NCBI GenBank assembly: GCA_902625945.1
Contig: CACODG010000007.1
Location: forward strand, 1 to 49,092
Direction: 5' to 3'
Source: an uncultured Pelagibacteraceae bacterium
GTDB lineage: Bacteria; Pseudomonadota; Alphaproteobacteria; Pelagibacterales; Pelagibacteraceae
Length of the DNA: 49,092 bases
Below are positions 1 through 49,092 of this stretch, piece by piece; the stretch's first letter is position 1; each line of letters starts with the position of its first letter. Both the position numbers and the translations under genes were made by a program. Under the pieces are notes generated by a model. The model made no database searches and was not told where the DNA came from. It saw only the letters and a list, made by a program, of their open reading frames with translations.

Positions 1-375
1 TGGCAAGACATTTAATAAATTTAATCCAGCAGATCCAATATTCTTCCATAAGTGACTTACACCATGATTAAGTTTTCTAGATGTATCGTACTTATAGTTT
101 TCTACCCTTCTAAAAAATCTATTTTTATCTTTAATCTTTTCCTCTTTGTAATCTATAATATTTGATTTTAATCTTGTTACAGGTTTTAAAAAATTTTCTT
201 TAAAAAAATTCGTTTTAAATTCTTTTGGAATAACAATCTTGTTTTTTTTTAAAATTAATTCGATTTGACCTGTAGTTAAATTTTTTCTATTTTTTGTATA
301 ATCTTGTATTTCTTTTACGCTATAAATATACGCAAGCTCTAGTAACTTATCTCTGTAACTTAATTTCTTTTTCAT
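1..375 (-). CDS. Hypothetical protein, 3' end cut off by window edge
   Basis: The reading frame starts with ATG at 375 and stays open for 125 codons to the left edge, so the C-terminus is missing. The visible protein is very basic, with many lysines and arginines, begins MKKKLSYRDKLLELAYIYSV, and shows no signal peptide or membrane segment. I do not recognise the family. It reads in the same direction as the nfu-trpS-murJ group and its start lies 3 bp beyond the nfu stop, so it is probably the last or next gene of that transcript. The tight spacing and ordinary codon use suggest a real gene; its function is unknown. Confidence 0.6.
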   Translation of the reverse strand, partial: MKKKLSYRDKLLELAYIYSVKEIQDYTKNRKNLTTGQIELILKKNKIVIPKEFKTNFFKENFLKPVTRLKSNIIDYKEEKIKDKNRFFRRVENYKYDTSRKLNHGVSHLWKNIGSAGLNLLNVLP

Positions 376-378
376 ATT

Positions 379-927
379 TTAATTAGCCTCTACAGAATTG
401 ACTTCTTTAACGTAATGCTTCAAAAGATTTTGAACTCCTTGTTTTAAGGTCATTAACGAACTTGGACAACCAGAGCAACTTCCTTGCAATTCTACGTTTA
501 CAATTCCATTTTTAAAAGATTTAAATTTTATATCTCCACCATCTCTAGCAACTGCAGGCCGTATTTTAGTATCTAGGACGTCAATTATCTTTTTTATTGT
601 TTCATCATTTTCTTCTTTGGTGAATTTGGACTCTACATTTTCTTTTAAAATTGGTTCGTCATTTTTTTCAAAATAATCATTTAGATGTGAAATTACCATA
701 GGTTTTAATACATTCCATGTCACATCTTCAGTTTTTTTAACGGATAAGAAATTTTTAGATAGTAGTACTAATTCAACACCTTTGAATTCTAAAAGTTCCT
801 TAACAAATTTATTATTTAAATTCTTAGATTTTGCTTTTTGAAATTCCTCAGTTCCAATAGATGAAATGACTTTATCTGAAAGAAACTTAAGTGAATTTGG
901 ATTTGGAGTAGATTCCGTTTGTATCAT
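379..927 (-). CDS. NFU1-type iron-sulfur cluster scaffold/carrier protein
   Basis: The 182-residue protein has the two-domain layout of mitochondrial NFU1 and its alphaproteobacterial relatives. An Nfu N-terminal domain covers about residues 1-87 (opening MIQTESTPNPNSLKF). A NifU C-terminal domain covers about 110-180 and contains GGDI and the cluster-binding pair CSGC at 151-154. Known family members carry a [4Fe-4S] cluster between two subunits and hand it to target enzymes in the cytoplasm. It differs from E. coli NfuA, which has a degenerate A-type N-domain. It lies 12 bp after trpS on the same strand. The domain call is secure; its client enzymes cannot be read from the sequence. Confidence 0.93.
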   Translation of the reverse strand: MIQTESTPNPNSLKFLSDKVISSIGTEEFQKAKSKNLNNKFVKELLEFKGVELVLLSKNFLSVKKTEDVTWNVLKPMVISHLNDYFEKNDEPILKENVESKFTKEENDETIKKIIDVLDTKIRPAVARDGGDIKFKSFKNGIVNVELQGSCSGCPSSLMTLKQGVQNLLKHYVKEVNSVEAN

Positions 928-939
928 GAGAAATTTATA

Positions 940-1944
940 TTATAACAATCCCACTTTTTCACGTATATTTTTAAGGTTTTCCTCAGCGATATTATTGGCT
1001 TTTTCTCTACCTTTTTTCAAAATCTGCTTCAAATGATCTTTATTATTTAACAGCTTTTTAATTTCTTTGCCGATTGGTTCTATCTCTCCAATCAAAATCT
1101 CTGATAATTTTGTTTTTAAAAATGAATACTCTTTACCAGATACTTCATTAAGAACGGTTTCTAAACTTTTTTTAGTTACTTCAGAATATATATTAAGTAG
1201 ATTTAGTGCTTCCGGTTTTTTTTCTAAATTTTTTAAATTTTCGGGAATAGGCTCAGAATCAGATTTAGCTTTTTTAATTTTTTTTATTATTTCATCAGCA
1301 CTATCTTTCAAATTAATTCTAGAAAAATCAGATTCTTCTGATTTACTCATTTTTTTTGTGCCATCTCTTAAACTCATTACTCTAGATACATTTTTTGGAA
1401 TTAAAGGTTCAGGAATAGGGAAAAAGTCTTTACAATTAAAATCATTATTAAATTTTTGTGCAATGTCTCTTGAAAGTTCTAAGTGTTGTTTTTGATCTGC
1501 TCCAACGGGGACATGGGTAGCCTTATAAAGTAGAATATCAGCTGCCATAAGGTTAGGATAAATGTACAATCCCACACTTGCTTTTTCTTTATCCGATCCA
1601 GCTTTATCTTTAAATTGTGTCATCCGATTTAACCAGCCTATTCTTGAAACGCAATTCAAAATCCAAGCTAGTTCAGTGTGTCCTGAAACTGATGATTGAT
1701 TAAATATAATGCTTTTATTTGGGTCCAATCCAGTGGCTAAGAAACTCGCAACAGTTTCTAAAACATTATTTTGTAGTTCATCGGGTTTTTGAAAAGTGGT
1801 TATCGCATGCAAGTCTACAACACAGTAAATACATTCCATTTCATTCTGAAGAGAAACAAAATTTTTTAGGGCTCCAAGATAATTTCCTAAATGTAAGTTT
1901 CCAGTTGGTTGAACTCCAGAAAATACTAATTTTTTTTTACTCAT
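940..1944 (-). CDS. trpS: Tryptophan--tRNA ligase
   Basis: TrpS attaches tryptophan to tRNA-Trp using ATP in the cytoplasm. The 334-residue length is normal for the bacterial enzyme. Class I signatures are present: the HIGH-equivalent HLGN at residues 18-21 inside [18 protein letters not shown], and KMSKS near residue 198 in [13 protein letters not shown]. The ATG at 1944 directly abuts the murJ stop at 1945, so the two are almost certainly cotranscribed. Nothing is missing or unusual. Identification is secure. Confidence 0.97.
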
Positions 1945-3471
1945 CTAGTTTATTTTATAGTTTTTTATTTTTAATAATCCAAATAGATAACAAGATAACA
2001 AATAAATAGTTCCTACGAAACCTACAATAATTAATAAATAAACTGATTTAAAAGTGTAAGAGTAATCAAGATAGCTAGAATACTTATTTAAGACATATAT
2101 TAGAATAAAGGCCATTATTGAAGATGAGATAAGAATTTTAAAGGAGTCTTTGAACAGTTTCCTTTGCAAGACTAAATAATTACTTCTCAATAATAAATAT
2201 AAAAATATTAATACGCCTATCCAGGTTGAAATAGAAGTAGCGATAGGAATAATTAGAAATCCTAATTTATTGAAAAAACTTACACTAATCGTAATGTTTA
2301 AAAAAACAATAAAAGAGGAAATATAAAATGGCGTTATAGTGTTGTCTCTAGCAAAGAAAAAATTAGCTAAAATTTTAATTAAAGAAAATGCTATAATACC
2401 ATATCCAAAAAACATTAATGCTTTTGAGGTCATTTCAACATCTGTTATATTAAATGATCCATATCCAAATAGTCCATTTACTATTTCTTCTGAGGCAATT
2501 ATTAAACCAATACTAGCAGGCACTGAAAGCAATAAAGACAGATGTATAGATTTATTTTGTATGTTTAAAATTTTGTTATAATCTTTATTTTTAAATGCTT
2601 TAGAAAGTACTGGTAATGAAACAGTTCCTACTGCTATTCCAGCAATAGCCAGATTAATTTGATATACTCTATCTGCGTAGTACAAGTATGATACTGCTCC
2701 AGACTGAAACGATGCAATTATTGTGCCTACTAAAATATTAATTTGTGTAACTCCAGACGAAAAAATACTTGGTAATAATTTTCTGAAAAAAAATTTTACT
2801 TTACTACTAGGTTTGAAACTAAATCGAATATTAGGTCTATAAAACTTTAAAGTAAAAAAAATTAAAAAAATTAATTGAGCCACACCGGCAAGTGTGACGC
2901 CATAAGAAAGTTGTTTAGCAATATTTAATTCTTGAAAATATGAAATTAAAATGCTGATAATCAAAATAACATTTAAAAATATTGGTGCTGAAGCAGCAGC
3001 TGCAAACTTATTATTTGAATTTAATATACCTGAAAAAAAAGAGGATAAACTTACGAACAATAAAAAAGGGAAGGTAATTCTTGTAAACTCTACTGCTAGA
3101 TCAAACTTTATATTATCATCTGCAAATCCTGGGGCGATTAAATAAACTAAGAATGGAGTAAATATTTCTGCAAGTGTGACTATAAACAATAAAATTAATA
3201 GAAGAAGATTAAAAACTTCGTCAGCAAATTTAATTCCATCTTTCTGACCTTTTAATTTTGCTGATGTATAACTTGGTATAAATGCAGCATTAAATGTCCC
3301 CTCAGCAAAAAGTCGTCTAAAGGTATTGGGTAATCTAAACGCAACAAAGAAGGCGTCTGCAAAAATTGAAGCTCCTAAAAATATTGCTATTAATATGTCT
3401 CTTAGATAGCCTAAAATTCTACTTATTATTGTAAAAAAACTAAATATTGAAGCTGAAGAAAGCAAGTTCAT
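1945..3471 (-). CDS. murJ: Lipid II flippase MurJ (MviN)
   Basis: MurJ moves the peptidoglycan precursor lipid II across the inner membrane. The 508-residue protein is hydrophobic throughout, with about 14 membrane segments. It carries the family signature near the N-terminus, where ISRILGYLRD is followed by FADAFFVAFRLPNTFRRLFAEG and AFIPSY. The arginines of the first helices (SRILGYLRD and RLPNTFRR) correspond to the charged central cavity known from the family. It is the first gene of the leftward murJ-trpS-nfu run. Its start is separated from the divergent maeB start by 70 bp, which must hold both promoters. Confidence 0.96.
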   Translation of the reverse strand: MNLLSSASIFSFFTIISRILGYLRDILIAIFLGASIFADAFFVAFRLPNTFRRLFAEGTFNAAFIPSYTSAKLKGQKDGIKFADEVFNLLLLILLFIVTLAEIFTPFLVYLIAPGFADDNIKFDLAVEFTRITFPFLLFVSLSSFFSGILNSNNKFAAAASAPIFLNVILIISILISYFQELNIAKQLSYGVTLAGVAQLIFLIFFTLKFYRPNIRFSFKPSSKVKFFFRKLLPSIFSSGVTQINILVGTIIASFQSGAVSYLYYADRVYQINLAIAGIAVGTVSLPVLSKAFKNKDYNKILNIQNKSIHLSLLLSVPASIGLIIASEEIVNGLFGYGSFNITDVEMTSKALMFFGYGIIAFSLIKILANFFFARDNTITPFYISSFIVFLNITISVSFFNKLGFLIIPIATSISTWIGVLIFLYLLLRSNYLVLQRKLFKDSFKILISSSIMAFILIYVLNKYSSYLDYSYTFKSVYLLIIVGFVGTIYLLSCYLFGLLKIKNYKIN

Positions 3472-3541
3472 AGAAAATCTAAATTAAGCCATAAATTTAT
3501 AGTGAATTAATTTTCTTTATATTACATACTCATAAAATAAA

Positions 3542-5824
3542 ATGCCAAAAAAAACAGAAATTGATCATTATTCAGATAAAGAAGCACTCGACTTTCATAT
3601 AAAAGGAAAGTCTGGCAAAATTGAGATTAATTCAAGTAAACCCTTAACAACAAAAAGAGATCTATCTCTAGCTTATTCTCCTGGAGTAGCTGCTCCAGTT
3701 AAAGAAATCGCAAAAAATCCAGATCTGGCTTATGACTATACTAGTAAAGGAAATTTAGTTGCTGTCATTAGCAATGGATCCGCGATTTTAGGTTTAGGTA
3801 ATTTAGGAGCTTTAGCATCCAAACCTGTTATGGAGGGTAAGTCTGTATTGTTTAAAAGATTTGCAGACATAGACTCTATTGATATTGAAATAGATAATAG
3901 TAATCCTAACTCGATAATTGATACCATTAAAAATATAGGAGGAACATTTGGCGGAATAAATCTTGAAGATATTGCTGCTCCTGATTGTTTTATTATTGAA
4001 CAGAAGCTTAAGGAACTATTAGATATTCCAATTTTTCACGATGACCAACATGGTACTGCTATTATTACTACTGCTGCTTTGATTAATGCTCTGGATATCT
4101 CAAAGAAAAAAATAGATAAGGTAAAAGTTGTAATTAATGGTGCTGGGGCTTCAGCTCAAGCCTGTGCAAATTTATTTAAGAGTTCTGGTGTTAAAAGTAA
4201 AAATATTACTATGTGTGATAGTAAGGGAGTTATTTATAAAGGTCGAAAAAATATTGATCAATTTAAATCAGCATTTGCAACCGAAACGAAACTAAGAACT
4301 CTAGATGAAGCAATGAAAGGTTCTGACGTTTTCTTAGGATTATCTGCAAAAGATGTTGTTTCAAAAGAAATGATAAAATCGATGTCAAAAAATCCAATTA
4401 TCTTTGCTTGCGCGAATCCTGATCCAGAAATAAAACCAGAGCTTATTCAGGAAGTGAGATCAGATGCAATAATTGCTACGGGAAGATCTGATTATCCTAA
4501 CCAAGTAAATAATTTAATTGGGTTTCCTTATATTTTTAGAGGCGCTTTGGATGTAAGAGCTAAAGAAATTAATGAAGAAATGAAAGTTGCTGCAGCCAAT
4601 GCTATAGCTCTTCTAGCTAGGGAGAATGTTCCTGATGAGGTAGTTTCTGCTTATGGAGGTGATAGGCCAAGATACGGAAAAGATTACATAATACCTTCAA
4701 CCTTTGATCCGAGATTAATAAGCGTGATTCCCTCTGCTGTTGCTCATGCAGCGATGAAAAGTGGTGTGGCAAGAAAAAATATTCCAGATCTAGAGGCTTA
4801 TAAAGATCAATTAACAAACCGATTAGACCCTACAATGTCATTAATGCAAGGGATAAATGCAAAAGTAAGAAAAAATCCTAAAAGAGTTATATTTGCTGAA
4901 GGTGAAGATGAAAATATGTTAAAAGCCGCTATCGAATTTGGCCGAAATAAATTAGGTACGCCAATTTTAATCGGTGCAGAGAAAAGAATTAAAGAACAGT
5001 TAAAGAATATAGGTTTAGATGAAAATTATAAAATTGAAATTGTAAATTCTACTAATAAAGAAAAACGGGAAAAATACGTGAAACACCTATATAAAAGACT
5101 TCAAAGAGAAGGCCAGCTTGAAAGAGACGTTGACAGGTTAGTGCGTAATGAGCGAATAGCCTGGGGCGCATCAATGATCGCTTGCAATGATGCAGATGCA
5201 ATGGTGACTGGAAACATAAGACACTACGCAGCCTCAATTGAAAAATTAAAAAAAGTAACCGACCCTAGACCAGGTGAAGAAATTTTTGGCATGACAATGA
5301 TTACTCTTAAGGGAAAAACAATTTTGGTAGCGGATACAAACGTACAAGATTTTCCTTCTCCAGAAAGATTAGTTAAAGTTTCAAAATCTTGTGTTCGTGT
5401 AGCTAGATTATTTGGATTTGATCCTAAAGTTGCATTCTTATCTCACTCCACTTTTGGAAAACCAATTTCAAAAAATACAAAACACGTAAGAAAAGCTATA
5501 GAAATATTAAAAACTGAAAAAGTGGATTTTGATTTTGATGGTGAGATGCAACCCGATGTTGCTTTAAATCCAATTTATAAAGAGATTTATCCTTTTTCCA
5601 AAATTGTGGGAAATGCGAATATTTTAATTATGCCTGCTCTTCACAGCGCTGCAATATCTACAAAACTGATGAAGGTATTTGGGGGAGGTAAGTTAATCGG
5701 TCCGCTATTAATTGGATTGGGATCACCTATTGAAGTAGCTCCGCTAAGAGCAAGTACTTCTGAAATTTTAAATCTTGCTTCTATCGCAGCATATTCATCT
5801 GATGTAATTGATTATTCTAGTTAA
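3542..5824 (+). CDS. maeB: NADP-dependent malic enzyme (MaeB type, with phosphotransacetylase-like C-domain)
   Basis: This enzyme oxidatively decarboxylates malate to pyruvate, linking the TCA cycle to pyruvate and supplying reducing power. At 760 residues it has the hybrid MaeB architecture. The malic enzyme domain is about residues 1-430, with FHDDQHGTA near 163 and the dinucleotide-binding stretch NGAGASAQAC near 200. A phosphate acetyltransferase-like domain follows at about 435-755, with RVIFAEGEDENML at its start. In known MaeB proteins that second domain binds acetyl-CoA and is regulatory rather than catalytic. NADP preference is inferred from the family. Its stop overlaps the convergent BON gene by 4 bp, with no terminator between them. 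Confidence 0.95.
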   Translation: MPKKTEIDHYSDKEALDFHIKGKSGKIEINSSKPLTTKRDLSLAYSPGVAAPVKEIAKNPDLAYDYTSKGNLVAVISNGSAILGLGNLGALASKPVMEGKSVLFKRFADIDSIDIEIDNSNPNSIIDTIKNIGGTFGGINLEDIAAPDCFIIEQKLKELLDIPIFHDDQHGTAIITTAALINALDISKKKIDKVKVVINGAGASAQACANLFKSSGVKSKNITMCDSKGVIYKGRKNIDQFKSAFATETKLRTLDEAMKGSDVFLGLSAKDVVSKEMIKSMSKNPIIFACANPDPEIKPELIQEVRSDAIIATGRSDYPNQVNNLIGFPYIFRGALDVRAKEINEEMKVAAANAIALLARENVPDEVVSAYGGDRPRYGKDYIIPSTFDPRLISVIPSAVAHAAMKSGVARKNIPDLEAYKDQLTNRLDPTMSLMQGINAKVRKNPKRVIFAEGEDENMLKAAIEFGRNKLGTPILIGAEKRIKEQLKNIGLDENYKIEIVNSTNKEKREKYVKHLYKRLQREGQLERDVDRLVRNERIAWGASMIACNDADAMVTGNIRHYAASIEKLKKVTDPRPGEEIFGMTMITLKGKTILVADTNVQDFPSPERLVKVSKSCVRVARLFGFDPKVAFLSHSTFGKPISKNTKHVRKAIEILKTEKVDFDFDGEMQPDVALNPIYKEIYPFSKIVGNANILIMPALHSAAISTKLMKVFGGGKLIGPLLIGLGSPIEVAPLRASTSEILNLASIAAYSSDVIDYSS

Positions 5825-6399
5825 AGTTTATTTCTACTTAACTCAGTAGCAAGATATATTGATGGAAAAATTTTTTTAACGTCGTAAATCTTATTAGCCT
5901 CGTTTATCACTTCCTCTTTCTCACTTTGATCCATGGCGATACCAAAAATATAAATATTCTTATTTATTGTTTCTAAAGTATAATTTCTTGCTTTTGTTTT
6001 TTTATTGAAGATTAAAGCAGACCTTAGTTGACTGGTTATTAAAATATCTTTTGCTGTAGTTTTAAAGTTAGTATTTCCTTTAATTGTAATTGCATTTTTA
6101 ACTGCTCTGACACCTTTTGTTTCCCATGCCATTTTGGTTATTTTAATTTTCTCCTCAGGTTCATCTACTTTACCTGTCAAAAATATTCGCCCGTCTATAA
6201 CTTTAGACTGAATAGATATAAAGTATTTTTTATTAGCTAATGCTAGTCTAGCTGATAAATTTTTTTGCATGATGGTATCATCAATTTGCATCCCTATAGT
6301 TCTAGGATCAAAAGTAATATCAACTCCAGCACCGAATTGACCGATCGAGCTACACGAGTAGAGTAAAAATACAATTAAATAACTAGCGATTTTTCTCAT
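5821..6399 (-). CDS. Dual-BON-domain lipoprotein, DolP/OsmY-like
   Basis: The 192-residue protein starts with a short hydrophobic signal ending in VFLLYSC, a plausible lipobox with Cys16 as the lipidated residue; the tyrosine two before the cysteine is slightly unusual. The rest contains two BON-like domains, about 45-110 (with GRIFLTGKVDEPEEK) and about 120-190 (with NIYIFGIAMDQSEKEEV). Size and layout match DolP (YraP), an outer-membrane lipoprotein that binds anionic phospholipid. Its start overlaps rsmI by 17 bp. In E. coli, dolP also lies close to rsmI and lpoA, so the neighbourhood supports the call. A periplasmic role is inferred. Confidence 0.82.
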   Translation of the reverse strand: MRKIASYLIVFLLYSCSSIGQFGAGVDITFDPRTIGMQIDDTIMQKNLSARLALANKKYFISIQSKVIDGRIFLTGKVDEPEEKIKITKMAWETKGVRAVKNAITIKGNTNFKTTAKDILITSQLRSALIFNKKTKARNYTLETINKNIYIFGIAMDQSEKEEVINEANKIYDVKKIFPSIYLATELSRNKL

Positions 6400-7222
6400 T
6401 TTTTAACTTTAAGCATATTTGATAAATTTGTTTTTTATTTTTTTTTTCTAATTCAAAAATTAAATCAACAGTATCCTTTAAGCTATATTTTTTTAATAAT
6501 TTTTTTGCTCTGTTGATAATTTTCTCTTTATCAAGGGTTTTATTCTTTTCTAGAGTTTCAGATATAACAATTGTTATTTCACCTTTTATTTTACTACTGA
6601 ATTCCTCTAGATCATCAATATTTTTCCTATAAATTGACTCGTGTATTTTTGTTATCTCTCTTGCTATTAGAATTTTTCTTCCAGAATAATATTTTTTAAG
6701 ATGCTTAATATAAAAATTAATTTTTAAAGAGGGAACAAAGAAAATTTGTGAAAATTTATAATTCGAGAGAAATGAGAGAACATTTTCTAACTCCTTTTCA
6801 GTCTTTGGTAAAAAACCATAAAATAAAAATTTATCATCAAATCCAGAAACACTCATAGCTGCTGTCAATGATGATACTCCTGGGATAGAAATAATCTTTA
6901 TATTTTTTTGAATACACTCGTTAATTAAAATTTTACCAGGATCTGATAATAAGGGGGTACCTGCGTCAGAAATTAGAGACAAAATTTTGCCCTGATTTAT
7001 ATATTCAATAAGATGATTAATTTGTTTTTTTTCATTAAATTTATGATAGGAGATCAATTTTTTTTTAATTTTAAGATGATTAAGCAATTTTAAGGATCTA
7101 CGAGTATCCTCACAAAGAATGAAATCTGATTTTTTTAACACATCAATAGCCCTTAAGGTGATGTCGTCAAGGTTTCCAATAGGCGTTGAAACAATATATA
7201 AACTGTTGTTAGATAATTTCAT
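6383..7222 (-). CDS. rsmI: 16S rRNA (cytidine-1402-2'-O)-methyltransferase
   Basis: RsmI methylates the ribose of C1402 in the ribosomal decoding centre using S-adenosylmethionine. The 279-residue protein shows the tetrapyrrole-methylase fold signatures: LYIVSTPIGNLDDITLRA at the start, CEDTRRS near residue 39, LISDAGTPLLSDPG near 84 and PGVSSLTAAMSVSGF near 116. The lysine-rich C-terminus is typical of this genome. It diverges from the LpoA-like gene with only 3 bp between start codons, as rsmI and lpoA do in E. coli, and its 3' end overlaps the BON lipoprotein gene. Confidence 0.95.
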   Translation of the reverse strand: MKLSNNSLYIVSTPIGNLDDITLRAIDVLKKSDFILCEDTRRSLKLLNHLKIKKKLISYHKFNEKKQINHLIEYINQGKILSLISDAGTPLLSDPGKILINECIQKNIKIISIPGVSSLTAAMSVSGFDDKFLFYGFLPKTEKELENVLSFLSNYKFSQIFFVPSLKINFYIKHLKKYYSGRKILIAREITKIHESIYRKNIDDLEEFSSKIKGEITIVISETLEKNKTLDKEKIINRAKKLLKKYSLKDTVDLIFELEKKNKKQIYQICLKLKNEKNR

Positions 7223-7225
7223 AAT

Positions 7226-8377
7226 ATGAAAAAAATAATAATAATTTTATCTTATATAATAATATTTTTTAATTCTAACCTTTTGGCCTCAGAAAAACAG
7301 AAGATTTTAAAAGTAGGTTTATTGGCACCACTTTCAGGTCAATATAAGGAACTTGGAAACTCACTTTTATATTCTTTACAGTTAGCGCTTGAAGAAATAA
7401 ATGACGAAAGTGTATTTATAATTCCTAGAGATTCAGGTTTTAATGATAAAGATAGATTAACAAAAGCTATTCAGGATATAAGAGCGTTAGGAGCAAAAAT
7501 CATAATTGGGCCGATAAACAACGATGAATTTGAATTAGTTTCAAAATATAATGATTTGATTTTTATTTCGCCATCGAATATTTCACCAGAATTTAATAAC
7601 AATATTATAAGTGTTGGTGTTAGCTTAGAGTCTCAGTTAGATGCTTTATCTAATTTTATAAAGAAACAAAAAAAAAATAGGACTGTAATTTTATATCCAG
7701 AGAATCAATATACAAATTTTGTAGAAAAAAAATTAAAAAATATAAAATTACAAAATTTTAGAACCTTTAAATATAATCCTGATCCTCAGGTTTTAACTGG
7801 TGAAATTGAAATCTTGACAAATTACTCTCAGAGAAAAAAAAATTTAGAACTAAGGAAAAAACTTTACGAAGATAAAGAAGATGAACAATCGATTAAACAA
7901 CTAGAGAGACTAGAGCAGCTTTATACACTTGGAGAAGTGAATTTTGACTCAGTAATCATTATTGATTTTGGAAATAATCTTAAGAGTGTTTTAACATCGT
8001 TAGTTTATTCTGACGTAAATCAAGATAAAGTTTTATTTACCACGGTAAATCAATGGTTTGATGAAAGTATATTTTACGAAAATACAATAAAAAATATGTA
8101 TTACCCTTCAATTAACTACAAAGAATTTAAAAAATTTAATAATAATTATTTTAAAAAATTTAAATCATATCCTACTGAGATCGCTATTTTAGCCTACGAC
8201 TCTCTTGGACTTATTTATTATGCTTGGAAAAATAACGGAAAAATTAATTCAGTTAATGATTTTTTGTTCAAAAATAAAATTAAAGGAAAAATCGGAACAT
8301 TTAGTTTTAAAGATAGGAAGGTTTTTCAAGATTTAGAAATATACAAGACAGATAAAAATAAATTTATTAAATTTTAA
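7226..8377 (+). CDS. LpoA-like periplasmic protein (penicillin-binding protein activator family)
   Basis: The 383-residue protein has an N-terminal signal (MKKIIIILSYIIIFFNSNLLAS) and then a type I periplasmic binding fold. Its first strand VGLLAPLSGQYKELG is typical of LpoA C-domains and amino-acid ABC binding proteins. Divergence from rsmI is the arrangement of lpoA in E. coli, where LpoA activates penicillin-binding protein 1A. Two differences stand out: no N-terminal TPR domain, and no lipobox cysteine at the signal cleavage site, so it may be a soluble periplasmic protein. No transporter genes are nearby, which argues against a plain ABC binding protein. Its last 11 bp overlap rdgB. Confidence 0.75.
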   Translation: MKKIIIILSYIIIFFNSNLLASEKQKILKVGLLAPLSGQYKELGNSLLYSLQLALEEINDESVFIIPRDSGFNDKDRLTKAIQDIRALGAKIIIGPINNDEFELVSKYNDLIFISPSNISPEFNNNIISVGVSLESQLDALSNFIKKQKKNRTVILYPENQYTNFVEKKLKNIKLQNFRTFKYNPDPQVLTGEIEILTNYSQRKKNLELRKKLYEDKEDEQSIKQLERLEQLYTLGEVNFDSVIIIDFGNNLKSVLTSLVYSDVNQDKVLFTTVNQWFDESIFYENTIKNMYYPSINYKEFKKFNNNYFKKFKSYPTEIAILAYDSLGLIYYAWKNNGKINSVNDFLFKNKIKGKIGTFSFKDRKVFQDLEIYKTDKNKFIKF

Positions 8378-8942
8378 TTTTTTTTTTAAGCTTCTGAAAA
8401 GCTAAAAACCTGTGATCTACTCTCATTTTTTTTGCTTTTTTCATTTGACCAAATGTTACTTTGCTGTTTTTTGGTATAAAAATTGGATCATATCCAAAAC
8501 CATTTTTTCCTAAAATATTTTTAGATATCGTACCATGAACTTTTCCTTCAACAGTTATAACTTTTTTATTAGTTGTTTTTAGTGAAAGGCTACAAACAAA
8601 AAAAGCTTTTCTATCTTTCATATTTTTAAGTTTTTTTAAAATATATTTCATCGCATTATTAAATCCTCCAAGTTTATTTGCAAACCTTGCAGAATGAACT
8701 CCTGGTTTACCTTTTAATGATTTTATACAAATTCCTGAGTCATCGGAAATCACGGTGTAGTTTACGAATTTTGAAAAGAAATTTACTTTCAGCTTGGAGT
8801 TAGATGCGAATGTTTTTCCGGTCTCTTTAGGGCTTTTTATTTTAAGAGAAAAAGGAGAGATTTTTTTGTATTTTTTTGAAACTAGTTTTCCAATTTCTTT
8901 GAATTTTCCTTTATTATGCGTTCCTATTAAAATTTTTTTCAT
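8367..8942 (-). CDS. rdgB: Non-canonical purine NTP pyrophosphatase (RdgB/HAM1)
   Basis: RdgB hydrolyses dITP, ITP and XTP to monophosphates, keeping deaminated purines out of nucleic acids. Family signatures in the 191-residue protein are the opening ILIGTHNKGKFKEI (phosphate-binding T-x-N-x-x-K), VISDDSGICI with GKPGVHSARFA in the middle, and GFGYDPIF near residue 148. It diverges from grpE across a 43-bp gap, matching the common alphaproteobacterial position beside the heat-shock genes. The gene is complete and typical. Confidence 0.95.
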   Translation of the reverse strand: MKKILIGTHNKGKFKEIGKLVSKKYKKISPFSLKIKSPKETGKTFASNSKLKVNFFSKFVNYTVISDDSGICIKSLKGKPGVHSARFANKLGGFNNAMKYILKKLKNMKDRKAFFVCSLSLKTTNKKVITVEGKVHGTISKNILGKNGFGYDPIFIPKNSKVTFGQMKKAKKMRVDHRFLAFQKLKKKIKI

Positions 8943-8985
8943 TTCGACCTGGTAATTTTTATATTATTGACTATATACCACTCAA

Positions 8986-9579
8986 ATGTCTGAAAATGAC
9001 CAAAAAAAACATGATGAATTAAAATCTGAAGAAAAAGAAATTAAAAAAGCTTCAGAATTAGGTGAAAAAATTGAAAAGGACGACGTTTCAATAGAAGAAA
9101 AATTAAAAGATACTGAGGACAAATTACTCAGGTCGCTTGCTGAGATTGAAAATCAAAGAAAACGATTTGAGAAAGAAATTAAAGATGCTTTCGAATATGG
9201 ATCTTTTAATTTTGCTAAAGAAAGTTTAGCAATACTTGATAACTTGCAAAGAGCGAAGGAAGCTATAAAAAATGATAAAATATTAAAAGAGAATAAAGAT
9301 CTTGATAAGTTTTTGGAGAATATATCTATTGTAGAGAAAGATTTAATATCTATTTTTGAAAAAAATAACATTAAAAAAATTAACTCACTTGGAAAGTCTT
9401 TTGATCCAAATCTGCATCAAGCAATGACAGAAATTGAAGATAATGATTCTGAGCCTGGTAGCGTTGTTCAAGAAATTCAACCAGGCTACATGTTGGGTGA
9501 AAGATTATTGAGGCCAGCATTAGTAGGTGTTGCTAAGAAAAAAAGCTCAAAAAACCATGAAAAAAGTGAAAAAAAATAG
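8986..9579 (+). CDS. grpE: Nucleotide exchange factor GrpE
   Basis: GrpE releases ADP from DnaK. The 197-residue protein begins with a charged helical region (about 1-95) expected to form the dimeric coiled coil, containing the typical LAEIENQRKRFEKE. The C-terminal beta domain (about 135-185) has FDPNLHQAM and the GrpE signature VVQEIQPGYMLGERLLRPA. It precedes dnaK by 63 bp, a gap holding a separate heat-shock-like promoter, so dnaK can be induced independently. The lysine-rich tail is disordered. Identification is secure. Confidence 0.96.
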   Translation: MSENDQKKHDELKSEEKEIKKASELGEKIEKDDVSIEEKLKDTEDKLLRSLAEIENQRKRFEKEIKDAFEYGSFNFAKESLAILDNLQRAKEAIKNDKILKENKDLDKFLENISIVEKDLISIFEKNNIKKINSLGKSFDPNLHQAMTEIEDNDSEPGSVVQEIQPGYMLGERLLRPALVGVAKKKSSKNHEKSEKK

Positions 9580-9589
9580 AATGTGCTCC

Positions 9590-9617
9590 CTTGCAGATGT
9601 CAAAAAAACACCCATAT
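9590..9617 (+). promoter_or_regulatory. Heat-shock (sigma-32/RpoH-type) promoter for dnaK
   Basis: CTTGCAG at 9590-9596 and CCCATAT at 9611-9617 are separated by 14 bp. This resembles the RpoH consensus: a CTTG-starting -35 and CCCATnT as -10, with 13-15 bp between. A start near 9624 would give a 5' leader of about 19 nt carrying the AGAAGGA ribosome site at 9627-9633, before the dnaK ATG at 9643. Seen by eye only; no rpoH gene is in the window. Confidence 0.6.
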
Positions 9618-9642
9618 AAATTAAACAGAAGGATAATAAAAA

Positions 9643-11568
9643 ATGAGCAAAGTAATTGGAATTGACTTGGGTACCACGAATTCATGCGTGGCTATAATGG
9701 ATGGTAAACAAGCTAAAGTCTTAGAAAATACAGAAGGAGCTAGAACCACTCCCTCAGTTGTAGCTTTTTTAGAAAAAGATGAAAAACTAGTAGGGCAACC
9801 AGCTAAAAGACAAGCTGTTACAAATGCTGGTGATACAATATTTGCTGTAAAAAGGCTTATTGGTAGAAAATTTGACGGTCCTTCTGTTCAAAAGGATATT
9901 TCAAAAGTTCCTTATAAAATTGTTAAATCTGAAAACGGTGATGCCTGGGTAGAAGGTAAAGGAAAAAAATATTCACCAGCACAAATATCTGCATTTGTTT
10001 TACAGAAAATGAAAGAGACTGCAGAAAAATATTTAGGGCAAGCTGTAACCAAAGCTGTCATCACAGTTCCAGCATATTTTAATGACTCTCAAAGGCAAGC
10101 TACAAAAGATGCGGGAAAAATTGCCGGCTTAGAAGTTTTAAGAATTATAAATGAACCAACAGCTGCCTCTTTAGCTTATGGGTTGGATAAAAAAGGAGGA
10201 AAGAAAATAGCTGTCTATGATTTAGGAGGAGGTACTTTTGATATTTCAATTTTAGAAATCGGTGACGGCGTGTTTGAAGTAAAGTCAACTAATGGGGATA
10301 CTTTTTTAGGTGGGGAGGATTTTGACGACGCTATTGTTGAGTATCTTGCCTCTGAATTTAAGAAGGATAACGGTATCGATTTAAAAACTGATAAACTTGC
10401 ACTTCAAAGACTTAAAGAGGCTGCGGAAAAAGCTAAGATCGAATTGTCTTCTGCTGCTCAAACTGAAATTAACTTACCGTTTATAACTGCAGATAAAACA
10501 GGTCCTAAACATTTAAATTTAAAATTTACTAGAGCTAAGTTAGAAGCTTTGGTTCAAGTCTTAGTTGATAGAACTTTAGAACCATGTAAGACAGCTTTAA
10601 AAGACTCTGGTTTTTCTGCTGCAGAAATAAACGAAGTAGTTCTTGTAGGTGGGATGACTAGAATGCCCAAAATTATTGAGACAGTTAAAAACTTTTTTGG
10701 AAAAGAGCCAAATAAAAGTGTAAATCCTGACGAAGTAGTTGCTATGGGCGCAGCTATTCAAGGAGGTGTCCTTCAAGGGGATGTAAAAGACGTATTGCTC
10801 TTAGATGTTACACCTTTATCTTTAGGGATTGAAACATTAGGCGGAGTTTCTACGAAATTAATTGAAAAAAATACAACTATACCAACAAAAAAAAGCCAAG
10901 TGTTTTCTACCGCGGAAGATAATCAACCTGCAGTATCAATTAGAGTTCTTCAAGGGGAAAGAGAAATGGCTGCAGATAATAAGATATTAGGAAACTTTGA
11001 ATTGGTTGGCATACCTCCAGCGCCGAGAGGAACACCTCAAATAGAAGTAACGTTTGATATTGATGCGAATGGTATTGTTAGCGTTTCAGCAAAAGATAAA
11101 GGGACAGGTAAAGAGCAAAAAATTCAAATCCAAGCATCTGGAGGGTTATCCGATGAAGAAATTCAAAAAATGGTAAAAGATGCAGAAGCTAATAAAGAAG
11201 CAGATAAAAAGAAAAGAGAGTCTGTCGATGCAAGAAACCAAGCGGACAGCCTGGTATTCTCAACAGAAAAAAGTTTAAAAGAGCATGGTGATAAAATATC
11301 TGCTGAGGAGAAAAAAGCTATTGAAAATGGTATTGCTGACCTTAAAAAATCTTTAGAGGGAACAGATATCGAAGATATTAAAAAGAAAACCCAGAGTTTA
11401 ATTCAGGTTTCTATGAAACTGGGAGAGGCTGTATATAAAAGCCAACAAAAACCAAAGGATGATGACAAAGGCTCTGGCGGGCCAAAAGATGCAAAGCCTG
11501 GTGAAAAAGATAATGTAGTTGACGCAGATTTTGAAGATATAAAAGAAGATAAAGAAAAAAGCGCCTAA
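9643..11568 (+). CDS. dnaK: Molecular chaperone DnaK (Hsp70)
   Basis: DnaK is the ATP-driven chaperone that binds unfolded peptides, working with DnaJ and GrpE, both adjacent. The 641-residue length is standard. The ATPase domain starts with [17 protein letters not shown] and contains [19 protein letters not shown] and [13 protein letters not shown]. The substrate domain includes [17 protein letters not shown], and the tail ends in a charged stretch with DADFEDI. A strong ribosome site AGAAGGA at 9627-9633 sits ahead of the ATG, stronger than at most genes here and consistent with high expression. Confidence 0.98.
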
Positions 11569-11588
11569 GATAAAAAAGGAGACGTCCT

Positions 11589-12710
11589 GTGGCTAAAAGA
11601 GATTGTTATGATGTCTTAGGTATCCCTAGAGGAGCTTCAAAAGACGATATAAAAAAAGCTTATAGAAAACTAGCTTTAAAATACCATCCAGACAAAAATA
11701 AAGGTGACAAAGCTTCTGAGGAAAAATTTAAAGAAGCTAGTGAGGCGTATCACATACTTTCAGATGATAAGAGAAAAGCAAACTATGACCAGTTTGGGCA
11801 TGCAGCTTTTGAGGGAGGCGGTGGCGGAGGATTTCAAGGCTTTAGTGGTTTTGACAGCTCTTCTTTTTCAGATATTTTTGAAGATTTTTTTAGCGACTTT
11901 GGGGGCGGCACTTCAAGAAGAACTAGTAACAGAGGAAATGATTTAAGATATGACGTAAGCATAAGTTTGGAAGATGCCTACATAGGTACAGAAAAAAATG
12001 TCAGATATACCACTTACAAAACTTGTAAAACTTGCTCTGGTAGCGGAGCTGCCAAAGGATCTAAACCAATACGATGTGACTATTGTTCAGGAAGAGGAAA
12101 GGTAAGAACAAATCAGGGTTTTTTTACTGTACAACAAACCTGCCCTCAATGTAGTGGCTATGGAGAAATGATTGGAACTCCTTGTAATAGTTGTAATGGA
12201 AATGGAAAAGTTCAAGCTAATGAGAATGTCACTGTCAAAATACCAAAAGGAGTTGATGATGGAACTAGGATCAGGCTGTCTGGTAAAGGTGAATCTGGTT
12301 CAAAAGGCGGGTCTAGTGGAGATTTGTATTTATTTATATCAATCGATAATCATAGCATTTTTAAAAGATCAGACGAAAACTTATATTACGAATTACCGAT
12401 TGCGTTTTCAGACGCAGCATTGGGGATCTCGGTAGAAGTGCCTTCAATTGATGGGGGTAAATCAAAGATCAAAATTCCAGCGGGCACGCAATATGGAAAA
12501 CAATTCAGATTAAAAGGTAAAGGTATGCCTATCTTAAGAAGGAGTGTATTTGGTGATCTATATATAAGAGTCGTCACTCAAGTCCCAACATCACTTTCTA
12601 AAAGACAAAAAGATATATTAGAAGAATTTAATGAAATCGAGTCCAATAAACCAGATCCAGTAATAAAAAATTTTTTTGAAAAAGCTAAAAAATTTTGGAA
12701 AAAATCTTAA
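11589..12710 (+). CDS. dnaJ: Chaperone protein DnaJ (Hsp40)
   Basis: DnaJ delivers substrates to DnaK and stimulates its ATPase. The 373-residue protein is complete. The J-domain is residues 1-70 with the HPD triad (KYHPDKNKGDK), followed by a Gly/Phe-rich linker. Four zinc-binding repeats follow (CKTCSGSG, CDYCSGRG, CPQCSGYG, CNSCNGNG at about 145-210), then the two C-terminal substrate domains. The start is GTG at 11589, chosen because AAGGAG at 11576-11581 is a strong ribosome site at good spacing and the protein then begins AKRDCYDVLGIPRGA. It is 20 bp after dnaK and surely cotranscribed. Confidence 0.97.
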   Translation: MAKRDCYDVLGIPRGASKDDIKKAYRKLALKYHPDKNKGDKASEEKFKEASEAYHILSDDKRKANYDQFGHAAFEGGGGGGFQGFSGFDSSSFSDIFEDFFSDFGGGTSRRTSNRGNDLRYDVSISLEDAYIGTEKNVRYTTYKTCKTCSGSGAAKGSKPIRCDYCSGRGKVRTNQGFFTVQQTCPQCSGYGEMIGTPCNSCNGNGKVQANENVTVKIPKGVDDGTRIRLSGKGESGSKGGSSGDLYLFISIDNHSIFKRSDENLYYELPIAFSDAALGISVEVPSIDGGKSKIKIPAGTQYGKQFRLKGKGMPILRRSVFGDLYIRVVTQVPTSLSKRQKDILEEFNEIESNKPDPVIKNFFEKAKKFWKKS

Positions 12711-12715
12711 TTTAA

Positions 12716-12883
12716 ATGGAAACTGATCAAATAATGTCTGCGATATTTCTTATTGCAGTACTAGCTTTAATCTTACCTGGTTTTTTATCCACCAATAATA
12801 GATTAAAACAATTTTTAAAAAATTTATCTATTTGGACTATAATTGTACTTGTTATTATTGTAGTTATTTATTTAATTAGATAA
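12716..12883 (+). CDS. Small two-helix membrane protein (55 residues)
   Basis: An ATG at 12716 opens a 55-codon frame ending in TAA at 12881-12883, whose final A is the first base of the dapB ATG. The protein has two hydrophobic segments, about residues 9-22 (AIFLIAVLALILPG) and 40-54 (WTIIVLVIIVVIYL), joined by a short basic loop (NNRLKQFLKN). It fits exactly between dnaJ (5 bp upstream) and dapB (1-bp overlap), which argues for a real coupled gene. I do not recognise a family. A small inner-membrane protein is the most that can be inferred. Confidence 0.65.
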   Translation: METDQIMSAIFLIAVLALILPGFLSTNNRLKQFLKNLSIWTIIVLVIIVVIYLIR

Positions 12884-13659
12884 TGAAAAAAATTAATTTA
12901 GCTATCACAGGGTGCATGGGTAGAATGGGGCAAAATCTCATAAAGTCTGCCTATAAAAATAAATCTTTCAAAATTGTTACTTTAACTGAAAATAAAAAAT
13001 TATATAAAAAAATATCAGGCATCAGGCCCCAAATTAATTCTTTAAGTGCTTTCAAAAAAACAAATGTAATTATTGATTTTACAGTTCCTAAGTGTACTTT
13101 AGAAATTCTCAATATTGCAGCAAAACAAAAGAAAAGAGTCGTAATTGGCACAACTGGTTTCACAAAAAAAGAGGAAAATTTGATTAGAAATTTCTCAAAG
13201 AAAATTCCTATACTTAAAGCAGGAAACATGAGCCTTGGAGTAAATTTACTTATGTATTTAACTGAAATTGCTTCGAAATCACTTGGAAATAATTTTTTAA
13301 GTAAGATCTACGAAGTACATCATAAACATAAAATTGATTATCCGTCAGGTACGGCTTTAATGCTTGGTAAAGGAATAGCCGATGGGAAGAAGAAAAATTT
13401 TTATAATTTAATCGGAAAAAAATATTTAAATAAAAAAAATTTCCCTTATGCAAAAAAAATAAACTTTAATTCTATTCGTAAAGGTGAAGTCATTGGTGAG
13501 CATGAAGTCAGGTTTTCTAGTGGAAAAGAAATTATAAAACTTAACCATGAATCGTTTGATAGAGCATTATATTCTGAAGGTGCTTTAGTTGCTGCTTCAT
13601 GGTTAATGTCAAAAAAAGCAGGCCTTTACTCTATGAGAGACCTTCTTAATTTTAAGTGA
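12883..13659 (+). CDS. dapB: 4-hydroxy-tetrahydrodipicolinate reductase
   Basis: DapB reduces the heterocyclic intermediate of the diaminopimelate/lysine pathway, serving both peptidoglycan and lysine synthesis. The 258-residue protein starts with the nucleotide-binding motif ITGCMGRMGQ. It has IGTTGF around residue 88 and the catalytic/substrate loop EVHHKHKIDYPSGTALMLG near 147-165, where the HHxHK and PSGTA residues match the family. Its start overlaps the small membrane protein by one base and its TGA overlaps the GTG of nth, so it is in the middle of a tight operon. Confidence 0.96.
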   Translation: MKKINLAITGCMGRMGQNLIKSAYKNKSFKIVTLTENKKLYKKISGIRPQINSLSAFKKTNVIIDFTVPKCTLEILNIAAKQKKRVVIGTTGFTKKEENLIRNFSKKIPILKAGNMSLGVNLLMYLTEIASKSLGNNFLSKIYEVHHKHKIDYPSGTALMLGKGIADGKKKNFYNLIGKKYLNKKNFPYAKKINFNSIRKGEVIGEHEVRFSSGKEIIKLNHESFDRALYSEGALVAASWLMSKKAGLYSMRDLLNFK

Positions 13660-14309
13660 ACAATAAAGAAAAAGCTAAAAATATTTTAAGGATATTAAAT
13701 AAAACTTATCCTAAAGTTCCTATACCACTTAATTATAAAAATACTTTTACACTTTTAGTTTCTGTATTGCTTTCAGCTCAGTGTACCGATGTAAATGTAA
13801 ATAATGTAACAAAAGATATTTATCCTAAATATAATAAACCAATTCATTTTGTAAAACTTGGTAGAAAGAAAATTGAACGATTGATAAAAAGAATAGGAAT
13901 ATTTAGAGTAAAAGCTAAAAGTATATTTTATTTATCTAAAACTTTAGTTGAAAAATACAAAGGAAATGTTCCAAGCACTTATGAGGAATTGGAACAATTG
14001 CCTGGTGTTGGTCACAAAACTGCGAGCGTTGTCATGTCTCAAGGTTTCGGGTTCCCTGCTTTTCCGGTGGATACACATATTCATAGATTGGCCCAAAGAT
14101 GGGGTTTAACTAATGGAAAAAACGTTGTTCAAACGGAAGAAGATTTAAAGAAAATTTTTCCAAAAAAGTATTGGAACAGGTTACATTTACAAATAATTTG
14201 GTACGGAAGGGAATATTGTAAAGCTCGAGATTGTTATGGAATAACTTGTAAAATTTGTAAAAGCTGTTATCCAAATAGAAAAAAACCAATTAAAGTAAAA
14301 AAAGCTTAA
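13656..14309 (+). CDS. nth: Endonuclease III (DNA glycosylase/AP lyase)
   Basis: Nth removes oxidised pyrimidines and cleaves the abasic site in base excision repair. The 217-residue protein has the helix-hairpin-helix LPGVGHKTASVV with the catalytic lysine (HKT), and the catalytic aspartate in FPVDTHIHRLAQRWG. The C-terminal cysteines fall at C-x4-C-x4-C-x2-C-x2-C (YCKARDCYGITCKICKSC), unlike the usual [4Fe-4S] spacing C-x6-C-x2-C-x5-C, so cluster binding is uncertain. The start is GTG at 13656, overlapping the dapB stop by 4 bp. The following kinase gene begins immediately after its stop. Confidence 0.93.
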   Translation: MNNKEKAKNILRILNKTYPKVPIPLNYKNTFTLLVSVLLSAQCTDVNVNNVTKDIYPKYNKPIHFVKLGRKKIERLIKRIGIFRVKAKSIFYLSKTLVEKYKGNVPSTYEELEQLPGVGHKTASVVMSQGFGFPAFPVDTHIHRLAQRWGLTNGKNVVQTEEDLKKIFPKKYWNRLHLQIIWYGREYCKARDCYGITCKICKSCYPNRKKPIKVKKA

Positions 14310-15239
14310 ATGAAAATCTTGGGAATTGGCAACGCTATCGTTGATGTAATTTGTAAAGTTGAAGATAAATTTATCGCTCAAAATAATTTAATAAAAAGTA
14401 CAATGAAACTTGTAGATGAAGTTGAATTTAAAAAATTATTATCTACTCTTAAAATAGAGGAAACCGTTTCTGGTGGATCAGTAGCAAACTCAATTGTAGG
14501 TCTTTCACAACTTGGAAGCAAAGTAGGTTTTATTGGAAAAATTAGTGATGATGATTTAGGTAACAAATATGAAGAAGGTTTAAAAAAAGAAAATGTGCAA
14601 TTCTTCTACTCGAAAAAAAAGGAATCAATACCTACTGGCACTTGTTTAATATTAATTACACCTGACACTGAGAGAACTATGGTAACTTTTCTTGGAACTG
14701 CAGGAAAAATTAATGAAAACGATATTGATACAAACGCTGTAAAGAATAGTAAAATTTTATTTCTTGAGGGATATCTTTGGGATGAAGGAGAACTAAAGAA
14801 AGCTTTTGAAAAAGCTATAAATAATGCAAATAGAGTCGCAATGTCACTGTCAGACTTATTTTGTGTAGAAAGACATAAACCTCATTTTTTAGATTTAGTT
14901 AAAAACAAATTAGATATCACGTTTGCAAACGAGCAAGAAATAATGTCTTTGATTGATGTTAAAAAATTTGATGAAGTAATTAATTTTGCTAAAGGAATAA
15001 ATAAGTTAATTGTTGTCACTCGTGGAGACAAAGGAGCAGTTGCAATAAATAAAAACGAAATCGTAGAATGTTCCGCTAAGAATAATCTCAAAATTAAAGA
15101 TTTAACAGGCGCGGGAGATTTATTTGCTGGCGGTTTTCTACATGGATTAATTAATGAAAAATCAACTCAAGAAAGTTTAGATATAGGAACAGAAATGTCC
15201 TCGAAAGTCATTCAAATAATAGGGGCTAGACTTAGTTGA
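14310..15239 (+). CDS. PfkB-family carbohydrate/nucleoside kinase (adenosine kinase-like)
   Basis: The 309-residue protein is a ribokinase/PfkB-fold sugar or nucleoside kinase. Signature 1 is GGSVANSIVGLSQLG with GFIGKISDDDLG near residues 52-85. Signature 2 is DLTGAGDLFAGGFLHG near 266-281, where the GAGD aspartate is the catalytic base. The N-terminus, LGIGNAIVDVICKV, resembles the adenosine-kinase-like group common in alphaproteobacteria. The substrate is not certain from sequence; ribose, adenosine and 2-keto-3-deoxygluconate kinases share these motifs. It directly follows nth and ends 18 bp from the convergent arfA-like gene. Confidence 0.85.
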   Translation: MKILGIGNAIVDVICKVEDKFIAQNNLIKSTMKLVDEVEFKKLLSTLKIEETVSGGSVANSIVGLSQLGSKVGFIGKISDDDLGNKYEEGLKKENVQFFYSKKKESIPTGTCLILITPDTERTMVTFLGTAGKINENDIDTNAVKNSKILFLEGYLWDEGELKKAFEKAINNANRVAMSLSDLFCVERHKPHFLDLVKNKLDITFANEQEIMSLIDVKKFDEVINFAKGINKLIVVTRGDKGAVAINKNEIVECSAKNNLKIKDLTGAGDLFAGGFLHGLINEKSTQESLDIGTEMSSKVIQIIGARLS

Positions 15240-15257
15240 TCAAATATAAAACAATTT

Positions 15258-15380
15258 TTAAAGAGAACTTAAATTAGTTTTTTTTCTTTTAAAACTTCCC
15301 TTTCCTTTTTTTGGTCTCACGACTCTTTTTCTATACTTGATTGTAAAAAGATCCTTTGCTACCTTATTTCTTTTTCTCAT
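15258..15380 (-). CDS. arfA: ArfA-like alternative ribosome-rescue factor (40 residues)
   Basis: A 40-codon frame begins with ATG at 15380, overlapping the stop of the upstream regulator gene as ATGA, and ends in TAA at 15258. The protein is highly basic: MRKRNKVAKDLF near the start, then RKRVVRPKKGKGSFKRKK. E. coli ArfA has LFRQRV followed by KKGKGSYMRK in the same order, and the KGKGS segment is the part known to enter the empty mRNA channel near the decoding centre. ArfA recruits a release factor to ribosomes stalled on mRNA lacking a stop codon. Unlike E. coli arfA, this gene has a normal stop and I see no internal hairpin. The similarity is short, so the call is probable rather than certain. 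Confidence 0.68.
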   Translation of the reverse strand: MRKRNKVAKDLFTIKYRKRVVRPKKGKGSFKRKKTNLSSL

Positions 15381-15982
15381 AAAAAATATCCATCTTTATT
15401 ATTTAGAATAAATTTTTCATCCATAAATTTTTCATTGATTTTTTTTCTTAATCTATAAATATGTGTTTCGACTGTATGTGTATCTGCTTCGGAGGAATAA
15501 TTCCAGACGGACGACAAAATATCGTCTTTGGATACCGGTTTTTTATTATTAAGAAATAATTCAAGAAGTTGAACTTCTTTTTCAGTAAGAATTATAAAAG
15601 TATTTAATTTTGATAATTTTTTCTCATTCTTATTTAAAAGATAGCTTTTAATTTCTATTGATGAATTATCTATAAATTTTTTTTTTGCAAACGTATTTTC
15701 TATAATACTGTTAATTTCTTTTAAAGTTGTTGGTAGTTCTAATCTTGCATCATAATTGTCTAAAAGGGTTTTCTTTTTTCCAACACAAATTTTAATTGCA
15801 TTATAGCTATCAATAAATTTTTTTTGTTTCTTATCCTCTAAAACGTCAATATGGAATAAAATAACATTAGCATTATCATTCGAATTGTCTACCAAAGGAT
15901 TAAACTTTAAAATTGCTTTCAATTCATTTAAAGTTGAAATAAATGAGGAAGGGCCTAGAATTCGAACATTTATTTTGTGCAT
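15377..15982 (-). CDS. OmpR/PhoB-type winged-helix regulator with degenerate receiver domain
   Basis: The 201-residue protein ends in a clear OmpR-type winged helix (about 125-201): LTEKEVQLLELFLNN, then SKDDILSSVWNY, then the recognition helix stretch TVETHIYRLRKKI and a DGYFL hairpin. The N-terminal 105 residues are shorter than a normal receiver and lack the acidic pair near strand 1, and no aspartate sits in a normal phosphorylation context (VILFHIDVLED is the closest). It is probably phosphorylation-independent. No histidine kinase is nearby. Its ATG overlaps the start of the divergent L,D-transpeptidase gene, an obvious candidate target, and arfA is coupled behind it by ATGA. Confidence 0.8.
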   Translation of the reverse strand: MHKINVRILGPSSFISTLNELKAILKFNPLVDNSNDNANVILFHIDVLEDKKQKKFIDSYNAIKICVGKKKTLLDNYDARLELPTTLKEINSIIENTFAKKKFIDNSSIEIKSYLLNKNEKKLSKLNTFIILTEKEVQLLELFLNNKKPVSKDDILSSVWNYSSEADTHTVETHIYRLRKKINEKFMDEKFILNNKDGYFL

Positions 15983-16477
15983 ATTTTAATTAATAAAAAA
16001 TACTTAATTTATAAAAACTATAAAGCAAAATGCTGTGTAGGTAAAAGGGGAATTGGTAATAAGAGGAAGGAAGGTGATTTAATAACACCAAAAGGAAGAT
16101 ATAAAATCAAATATATCTTGTACAGAAAAGATAGAATTAAAAGAATTCAATCTAAAATCAAAAAAATTGCAATTAAAAAAAACATGGGTTGGTGCGATGA
16201 TCCAACGTCTCAAAATTATAATAAGCTTACTATGTTACCATCTCCTTATAACTACGAGAAACTTTATAGAAAACAAAACACTTATGATATTATTTTAGTT
16301 TTAAATTATAACATGAATCCCATAGTAAAAAATAAAGGTAGTGCGATTTTTATTCATATTGCTAAAAAGAATTATAAAAAAACAAATGGGTGTGTGGCTC
16401 TAAAAAAAATAGATCTTTTAAAGATTATAAAAAAAATAAAAAGTAATACTAAAGTTAAGATCGAGAACCAAAAATAG
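15977..16477 (+). CDS. L,D-transpeptidase (YkuD) family protein
   Basis: The 166-residue protein is essentially one YkuD domain. Supporting features are GDLITPKGRYKI (the T-P-x-G motif) near residue 35 and FIHIAKKNYKKTNGCVAL near 120-138, where His and the Cys in T-x-GC form the catalytic site. Known members cross-link peptidoglycan or attach proteins to it in the periplasm. No signal peptide is visible; the domain starts almost at residue 2 and the assigned start is GTG at 15977, which overlaps the start codon of the divergent regulator. Either export is unconventional, the start is further upstream, or it acts elsewhere. Its 3' end overlaps the yggS gene by 23 bp. Confidence 0.83.
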   Translation: MHILINKKYLIYKNYKAKCCVGKRGIGNKRKEGDLITPKGRYKIKYILYRKDRIKRIQSKIKKIAIKKNMGWCDDPTSQNYNKLTMLPSPYNYEKLYRKQNTYDIILVLNYNMNPIVKNKGSAIFIHIAKKNYKKTNGCVALKKIDLLKIIKKIKSNTKVKIENQK

Positions 16478-17105
16478 AGCTCCCTACCCTTACAAATGTT
16501 GATCCATGTTTTATAGCCTCAACATAATCTGCAGACATTCCCATACTCATTTCTTTAAGAGCCAAAGACTTGTTTAATTCACATAAAGACTTAAAATACT
16601 TTTCAGCACTTTGATCAATTGGCGGTATTACCATCAAACCAATAATTTTAAGATTTATTTCATTAATACAATAATTGTAGAAAGTTTCCAGCTCACCTAC
16701 TGAAATTCCAGATTTTTGAGACTCATTAGCAAGATTTACCTGTATAAAATATTTCAAATTTTTTTTTAGGCTTGTTTGATGTTTTGAAAGTGCGTCAGCA
16801 AGCTTTTGATTATCAAGTGAGTGGATATAATCAAAAAGTTTAACTGCGTCTTTAGCTTTGTTGCTTTGCAATTTGCCAATCATGTGAAGCCTTAAATTTT
16901 GATTACTTTTTCTTATTTCTGTCCACTTGGCTGTAGCTTCTTGAACTTTATTTTCTCCAAAATGAATGTGTCCATGTTCAACAAGAGGTTTAATGTAGTC
17001 TAAATCGAATGTTTTACTTACTGCTATAATATTTACTGGTTTATTAAGTTTTAACGAAGTAATATTCGATTGTATTTTTTCAAATCTTTCAACTATTGTA
17101 TTCAT
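16455..17105 (-). CDS. yggS: YggS family pyridoxal-phosphate homeostasis protein
   Basis: YggS/PLPBP proteins bind pyridoxal 5'-phosphate on a lysine in a TIM-barrel fold and help control free PLP and amino-acid pools; they have no proven catalytic activity. In this 216-residue protein the PLP lysine is in NIIAVSKTF near residue 31. Other family marks are HFGENKVQEA near 68, LHMIGKLQSNKAK near 94 and MGMSADYVEAIKHGSTFVRVGSSIFG at the end. Its ATG at 17105 abuts the divergent ATG of the ThiE-like gene at 17106, and its end overlaps the L,D-transpeptidase gene. Confidence 0.94.
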   Translation of the reverse strand: MNTIVERFEKIQSNITSLKLNKPVNIIAVSKTFDLDYIKPLVEHGHIHFGENKVQEATAKWTEIRKSNQNLRLHMIGKLQSNKAKDAVKLFDYIHSLDNQKLADALSKHQTSLKKNLKYFIQVNLANESQKSGISVGELETFYNYCINEINLKIIGLMVIPPIDQSAEKYFKSLCELNKSLALKEMSMGMSADYVEAIKHGSTFVRVGSSIFGSRS

Positions 17106-17681
17106 ATGTTTGCTCTTAAAAATAAATATTTCTTAATTATTGAGCGTATCAAAGATATTAATTTAAGTAACATAAAAAAAAATAATAAATTTATTATAAT
17201 TTATAGATCTTCTAAAATAAGGGATGAGTTAGATAAATTGATCAAATTTAGAAAAGAGTGCTATCGAAAAAAAATTAGATTTTATGTAGCAAATCACTTT
17301 AAACTTTGCATAAAATTAAAAGCTGATGGTATTTATTTATCATCATATAACAAATCTTTTAGACCTCTTAATATTATTAAAACAAATTTTGATATCATAG
17401 GATCTGCTCACGATTTTAAAGAAATCTTTGAAAAGCGAAGACAAGGTTGTAAATTAATAATATTTTCAAAACTTTTTAAAGTAAATTATGATCCAACCTC
17501 AGCAAGTTTGGGTCTAATAAAATATAATAAACTATTAAATCATTTTAAAAAAAAACTTATTCCTTTAGGTGGCATTAATTGTCAAAATTTAAACAAGCTT
17601 AAATTGATTGATGTTGAAGGTTTCGCGCTTTTATCGGAAGTAAAAAAAAAGCCGGCTAAGATATTCAGCCGGCTTTTTTAA
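17106..17681 (+). CDS. ThiE/TenI-like protein (thiamine-phosphate synthase superfamily, divergent)
   Basis: The 191-residue protein follows the ThiE/TenI barrel: IIYRSSKIRDELDKL, KLKADGIYLSS (usually GADGVHLGQ), IIGSAHDFKEIFEKRRQG, then KLIPLGGINCQNLNKL and VEGFALLSE. Several thiamine-phosphate synthase residues are absent: the HLGQ stretch reads YLSS, and the usual GP/T-K diphosphate-binding segment is replaced by FSKLFKVNYDPTSASLG. It could be a degenerate ThiE, a TenI-like protein or something new. I place the start at ATG 17106, which abuts the yggS start; an in-frame upstream start at 17070 would overlap yggS by 36 bp. Its last 12 codons are built from a terminator hairpin. Confidence 0.72.
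   Translation: MFALKNKYFLIIERIKDINLSNIKKNNKFIIIYRSSKIRDELDKLIKFRKECYRKKIRFYVANHFKLCIKLKADGIYLSSYNKSFRPLNIIKTNFDIIGSAHDFKEIFEKRRQGCKLIIFSKLFKVNYDPTSASLGLIKYNKLLNHFKKKLIPLGGINCQNLNKLKLIDVEGFALLSEVKKKPAKIFSRLF
17647..17679. terminator. Bidirectional intrinsic terminator inside the 3' end of the ThiE-like gene
   Basis: AAAAGCCGGCT (17647-17657) and AGCCGGCTTTTTT (17667-17679) form a G+C-rich stem of at least 8 bp, extended by A-T pairs, with a 9-nt loop. The plus strand ends in T6 and the minus strand in T9, so it can stop both the ThiE-like transcript and the convergent porin transcript. It lies before the ThiE-like stop codon, within coding sequence. It is the clearest intrinsic terminator in the window. 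Confidence 0.88.
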
Positions 17682-17697
17682 ATGTCTAATTAACTAA

Positions 17698-18759
17698 TTA
17701 AAATGCCATAGTTAATGCAAACAACGTTTGGTCAGTGTTGTCGCCATCTACGTAAGCATTGTTGTCATGACTTGCGTGAGATACTGCGATTGTAGCACCG
17801 CCCATTGTGTATGCAATCTGTACTGCTGAAGATTCTTGCTCTACATCAGCTGTAGTATTTAATACATAGTTAGCTTCAGATGTTTCTCTTTCGTATGAAA
17901 CAGATAAGTCATCTGTTGCTGCATAAGCTACAGACCAGTTAGTTTGCTCGTAAGTTTCTACAGTTTCAATTGTAGAAGCAGCTGTTATGCTACCTACGAT
18001 TGGCGCTTTGTATGCTTTTGAATAACCAACTGAGAATGGACCAGTTGCGTATGTTGCATAGTATGCACCTGACTCTGGATCTTGTGCTTTAGTTGCTGTA
18101 CCTGAACCACTGAACTCCATGTAAGAAGCACCTAGTGTTAAGCCGTCGATTGGAGCAGCTTTAACTTGATACTCACTTGCGCTATCTCCCATACCTTCAG
18201 CTGCATCAGTGATTACTCCACCAGCTGCGTTACCTGAGTTGTTAGTTCCATCTAAACCTGTTGCGTATGCAACTTTTACTGATAAACCAAATGGTAATGC
18301 ATCTGCTGCTGTATGATACTGAATGTTATTGTACGAATCGATTGTGTAGTTGTCAGACGTACCTGAAGGGTCACCTATATCAGTTGGTCTTCCGTATACT
18401 GATTGAGATGCTGCATCTTCAACGTCTAATCCACCTTCTAATACGAAAATTCCAACTGTACCAAATGGTGTTCCAATTGTTAATTTTGTATCATCGTTCG
18501 TTGCTGCTCCACCTGTAGAAGCATCCGCTGGATCTAACTCCATTGAATAGTTCCATGTGTAACCATTGTCTAGTTCACCTGAAGCAGTAAAGTTTAATTC
18601 GTTTGTTATACCAATACCTTTAGCTGCATTCGTTTTTCCGCTTTGAATGTTGTAAGTAGCTTTTGCAGTACCACTAACACCTAATTCACCAGCGTTTGCT
18701 GAAGCAAATAAAGAAACTGAAGATAACATAACGATTAAAGATTTGATTATGTTTTTCAT
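17698..18759 (-). CDS. Major outer-membrane porin (Gram-negative porin family)
   Basis: The 353-residue protein is an exported beta-barrel. A signal peptide (MKNIIKSLIVMLSSVSLFASANA) is predicted to be cut before GELG at residue 24. The mature part is rich in Gly, Ala, Thr, Asn and Asp with alternating strands, and it ends in a phenylalanine (LFALTMAF), the usual C-terminal outer-membrane insertion signal. A general diffusion porin is the best call; selectivity is unknown. Its G+C content and codon use are visibly richer than its neighbours (repeated GCT, GGT, ACT, GAA), as in a highly expressed gene. AAGGA lies just upstream of the ATG. It stands alone, bounded by a strong terminator and a 250-bp upstream region. 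Confidence 0.9.
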   Translation of the reverse strand: MKNIIKSLIVMLSSVSLFASANAGELGVSGTAKATYNIQSGKTNAAKGIGITNELNFTASGELDNGYTWNYSMELDPADASTGGAATNDDTKLTIGTPFGTVGIFVLEGGLDVEDAASQSVYGRPTDIGDPSGTSDNYTIDSYNNIQYHTAADALPFGLSVKVAYATGLDGTNNSGNAAGGVITDAAEGMGDSASEYQVKAAPIDGLTLGASYMEFSGSGTATKAQDPESGAYYATYATGPFSVGYSKAYKAPIVGSITAASTIETVETYEQTNWSVAYAATDDLSVSYERETSEANYVLNTTADVEQESSAVQIAYTMGGATIAVSHASHDNNAYVDGDNTDQTLFALTMAF

Positions 18760-19009
18760 ATTTTTCCTTTGTTGTTTATTAATATTAGTATTAATAATTC
18801 CACAATTTATAGATAATTAATGCCCTAGAAGCCTTAAAAATACTATTTTTAGCGGTTTTTATTGTTAACTGTGATATAAATATCACACAAATTAGCCGTA
18901 AAACTGATTTTTTTGCCCTAAATTAGCTTTTAACGTTAATTTAATAGGTAATTAATTATTACTTTTTAAAAACTTTATTAAATTAATTAAACGAAATAAA
19001 ACATTTAAA
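18760..19009. other. 250-bp divergent regulatory region between porin and DUF3576 gene
   Basis: This is the second-longest gap in the window. It must contain the porin promoter (leftward) and that of the DUF3576-leuS operon (rightward). An 18-bp inverted repeat lies at 18870-18887 and a 10-bp palindrome TTAACGTTAA at 18930-18939. On the minus strand, TATAAAT at 18803-18809 (reading towards the porin) is a possible -10 element, but no convincing -35 is visible. I see no small gene here. Confidence 0.5.
18870..18887. promoter_or_regulatory. 18-bp inverted repeat upstream of the porin, candidate operator
   Basis: TGTGATAT at 18870-18877 and ATATCACA at 18880-18887 are perfect inverted copies separated by AA. 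It lies 111 bp upstream of the porin start. The half-sites resemble the CRP/FNR family (TGTGA...TCACA), but the internal spacing is 8 bp rather than CRP's 6, so the binding protein is uncertain. A dimeric regulator site is the likeliest explanation. Confidence 0.5.
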
Positions 19010-19537
19010 ATGCGTTTATATATCAAAATAATTTCTTCAATCTTAATCTTGTTGTTTGTTAGTAATTGTAAAGGTCTTTCTAAAACAGATACAAGAGAAA
19101 CGCCAGTTAATGCTTTAGAGAGAGCAAGAAAAAATGTTGAAGAGGGAAGAGGAGCTGGCCTTGGTAATATTTTAAACAGAGGAGGTACCACTTTTGAATT
19201 TAGCACATCAAATCCAATGTGGAGAGCTTCTTTAGAAATTTTAGATTTTCTTCCAATGACAACTGTCGATTATGCAGGAGGTATGATTATTTCAGACTGG
19301 TACACTCAAACTAATGCCGCTGGTGATGAGTCCATTAAAATTACAATTCGTTTTTTATCAAATGAAGTAAGAAGCGATAGTTTAAAAATAATAGTTCATG
19401 AAAAAATATGCAAAAAAAATTCTGCTTGTAATATAAGAGTTCTAAATAACTCAACAATAAGCCAAGAATTAAGAACGACTATAATCAAAAAGGCAGCTCA
19501 GTTAGAATTAGAAGGTAAAAAGAAAAAGAAAAATTAA
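19010..19537 (+). CDS. DUF3576 family lipoprotein
   Basis: The 175-residue protein begins with a signal ending in ILLFVSNC, giving a plausible lipid-modified Cys20. It continues with the alphaproteobacterial DUF3576 pattern: a glycine-rich linker, then [31 protein letters not shown]. The position directly before leuS and lptE is also typical of this family. Its function is not established. An outer-membrane or periplasmic envelope role is suggested by the lipobox and by the neighbouring lptE. The C-terminus ends in a lysine cluster. Only 5 bp separate it from leuS. Confidence 0.85.
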
Positions 19538-19542
19538 ATCTA

Positions 19543-22062
19543 ATGGAAAGAGTTAGTTTTCAAGTAATTGAAAAGAAATGGCAAAAAAAGTTTTCTACGA
19601 CTAAACTATCAAATCCTAAAGGACCTAAATTTTACTGTCTTGAAATGTTTCCATATCCTTCGGGCAAAATACACATGGGACATGTAAGAAACTATACGAT
19701 AGGTGATGTAGTAGCGAGGTATAAATTTTTAAATGGCTTTAATGTTCTTCATCCTATGGGTTGGGATAGTTTCGGTCTTCCCGCTGAAAATGCATCTAAG
19801 CAAAATAATCTTCATCCCAAAGACTGGACAAATAAAAATATTGATACAATGAAAGCTCAACTAAAAATGTTGGGCCTATCAATTGATTGGGATCGTGAAA
19901 TTTCTACATGTGATAAGGATTATTACAAACATCAGCAGGAGTTATTTATAGATTTTTATAATAATGGATTAGTTAGCAGAAAAGAAACTTATGTAAATTG
20001 GGATCCAGTAGAAAAAACAGTTTTAGCTAATGAGCAAGTTATTAACGGTCGTGGATGGAGATCTAATGCAATTGTTGAAAGGAAAAAACTATCTCAATGG
20101 TTTTTTAATATTACTAAATTTTCAGAGGAACTTTTAAACGACTTACAAAGTTTATTAGGATGGCCTGAAAAAGTAAAATTGATGCAAACTAACTGGATAG
20201 GTAAGTCATTTGGATGTGAAATTAATTTTAATTTTAAAGATAGTGAAAAGAAGGTCAATGTTTTTACAACTAGACCGGATACGATATTCGGTGCAAGTTT
20301 TATAGCTTTATCTACCGACCATCCTCTGAATAAGGAATTTAAAGATAAAAAAGATTTCAAAAAATTTAAAGAAGCATGTGACAGAACAGGGACAACTGAG
20401 GAAGCAATGGCAAATGCCGATAAACTGGGATACGATACAGGTTTACAAGTTGAGCACCCATTTATAAAAAATAAAAATTTGCCAGTTTTTTTTGCTAACT
20501 TTGTTCTGATGGATTACGGGTCAGGAGCTATTTTTGGGTGCCCGGCCCATGATCAAAGAGATTTCGATTTTGCAAAAAAGTATGATTTAGAAATTATTAG
20601 GGTTGTTTCAGATGGATCAAAAAATCAAGATCTTAAAGAAGCGTTTACTGAAGAAGGTAAAATAATAAATTCTGACTTTTTGAATGGTCTAGACATTAGC
20701 CAGGCAAAAGAGGAGATAATTTTAAAAATTGAAAAGAATAAAATCGGCAAAAGAAAAATATTATTCAGGTTAAAAGATTGGGGTATTTCTAGACAACGTT
20801 ATTGGGGATGCCCAATCCCTATGATTTATTTAGAAGATGGTAAGGTAGTGCCGGTTGATAAAAGCGAATTACCAATTGAGCTTCCAAATGAAATTGATTT
20901 AAATGCCAAAGGCAATCCTTTAGATAGTCATGTGAGCTGGAAATTTACAACTCAAAAGTCTACCGGTAAAAAGGCAGTACGAGAAACGGACACACTAGAT
21001 ACTTTTGTAGACTCTTCTTGGTACTTCTTAAGATTTTGCTCTCCAAAATATAAAGAAGGACCATTTGATACTAAAGAAACGAATTATTGGATGCCTGTTG
21101 ATCAATACATTGGAGGAATAGAGCATGCGATCCTTCACCTACTTTATTCTCGTTTTTTTACAAAGGGTATTAATTTTTCAAAAAAGAACTTAAATTTTTC
21201 TGAACCTTTTAAAAATCTTTTTACTCAGGGCATGGTTTGTCATGAGTCTTACAAAGATAAACTTGGTAATTGGTTATATCCAGATGAAGTTGAACAGTTG
21301 GACTCCAAAAATGTAGTAAAGAAAACTGATAAAAGTAAAGTAATTGTAGGTCCTCCTGAATCGATGTCAAAATCAAAGAAAAATACTATTGATCCTGAAA
21401 CAATGATTAAGATGTATGGAGCTGATGCCGTGAGGTGGTTCATTCTCTCCGATAGTCCACCTGAGAAAGATATACAATGGTCGGACTCGGGTGTATCGGC
21501 TGCTAACAAATTTTTACAAAAAGTTTGGAACTTAAATCATCTAATCTCCAACAGAAAAAATGGGGATTTTGATGAAAAAGCTAATGAAAAATTCGTTTTA
21601 GAAATCAATAGCTTTGTAATAAAAATAGATAATTCTATAAAAAACTTTAGATTTAATGTTTCAATAGCCCATTTCTATGAAGTTTATAATTTAGTAAAAA
21701 AAAGTTTAGAATTAAAAATAAAGAAACAAGTTTTAAAAGAAAGTATGGTTAAAATTATGAAACTCATGATTCCATTTACTCCTCACATATCTCATGAATG
21801 TCTCGAATTATTAGATTGTAAGACTAAAGAAATTTGGCCTAAGATAGACATAAAAAATATTAGCGAGGAAATAAAATTGGCTGTTCAAATTAATGGAAAA
21901 ACAAGGGACATTATTAAGGTAAAAAAAGACTTATTGGAAAAAGAGATTAATAAAATTATTTTAAACAAATCAAAAGCTAAAAAGTTTCTAGAGGATAAAA
22001 AAGTTTCAAGAGTAATATTTGTAAAAAATAAAATTATTAATTACATAACTGATATTAAATGA
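19543..22062 (+). CDS. leuS: Leucine--tRNA ligase
   Basis: LeuS charges tRNA-Leu. At 839 residues it has the full bacterial architecture. The HIGH motif appears as HMGH in [20 protein letters not shown] near residue 45. The CP1 editing domain is about 220-410 and contains [12 protein letters not shown], whose threonine-rich and aspartate residues are needed for clearing mischarged tRNA. KMSKS reads [12 protein letters not shown] near 608, and the anticodon-binding domain is C-terminal. It lies between DUF3576 and lptE; its TGA overlaps the lptE ATG (ATGA), implying translational coupling. Confidence 0.98.
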
Positions 22063-22532
22063 GAATTATTAACTATTTTATAATTTTTGGGTTATTAGTA
22101 CTGCTAAGTAGTTGTGGTTTTAAAGTAGTTAATGAATCTGATTTTATGAATTTCAAAATTACAAACTTAACTTCTAGCGGAGAACAAAGAATAAATTATA
22201 GATTAAAGAATTTACTTTTGACTGGTTCTCAGGAGAATAACGAAAACCTTATAACCTTAGACTTAAGAACACAAAAAAAGAAAGAGGTTAAAGAAAAAAA
22301 TATTAAAAACGAAATTACCAAATATAAGGTGATAATTATCGTTAAAGTAGAAATCAAAGTATTAGATAATTTAAAAGTTGATAATTTTGTGGTTAAGAAA
22401 GAAGGAGAATACAGCGTTTCAACAAAACATTCACAAAGTTTAAGTAATGAAAAAAAATTAATAAATAATTTAGTTGTAGATTTAGGAGAAATAATTTTAA
22501 ATAAAGTTTCCCTAAAGATTAATGATATATAA
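22059..22532 (+). CDS. lptE: LPS-assembly lipoprotein LptE
   Basis: LptE plugs the LptD barrel and helps insert lipopolysaccharide in the outer leaflet of the outer membrane. The 157-residue protein has a signal ending in [13 protein letters not shown], a clear lipobox with lipidated cysteine followed by the typical GF. It then shows an alpha/beta LptE-like pattern ([20 protein letters not shown]). Sequence similarity in this family is weak, but the order leuS-lptE-holA is widely conserved in proteobacteria and makes the assignment firm. It overlaps leuS by 4 bp and holA by 11 bp. Confidence 0.87.
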
Positions 22533-23505
22533 AAGTTTTTTAATTGAAAATAATATAAACGAGATCAAAGAAAATTTAATATTATTCTACGGGGAGAATT
22601 TAGGTTTAAAAAACGATCTTAAAAAAAAAATCAAAAATTTAAAAGATAAAAACACAATTATTTTCAATCAAGATAACATTATTTCAAATAGTGGTTTGCT
22701 ATACAATGAAATTAGCAACAATTCTTTGTTTGAAAAGAATAAAGTTTTTATTATAGAACAAGTAACGGATAAGATTCTAGCAATTATTGAAGAAATAATT
22801 CCAAAAATAAATAACGAGACAATTTATTTATTTTCAGATGTATTAGATAAGAAATCTAAATTAAGAAGTTTTTTTGAAAAATCAAACTTGTGTGGTGTTG
22901 TACCATGTTATGAAGATAATGAGATCGGTATTAAAAATATAATAAATAAAAAATTAAGTGGTTATAGCGGTCTTACGCCAAATAATATAAATTTAATTTT
23001 AGATCACGTTGGATTGAATAGGGCTAAACTAAATAATGAAATTGATAAAATACAAACCTTCTTCGATAAGAAAGAAATTATTTCGAGCAAATTAGAAATT
23101 TTACTGGATTCTAAAATCATGGAAGACTTTAACAAGCTCAAAGATGAAGCTTTATTAGGTGATAAAATTAAAACAAATAAACTCCTCAGTGAAACAATTA
23201 TTGATAATGATAAATTAATTTACTACCTAAGCCTAATTAATCAACGCTTGATAAAAATTAATGAAATAAATATCTCTGCAGGAGAAAGTTTAGAAAACAA
23301 AATAAACAGCTTAAAACCACCTATTTTTTGGAAGGATAAACCCAATTTTATAAAACAAATTAAAAAATGGACACCTAAAAAGCTGAAAAATCTTCAAATT
23401 AAATTACTCGATCTAGAAATAAAATTTAAATCCAATTCAAATATTAACAAGGACGTTCTGCTAAAAAATTTAATGGTAGAAATATGCGTCTATGCTAATT
23501 CTTAG
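22522..23505 (+). CDS. holA: DNA polymerase III delta subunit
   Basis: HolA opens the beta sliding clamp as part of the clamp loader. The 327-residue protein fits the family: an N-terminal AAA-like domain without Walker motifs (IKENLILFYGENLGLKNDLKKKI), a middle region with IYLFSDVLDKKSKLRSFFEKS, and a helical C-terminal collar domain. Length and the lptE-holA order support the call. Its start lies inside lptE (11-bp overlap) and its end overlaps the convergent parB by 11 bp. Confidence 0.88.
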   Translation: MIYKSFLIENNINEIKENLILFYGENLGLKNDLKKKIKNLKDKNTIIFNQDNIISNSGLLYNEISNNSLFEKNKVFIIEQVTDKILAIIEEIIPKINNETIYLFSDVLDKKSKLRSFFEKSNLCGVVPCYEDNEIGIKNIINKKLSGYSGLTPNNINLILDHVGLNRAKLNNEIDKIQTFFDKKEIISSKLEILLDSKIMEDFNKLKDEALLGDKIKTNKLLSETIIDNDKLIYYLSLINQRLIKINEINISAGESLENKINSLKPPIFWKDKPNFIKQIKKWTPKKLKNLQIKLLDLEIKFKSNSNINKDVLLKNLMVEICVYANS

Positions 23506-24349
23506 TTAATAATTTAGATATTAATTCGAATTGCTCTAAGTCCTTGTACTCTATAGTAACTTTTCCAGAATTATTTTTTTTATTTGTTATATTTACTTTA
23601 AGACCAAGTATTTTCTCTATCCGTTCTTGTGTCTGCAGAATGTTTGCATCAAATAGCTTTTCCTTATTACCACTTTTCTTATTTCTAACTAAATATTCAA
23701 CTTTTCTAGCACTATAATTCTTGGCTACAATTTCCTCAGCAATAGATGAGGCGTTTGAGATGCCGATTAAAGGCCTTGCTTGCCCAGAGGATAATGTACC
23801 TTCCTCTAACATTGAAATTACATCACTAGGTAAAGTCAACAACCTTAAAGTATTGCTTATGTGACTTCGACTTTTGGACATTAATTTAGATATACTTTCG
23901 TGATCGTATTTAAATTCCTCGTTTAGTCTTTTATATCCTCGTGCTTCTTCTATTGGATTAAGATCGTCTCTTTGTATATTTTCTACTATTGCCACTTCCA
24001 AGGACTCAACATCTGACAAATCCAATATAGTGACTGGAATTTCATGTAAGCCTGCCCTTTGGGCTGCAAGCCATCTTCTCTCTCCAGCCACTATTTCATA
24101 CTTTACAGAGCTTGATTTGCTATGCCTTACAGCGATCGGCTGAATAATACCATTTTTCTTTATAGAATTAGCCAGTTCTTCAAGTTTTTCCTCTCTGAAA
24201 TTTTGCCTTGGCTGATAAGGATTTCGTGATAAATCTGCAATCGCTACCATGTTGCTTTGGTTGTTTATTTTTGTTTTTTCTTCAGAAGATGAGTCTCCAA
24301 AAAGTGCGGACAATCCTCTGCCTAAACCCTTTTTTTTGCTAGTATTCAT
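23495..24349 (-). CDS. parB: Chromosome partitioning protein ParB
   Basis: ParB binds parS sites and spreads on DNA as a CTP-dependent clamp to segregate the origin region. The 284-residue protein has the N-terminal KKGLGRGLSALFGD box, then RNPYQPRQNFREEKLEELANSI and GERRWLAAQRAG (CTP-binding region, about 95-107). A helix-turn-helix follows (SISKLMSKSRSHISNTLRLL), then a C-terminal dimer domain. Its ATG overlaps the parA stop by 4 bp. Two parS-like palindromes lie about 1 kb upstream inside rsmG. Confidence 0.96.
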   Translation of the reverse strand: MNTSKKKGLGRGLSALFGDSSSEEKTKINNQSNMVAIADLSRNPYQPRQNFREEKLEELANSIKKNGIIQPIAVRHSKSSSVKYEIVAGERRWLAAQRAGLHEIPVTILDLSDVESLEVAIVENIQRDDLNPIEEARGYKRLNEEFKYDHESISKLMSKSRSHISNTLRLLTLPSDVISMLEEGTLSSGQARPLIGISNASSIAEEIVAKNYSARKVEYLVRNKKSGNKEKLFDANILQTQERIEKILGLKVNITNKKNNSGKVTIEYKDLEQFELISKLLTKN

Positions 24350-25143
24350 GCAGCTCCTTCAATTCGATTTTTTTTTAAAAATTCTTCGGCAAGCTTAAAA
24401 TAAGATTTACTTCCAATGCAATTCTTGTCATACACTACACAAGGCAAACCATGTGATGGTGCCTCTGATAAACGGACGTTTCGTTGAATCACAGTCTGAT
24501 AAACCTTTTCTTTAAAGTAATTACGCGCTTCCCTATCAACTTCAGAAGAAAGTTTATTTCGTTTATCAAACATCGTTAATAAAATACCCCTGATCTTTAG
24601 ATTACGATTTAAATTTTCCTTTATACGATCAATCGTTTTCACAAGTTGGGTTATACCCTCTAGAGCAAAAAATTCAGTTTGTAGTGGAACTAATAGTTCA
24701 TCAGAGGCAACTAATGCCATTATAGTAAGTAAACTTAATGATGGAGGGCAGTCTATAAAAATATTATCGTATTTTTTTAACAATCCATCTTTTTTTAAAT
24801 TCAGAATTTCTTTCAATACAAATGCTCTGTTAGAATCATTGGCAGTTTCAACTTCAAGACCAGAAAGATTTACATGCGATCCTATTAGATCTAAATTTTC
24901 AATATCAGTTTTCTGAATTATACTTTCAATATTTTTTTTTTTTATTAAAAGATTGTAAACATTATTATCTTCATCATTATTATTCTTACCTAGGCCAGTT
25001 GTTGCATTGCCTTGTGGATCCAAATCAATTACTAAATTATTTTGACCCATAATGGACAGTGAAGCGGCTAAGTTTATTACTGTAGTCGTTTTTCCAACTC
25101 CGCCTTTCTGATTTATGATCGATAGTGTTGTTGGTAATGACAT
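24346..25143 (-). CDS. parA: Chromosome partitioning ATPase ParA (Soj)
   Basis: ParA is the DNA-bound ATPase whose gradient moves ParB-parS complexes. The 265-residue protein shows the deviant Walker A KGGVGKTTTVINLAASL near residue 12, the A' motif DLDPQGNATTGLG near 40, and FIDCPPSLSLLT near 125. It lacks an N-terminal DNA-binding domain, so it is the chromosomal (Soj) rather than the P1-plasmid type. It sits between rsmG and parB in the conserved mnmG-rsmG-parA-parB order, with no gap to rsmG. Confidence 0.97.
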   Translation of the reverse strand: MSLPTTLSIINQKGGVGKTTTVINLAASLSIMGQNNLVIDLDPQGNATTGLGKNNNDEDNNVYNLLIKKKNIESIIQKTDIENLDLIGSHVNLSGLEVETANDSNRAFVLKEILNLKKDGLLKKYDNIFIDCPPSLSLLTIMALVASDELLVPLQTEFFALEGITQLVKTIDRIKENLNRNLKIRGILLTMFDKRNKLSSEVDREARNYFKEKVYQTVIQRNVRLSEAPSHGLPCVVYDKNCIGSKSYFKLAEEFLKKNRIEGAA

Positions 25144-25761
25144 TTACTTATTAATCTCCATTAAAATTATTTTTGAGTCTTTATTTGTCATACTGCTTTC
25201 TAGTTTATAAGGGTATTTTTTCGTTTTGGAAGATTTTTTTATATCTTTCTGTGCATTTTGACCCTTTAGAATCATTAATTTATGTGGCTTTTTAGCGATT
25301 TCACGTGAAACTTGTATTACTTGATCCAATTTTTTGAAAGCTCGACAAGTAATAATATCAGAGTCTAGAACTTCATCTCTCACATCTCCAAAAACTTGAG
25401 CATTAAGATCTAATTCTTTGATTACCTTTATTAAAAATCCTCTTTTTACTGGTGATTTTTCATATAATTTCACGTGAAAAGCCTTGTTATTATTGAATAT
25501 TTCTATTACAAGACCTGGAAATCCTGCGCCAGTACCTAAATCAGCTAACGATTTAAAGTTAAAATCAATAAACTTAACTAATTGAGCTGAATCAAGTATA
25601 TGCCTAAGCCAAATTTGATTTTCAGTACTTTTAGCAATCAAATTATAATTTTTATTCTCCTTTAAAACTAAATGTGTGAATTTTTTTAGCTTATCGATTG
25701 AATGATCGCTAAAATTAAGACTATTTTTGAGAATATTTATTACTTCCAGCTCCTGCATCAA
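25144..25761 (-). CDS. rsmG: 16S rRNA (guanine-527-N7)-methyltransferase
   Basis: RsmG methylates G527 of 16S rRNA with S-adenosylmethionine. The 205-residue protein has the SAM-binding motif [17 protein letters not shown] near residue 68, [12 protein letters not shown] near 103 and [13 protein letters not shown] further on, all typical. Its start overlaps the mnmG stop by 4 bp. Two parS-like palindromes lie inside the coding sequence, encoding QVSREIA and FHVKLY, so this gene also carries a chromosome-segregation signal. Confidence 0.95.
25297..25312. other. parS-like ParB-binding site 1 (in rsmG)
   Basis: GATTTCACGTGAAACT contains the perfect 12-bp palindrome TTTCACGTGAAA (25299-25310). 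It matches the widely conserved bacterial parS 16-mer TGTTTCACGTGAAACA at 13 of 16 positions. It lies about 0.15 kb upstream of parA, inside rsmG. Confidence 0.85.
25466..25481. other. parS-like ParB-binding site 2 (in rsmG)
   Basis: AATTTCACGTGAAAAG carries the same perfect core TTTCACGTGAAA (25468-25479), 169 bp from site 1, and matches 12 of 16 consensus positions. Two copies so close together, beside parAB and nowhere else that I saw in the window, argue strongly against chance. Confidence 0.8.
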
Positions 25762-27626
25762 GCAGTGGCTTTATATCTCAGTTTTTTAATATGTGAAAGA
25801 AGAATAATTATTGCTGCAGGCGTAACACCGTCAATACGAATGGCTTGACCCAAAGTTTTAGGCTTTACTTGAAGTAGTTTGCTCTTAATCTCGTTAGATA
25901 AGCCGCTTAATTTTTCATAATTTATACCCTCAGGAATAATTACAGTCTCATCTTTCTTAAAAGACTTGATATCTCTTTCTTGTCTTTCCAGGTAACCCAT
26001 ATAATGAGCATCTGTTACAACTTGATTTTCTATTGACCTTGGAAAATTAGGAATACTAGGGAAAACTTGCCTTATTTTTGCCATATTTACTTTACGCTGA
26101 CCCATAATCTCTAAACAGGATCTTTTGACACCATCCATAGCAATTTTAATTTCAAATTTCTTAGCTTGATTAGGAGTTAAATAATTATTTTTTAAAATCG
26201 TATTAAGTGCAAAAATATTTTTTTTCTTTTCATTAAATATTTTTTTTCTTTCAGACTTCACTAAATTTAAATTAATTCCAAAATCAGTTAACCTTTGATC
26301 TGCATTATCGGCTCTTAAAGTTAATCTATACTCAGCTCTAGATGTAAACATTCTATATGGTTCTGTGACTCCTTTAGTAATAAGATCATCAATCATAACG
26401 CCAATATAAGAAGTTGATCTATCTAAAATAAACTCCTCTTGTTTTTGAATTTTCAAAGCCGCATTAATTCCAGCTATCAAACCTTGAGCTGCAGCTTCTT
26501 CATACCCCGTAGTTCCATTAATTTGACCGGCAAGAAATAAAGAATTAATTTTTTTAGTTTCTAAGGTTGCTTTTAACTCCCTTGGATCCACGTAATCATA
26601 CTCAATTGCGTATCCAGCCCTCTTCATCTTAACGTACTCTAAACCCTTGATTTTGCTTAATATTTTAAGCTGTATCTCCTCTGGAAGTGAAGTTGATATA
26701 CCATTTGGGTAAATAGTATTGTCCTTTAATCCCTCTGGTTCTAGAAAAATTTGGTGTTTTTCTTTTTCCTTAAACTTAACAATTTTATCCTCTATAGATG
26801 GACAATACCTAGGTCCTACTCCTTTTATATTACCTGAATACATAGCGCTTCTTGAAATGTTTTCACTAATAATTTTATGAACATCATTGTTTGTGTAAGT
26901 CATCCCACATTTAATCTGTTTATTATTGATCTTGTTCGTCAAGAAAGAGAAATAGTAATGATCATCATCAGCAGGCTGCATTTCTAAATCATCATAATTA
27001 ATTGTGTTGCCATCTAGTCTAGGAGGAGTTCCGGTTTTTAATCTTCCAATTTGCATTTTAAATTTTGCTAATTGTTCACTTAAACCAGTAGAAGGTTTTT
27101 CATCATACCGACCAGCTGGTATCTGTGTTTCGCCTATATGTATTAAACCATTCAAAAAAGTACCAGTAGTCAGTATTAGCTCTTTAGTACTTATTTCTTT
27201 GCCGCTTTGACAAACGAAACCTATAACTTTGTTGTCATCAAATAAGAATTTTACTACTGGATCAGCTACTACCTCTAAATTTTTATAATTTAATAAAATC
27301 TTTTGCATGTGTTCTTTGTAAAGAGCTCTGTCTGATTGAGTCCTTGGTCCTTGCACTGCTGGACCACGACTTCTATTTAATAATCTAAATTGGATACCTG
27401 ATTTATCAGCTACTACACCCATAACACCATCTAAAGCATCGATTTCTCTCACAAGATGCCCTTTTCCAAGTCCTCCTATAGCAGGGTTACATGACATTTC
27501 ACCAATAGTTTCAATTTTATGGGTAAAAAGAGCAGTGTTTACGCCCATTCTAGCGGAAGCTGCTGCTGCCTCACATCCAGCATGTCCTCCTCCTATAACT
27601 ACTACATCATAGCTTTGTTTTGTCAT
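25758..27626 (-). CDS. mnmG: tRNA uridine 5-carboxymethylaminomethyl modification enzyme MnmG (GidA)
   Basis: MnmG, with MnmE, installs the cmnm5 group on wobble uridine 34 of several tRNAs. The 622-residue flavoprotein begins with the FAD-binding [20 protein letters not shown]. Family blocks include [34 protein letters not shown] and [17 protein letters not shown]. The C-terminal helical domain that contacts MnmE is present (ends [12 protein letters not shown]). It lies directly downstream of its partner mnmE (42-bp gap) and overlaps rsmG by 4 bp. Confidence 0.98.
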
Positions 27627-27668
27627 TCCATGAATGTAAACGTCTAGATTAAGAATACAAGAAGTATT

Positions 27669-28997
27669 TTATTTACCGATACAGAAGTCTTTAAAGATAG
27701 ATCCAAGTATTTCTTCCACATCAACCTTGCCAACGATGCTACCAAGATGTCGTGTGGCCATTCTTAGGTCCTCAGCCGCTAATTCGAGGTCCTTGTTTTG
27801 ATCCTTTTTAAGAAACTTATCAATTTCTTTTAAACAATCATTAAGCTTAACTCTGTGCCTTTCTCTAGTAATTAAAATGCTATTATTGGATGTAAATTTT
27901 TTGCTTAACTTAACTTTAATCAAATCTATTAATTTATCGATATTTTTATTATTTTTTACTGAAGCTAAAACAGTATCAACTTTAAATTTATGATTTTGTT
28001 TATCTGAAACATCTGATTTATTTAAAAAAATTATAGTATCTTTATTAATCATATTTTGTATTTCGTTGTTAATTTTTTTAGAGGAATTATCAATGACAAT
28101 TATATTTAGATCTGCTTCTTTTGATTTGCCAAGGGCTAATGAAATTCCTTTTTTCTCTACTTCATTTTTAGTATCTCTAATACCAGCAGTGTCAGCTAGG
28201 AGAACAGGATATCCATCTAAATTTAAGTAGGTTTCTATAACATCTCTTGTTGTTCCGGCTTCATCTGAAACAATTGCTACTTCTCTTTTTGAAAGTAAAT
28301 TTAATAATGATGATTTACCTGCGTTAACCTCTCCTGTAATTGAAACTCTAAAACCGTCTCTAATTTTTTCTCCAACTTTATTATCCTTAATAATTTTAGT
28401 AATTTCTGAATGAACTTTTTTGATTGATTTGTGGGCATCTTTTAGTACTTTTTCTGGAAGATCTTCCTCTGCAAAATCAATTTTTGCTTCTATAAAAGCA
28501 AGGGATTTTATTATTTTTTCCCTCAGATTATTATAGTAATTAGATGCGTTTCCCTGAACTAATTTTATAGCTTGTTGTCTTTGTAGTTCTGTTTCAGAAT
28601 GAATAAGATCTACTATGCTCTCTGCTTTTAACAAATCGATTTTATCATTTTGAAAAGCAATTTTAGTGAACTCACCTGGTTCAGCTAATCTGCAATTTTT
28701 TTGCTCGGATAAAACTCTCAATAAAGCGTTAATAACTGCGTTACTTCCATGGATTTGTAGTTCTGCTAAATCCTCCCCAGTATAGCTATTTGGCCCAGGA
28801 AACCACAATAATAGAGCCTCTGGATCTATTACATTGTCATTTTTAGGGTCATAAAACTTACAAAAATTTACTTGATTTGACATAATATTTTTAGACTTAG
28901 TCAAATTTTGACAAATCTTAAGTGTTTCACTGCCTGATATTCTAACGATAGCTATTCCGGAAGGTCCTCTACCCGAAGATAAAGCATAAATGTTCAT
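27669..28997 (-). CDS. mnmE: tRNA modification GTPase MnmE (TrmE)
   Basis: MnmE is the GTPase partner of MnmG in wobble-uridine modification. The 442-residue protein has an N-terminal tetrahydrofolate-binding domain (ALSSGRGPSGIAIVRISG and PGPNSYTGEDLAELQIHG). A G domain is inserted in the helical domain, with P-loop GEVNAGKSSLLN near 223-234, DTAGIRDT (G3) and NKSD (G4). The C-terminal FCIGK supplies the conserved cysteine. All parts are present. It is followed by mnmG and is 4 bp downstream of the UbiH-type gene. Confidence 0.97.
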   Translation of the reverse strand: MNIYALSSGRGPSGIAIVRISGSETLKICQNLTKSKNIMSNQVNFCKFYDPKNDNVIDPEALLLWFPGPNSYTGEDLAELQIHGSNAVINALLRVLSEQKNCRLAEPGEFTKIAFQNDKIDLLKAESIVDLIHSETELQRQQAIKLVQGNASNYYNNLREKIIKSLAFIEAKIDFAEEDLPEKVLKDAHKSIKKVHSEITKIIKDNKVGEKIRDGFRVSITGEVNAGKSSLLNLLSKREVAIVSDEAGTTRDVIETYLNLDGYPVLLADTAGIRDTKNEVEKKGISLALGKSKEADLNIIVIDNSSKKINNEIQNMINKDTIIFLNKSDVSDKQNHKFKVDTVLASVKNNKNIDKLIDLIKVKLSKKFTSNNSILITRERHRVKLNDCLKEIDKFLKKDQNKDLELAAEDLRMATRHLGSIVGKVDVEEILGSIFKDFCIGK

Positions 28998-29001
28998 TGA
29001 G

Positions 29002-30111
29002 TTATAATGATAAACCTTGATTAGAGATTATTTTACTGAATTTTTTTAATATCTCGTTGTTCTTAATATTTTTTACAATTATTTCTTTAAATGGGTCTAA
29101 ATATTTATTTTGTTTAAAGAAGCTATGAGTAGCATCAACGCCCAAACTAATGATAGTATTTTCAGGTTTTCTGCTATTATAAAAATCATCTAACGCATAA
29201 CTATTTTTAATCGAAATACCTAAGCTCACATAATATTTGATAATTTCTTTTAATTTTTTTATATCCCTAAGAACAAGATTAAAACCTTGTCCAGCTACAG
29301 GATGAATAGTGTGCAAACCCTCTCCAAGAATTAATATATTTTTTTGATGATACTGTCTTCTTAAAGTGAGTGAGATCGGATAAGATTGAATATTGCTAAT
29401 AGTAATATTTTGTTTACACTTTAGTATCTCTATTATTTTTTCTTTAACTAAATTTTTAATTTTTTTTGAATTATTCTTGAAGAAATATTTTTTTACGCTC
29501 CAAACAAATGAGAAATAATTATTTGAAAAAGGGAGTATAGCTAATGACCCTTCTTTTAAAAAAAATTGGCTTGTGTTTAGAGTTTTGAATTTGTGTTTTA
29601 CATAGCCTGTTATAGCTATTTCTTTATAATTCTTCTCAATAGATCTAGTCTTAATTATTTTATCATAAATTTTAGATTGCCCGCCTATACAAAGGATAGT
29701 TAAATCATAATTTTTTAAATCTTCTAGGTTTTTTACATCCTTTTTTATTAATCTAATTTTATTTTTTGAAATTTCTTTGAATAATAAACTTTTAACTTTA
29801 TCATTTTCAAAGACATACATAAGATTTGAGTTAACTTCGTTAAGATTTAAAAAATTTATCTTCTCTTTAGAAGTTTCGTAAAAAAGCTCAATTTTTTTTG
29901 AGGGCCAGAACAATTTTTGTCCTAAAGTAGTGATATTTTGATTGATGAACTTGAAATTTGTATCTGAAATAGCAGTAGTCCTTTTATCTACGTTTTTTGT
30001 GACTTTTTTTGCTATTAGATTTACCTCTATACCTGGTACTTTAGCTAAAACTGCAGCTGTCATTAAGCCTGAAAGACCGTCTCCGACAATACATATTCTC
30101 TGCTTTATCAT
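29002..30111 (-). CDS. UbiH/COQ6-family FAD monooxygenase (probable ubiquinone-ring hydroxylase)
   Basis: The 369-residue protein is a class A flavin monooxygenase. It has the FAD-binding CIVGDGLSGLMTAAVLAKV at the N-terminus and the second FAD motif ILGEGLHTIHPVAGQGFNL near residue 273, where HPVAGQGFN is diagnostic of UbiH/UbiF/VisC/COQ6. The GD dipeptide common there is GE. The likely role is ring hydroxylation in ubiquinone synthesis; the carbon it hydroxylates cannot be told from one sequence, and no other ubi genes are here. It diverges from ftsK across 55 bp. Confidence 0.85.
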   Translation of the reverse strand: MIKQRICIVGDGLSGLMTAAVLAKVPGIEVNLIAKKVTKNVDKRTTAISDTNFKFINQNITTLGQKLFWPSKKIELFYETSKEKINFLNLNEVNSNLMYVFENDKVKSLLFKEISKNKIRLIKKDVKNLEDLKNYDLTILCIGGQSKIYDKIIKTRSIEKNYKEIAITGYVKHKFKTLNTSQFFLKEGSLAILPFSNNYFSFVWSVKKYFFKNNSKKIKNLVKEKIIEILKCKQNITISNIQSYPISLTLRRQYHQKNILILGEGLHTIHPVAGQGFNLVLRDIKKLKEIIKYYVSLGISIKNSYALDDFYNSRKPENTIISLGVDATHSFFKQNKYLDPFKEIIVKNIKNNEILKKFSKIISNQGLSL

Positions 30112-30166
30112 ATAACAATTTTTAACACTTTCATAAAAATGGTAAAAAGTACGTAATCGATTCGTA

Positions 30167-32248
30167 ATGAATACAAACTTTTTAGATAGTTTAACAAATT
30201 TTTTGAAAAAGCGAACCTTTGAATTACTAGGTTTAATCTTAGTTTTATCAAGTGTCGCACTTGCAATCGCCTTTACAACATATTCTCCTGAAGATCCTTC
30301 ATTTGTTTATGGAGATAGAAGTTTTGAGATCCAAAATTTTTTTGGGATTTATGGAAGCAGCATTGCGGATTTCTTGTTACAAAGTTTTGGTTTAGCTTCT
30401 TTTTTATTATTACTTAATTTTTTATTTTGGGGATTAGATTTAATGGTAAAAAAAGAATTAAGAAGAATAATTTTAAAACTATTTTTAGTTGTAGCCTATT
30501 TAACTGTTGGAACAGTTTTTATCTATTTAACATTCGATAATTCTTTTTGGTTAATTGATAATGGTAATTCAGGTTTTGTTGGAAAAATAACATATAACTT
30601 TATTAATACTTGGGCTCCGTGGATTGATAATACATATTCAATTTATGGACTACTTATTTTAACTATAATTTTTTTTTCATTTTCAGCTGATATAAATTAT
30701 CAAAAAACATTCTCAGTAATTATTTCACTTTTTAGAAGAAAACCTGAAGAAAATATTGAGCCAGATTTTACTAAAATTAATATTGAAGATCAGCCACAGA
30801 CTTTAGAAAAACCACAGCAATCTTTTTTATTTGATACTGACACAAGTTCTAAAGTAGAGCAAGTTACTGCAAAAACTAAATATAGGTTACCAGATATAAA
30901 TTATTTAGAAAAAAATTTATCTAGACTTAGTTCTGATGGAAATAAAAACCGACCTGATGCTGAGTTTATGGAAAAAATATTATTAGACTTTGGTATAGAC
31001 GGAAAAATTAAAACAATTAATAATGGTCCTGTAGTAAGCCTTTATGAATTTGAGCCAGCGCCTGGCGTGAAAGTGTCAAAAATAATTAATTTATCTGAGG
31101 ATTTAGCAAGAAATACTAGTTCAACTTCTACAAGAGTTTCAGTCATTCCGGGAAAAAACACTGTTGGAATTGAAATTCCAAACGAGGAGAGGGAGGGCGT
31201 ATCACTGAGAGAAATTATTTCTTATGATAAATTTCAAAAGAAAGATGTAAGACTTCCGATAGCATTAGGTAAAAGTATTTCTGGAATGCCTATTGTTGGT
31301 GACTTAACATCAATGCCTCATCTTTTAATTGCAGGTACCACTGGTTCAGGAAAGTCAGTTTGTATTAATACTATAATCGTTTCACTGATTTACAAACTAA
31401 GTCCAGATCTTTGTAAATTTATTTTAATTGATCCAAAAATGTTAGAGCTATCTACTTACGAAGGAATACCTCATTTATTAACTCCAGTTATAACTGATGC
31501 TAAAAAAGCAACATCAGCTTTATCATGGACAGTTAAAGAAATGAACAGCAGATATAAATTAATGAGCAAGGTAGGAGTAAGGAACATTGATGGTTATAAT
31601 GCTAAGCACAAACTTAAAATGCCATACATCGTTGTAGTCGTTGACGAGATGTCAGACTTAATGCTTGTAGCTGGAAAAGAAATTGAAAACTACATTCAAA
31701 AATTATCACAAATGGCAAGAGCTGCAGGCATTCATATCATCATGGCTACGCAAAGACCAAGTGTTGATGTAATAACAGGTACAATAAAAGCAAATTTTCC
31801 AACAAGAATATCTTTCCAAGTAAGTTCCAAGATTGATAGTAGAACAATTTTGGGGGAGCAGGGTGCTGAACAATTACTTGGTAAAGGAGACATGTTATTC
31901 ATGTCATCAGCAAACAGAATAGTTAGAATTCACGGTCCTTATGTTTCTGAACAAGAAATTGAGAAAATTACAAATTCATTAAGAGCGCAAGGAGAACCAG
32001 ATTATATGGATGAGATTACTTCCCAAGAAACATCTGAAAGCTCATTAACTCCTGGAAGTGAGGGGGATGAAGATGAATTGTTTAATCAGGCTGTGGAAAT
32101 TATTAAAGCAGAAGGAAAAGCCTCTACGAGTTTTTTACAGAGAAAATTACAGATAGGATACAATAGAGCTGCTAGAATTATTGATATGATGGAAGAAAAA
32201 GGTATTGTTAGTAAAGCAAATCATGTTGGTAAACGTGAAGTTCTTTAA
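30167..32248 (+). CDS. ftsK: DNA translocase FtsK
   Basis: FtsK pumps the chromosome terminus through the division septum and activates dif recombination. The 693-residue protein has four to five N-terminal membrane segments (about 15-180) and a short linker of about 100 residues, far shorter than in E. coli. The motor domain has Walker A IAGTTGSGKSVCINT near 390 and Walker B IVVVVDEMSDLML. The C-terminal gamma winged helix contains STSFLQRKLQIGYNRAARIID and reads KOPS sequences in known family members. Its 3' end overlaps lolA. Confidence 0.97.
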   Translation: MNTNFLDSLTNFLKKRTFELLGLILVLSSVALAIAFTTYSPEDPSFVYGDRSFEIQNFFGIYGSSIADFLLQSFGLASFLLLLNFLFWGLDLMVKKELRRIILKLFLVVAYLTVGTVFIYLTFDNSFWLIDNGNSGFVGKITYNFINTWAPWIDNTYSIYGLLILTIIFFSFSADINYQKTFSVIISLFRRKPEENIEPDFTKINIEDQPQTLEKPQQSFLFDTDTSSKVEQVTAKTKYRLPDINYLEKNLSRLSSDGNKNRPDAEFMEKILLDFGIDGKIKTINNGPVVSLYEFEPAPGVKVSKIINLSEDLARNTSSTSTRVSVIPGKNTVGIEIPNEEREGVSLREIISYDKFQKKDVRLPIALGKSISGMPIVGDLTSMPHLLIAGTTGSGKSVCINTIIVSLIYKLSPDLCKFILIDPKMLELSTYEGIPHLLTPVITDAKKATSALSWTVKEMNSRYKLMSKVGVRNIDGYNAKHKLKMPYIVVVVDEMSDLMLVAGKEIENYIQKLSQMARAAGIHIIMATQRPSVDVITGTIKANFPTRISFQVSSKIDSRTILGEQGAEQLLGKGDMLFMSSANRIVRIHGPYVSEQEIEKITNSLRAQGEPDYMDEITSQETSESSLTPGSEGDEDELFNQAVEIIKAEGKASTSFLQRKLQIGYNRAARIIDMMEEKGIVSKANHVGKREVL

Positions 32249-32792
32249 AAAAACATTTTTAATCTCGTTTTTTCTATTAATAACAACGAGTTTATTAGCT
32301 AGTGAAAAAGATCAAATAGTTACGCAATTAAATAGCTTAAATTCTTTGGAATTTACATTTGATCAGTTAATTAATGAAAAAAAAGAAAAAGGTAGTTGTC
32401 TTTTAGAATTTCCTGGAAAATTAAAGTGCAATTACTTTGATGACAAGAAAAAAGAACTAGTTATTAATAATAAGAGGTTAGCAATAACGCAAAAAAGGTA
32501 TAATAAGACTTATCATTATCCTATCTCAAAATCTCCATTCTTAAATATTCTATATAAAGATAAACTTTTAGAAATTGTCCGATCAGGAGAATTAGAGTTA
32601 ACTGATCAAATAATTAAGCTTGTTTATATTGGTGAAAACAAAATCACAGTTTTTTTCGATAAAAAGAATTTAGACTTGAAAGGTTGGGAAATTAAAGATC
32701 AATACAACAATAATATAAATTTCTCCCTAAAGATTGTTGCTAAAAATAACACTTTTAAAAAAAATACCTTTAGAGTACCTGAAATAAACTAA
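32235..32792 (+). CDS. lolA: Outer-membrane lipoprotein carrier protein LolA
   Basis: LolA ferries lipoproteins across the periplasm from LolCDE to the outer membrane. The protein has a signal peptide (KFFKKTFLISFFLLITTSLLA) followed by LolA-like features: ITQLNSLNSLEFTFDQ-type N-terminal strands, GSCLLEFPGKLKCNYFDDKKK and a curved-sheet pattern to the end. The start is uncertain. GTG at 32235 gives the most compact signal peptide and overlaps ftsK by 14 bp; ATG at 32223 and ATG at 32205 are longer in-frame choices. Position after ftsK is conserved in alphaproteobacteria. The end overlaps the GNAT gene by 4 bp. Confidence 0.85.
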   Translation: MKFFKKTFLISFFLLITTSLLASEKDQIVTQLNSLNSLEFTFDQLINEKKEKGSCLLEFPGKLKCNYFDDKKKELVINNKRLAITQKRYNKTYHYPISKSPFLNILYKDKLLEIVRSGELELTDQIIKLVYIGENKITVFFDKKNLDLKGWEIKDQYNNNINFSLKIVAKNNTFKKNTFRVPEIN

Positions 32793-33295
32793 GCTACAAA
32801 ATCAATTTCTTCTTCTTTAAAAATTTCAAAACCCTTGGATTTATAATTTTGTAATGCATGTTTGTGGTCTAAACTACAGGTATGAACCCACATTCTCTCA
32901 GGATTTTTTCTTGATGCACTTGCGATAGCATGATTTACGAGAGTCGAACCTAGCCTCAAGCCTCTAAATTCTTTTAACACTCCTAGATTGATAAGCTCTA
33001 CTTCATTAGTTCCAGGGTGATATTCTTGTTCATAATACCCAACTAAATCTTCACCTTTTTTAAGAACGTGAGTCTCTAAATTTTGATTTGTGACATATTT
33101 TACCCACTCGCTATCGGACCAAAGTAATCTATCTCTCCAGTAATGATCTACGCCAATTTGTTTGTAGAAAAATCTATTTAAATGAAAATTATCTTTATCG
33201 TCCAAAATAATCTTAAAGTTTTCTGGTAGATTTAAATCAACTATTTTTGAAAAGTCTTTTATTTCTAAAAAATATCTTTTTACTCTTGATACCAT
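32789..33295 (-). CDS. GNAT-family N-acetyltransferase
   Basis: The 168-residue protein has the GNAT core: VELINLGVLKEFRGLRLGSTLVNHAI near residues 97-122 holds the beta4 strand and the acetyl-CoA pyrophosphate loop (R-G-L-R-L-G-S, a variant of Q/RxxGxG/A). HALQNYKSKGFEIF near the end is the usual Y-x-x-x-GF motif. The substrate is unknown. It overlaps the HIT gene by one base and is the last gene of the his transcript, so it is cotranscribed with histidine biosynthesis. Confidence 0.88.
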   Translation of the reverse strand: MVSRVKRYFLEIKDFSKIVDLNLPENFKIILDDKDNFHLNRFFYKQIGVDHYWRDRLLWSDSEWVKYVTNQNLETHVLKKGEDLVGYYEQEYHPGTNEVELINLGVLKEFRGLRLGSTLVNHAIASASRKNPERMWVHTCSLDHKHALQNYKSKGFEIFKEEEIDFVA

Positions 33296-33651
33296 TAGCT
33301 AACCATCTTTCCAATTTTTTCACCTGCAAAAATATGAAAATGTAAGTGAGGAACTTCCTGACCACCATCACTTCCGATATTAGTTAACGCTCGATATCCT
33401 TTATCTTGTGCGCCCACTAAATTTGCAACATGTGTAACGGCTTTGTTTAACTCTACAATCTCTTTATCTGAAGCTTTATTGTTGAAATCATTAAGATCTA
33501 CGTATTCACCTTTGGGAATAATTAAAACATGAACTTTCTTTTGAGGATTAATATCATGAAAAGCTAAAACATGATCATTTTCATAAACTTTTTTACACGG
33601 GATTTCTCCTCTTAGAATTTTAGCAAATATATTATTTTTGTCGTAACTCAT
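33295..33651 (-). CDS. HIT-family nucleotide-binding protein (HinT-like)
   Basis: The 118-residue protein opens with NIFAKILRGEIPCKKVYENDHVLAFHDINPQ, typical of HinT. It ends with the catalytic histidine triad HLHFHIFAG near 99-107, preceded by GGQEVP. HinT proteins hydrolyse purine nucleoside phosphoramidates. It overlaps hisE by 4 bp, a placement next to hisE seen in several alphaproteobacteria. The physiological substrate is not clear. Confidence 0.94.
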   Translation of the reverse strand: MSYDKNNIFAKILRGEIPCKKVYENDHVLAFHDINPQKKVHVLIIPKGEYVDLNDFNNKASDKEIVELNKAVTHVANLVGAQDKGYRALTNIGSDGGQEVPHLHFHIFAGEKIGKMVS

Positions 33652-33920
33652 CTTTGCCTTTTCTTAAGTTCACTCATCACATCTTCGATCTTTATATTAT
33701 TAGCCTCTAAGTAAACCATCAAATGATAAATCACATCAGCAGTTTCGTGTATCTTATTTGAATTTTTTTCCACAGATTCTATTAATTCGCCTATTTCCTC
33801 TTTTACTTTTGAAACACTTAAATTTTTATCGTTCAAAAGTCTATTCGTATAAGACTTTTCCGGAGAAGAATTTTTTCTCTCTCTGATTGTTTTGATTAAT
33901 TCTTCTAAGTTTTTAAGCAT
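33648..33920 (-). CDS. hisE: Phosphoribosyl-ATP pyrophosphatase
   Basis: HisE performs the second step of histidine synthesis, hydrolysing phosphoribosyl-ATP to phosphoribosyl-AMP. The 90-residue all-helical MazG-like protein contains the metal-binding acidic helix KEEIGELIES and HETADVIYHLMVYLEAN, plus the early SPEKSYTNRLL. It is a free-standing enzyme, not fused to HisI; hisI is not in this cluster. It lies 1 bp after hisF. Confidence 0.94.
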   Translation of the reverse strand: MLKNLEELIKTIRERKNSSPEKSYTNRLLNDKNLSVSKVKEEIGELIESVEKNSNKIHETADVIYHLMVYLEANNIKIEDVMSELKKRQR

Positions 33921-33921
33921 T

Positions 33922-34680
33922 TTATAACCTTACCGATACATTTTTAGAATTCAAATATTCTTTAGCATCTTTGATTTTATATTCACCATAATGAAAAATA
34001 GAAGCAGCTAAAACTGCACTTGCGCCGCCTTTAACAATACCATCATATAAGTGATCAAGAGTTCCAACTCCACCGGAAGCTATTATAGGAATATTAGTAC
34101 TATTAGTGATTACTTTTAATAAATCAACGTCGTAACCGGATTTAGTTCCATCTTTATCCATTGAAGTTAATAAAATTTCTCCAGCTCCATTTTCTTCCAC
34201 TTTTTTTGCAAACTCTACTGCATCCATACCAGTTTTATTTCTTCCACCGTGAGTAAAAACTTCCCATTTATTATCTGAAACTTTTTTAGCATCGATTGCA
34301 ACAACAATGCATTGAGATCCAAATTTTTTTGAAGACTCTTTTACAAAATTAACATTTTTAACTGCAGCAGTGTTGATAGAAACCTTATCAGCTCCAGCTA
34401 ATAATAAATCAGTTATATTTTGAATAGTTCTAACACCACCACCTACGGTTAGAGGTACAAAGCATTCTTTTGCAGTTTTTTTTACAATATCAATGATTGT
34501 ATCTCTATTTTCATTTGATGCGGTAATATCTAAAAAACAAATTTCATCAGCTCCTCCATCACTATAGATCTTAGCTTGTTCAACTGGATCTCCGGCATCT
34601 TTTAATTCAACAAAGTTTATCCCTTTAACTACCCTTCCGTTCTTAACATCAAGACAAGGTATAATTCTATTTTTAAGCAC
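33922..34680 (-). CDS. hisF: Imidazole glycerol phosphate synthase, cyclase subunit HisF
   Basis: HisF uses ammonia delivered by HisH to turn PRFAR into imidazole glycerol phosphate and AICAR. The 252-residue barrel starts [15 protein letters not shown] with the catalytic aspartate in CLD, and the second catalytic aspartate is in [15 protein letters not shown] near 130. Phosphate-binding loops LTVGGGVR and IASGGVG are intact. It overlaps hisA by 8 bp. Confidence 0.97.
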
Positions 34681-35398
34681 TGATCTCCCTCGCTAACTCT
34701 TCTAATTTTATATCACCATCATAAATAGCTTTACCAACGATTATACCTTCAATTTTTTTATTATTTAATTCTTTTGCTTTCTTAATATCATTTAGTGAAG
34801 AAACGCCCCCAGAAATAACCACAGGGCAATTAGATAGCTCTGCAATTTTAACGGTTTCATCAAAATTAGGACTAGTCTTCATGCCGTCTCTATTTATATC
34901 TGTGTAAATAATTCTGCTCACTCCATAGTTCTTAACTTCTTTTAGAAAATCTACAGTTTTAACATTTAAATTTTCTTTCCAACCTAACACTGAAAGATTT
35001 CCGTCCTTCGCGTCTAATCCTAGAGCGATTTGATTTTTAAAATTTTCGCAAGCTTCTTTTAAGAATTCTTTACTTTTAATTGCCCCACTACCCAAAATTA
35101 CTTTCTCTACTCCAGCATCAATATATTGTTTAATACTATCAGTTTTTCGTACACCGCCTCCAATTTCTATTTTTAAATCGTATTTACTTACTATCTCTTT
35201 AATAATATCTAAATTAACCGTTGTACCAGTTAAAGCTCCATCTAAATCAACAATATGCAAGTTTTTAAAGCCGTGATCTCTAAATTTTGCTGCTTGATCA
35301 ACTGGTGAAGTTTTATATTCAGTTTTATTATCAAAGTCTCCTTTAACTAACCTAACACATTTCTTATCTTTTATGTCTATAGCAGGAAATATTTTCAT
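34673..35398 (-). CDS. hisA: ProFAR isomerase HisA
   Basis: HisA isomerises N'-5'-ProFAR to PRFAR. The 241-residue half-barrel duplicate has [19 protein letters not shown] at its start with the catalytic aspartate in AID. It also has [18 protein letters not shown] (second catalytic aspartate) and VISGGVSS. It overlaps hisH by one base and hisF by eight, keeping the canonical B-H-A-F-E order. Confidence 0.97.
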
Positions 35399-36027
35399 TA
35401 TAATTTTAAAAAGTTATCAATTATTTTTAATCCAATTTTATCACTTTTCTCAGGGTGAAACTGTGTACCAAACAAATTATCTTTCTCAACCGCACATACG
35501 ATTTTTGATGAATAGTCTGTTGTGGCTGAAATGACTGACTTATCTTCAGGAATAAACTCATAGCTATGTACGAAATACATGTGAGCCTTATTTTTTATAT
35601 CTTTAAATATTTTACTTTTTTTTTGAATTTCAATTTCGTTCCAGCCAATATGCGGAAGTTTAAATTTTCCTTTTTGATTATCTATTTTAGAGACTTTTCC
35701 AGGTATCCAACCTAAACCTTTTGTTTCTGCATCTTCATAACCTACATCAGCAAACATTTGTAAACCTACACATATACCTAAAAGGGGTTTCTTATTCGTA
35801 ATTGCAAAATCTTTTAGTGTTTCTACTAATCCGTTAATACTTTTAAGAGATTCTACGCAGCTTTTAAATGATCCTTGACCGGGTAAAACAATCTTGTCGC
35901 TTGACTTAATTTTATTAGTATTTGATGTGACCTCTAAATTAACTTTGCCTTTAGAGACCTCTGCGAAGGAATTTATGACAGAGCTTATATTGCCCGATTG
36001 GTAGTCAACAATTGTGACGTTCATCAA
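35398..36027 (-). CDS. hisH: Imidazole glycerol phosphate synthase, glutaminase subunit HisH
   Basis: HisH is the class I glutamine amidotransferase that supplies ammonia to HisF. The 209-residue protein carries the nucleophile elbow PLLGICVGLQMF with the catalytic cysteine near residue 86, and the His/Glu pair in GTQFHPEKS near 190. It also has VLPGQGSF near 48. The gene lies 2 bp after hisB. Confidence 0.97.
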   Translation of the reverse strand: MMNVTIVDYQSGNISSVINSFAEVSKGKVNLEVTSNTNKIKSSDKIVLPGQGSFKSCVESLKSINGLVETLKDFAITNKKPLLGICVGLQMFADVGYEDAETKGLGWIPGKVSKIDNQKGKFKLPHIGWNEIEIQKKSKIFKDIKNKAHMYFVHSYEFIPEDKSVISATTDYSSKIVCAVEKDNLFGTQFHPEKSDKIGLKIIDNFLKL

Positions 36028-36029
36028 TT

Positions 36030-36620
36030 TTAAATAGAGCCTTTTGTCGAAGGTATTGAGTTTTTAATTCTTTTATCAATCGCTAAAGCATCTTTTAATG
36101 ATCTAGCTAAACCTTTGTAACATGACTCGATTTTGTGGTGACTATTTTCACCATAAATATTTTCTATGTGAAGAGTAACTCCTGCTGATTGTGAAAAAGC
36201 TTGAAACCACTCTTTAAATAATTCTGTATCCATCTCGCCTAATTTTTCTACAGGTAAATTAACTTTCCAAATTAAATAAGGTCTATTTGATACATCTATA
36301 GATACTCTGCTTAAAGTTTCATCCATAGGAATCATTGTGGAGGCGTATCTTGTAATTCCTTTTCTATTACCAGCTGCTTTTTTAATAGCTTCGCCAATGG
36401 CTATGCCGGTGTCTTCGGTAGTGTGGTGTAGATCTATGTGGGTGTCGCCTTTTGCTTTAACTTCTAAATCTATAAGAGAGTGCTTTGATAATTGCTCTAA
36501 CATGTGATCTAAAAAGCCTATTCCAGTTTTAATTTTATACTTTCCTCTTCCGTCCAAATTCACCGCAACAGAGATGTTTGTCTCTTTAGTTTTCCTCGTA
36601 ATTTTTGCTTTTCTGCTCAT
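36030..36620 (-). CDS. hisB: Imidazoleglycerol-phosphate dehydratase HisB
   Basis: HisB dehydrates imidazole glycerol phosphate. It is the single-domain form, without the histidinol phosphatase found in E. coli. Manganese-binding repeats are visible as FLDHML with [12 protein letters not shown]-type sequence ([16 protein letters not shown]) and, in the second half, [21 protein letters not shown] use ATG at 36620 ([15 protein letters not shown]); a TTG at 36626 would add two residues. First gene of the leftward his run, diverging from hslV. Confidence 0.96.
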
Positions 36621-36680
36621 AAACAATACCTAATTTACCTTTGATATATATTTAAATGGTCATTTTATCAATAAATCACT

Positions 36681-36710
36681 ATTGAAGATCTAAAATTAAT
36701 CTCCACATAT
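36681..36710 (+). promoter_or_regulatory. Possible heat-shock-type promoter for hslVU
   Basis: ATTGAAG at 36681-36687 and CACATAT at 36704-36710 are 16 bp apart, a weaker match to the RpoH pattern CTTGAAA/CCCATnT than the one before dnaK. hslVU is a classic RpoH target. A start about 7 bp beyond CACATAT would fall on the hslV ATG at 36717, which would make the mRNA leaderless. Confidence 0.35.
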
Positions 36711-36716
36711 AACTTC

Positions 36717-37256
36717 ATGAATACAGCTGAAAAATGGCACGGTACTACTATTGTCCTTCTTAGAAAGGATGGAGAGACCATTGTTGCTGGTGACGGTCAA
36801 GTTAGTCTTGGTAATACGGTTTTAAAAAGTAAAGCCAAAAAAGTTAGAAAAATTGAGAGCAGGGGAGTAATCGCAGGGTTTGCTGGTTCAACTGCAGATG
36901 CCTTAACTTTATTTGAAAGACTTGAGGCGAAATTAGAAAAGCATGCTGGAAACTTACAGAGAGCAGCTGTTGAATTGGCAAAAGATTGGAGAAGTGATAA
37001 GTTTTTAAGGAGACTGGAAGCGTTGATGGCAGTAGCAGATAAAGAACACAGTTTTATTATTTCTGGTACAGGTGATGTGTTAGAGCCTGAAGACGGAATA
37101 ATTGGAATTGGATCAGGAGGAAACTACGCTCTTGCAGCAGCAAAAGTTTTAATTGAAACTGATATGAAAGCTGAAGAGATAGCAAGAAAAGCTTTAAAAG
37201 TTGCATCTGACATCTGCGTATTTACAAATAATAATGTAACGATGGAAAAAATTTAA
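36717..37256 (+). CDS. hslV: ATP-dependent protease subunit HslV (ClpQ)
   Basis: HslV is the threonine-protease core that degrades proteins unfolded by HslU. The 179-residue protein has a nine-residue propeptide, MNTAEKWHG, before the catalytic threonine of [10 protein letters not shown], a pro-sequence typical of alphaproteobacteria. [12 protein letters not shown] and [16 protein letters not shown] match the family. It is adjacent to hslU with no gap. Confidence 0.97.
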
Positions 37257-38633
37257 ATGTCAAAATCTAAGAAAGAAACAAGTTTAAAATTAGTTAAAGG
37301 GTCAAAAACTGATAGCTCGAAGGTAAGTGCTCTTTCACCAAGAGAGATAGTTTCTGAGCTAGATAGATATGTGATAGGTCAAAAAGAAGCAAAAAAAGCT
37401 GTTGCTGTTGCACTAAGAAATAGGTGGAGAAGACAGGCTCTTACTGATGAAATGAGAGATGAGGTTTTACCAAAAAATATATTAATGATTGGACCAACAG
37501 GAGTAGGTAAAACTGAAATTTCGAGAAGACTTTCAAAATTAGCTGAAGCTCCTTTTATAAAAGTTGAAGCAACAAGATTTACTGAAGTTGGATACGTAGG
37601 AAGAGATGTTGAACAAATTGTCAGAGATTTAATAGAAATTGCTATAGCAATGGAAAGAGAAAGAAAAAGAAAAGAAGTAAAAGCTAAGGCTGAGCTAAAA
37701 GCAGAGGAAAAAGTTTTGGATGCTTTGGTTGGAAATAAAGCGAGTGTTGCAACAAGAGAAAGTTTTAGAAAAAGATTAAGAAATGGTGACTTAGATAACA
37801 ATGAAATAGAAATAGAGGTCCAAGATACATCTTCCGGATTACAAAGTTTTGAAATACCTGGTATGCCAGGAGGAAACGTTGGAATGGTAAACCTTGGAGA
37901 CATCCTTGGTAAATCTATGGGGGGCAAAAAAGGTAAAAAGAAAAAAATGACCGTCAAAGAATCTCACGGGATTTTAGTAGCCCAAGAATCAGATAAAATG
38001 ATTGAGGAAGATAAAATTATAAAAGAAGCGAAAAAGGCAACTGAAGAAAATGGAATAGTATTTTTAGATGAAATAGATAAAGTTTCAGCAAGAAGCGATA
38101 GAGTTGGAGGTGATGTTTCAAGAGAAGGGGTTCAAAGAGATCTCTTGCCTTTAATTGAAGGGACAACTGTAAGCACAAAACACGGACCAATTAAAACTGA
38201 TCATATCTTATTCATTGCCTCAGGGGCTTTTCAATTGGCTAAACCATCTGACTTATTACCTGAACTACAAGGAAGATTGCCAATAAGAGTAGAGTTAAAT
38301 GCACTCAATGAGGAGGATTTTAAAAGAATTCTAAAGGAACCTGACAACAGTTTAATAAAACAATATAAAGCTTTATTAAAAACTGAGGATGTTAATCTTG
38401 AATTTTCAGAAGATGGGATAGAAATGCTTGCTAAAATTTCAGCAGAGGTTAATTCATCGGTTGAAAACATTGGTGCAAGAAGACTACACACCATTATAGA
38501 AAAGGTTTTAGATGATATTAGTTTTAACGCGACAGATAAAGCGGGTGAAACTATTACGGTAAATAAAAAATTTGTTCAAGATAACTTAGGAAATTTAGTA
38601 AAAGATACAGATCTCTCAAAATTTATATTATAA
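37257..38633 (+). CDS. hslU: ATP-dependent protease ATPase subunit HslU (ClpY)
   Basis: HslU is the AAA+ unfoldase feeding HslV. The 458-residue protein has Walker [17 protein letters not shown] near residue 80 and Walker [17 protein letters not shown] near 265. The I-domain between them contains a glycine-rich stretch ([19 protein letters not shown]). The C-terminus ends DLSKFIL, fitting the family's docking tail. An extra 20-25 residues precede the usual [16 protein letters not shown] start. It overlaps the Smr gene by 6 bp. Confidence 0.97.
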
Positions 38634-39047
38634 TTTTTTAAATTTTATAATAATTGCGCCTTCGCCGCCGTCTTTGGTCTCAGCTTCCTTAATAGAAATA
38701 ATAAGTTTATTTAACTCAGGATCTGATTTGATAAAATCTGGAACTGAATATTTTAACTTACCTAAATCTTTGGAAGCGTAAGTATCTTTATAATTAGTAG
38801 AATGTAATCCTTTCCCAGTAATTAATAACAACTCTTTATATCTACTTTCCTTACAAAAAAAAATTATCTCCTTAACTTTATTATTTGCTTCATTTAAAGA
38901 GAAACCATGAAGATCATATTTAAATCTTTCTCTCCTATTATCTTTGTCTTGTGATTTAGACTCTTTATCGTAAATATCTGAAGGATTTTTTATATAATCT
39001 TGCCAAGTTTCTTTATCATCAAGTGAAAGATCTTTTTTTTTTATCAC
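38628..39047 (-). CDS. Smr-domain protein
   Basis: The protein has a charged N-terminal third ([16 protein letters not shown], typical of alphaproteobacterial Smr proteins) and a C-terminal Smr domain. Signatures are [30 protein letters not shown] and [11 protein letters not shown]. Smr domains in other proteins bind or nick nucleic acids; the role here is not known. The usual H-G-R/K loop reads TGKGLHS. I choose GTG at 39047 because it overlaps the Tim44-like stop as GTGA; a longer frame from TTG at 39074 overlaps that gene by 31 bp. The end overlaps hslU by 6 bp. Confidence 0.88.
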
Positions 39048-39646
39048 TTGCTGATAATTTCGGCGAGATACCAATTAGGACTTTTATTATTTATATTTTT
39101 TTTGAATTTCCAGCTATCAGTAACAAATTTAATTTTATCTGGGTTCCCTTCAATAATTTGATTATCTTTATTCTTTTTAACAGATATCACTTCTGCTACA
39201 AATCGTACTGTAGCAAACAAATTGTCTTTAATTTTTTCATATTTTTCTACTGATGACTCTTTTACACCAATAAAAGTAAAATCTGACTTTATATTTTCTT
39301 TATTTCTAGCTTTAATAGCTTCTGAAAAATTAGAAAACATATTTGGTGCGAGTAAAGCTTTTAATTTAATAAGGTCTCCATTTGCAAAAGAGGTAAGAAT
39401 AGACTCGTATGCTATTTCTGCCCCTCTTAAGAAGTCTTTTTTATCTTTACCCTCTAAAACTTCTAAATTTTGTTCAACAGGTTTAGTATCATTTTGTGGA
39501 ATGCTGAATTTCTTTTCAGCGAAGTTTGGATACACTTTGGACTCATGGCCAGTTTTTCTTCCTAATATACTTCTTAAGCGCAAAATGATAAATCCCGCGA
39601 TCATTCCTAATAAAATTATGTCTAAATACCCAAAACTATTACTCAT
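39044..39646 (-). CDS. Tim44-like domain protein
   Basis: The protein has one N-terminal membrane anchor (GYLDIILLGMIAGFIIL) followed by a charged linker. The C-terminal Tim44-like domain is about residues 75-200 (FLRGAEIAYESILTSFANGDLIKLKALL, then the curved-sheet part ending SPNWYLAEII). It resembles the bacterial relative of the mitochondrial import protein Tim44. In alphaproteobacteria this gene lies beside fxsA and secB, as here. ATG 39646 gives MSNSFGYLDI, matching relatives; ATG 39664 is an upstream alternative. An inner-membrane or periplasm-facing role is inferred. Confidence 0.86.
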   Translation of the reverse strand: MSNSFGYLDIILLGMIAGFIILRLRSILGRKTGHESKVYPNFAEKKFSIPQNDTKPVEQNLEVLEGKDKKDFLRGAEIAYESILTSFANGDLIKLKALLAPNMFSNFSEAIKARNKENIKSDFTFIGVKESSVEKYEKIKDNLFATVRFVAEVISVKKNKDNQIIEGNPDKIKFVTDSWKFKKNINNKSPNWYLAEIISK

Positions 39647-39690
39647 AATTTGATAAATATACATGAATAATATAATTTTGTATCAGACAA

Positions 39691-40113
39691 ATGAACACAT
39701 TTTTCTTAATTTTTGTTATTTTACCAGCCTTGGAGATATTTTTGATGATCAAAATTGGAGGTGAAATAGGAGCTTTAAATACTGTAGGGCTTATATTTTT
39801 AACGGCTTTTGTAGGAATTTTTTATGCGAGGATTCAAGGATTGCAAACTTTAAAATCAGGTTTAACAAATATTTATCAAAATAAGGCACCGGTTTATGAA
39901 ATTATATCGGGTGCATCAATAGCATTCGCTGCTTTATTGTTAATTATACCTGGCTTTTTTACAGATATAATTGGATTTTTAATTTTAATACCTTTTACAA
40001 GAAATTTACTATTAAAGTTTTTTTTAAGAAATAAAAAAGAAACTAATCATGAGAAAAATAACGAAAATACCATAGATGGTGAAATAGTTAATAAAGATAA
40101 AGATGAGTTATAA
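39691..40113 (+). CDS. fxsA: FxsA family membrane protein
   Basis: The 140-residue protein has three to four membrane segments and the FxsA features: FVILPALEIFLMIKIGGEIGA at the start, then FVGIFYARIQGLQTL and LIIPGFFTDIIGFLILIPFTRNLL. FxsA was named for suppressing exclusion of phage T7 by the F plasmid; its normal role is unclear. The polar C-terminal tail is cytoplasmic by the charge pattern. It overlaps secB by 11 bp and diverges from the Tim44-like gene. Confidence 0.93.
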   Translation: MNTFFLIFVILPALEIFLMIKIGGEIGALNTVGLIFLTAFVGIFYARIQGLQTLKSGLTNIYQNKAPVYEIISGASIAFAALLLIIPGFFTDIIGFLILIPFTRNLLLKFFLRNKKETNHEKNNENTIDGEIVNKDKDEL

Positions 40114-40522
40114 AATAATTGGAAAATATATTAAAGAACTTAATTTTAATATTCCTAATACTAAAACTTTTTTTTTACTATCAAAAGATATAAAGAATTA
40201 CAAAATTAAAATTGATATAAACAGCAACAAAATAAATCAAAATGTTATTGAAGTTTTAACTTCACTCACTTTATCACCAGTAAAAAATGATTTTGATGAG
40301 ATAAATACATTGATTATTTTTGCCGCAGTTATTGAGATACAAAATGATAAAATTCAAAATAAAGAGCTTGAGAATATTATTTTGGTAGATGTTCCTTCAA
40401 AGATATATGGCGATCTTAGAAAGATATTTATAGATTTATTTGAAAAATCAGGGTTTAAAGATATAAAAATAAGTGAAAAAGTAGATTTCCAAGAACTTTA
40501 TAAAATGAGAAAGGTTCAGTAA
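40103..40522 (+). CDS. secB: Protein-export chaperone SecB
   Basis: SecB holds preproteins unfolded and passes them to SecA. The 139-residue protein is divergent but fits the family: YIKELNFNIPNTKTFFLL at the start, alternating strands (KIKIDINSNKI, VLTSLTLSP), and the helical end. The family's conserved acidic SecA-binding patch is plausible in LENIILVDVPSKIYGDLRKI. The fxsA-secB-dnaQ neighbourhood is the usual alphaproteobacterial one and settles the call. Its end overlaps dnaQ by 7 bp. Confidence 0.87.
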   Translation: MSYKIIGKYIKELNFNIPNTKTFFLLSKDIKNYKIKIDINSNKINQNVIEVLTSLTLSPVKNDFDEINTLIIFAAVIEIQNDKIQNKELENIILVDVPSKIYGDLRKIFIDLFEKSGFKDIKISEKVDFQELYKMRKVQ

Positions 40523-41175
40523 AAATTCTTTTTTAGTTCTTTTTTTAGAAAATCCTTGTGAAGATTTAATTCATCCTTTTTAATGTTCAAAACTGTTTTA
40601 TTGTAACCATTATTTTTAATAAAGTTTTGTTCAGTAATATTAGACGAAAGATTAAATTTAGGTTCTTTAACATCTAATAAATTTATATATACTTCTCTTA
40701 ACAATTCACAATCTAATAGAGCATTATGTTTTGTTCTCTTAGACAGATCGATATTGAATCTCTTACAAAGAGCATCTAAAGAATTGGATGTACCTGGAAA
40801 TTTATTCCTTGCAATTTCTAGTGAGTCAATAATCATATCTCTATCAATCAATTCTTTTTTGATTTGACTAAGTTCACCATTTAAAAAACTCAGATCAAAA
40901 GGAGCATTATGGATAATAATTTTTTTTCCTTTTATGAACAATAAAAAATCATCCGCTACCGTTTCAAATATTTCCTTATCTGAAAGAAATTTTTCTGAGA
41001 AGCCATGAACTTTGAATGCTTCCTCAGGCATATTTCTTTTGGGATTAATTACTTTATGAAATACCTTACCAGTTGCGACAAGATCTTTTGTTTCAATACA
41101 TGCGATTTCTACAACTTTATGACCATCTTTAAATGACAAACCTGTAGTTTCTGTATCTAAAAAAACTTCACTCAT
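40516..41175 (-). CDS. dnaQ: DNA polymerase III epsilon subunit (proofreading exonuclease)
   Basis: DnaQ is the 3'-5' proofreading exonuclease of the replicative polymerase. ExoI is EVFLDTETTG, with the two metal-binding acidic residues. ExoII is HNAPFDLSFLN near residue 92. ExoIII is KHNALLDCELLREVY near 155, with the HxAxxD form. The protein is shorter at the C-terminus than in E. coli. I use ATG 41175; a TTG at 41184 would add MRN. It overlaps coaE by 8 bp. Confidence 0.95.
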   Translation of the reverse strand: MSEVFLDTETTGLSFKDGHKVVEIACIETKDLVATGKVFHKVINPKRNMPEEAFKVHGFSEKFLSDKEIFETVADDFLLFIKGKKIIIHNAPFDLSFLNGELSQIKKELIDRDMIIDSLEIARNKFPGTSNSLDALCKRFNIDLSKRTKHNALLDCELLREVYINLLDVKEPKFNLSSNITEQNFIKNNGYNKTVLNIKKDELNLHKDFLKKELKKNFY

Positions 41176-41734
41176 ATTTCTCAAATATATCTAATAAATT
41201 CCTTTTTAAAATCTTTAAATTTTTTTCATTAACAACTACATGATTACAATATTTAGCTTTTTTAGCATCACTTAGTTGTTTACTATTTAATATTTCAAAA
41301 AGGTCTTTGCTTCCTCCTTTGATGTGAAATCTCTTTAATCTAATGTTTTTTTTTGCTTTGATAAAAAAAATCACATCAAAATGTTTCATTAATTTACTTT
41401 CCACTAAGAGAGGGATCTCAAAAAAAATAAATTTTTGCTTTTTATTTTTTTTAGTAAACTTGATCATTTCCTTTCTTACGAGGGGGTGTAAGATTCTTTC
41501 AAGGATTTTTATATTAGATTTATCTTTAAGAATTTTTAATCTTAAGAATTTCTTTAAATTTACTCTATTAGGAATATTAAGTCTTTTTTTTATTTGCGCC
41601 TTGAATTTATTTTTTTTATACATTTGTTTAACAATTTTATCAGCACTGAAAAGGGGGCCTTTTTTGAAGGATAAAATTCTACTAGCAACTGTTTTTCCAG
41701 AGGCAAGAGATCCTGTAATTCCAATCTTAATCAT
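41168..41734 (-). CDS. coaE: Dephospho-CoA kinase
   Basis: CoaE phosphorylates dephospho-CoA in the last step of coenzyme A synthesis. The 188-residue P-loop kinase has IGITGSLASGKTVASRIL at its start, the substrate aspartate in FSADKIVKQMY, and HPLVRKEM near 82, all family marks. The rest is exceptionally lysine-rich. It overlaps aroE by 4 bp and dnaQ by 8 bp, part of the conserved maf-aroE-coaE-dnaQ string. Confidence 0.95.
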   Translation of the reverse strand: MIKIGITGSLASGKTVASRILSFKKGPLFSADKIVKQMYKKNKFKAQIKKRLNIPNRVNLKKFLRLKILKDKSNIKILERILHPLVRKEMIKFTKKNKKQKFIFFEIPLLVESKLMKHFDVIFFIKAKKNIRLKRFHIKGGSKDLFEILNSKQLSDAKKAKYCNHVVVNEKNLKILKRNLLDIFEKYE

Positions 41735-42552
41735 TTTAATTTTGAGATCAGGAGGTCAATCAGCTTCTGATCAATTTCAGGGTTAATTTTATTCCACAAG
41801 TAAAAAGCTTTCTGACCTTGGTAAATAAACATATCTAGACCATTAAATACCTTAATATTTTTATCCCTTAAATATTTTAATGTTTTTGTCTCCAATGGAT
41901 TATAAATTGTATCAATATAAATTAAATTCTCTTTTGTAAGTTCAAAATCAAAATTAAATTCTTGGCCACCTTTAAGACCTAAGCTAGTGGCATTTATAAC
42001 AATATCATAATTTTTAATTTCATTTTTTAAGTTTTTCCATTCAATAATATCTAAATTTTTATATCTTTTTTTTAAAAAAATACATTTTTCGATAGTCCTA
42101 TTGACTATTGAGATGCTCTTTAAACCTGATTTTTTCAGAGATAGAATGACGGACGGCGAAACTCCACCTGCTCCGATTACAAGGCCTTTCATTTTATGAA
42201 CATTGTCTAATGCCTTTAAGTAAGCTGCTTGTAATCCGAACACATCTGTATTATCGCCAACTATTGAACCGTTACTATCAAGATACAAAGTGTTAACTGA
42301 ATTTGTTAATTCAGCGTCATTAACAAGAATATCTAGATAAGGAACAATTTTTTGTTTATATGGTAAAGTAATATTAATTCCGACTAGTTTCTCGTCTTTT
42401 ATTTGTTTTACTATATCAATTAGTTCTTTTTCCTCTGTGTCTATAATCGAATAAGTTGCGTCTATTTTATATTTATTAAACCAATAATTATGAAGCACTG
42501 GAGATAACGAGTGTTTAATGGGATTTCCGATTATTCCAAATTTTTTTGTCAT
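41731..42552 (-). CDS. aroE: Shikimate dehydrogenase
   Basis: AroE reduces 3-dehydroshikimate to shikimate for aromatic amino-acid synthesis. The 273-residue protein has IGNPIKHSLSPVLHNYWF (shikimate-binding serines), NITLPYKQKIVPYLD with the catalytic lysine, and DNTDVFGL with the catalytic aspartate. The nucleotide-binding loop is GLVIGAGGVSPSVILSL. It shares one base with maf and overlaps coaE by four. Confidence 0.96.
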   Translation of the reverse strand: MTKKFGIIGNPIKHSLSPVLHNYWFNKYKIDATYSIIDTEEKELIDIVKQIKDEKLVGINITLPYKQKIVPYLDILVNDAELTNSVNTLYLDSNGSIVGDNTDVFGLQAAYLKALDNVHKMKGLVIGAGGVSPSVILSLKKSGLKSISIVNRTIEKCIFLKKRYKNLDIIEWKNLKNEIKNYDIVINATSLGLKGGQEFNFDFELTKENLIYIDTIYNPLETKTLKYLRDKNIKVFNGLDMFIYQGQKAFYLWNKINPEIDQKLIDLLISKLK

Positions 42553-43133
42553 TATTTATTTTGTTTAATATAATTGATTATATCTTTTATAGGCAAACCC
42601 ATTATAGAATTCTGGTCGCCTTTTATATAATCAAATAAGTCTAGCCCATCAGCCTCTACTTGATACACACCGTAAGCTAGTAAAGTTTTAGTCTCAATTT
42701 TGCTTAAGTAATCTGATATTTGTTTTTCTGATAAATTCTTCATTTTTAATTCGGAAGTGTCCGAATGGTTCCATATCATAGCACCATTTTTTGAAATACA
42801 AACTGAGCTTATAAGATAGTGTTTTGAGTCATTAAGTTTTTTAAGTATTAAAAGAGCTTCTTCTCTTGATTTTGGTTTGTTTATTAACTCATCGTTAAGT
42901 GAGATAACGCTGTCAGCTCCTAAAACTAATTTATTGGGATTGTTGTTACTTACTTTAACAGATTTTATTTCGGCTAAGTTTTTGGAAATTAATAAAGGAT
43001 CTGCTCCTTCAGCTATAAGTGATGCTTTCACTTCATCTTCGTCTACATTAGATACTATTACCTCAAAATCAATATTATGATCTTCCAAAATTTTCTTTCT
43101 TACACCACTTTTAGATGCTAAAATTAATTTCAT
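42552..43133 (-). CDS. maf: Maf-family nucleotide pyrophosphatase
   Basis: Maf proteins hydrolyse non-canonical or modified nucleoside triphosphates. The 193-residue protein starts LILASKSGVRKKILEDHNIDF. The family usually has S-x-R-R at this site, and here it reads SGVRK, so one arginine is displaced. LGADSVISLNDELINKPKSREEA and the end motif VEADGLDLFDYIKGDQNSIMGLP are normal. Its substrate (dTTP/UTP or m7GTP class) is not clear from sequence. It overlaps ppsR by 4 bp. Confidence 0.93.
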   Translation of the reverse strand: MKLILASKSGVRKKILEDHNIDFEVIVSNVDEDEVKASLIAEGADPLLISKNLAEIKSVKVSNNNPNKLVLGADSVISLNDELINKPKSREEALLILKKLNDSKHYLISSVCISKNGAMIWNHSDTSELKMKNLSEKQISDYLSKIETKTLLAYGVYQVEADGLDLFDYIKGDQNSIMGLPIKDIINYIKQNK

Positions 43134-43948
43134 TTATTTTTCTTTATTTCGATTATTTTTAAAATTGATGCTGCAGTTTCTTCAACAGATTTTCTTGTTA
43201 CATCGATTGTTGGCCAGTTATTTTTTTTAAAAAGATTTTTTGAATCATTTACCTCCTTTTTGATAAATTCAGGATCTGTATATTCTTTCAATTTATGGTC
43301 TTGCATAATGGCCACTCTGTTTCTTCTAATATCTGCTAACCTTTCCGGATCTGCTACTAAACCTACAATGCAGGCTTTTTTATTATGAATTAAACTTTCA
43401 GGTATTTTTTGATTTAAAACTAAAGGAATGTTAATTGTTTTATACCCTCTGTTAGCAAGGTAAATTGATGTTGGGGTTTTGCTGGTCCTGCTCACACCTA
43501 ATAGTATGACATCGGCATTATTTATATCGTCAACTTTTTTTCCATCATCATGAGACATTGTGAATTGTATTGCTTCGATTCTTTTATAATAGTCATCGTC
43601 TAAAACGTGTTGCGCACTTGGTTTATGAATCGCTTTCTGATTTAGTAATTTAGAAAAACTAAGTATTAAGTTTCCTAGAATTCCGAAACAAGGCACTTTG
43701 TTTTTCTCACTTTGACCTGAGATATATTTTGCCAGTTTAGTCTCGACTATAGTGTATAAAATTAAAGAGTTTTCCCGTGATACACATTCATCAATTATCT
43801 TATTAATTTGATGTTCTGTTCTTACAAAAGCAAATTCTTTTTTCTCATATTCAAAGTTGGAGAATTGTGACTTAAGTGATAAAAAAATTCTATCCAGGGT
43901 TTCACCGGTAGAGTCAGACACAAGATATACATTGTATTTTTCGTTCAT
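43130..43948 (-). CDS. ppsR: Pyruvate,phosphate dikinase / PEP synthase regulatory protein (DUF299)
   Basis: These proteins are ADP-dependent kinases and Pi-dependent phosphorylases that switch PPDK or PEP synthase off and on. The 272-residue protein opens YNVYLVSDSTGETLDRIFLSL and has the P-loop VILLGVSRTSKTPTSIYLANRGYKTINIPLV near residues 148-178, both diagnostic. It corresponds to the 'RP001' gene that flanks the replication origin in Caulobacter. It is transcribed away from the 272-bp gap to its right. Confidence 0.94.
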   Translation of the reverse strand: MNEKYNVYLVSDSTGETLDRIFLSLKSQFSNFEYEKKEFAFVRTEHQINKIIDECVSRENSLILYTIVETKLAKYISGQSEKNKVPCFGILGNLILSFSKLLNQKAIHKPSAQHVLDDDYYKRIEAIQFTMSHDDGKKVDDINNADVILLGVSRTSKTPTSIYLANRGYKTINIPLVLNQKIPESLIHNKKACIVGLVADPERLADIRRNRVAIMQDHKLKEYTDPEFIKKEVNDSKNLFKKNNWPTIDVTRKSVEETAASILKIIEIKKNK

Positions 43949-44016
43949 ATATTTGTTAATAAATAAATGATAAGCATCGTTTTTCCACCTAATTTAGCTT
44001 GGAAACAAAATAAATT

Positions 44017-44044
44017 AACATTAATCAACATTATTTGAACATTT
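44017..44044. repeat. Three AACATT(A/T) repeats at helical spacing within the candidate oriC
   Basis: AACATTA at 44017-44023, AACATTA at 44027-44033 and AACATTT at 44038-44044 start 10 and 11 bp apart, placing them on one face of the helix. They could be sites for a cooperative origin-binding protein; the protein is unknown. Confidence 0.5.
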
Positions 44045-44051
44045 TATTCTA

Positions 44052-44060
44052 TGTTTATAA
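44052..44060 (-). promoter_or_regulatory. DnaA-box-like site (TTATAAACA on the minus strand)
   Basis: TGTTTATAA on the plus strand; the minus-strand 9-mer TTATAAACA differs from TTATNCACA only at position 6. An identical copy lies 23 bp to the right. Confidence 0.4.
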
Positions 44061-44074
44061 TTTTGTTTTACTAG

Positions 44075-44083
44075 TGTTTATAA
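44075..44083 (-). promoter_or_regulatory. DnaA-box-like site, second copy of TTATAAACA
   Basis: Identical 9-mer and orientation to the site at 44052-44060, one mismatch from TTATNCACA. Confidence 0.4.
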
Positions 44084-44148
44084 GATTAATAAAGTCTGTA
44101 AAAAAGAGCTTTTTCGAAACTAAATTATTAACTTGTACATGTATAAAC

Positions 44149-44157
44149 TATGTATAA
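44149..44157 (-). promoter_or_regulatory. DnaA-box-like site (TTATACATA) with an ATGTATAAA direct repeat
   Basis: TATGTATAA on the plus strand is one mismatch from the DnaA consensus on the minus strand. The core ATGTATAAA occurs twice, at 44139-44147 and 44150-44158, 11 bp apart, again one helical turn. Confidence 0.4.
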
Positions 44158-44220
44158 AAAATTATATGAGTATTAAACACGTCCTACTACTTAAACTAGG
44201 TAATAAAAAAGCTATTTAGT

Positions 44221-45234
44221 ATGACTCAATTAAAAAATATTTTATTAAAAAAAATTCCTTGTAAATCAATCTGGTTTATGAGACAAGCAGGAAGATATTT
44301 ACCTGAATTTAGAAAAATCAGATCACAAAATCAAAATTTTATTAAACTTTGTTTAGATAGTGAATTAAGTTCAGAAATCACGTTACAACCAATTAAAAGA
44401 TTTGATCTAGACTCTGCAATAATATTTTCTGACATTTTAATGGTCCCCCATGCTCTAGGTCAACACGTAGAATTTACAAAAGAATTTGGCCCAAGGCTTA
44501 GCCAATTCGATAATAATACATTTTATAAAAAAAATGAGAACGAATTTTCAAATAAACTTAAGCCAGTTTACAAAGCAATTGAGATGACAAGAAAAAAATT
44601 AAATAAAGAAAAATCTTTAATTTGTTTTATAGGTGCTCCATGGACATTAATACTATACATGTTTGGTCTAAGAAAAAATAAAAGTGAAAAAGAACCTATT
44701 GATTTAAGTGAGTTAGATAATAAAAAATTTTTAATAGATGAGATTATGGATAAACTTGTAAATTTTTTATGCATTCATATTAAAAATCAAATAAATGCTG
44801 GAGCGGATGTTGTTCAAATATTTGACTCTTGGGCGGGACTATTACCATCAGATAAAGTCATAGATTATTGTTTTGAGCCCAATGCTAAAATTGTTGAGTT
44901 TTGTAAAAAATATACAGCGCCATGTATTTGTTTTCCAAAAGGTATTGGACAAAAATATGAATTATTTAATAAATTTGTTAAATCAGACGGAATTAATCTT
45001 GATTCAAATATAGATCCTTCATGGGCAAGGGATAAGTTAAAAAATGTTGTAATCCAAGGAGGGTTAGATCCAAAAGAATTGTTAAAATCTGAAAATCAAA
45101 TGTTCGAAGGAGCGACAAAATATATTAAGGCTTTTCGCGAAATGCCGTATGTTTTCAATTTAGGCCATGGTTTACTTCCAGAAACAGATCCTGATAAAGT
45201 AGATAAATTAATAAAATTTTATAGGAATTTTTAA
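44221..45234 (+). CDS. hemE: Uroporphyrinogen decarboxylase
   Basis: HemE decarboxylates uroporphyrinogen III to coproporphyrinogen III. The 337-residue protein has the signature SIWFMRQAGRYLPEFRKIR near residues 17-35 with the substrate-binding arginines, and IFSDILMVPHALG near 70 with the key aspartate. FIGAPWTLILYMFG and FNLGHGLLPETDPDKV also match. It is the first gene right of the candidate origin and shares one base with hemH (TAATG). Confidence 0.97.
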   Translation: MTQLKNILLKKIPCKSIWFMRQAGRYLPEFRKIRSQNQNFIKLCLDSELSSEITLQPIKRFDLDSAIIFSDILMVPHALGQHVEFTKEFGPRLSQFDNNTFYKKNENEFSNKLKPVYKAIEMTRKKLNKEKSLICFIGAPWTLILYMFGLRKNKSEKEPIDLSELDNKKFLIDEIMDKLVNFLCIHIKNQINAGADVVQIFDSWAGLLPSDKVIDYCFEPNAKIVEFCKKYTAPCICFPKGIGQKYELFNKFVKSDGINLDSNIDPSWARDKLKNVVIQGGLDPKELLKSENQMFEGATKYIKAFREMPYVFNLGHGLLPETDPDKVDKLIKFYRNF

Positions 45235-46226
45235 TGGACAAGGATCACCCAGAAGTAAAATTTGGCAAAACAGGAGTTTTAATTATTAACCTTGGAACAC
45301 CAGATACGACCAATTGGTGGGATATTAGAAAATATTTGAAAGAGTTTCTATCTGACAGACGAGTCATAGAAGTTAATCCAATAATTTGGCAAATAATTTT
45401 AAATTTGTTTATTTTAACTTTTAGACCATCAAAAACAGCACATGCTTATAAAAAGATTTGGAGAAAAGAAACCAACGAATCTCCTTTGCTATATTTTACA
45501 AAAAATCAAGCTGTAAAACTTAGTAAAGAAATTGGAAATGAAAAAACTATTGTAGATTTTGCCATGAGATATGGAAATCCTAGCATCAAATCAAAATTAA
45601 GTGGTCTGAAAGAGAAAGGATGTGAAAATATTATAATATTACCTTTGTATCCTCAGTACGCGGCTGCTACTACGGCAACTGTTTGTGACGAAGTTTATAG
45701 ATCGCTTATGAGGATGAGATGGCAGCCGAGTCTACAAATAATTCCTCATTATGAAAGTGAGCCTCTCTATATTAATGCTCTAATAAATAGCATTAAAAGA
45801 AAAATTAATGAAATAAGCTGGAAACCAGATTTAATAGTCTCATCTTATCATGGTATCCCAAAATCTTATTTTGATAAAGGAGACCCCTATCATTGCTATT
45901 GTCAGAAAACGACAAGACTTATGAAGGAAAAATATAAAGAAATAGAAATTCAAACTACTTTTCAATCAAGATTTGGACCTCAGGAATGGTTAACTCCTTA
46001 TACAGATAAAACTATAGAGACGTTACCTGCCAAAGGAATTAAAAATCTATTGGTTATTTGCCCTGGTTTTGCATCAGACTGCGTTGAAACTCTCGAGGAG
46101 ATTAATATCCAAGGAAGAGAAAGTTTTATTGAGAAAGGAGGAAAGAATTTTGACTTAATCCCTTGTTTAAATGATACCCCAGATCAAATCGAATTATTCA
46201 AATCGTTAATAAAAAAATATTTATAG
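45234..46226 (+). CDS. hemH: Ferrochelatase
   Basis: HemH inserts ferrous iron into protoporphyrin IX, the last step of protohaem synthesis, at the inner membrane. The 330-residue protein starts GVLIINLGTPDTTNWWDIRKYLKEFLSD. The active-site histidine is in SSYHGIPKSYFDKGDPY near residue 203, and FQSRFGPQEWLTPYT follows, all diagnostic. Several cysteines (CHCYCQKT-like and the C-terminal half) are present, but cluster binding cannot be judged. It lies between hemE and hemJ. Confidence 0.97.
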   Translation: MDKDHPEVKFGKTGVLIINLGTPDTTNWWDIRKYLKEFLSDRRVIEVNPIIWQIILNLFILTFRPSKTAHAYKKIWRKETNESPLLYFTKNQAVKLSKEIGNEKTIVDFAMRYGNPSIKSKLSGLKEKGCENIIILPLYPQYAAATTATVCDEVYRSLMRMRWQPSLQIIPHYESEPLYINALINSIKRKINEISWKPDLIVSSYHGIPKSYFDKGDPYHCYCQKTTRLMKEKYKEIEIQTTFQSRFGPQEWLTPYTDKTIETLPAKGIKNLLVICPGFASDCVETLEEINIQGRESFIEKGGKNFDLIPCLNDTPDQIELFKSLIKKYL

Positions 46227-46227
46227 C

Positions 46228-46659
46228 ATGAACTCATACTTACTTTTCAAATCACTTCATTTAATAGCAGTCATTTCATGGATGGCCGGCCTTCTATATT
46301 TGCCGAGAATATTTGTTTATCATGCAGATGCTGAAGATGAATCTCAAAAAAAAGTTTTTAAAATTATGGAAAGAAAGCTGTATAATTACATAATGATGCC
46401 AGCAATGTTATTATCGTGGTTGTTTGGAATTATTTTAATTCATAGTCTCGGTTTTTCCGTCTTCGCCGAACTATGGATGCAAATAAAAATGATTGCCGTA
46501 ACAATATTGACCTATTATCATTTTACATTAGGAAAACATCTAAATAACTTTGCTACAGAAAATAATCAGAAAACATCAAAATTTTTCAGAATATACAATG
46601 AAATACCCACTTTAATACTGATTGTGGTCATATTTGTAGTGATTTTTAAACCTTTATAA
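46228..46659 (+). CDS. hemJ: Protoporphyrinogen oxidase HemJ
   Basis: HemJ oxidises protoporphyrinogen IX to protoporphyrin IX, the step just before ferrochelatase, and so completes the hemE-hemJ-hemH set here. The 143-residue membrane protein has about four helices and the family pattern: LLFKSLHLIAVISWMAGLLYLPRIFVYHAD with the essential early histidine, MPAMLLSWLFGI, and WMQIKMIAVTILTYYHF. It follows hemH by 1 bp. Confidence 0.94.
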   Translation: MNSYLLFKSLHLIAVISWMAGLLYLPRIFVYHADAEDESQKKVFKIMERKLYNYIMMPAMLLSWLFGIILIHSLGFSVFAELWMQIKMIAVTILTYYHFTLGKHLNNFATENNQKTSKFFRIYNEIPTLILIVVIFVVIFKPL

Positions 46660-46711
46660 TTAGGGGTTGAAATTCTTAAAAAAAGTCATATATTTTCAAT
46701 ACATCCCTAAT
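46659..46711 (+). promoter_or_regulatory. Interrupted inverted repeat in the rho leader
   Basis: ATTAGGG at 46659-46665 pairs with CCCTAAT at 46705-46711, and inside it TTGAAA at 46667-46672 pairs with TTTCAA at 46694-46699. The two stems would stack around a 21-nt loop with unequal bulges (1 nt and 5 nt). It lies in the 66-bp gap just before the rho ATG. It could be an RNA hairpin in the rho leader or a protein-binding site. It is not followed by a T-run, so it is not a standard terminator. Confidence 0.4.
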
Positions 46712-46725
46712 TTCAAAACAATTTC

Positions 46726-48000
46726 ATGAACTTACAAGAATTAAAGCAAAAAAATCCAGCAGAGCTTATTATTGAGGCGGAAAAGCTCGGAATAGAAAAC
46801 CCAAGTACTTTAAGAAAGCAAGAAATTTTATTTGCAATCTTGAAGAAAAAAGCTGAAAAAAATGAGCAGATCACAGCCAATGGAGTCTTAGAAGTTTTGC
46901 AAGATGGATTTGGCTTTTTAAGAGCTATCGAGTCCAATTATTTACCGGGCCCAGACGACATATATGTTAGTCCTAGCCAGATCAGAAAATTTGGACTTAG
47001 AACTGGAGATTCTGTTGAGGGGGAAATTAGAGGGCCGAAAGATGCTGAAAGATATTTTGCTTTACTAAAAGTAAATAAAATTAATTTCGATGATCCAGAT
47101 AAAGGAAAGAATAAAATTGCTTTTGATAATTTAACCCCATTATATCCAAATGAAAGAATTAAATTAGAAGTAGAAACGAATAAAGTTGAAAAAAAGCCAG
47201 ATAATACAGCTAGACTTATAGACTTAGTAAGCCCAATAGGTAAAGGACAACGATCACTAATTGTTTCACCTCCTAGAGCAGGCAAAACAATTATATTACA
47301 AAACATCGCTCAATCAATTACTGCCAATCATCCGGAATGTTACTTAATGGTACTACTTATCGACGAGAGACCAGAAGAAGTCACTGACATGCAAAGATCG
47401 GTAAAAGGTGAAGTAGTTGCTTCAACTTTTGATGAACCAGCATCTAGACACGTTGCTGTAGCAGAAATGGTTATAGAAAAAGCAAAAAGATTGGTGGAGC
47501 ACAAGAAGGACGTAGTAATATTATTAGACTCAATAACCAGGTTAGGAAGAGCCTACAACGCTGTTATACCAAGCTCTGGAAAGGTATTAACTGGAGGGGT
47601 AGATGCAAACGCTCTTCAGAGACCTAAGAGATTTTTTGGTGCTGCTAGAAATGTAGAAGAAGGAGGATCACTTACAATTATTTCAACAGCCTTGATTGAT
47701 ACTGGAAGTAGAATGGATGAGGTAATTTTTGAAGAGTTCAAAGGCACAGGTAACTCGGAGTTAATTCTTGACAGAAAAGTTGCCGATAAAAGAATTTACC
47801 CTGCTCTTGATATCACAAGATCTGGTACTAGAAGAGAAGAACTTTTGTTTGCTAAAGATGAGTTATCAAAAATGAATGTTCTACGAAGAATTATAAGCCC
47901 AATGGGAACCATGGATGGTATTGAATTCCTAATTTCGAAATTGAAAAATACTAAGAATAACTCAGATTTTTTTGATTCGATGAACAAATCTGCAAATTAA
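46726..48000 (+). CDS. rho: Transcription termination factor Rho
   Basis: Rho is the hexameric RNA helicase that ends untranslated transcripts. The 424-residue protein has the N-terminal helical Rho_N ([20 protein letters not shown]), then the cold-shock-like RNA-binding domain ([44 protein letters not shown]). The ATPase core has Walker [17 protein letters not shown] near 180 and Walker [18 protein letters not shown], with Q-loop/R-loop region [23 protein letters not shown]. No long insertion is present. In a genome with so few intrinsic terminators its role may be large. Confidence 0.98.
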
Positions 48001-48001
48001 A

Positions 48002-48619
48002 TCATTGAATTGTTTGGTTAGTCGAATTATTTTCGTGTAAGTAAAAACTAATTATATTTTCCAAAGAGTTCATCTTATCTTCAAAAGATACAGCTTCTAA
48101 AAGTTTTTGTTTTTCTTCATTCGTAATAGGAGAAATCATGGACAAGGTGTTTATTTGTTGTGTCTTGTCTAATTTTTCAAACTCTTTCCAGTTTAATAAT
48201 AAACCACTACGTTTAAAAAAAATTTTTATCTTTTCCATTAAGTTATCAGTGTTCTGGTTCCCAAACATCTCTTTTTGATCTGCCTCAAAATTTTTATAAT
48301 CAACTTTGAATTCTCGGTAAAGTTTTTTATTTTCTATTTCTTTTATAATTTTAAATCTTATTACACCTGCAAGATTTATTATTATTCTTCCATCATCGGT
48401 TTTTTGTAGATCACTTATTTTTCCAAGACAACCAACTTTGTAAACTTCATTTTTACTAATTTGAGATTGAACCATCCCCATAAGTTTATCTTTGTTAAAA
48501 GCATCATTAACAAGATTAAGATATCTTTCTTCAAATATATTAAGTGGTAAATTTGTCTTTGGAAAAAAGATAACACCACTAAGTGGAAAAACTGGAATTA
48601 TTTCAGGATACTTAAACAT
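48002..48619 (-). CDS. Lon N-terminal (substrate-binding) domain protein
   Basis: The 205-residue protein is a free-standing Lon N-domain: IIPVFPLSGVIFFPKTNLPLNIFEERYLNLVNDA at the start, then MGMVQSQ, VGCLGKISDLQKTDDGRIIINLAGVIRF and a helical C-terminal part. It lacks the AAA+ ATPase and protease domains, so it is not Lon itself. Such proteins are widespread in alphaproteobacteria and their role is not settled. It converges on rho with a 1-bp gap. Confidence 0.93.
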   Translation of the reverse strand: MFKYPEIIPVFPLSGVIFFPKTNLPLNIFEERYLNLVNDAFNKDKLMGMVQSQISKNEVYKVGCLGKISDLQKTDDGRIIINLAGVIRFKIIKEIENKKLYREFKVDYKNFEADQKEMFGNQNTDNLMEKIKIFFKRSGLLLNWKEFEKLDKTQQINTLSMISPITNEEKQKLLEAVSFEDKMNSLENIISFYLHENNSTNQTIQ

Positions 48620-48662
48620 GAGATTATTATAGTAAAATTTCTATATCACTGATAGCGACATT

Positions 48663-49092
48663 TTATTCAAAATAAATAAAATTTTTGTACTTTTCTATAT
48701 TATCAAGAAGATATTTTGGATAACTTGCATCTATATTAATAACTTTATATTTAAAGTCTCTACCAAATAAATCTTCTTTATTTTTTATTTTTTTTTCGAT
48801 GGTTTCTAAATTTTTAAAATCGGAATTATTATATTGTTGTTCTGCATAAGAATTTAATTTTTTATAAATTCCTTTTGCTGATTTTACAGAGCTAAAATGC
48901 CACCCACCGTCAATTAAAAATTTATCAAACTTTGGCTTATAAAATTTATAAAAAGGTCTTTTAATGGCTTTAATTTCTCTTAACCATTGGGGACTTTTCA
49001 AATCCTTTTTTCTACAAATTCTTGTTCCGTACCAGTTTGGCTCGTCATCGTTTATAAGATTAAGCTTAAAAAGAAAATTTTTTTGGATAAAA
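48663..49092 (-). CDS. Glycosyltransferase family 17-like protein, 5' end cut off
   Basis: The frame is open to the right edge and continues beyond the window, so only the C-terminal 143 residues are visible. The segment DGGWHFSSVKSAKGIYKKLNSYAEQQYNN resembles the GWHFS...KI.SFAH.E.N region of family 17 beta-1,4-N-acetylglucosaminyltransferases. The upstream DDEPNWYGTRICRKKDLKSPQWLREI fits the preceding part. In bacteria these proteins are probably sugar transferases for surface polysaccharides. A TTG at 49001 is not the true start because similarity and the open frame extend upstream. The family call is moderate; donor and acceptor are unknown. Confidence 0.65.
   Translation of the reverse strand, partial: FIQKNFLFKLNLINDDEPNWYGTRICRKKDLKSPQWLREIKAIKRPFYKFYKPKFDKFLIDGGWHFSSVKSAKGIYKKLNSYAEQQYNNSDFKNLETIEKKIKNKEDLFGRDFKYKVINIDASYPKYLLDNIEKYKNFIYFE

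Follow-up and report, generated by a model that had tools for sequence, protein, structure and literature searches.

The replication origins of Caulobacter and Rickettsia are bounded by hemE and a gene of the COG1806 type (PMC1914354). In Caulobacter crescentus and Rickettsia prowazekii these boundary genes enclose an A+T-rich interval of more than 400 b with a cluster of DnaA-box-like sites. According to the same source the elements listed for hemE-type origins need not all be present, and some of the predicted origins lack CtrA sites. Other bacteria illustrate how far the boxes themselves can vary. The oriC of Escherichia coli has oppositely oriented sites, some about one helical turn apart, and combines high-affinity R boxes with spaced weak sites (PMC6727663). 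Epsilonproteobacterial origins have a class-specific core, TTCAC, a precedent for a lineage-wide consensus unlike that of E. coli, and the DNA-binding motif of their DnaA is changed too (PMC5043019). The oriC of Mycobacterium tuberculosis is described as having no TTATCCACA box and may need cooperative filling (PMC6727663). The 9-mer TTATTAACA has been proposed as putative DnaA boxes upstream of dnaA in Mycoplasma hominis, M. mobile and M. arthritidis (PMC2751442), and TTATCAACA is a predicted box on the linear chromosome of Cyanothece 51142 (PMC4674748).

The DNA analysed here, referred to as the window, is a stretch of 49,092 b (C7:1-49092) from the genome G000, which comprises 786,306 b in 20 contigs and is 71% complete. 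Relatives carry the taxon labels of the search tool, in which g1 is the window's own genus, g7 to g10 belong to the same family (f1) and f2 is another family of the same order. The named relatives with a close ppsR are the SAR11 single-cell genomes AAA795-E07 and HIMB058, the latter used to represent SAR11 clade II (PMC9589681).

Between the divergent ppsR and hemE operons lies a gap of 272 b, at 43949-44220. A preliminary description of the window had singled it out as A+T-rich and as the largest gap, which the open reading frame lists, its length and its GC content confirm. Its GC content is 0.21, whereas 2-kb stretches of the window, the only reference used, have values of about 0.25-0.37. 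No other gap between listed open reading frames is as large; a larger interval at 33296-33921 is filled by two shorter frames, and the left contig end is occupied by an open frame. Pfam matches bear out the gene order given in that description: ppsR (43130-43948, PF03618, COG1806 type), maf, aroE, coaE and a dnaQ-type exonuclease (RNase_T) lie to the left on the minus strand, and hemE (44221-45234, PF01208), hemH, hemJ (UPF0093) and rho lie to the right on the plus strand. The gap has the location of an alphaproteobacterial hemE/COG1806-type origin. The whole of it, 43949-44220, is treated here as a putative oriC, on the grounds of its length, its conserved blocks, and the skew and synteny of relatives. 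An RNA element in the gap was considered and rejected, as Rfam gave no match at gathering score; there are neither tRNA nor Rfam matches at that score in the whole window, and no terminator-like site was found in the gap.

Extraction of ppsR-hemE gaps from own-genus loci, with the window and L001, gave 99 gaps of 263-286 b, at loci whose hemE proteins are 49-72% identical to that of the window. L001 is the window itself, its removal and that of 12 exact duplicates leaves 86 distinct gaps. L065 and L095 have no hemE, and the end of the gap at hemE is approximate in L003, L070 and L075, where hemE is inferred to start with a codon other than ATG. Eleven gaps from sister genera (ten from g10, one from g7) bring the number of gaps counted to 97; the own-genus gaps L201, L207 and L208 were read and belong to neither count. 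The 86 gaps align with sharp invariant blocks, at a mean pairwise identity of 66% (range 49-96%). At nine box-like sites the mean top frequency is 0.916 and 50 of 77 columns reach at least 95%, against 0.689 and 21 of 195 in the remaining columns, a contrast that is descriptive because the sites were picked after the conserved blocks had been seen. The preliminary description had held that a gap not conserved in related genomes would speak against an origin; position and length are both kept. The matches to hemE and ppsR lie at most 0.4 kb apart in 21 of the 23 f1 genomes searched for both, the two exceptions being g8 genomes. PF03618 is present in 83 of 86 f1 genomes and in none of the six f2 genomes searched.

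The three 9-mers cited as DnaA-box-like in the preliminary description are present, all on the minus strand: TTATAAACA at 44052-44060 (B5) and 44075-44083 (B6), and TTATACATA at 44149-44157 (B8). A fourth, TTATTAACA at 43954-43962 on the same strand (B1), holds a further copy of the motif TTATNAACA. This motif is found at the columns of B1 in 71 of the 86 gaps, at B5 in 61 and at B6, which is 23 bp from B5, in 69. On the plus strand are three weak sites in the same orientation, spaced 10 and 11 bp: AAATTAACA at 44012-44020 (B2, box-like, with last three bases A-C-A in all 86 gaps), TAATCAACA at 44022-44030 (B3, consensus TAATTAACA) and the box-like ATTTGAACA at 44033-44041 (B4). Towards hemE, TTATACATG at 44138-44146 (-) (B7) has a conserved TTATACA and is followed at 11 bp by B8, then by a conserved (G)TTATAT element at 44161-44167 (+) (B9), whose first base is A in the window. 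The weak box TATTAAACA at 44171-44179 (+) (B10) is nearest to hemE. In seven of the nine sites the tetranucleotide AACA hardly varies, and the tandem pair B7/B8 reads TTATACA. The spacings within B2-B4, B7-B8 and B5-B6 agree with a proposed cooperative array of weak boxes.

The window gap contains three copies of TTATNAACA, against a mean of 0.11 in dinucleotide shuffles, none of 2000 of which reaches three. The absence of a perfect DnaA box, as first described, extends beyond the gap: exact TTATNCACA occurs nowhere in the window, and all 44 matches carry one mismatch. We observed in addition that these 44 matches to TTATNCACA with at most one mismatch compare with a mean of 67.8, fewer than in all 100 shuffles.

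The off-consensus spelling is shared by the genus. There are 207 copies of TTATNAACA in the 86 gaps, with at least one in every gap and a mean of about 12 in 50 shuffles, and 150 copies of TTATACA in 84 of the 86. The canonical box TTATNCACA, an element of hemE/COG1806-type origins, occurs once in the 86 gaps, TTATNTACA three times and TTATNGACA not at all. At position 6 of TTATNNACA the own-genus gaps have 207 A, 1 C, 0 G and 3 T. The sole canonical box lies at B8 of locus L093, where the site reads a perfect TTATACACA.

In the 11 sister-genus gaps there are 27 copies of TTATNAACA in ten gaps and five of TTATNCACA in five. One canonical box is at offset 8 in G084, a g10 genome; of the other nine g10 loci, six read TTATAAACA at this place. 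The remaining g10 canonical boxes are at offset 105 in L204, L206, L209 and L210, which are not four independent cases because they form two pairs about 90% alike; other g10 loci read TTATTCACG, ATATTAACA or ATATTCACA at this offset, and L211 has TTATNAACA one base away. The counterpart of B10, at offset 228-230, is TTATNAACA or TTATNTACA in eight of the nine g10 loci other than G084. A tandem pair of TTATNAACA 11 bp apart is found at offsets 188/199 in G084 and 196/207 in the g7 genome G071, its counterpart in the window is the TTATACA pair at offsets 191/202. All six canonical boxes of the 97 gaps counted thus occupy conserved box positions. This suggests that the DnaA box of this lineage is TTATNAACA; the best evidence is that C and A replace each other at position 6 in orthologous sites. 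As judged by these counts, the putative TTATNAACA array is a genus-wide departure from TTATNCACA and is frequent in g10 and g7 also.

The clustering of the motif was compared along three own-genus contigs. The richest 272-b stretch for TTATNAACA is the gap itself in G061C1 and G062C1, with three copies against one in the next best, and G015C1 has one copy in the gap and two at another place. With looser motifs, G015C1 and G062C1 have other stretches that equal the gap. We also asked whether contigs of the family avoid canonical boxes. A fifth-order Markov model gave no clear sign of this apart from TTATCCACA, which is rare in the same three contigs (2 found, 7.7-11.9 expected); TTATNCACA overall is near expectation there under that model.

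The preliminary description had proposed a shifted or degenerate DnaA code. This holds for the DNA, in which TTATNAACA replaces TTATNCACA, but is not visible in the protein, since the known contact residues are canonical in 29 of 30 DnaA frames of relatives. These frames (17 from f2 and 12 from g1) keep R399, P423, R432, D433, H434, T435 and H439 of E. coli DnaA and have I in place of L438; the thirtieth, L030, does not include the region. The list of base-contact positions is taken from PMC5043019, and the residue numbering was placed via an alignment to 1J1V. The genome of the window has no match to the DnaA domain (PF00308), one of ten such among 61 genomes searched; 51 have the domain, 49 of them over the cut-off. 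We rejected the idea of an organism without DnaA on this count and because G000 is only 71% complete.

The altered base falls at position 6 of TTATNAACA, which is position 4 in the 5'-TGTGGATAA numbering and among those where DnaA makes base-specific hydrogen bonds (PMC6727663). An off-consensus base at such a position should weaken binding, and together with the canonical contact residues this led us to propose an array of weak, cooperative boxes and not a changed protein code. A DnaA whose specificity has changed to prefer TTATNAACA, through residues outside the known contacts, is rather unlikely in our judgement. The near-exclusive A at position 6 of TTATNNACA in own-genus gaps would fit it, as would the residue just before RDHTTV, which is N in the g1 frames and G in E. 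coli, f2 and the g7 genome. Yet the g7 gap carries TTATNAACA boxes although its DnaA has G, the known contact residues match those of E. coli, and canonical boxes persist at orthologous positions in g10 and in L093. Tighter binding of TTATTCACA than of TTATTAACA by DnaA would mean weak boxes and the reverse would mean a changed code.

Compared with the origins of Caulobacter and Rickettsia, the gap shares the boundary genes, the A+T-rich interval and the cluster of box-like sites, and differs in being shorter, in the absence of TTATNCACA and of TTAA-N7-TTAA, and in that no CtrA orthologue was found. We class it as a variant of the hemE-type origin because PMC1914354 allows for missing elements. 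With E. coli it has in common oppositely oriented sites, some about one helical turn apart, and a canonical DnaA domain IV in the window's relatives; it differs in gene neighbourhood, in that no high-affinity R box is seen, and in the off-consensus base at a position contacted base-specifically (PMC6727663). The Epsilonproteobacterial box is altered at position 5 and the SAR11 gap at position 6, and the known contact residues of DnaA are unchanged here, unlike the DNA-binding motif in that class (PMC5043019). Consensus boxes are missing both in this gap and in M. tuberculosis, with a different box consensus (PMC6727663). The Mycoplasma and Cyanothece boxes likewise have A at position 6 and were proposed as DnaA boxes, but number one or two each in other gene contexts (PMC2751442, PMC4674748), whereas the gap holds a conserved multi-box array in a hemE-type origin. 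The TTATNAACA-type spelling is thus already in print as a putative box, and its conserved array is a departure within hemE-type origins.

GC skew was proposed in the preliminary description as a check on the origin. The window's own genome, in 20 contigs, is too fragmented for whole-genome skew, relatives were therefore used. Raw GC skew, in the window and in G015C1, is dominated by gene orientation, and we accordingly used strand-corrected third-position (GC3) skew. G071 is a single contig of 1,160,202 b, from which 27 stretches of 20 kb, half its length, were sampled. Two grid points, 1,100 kb (the one nearest to the gap) and 1,120 kb, tie as best origin, and the fitted terminus is at 500-520 kb, about half the genome away; none of 200 block shuffles is as strong. 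With all sampled genes, the minimum of its detrended cumulative GC3 skew is ppsR, at 1,090.7 kb, and the maximum is at 528 kb. Support is weaker in G084 (single contig, 1,199,990 b, 31 stretches sampled), where, of 60 grid points, the one nearest the gap comes first, with seven of 200 shuffles as strong; the detrended curve has its minimum at 57.8 kb, which is 9 kb away from the gap, and its maximum at 895 kb. The outcome of the check is thus split: these two genomes have a minimum at or near the gap, and none is seen there in the corrected skew of the three own-genus contigs G015C1, G061C1 and G062C1. In these contigs the best changepoints are terminus-like in sign; that of G015C1 is 236 kb to the left of the gap, and those of G061C1 and G062C1 are 87 kb and 59 kb to the right. 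Gene-strand bias did not single out the gap, which ranks 9 of 60 in G084 and 6 of 59 in G071.

Gene order bears on the genus whose skew leaves the origin unplaced. When the own-genus contigs, G084 and G071 are compared, the majority of blocks either keep both arm and orientation or stand inverted on the opposite arm, at a similar distance from the gap. Inversions around an origin are expected to give such a mirror pattern. With the gap as axis, the arm and orientation rule holds for a fraction of 0.938-0.973 of reciprocal gene pairs in seven comparisons, and the axes that do better number 0 of 192, 0 of 182, 1 of 141, 0 of 157, 2 of 120, 0 of 154 and 1 of 117. The comparisons of own-genus contigs with G084 support the gap as axis; those of G061C1 and G062C1 with G071 say little, because nearly every axis scores high (medians 0.964 and 0.957). 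Axes inside one collinear block score almost alike, so that the test narrows the axis to a block (for g1 against G084 one of roughly -13 to +3 kb) and not to the 272 b. When symmetry of distance is scored, 25 of 192, 15 of 182, 18 of 141, 16 of 157, 9 of 120, 85 of 154 and 43 of 117 other axes are better; this test favours other axes in all seven comparisons, and we therefore rely on arm and orientation. The conservation of the gap, the skew minimum in two single-contig relatives and the symmetry of gene order support the origin proposed in the preliminary description, and the ppsR-hemE gap is most likely oriC.

Two other readings of the gap have to be weighed. It might be the divergent promoter region of ppsR and hemE alone, with AACA/TGTT as sites of a regulator or sigma factor and the origin elsewhere. 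Divergent genes do require promoters in the gap, and a promoter-like site at 43959-43931 (-) overlaps B1, one of four such sites where chance gives a mean of 3.4; own-genus skew, too, does not indicate the gap. Divergent promoters could account for part of its conservation. Against them as the whole explanation are the skew minima of G071 (on ppsR) and G084 (9 kb away from the gap), the axis of gene-order symmetry, the occurrence of canonical DnaA boxes at corresponding positions of other genomes, and a conserved length with some nine phased boxes over about 230 b, which exceeds the need of two promoters. We regard this reading as improbable. More improbable still is that the TTAAC repeats in B1-B4 are CtrA half-sites, as in the Caulobacter origin, and not DnaA boxes. 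B3 and B4 are indeed spaced 11 bp and TTAA-N7-TTAA is enriched in own-genus gaps, where 54 of the 86 hold 146 copies in all and shuffles give a mean of 44, but it has no match in the window gap and no excess in the 11 gaps of g10 and g7 (6, mean 5.7), and B5 and B6 read T(T/C)AACA and TAAACA, a poor fit to TTAA. A search with a Caulobacter CtrA query found matches in 18 of 19 genomes, none above 35% identity, and none in G000, so that no orthologue was found. CtrA control was rejected on the lack of an orthologue and of the site in the window gap; the enrichment of TTAA-N7-TTAA probably reflects TTAAC-containing boxes one turn apart.

Further elements of known origins were sought in the gap. 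The IHF site WATCAN5WTR has one match in the window gap, and 337 of 2000 shuffles do as well. Unwinding modules of the BUS type consist of DnaA boxes plus DnaA-trios (PMC8287927). Downstream of B10 the window has CCTACTACTT, and the trio-like CGTCCTACTACTT is at 44180-44192 (+); across the 86 gaps such runs are not clearly above single-base shuffles. By nearest-neighbour energies the weakest duplex stretch of the gap is 44138-44177, a candidate unwinding element that overlaps B7-B10, with about 1% of the window's 30-mers as weak or weaker. Averaged over the genus, the gap is just as weak at its ppsR end, and either stretch may be the place of unwinding.

We conclude that the gap is very probably a chromosomal replication origin of the hemE/ppsR type in which DnaA would act on mostly weak, cooperative boxes. 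DnaA would bind a fixed set of about nine such boxes: three TTATNAACA boxes on the minus strand (B1, B5 and B6), a helically phased trio on the plus strand (B2-B4), the tandem TTATACA pair (B7 and B8), and the B10 box adjoining hemE. Once filled cooperatively, the array would open an AT-rich segment on which the helicase would be loaded; the weak stretch around 44138-44177 is the most likely one, with the ppsR end as the alternative. We infer the binding of DnaA, its weakness, the order of filling and the site of unwinding. For the wider proposal, that the SAR11 family origin has exchanged TTATNCACA for a fixed TTATNAACA with unchanged DnaA contacts, no high-affinity anchor, cooperative filling and no CtrA control, we put the chances at about even.

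SAR11 bacteria rank among the most abundant cells of the ocean, and origin-to-terminus read depth is now used to estimate their replication. A conserved origin sequence would provide an anchor for clade II, to which the window is related and for which a robust reference could not be found according to PMC9589681. The exchange of the box with no change of contact residues would offer a clean test of how much of the DnaA-box code initiation requires. These sites would probably be overlooked by origin finders that look for exact TTATNCACA. Our literature search, to which subscription papers were mostly closed, returned no paper announcing a SAR11 oriC sequence.

Several other observations were made in the window and its relatives. 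The genes parB and parA, named from sequence alone, are at 23495-25143 (-), about 19-20 kb left of the gap. A weak parS-like palindrome with three mismatches at 25297-25312 lies inside gidB and adjoins parA-parB; 0.25 such palindromes are expected by chance. The frame at 15377-15982 (-) has a winged-helix domain of the OmpR type (PF00486), its N-terminal half has no Pfam match at E 0.001. In f2 (G025-G040), ppsR is without a match in 16 genomes by protein search and in six by Pfam model, hemE is present in all four genomes searched and DnaA in many, so the origin neighbourhood of f2 must differ. In the g8 genomes G073 and G074 the best hemE match is diverged (31-34% identical) and hundreds of kb from ppsR, which implies that the origin neighbourhood is broken or hemE replaced. 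A terminus-like GC3 change lies to the right of the gap in the two own-genus genomes of G061C1 and G062C1 (L163-L199). In the single-contig g9 genome G075, hemE (C1:358206-359170) is split into two overlapping pieces, and two in-frame stops interrupt the second; the cause would be a frameshift, a pseudogene or a sequencing error.
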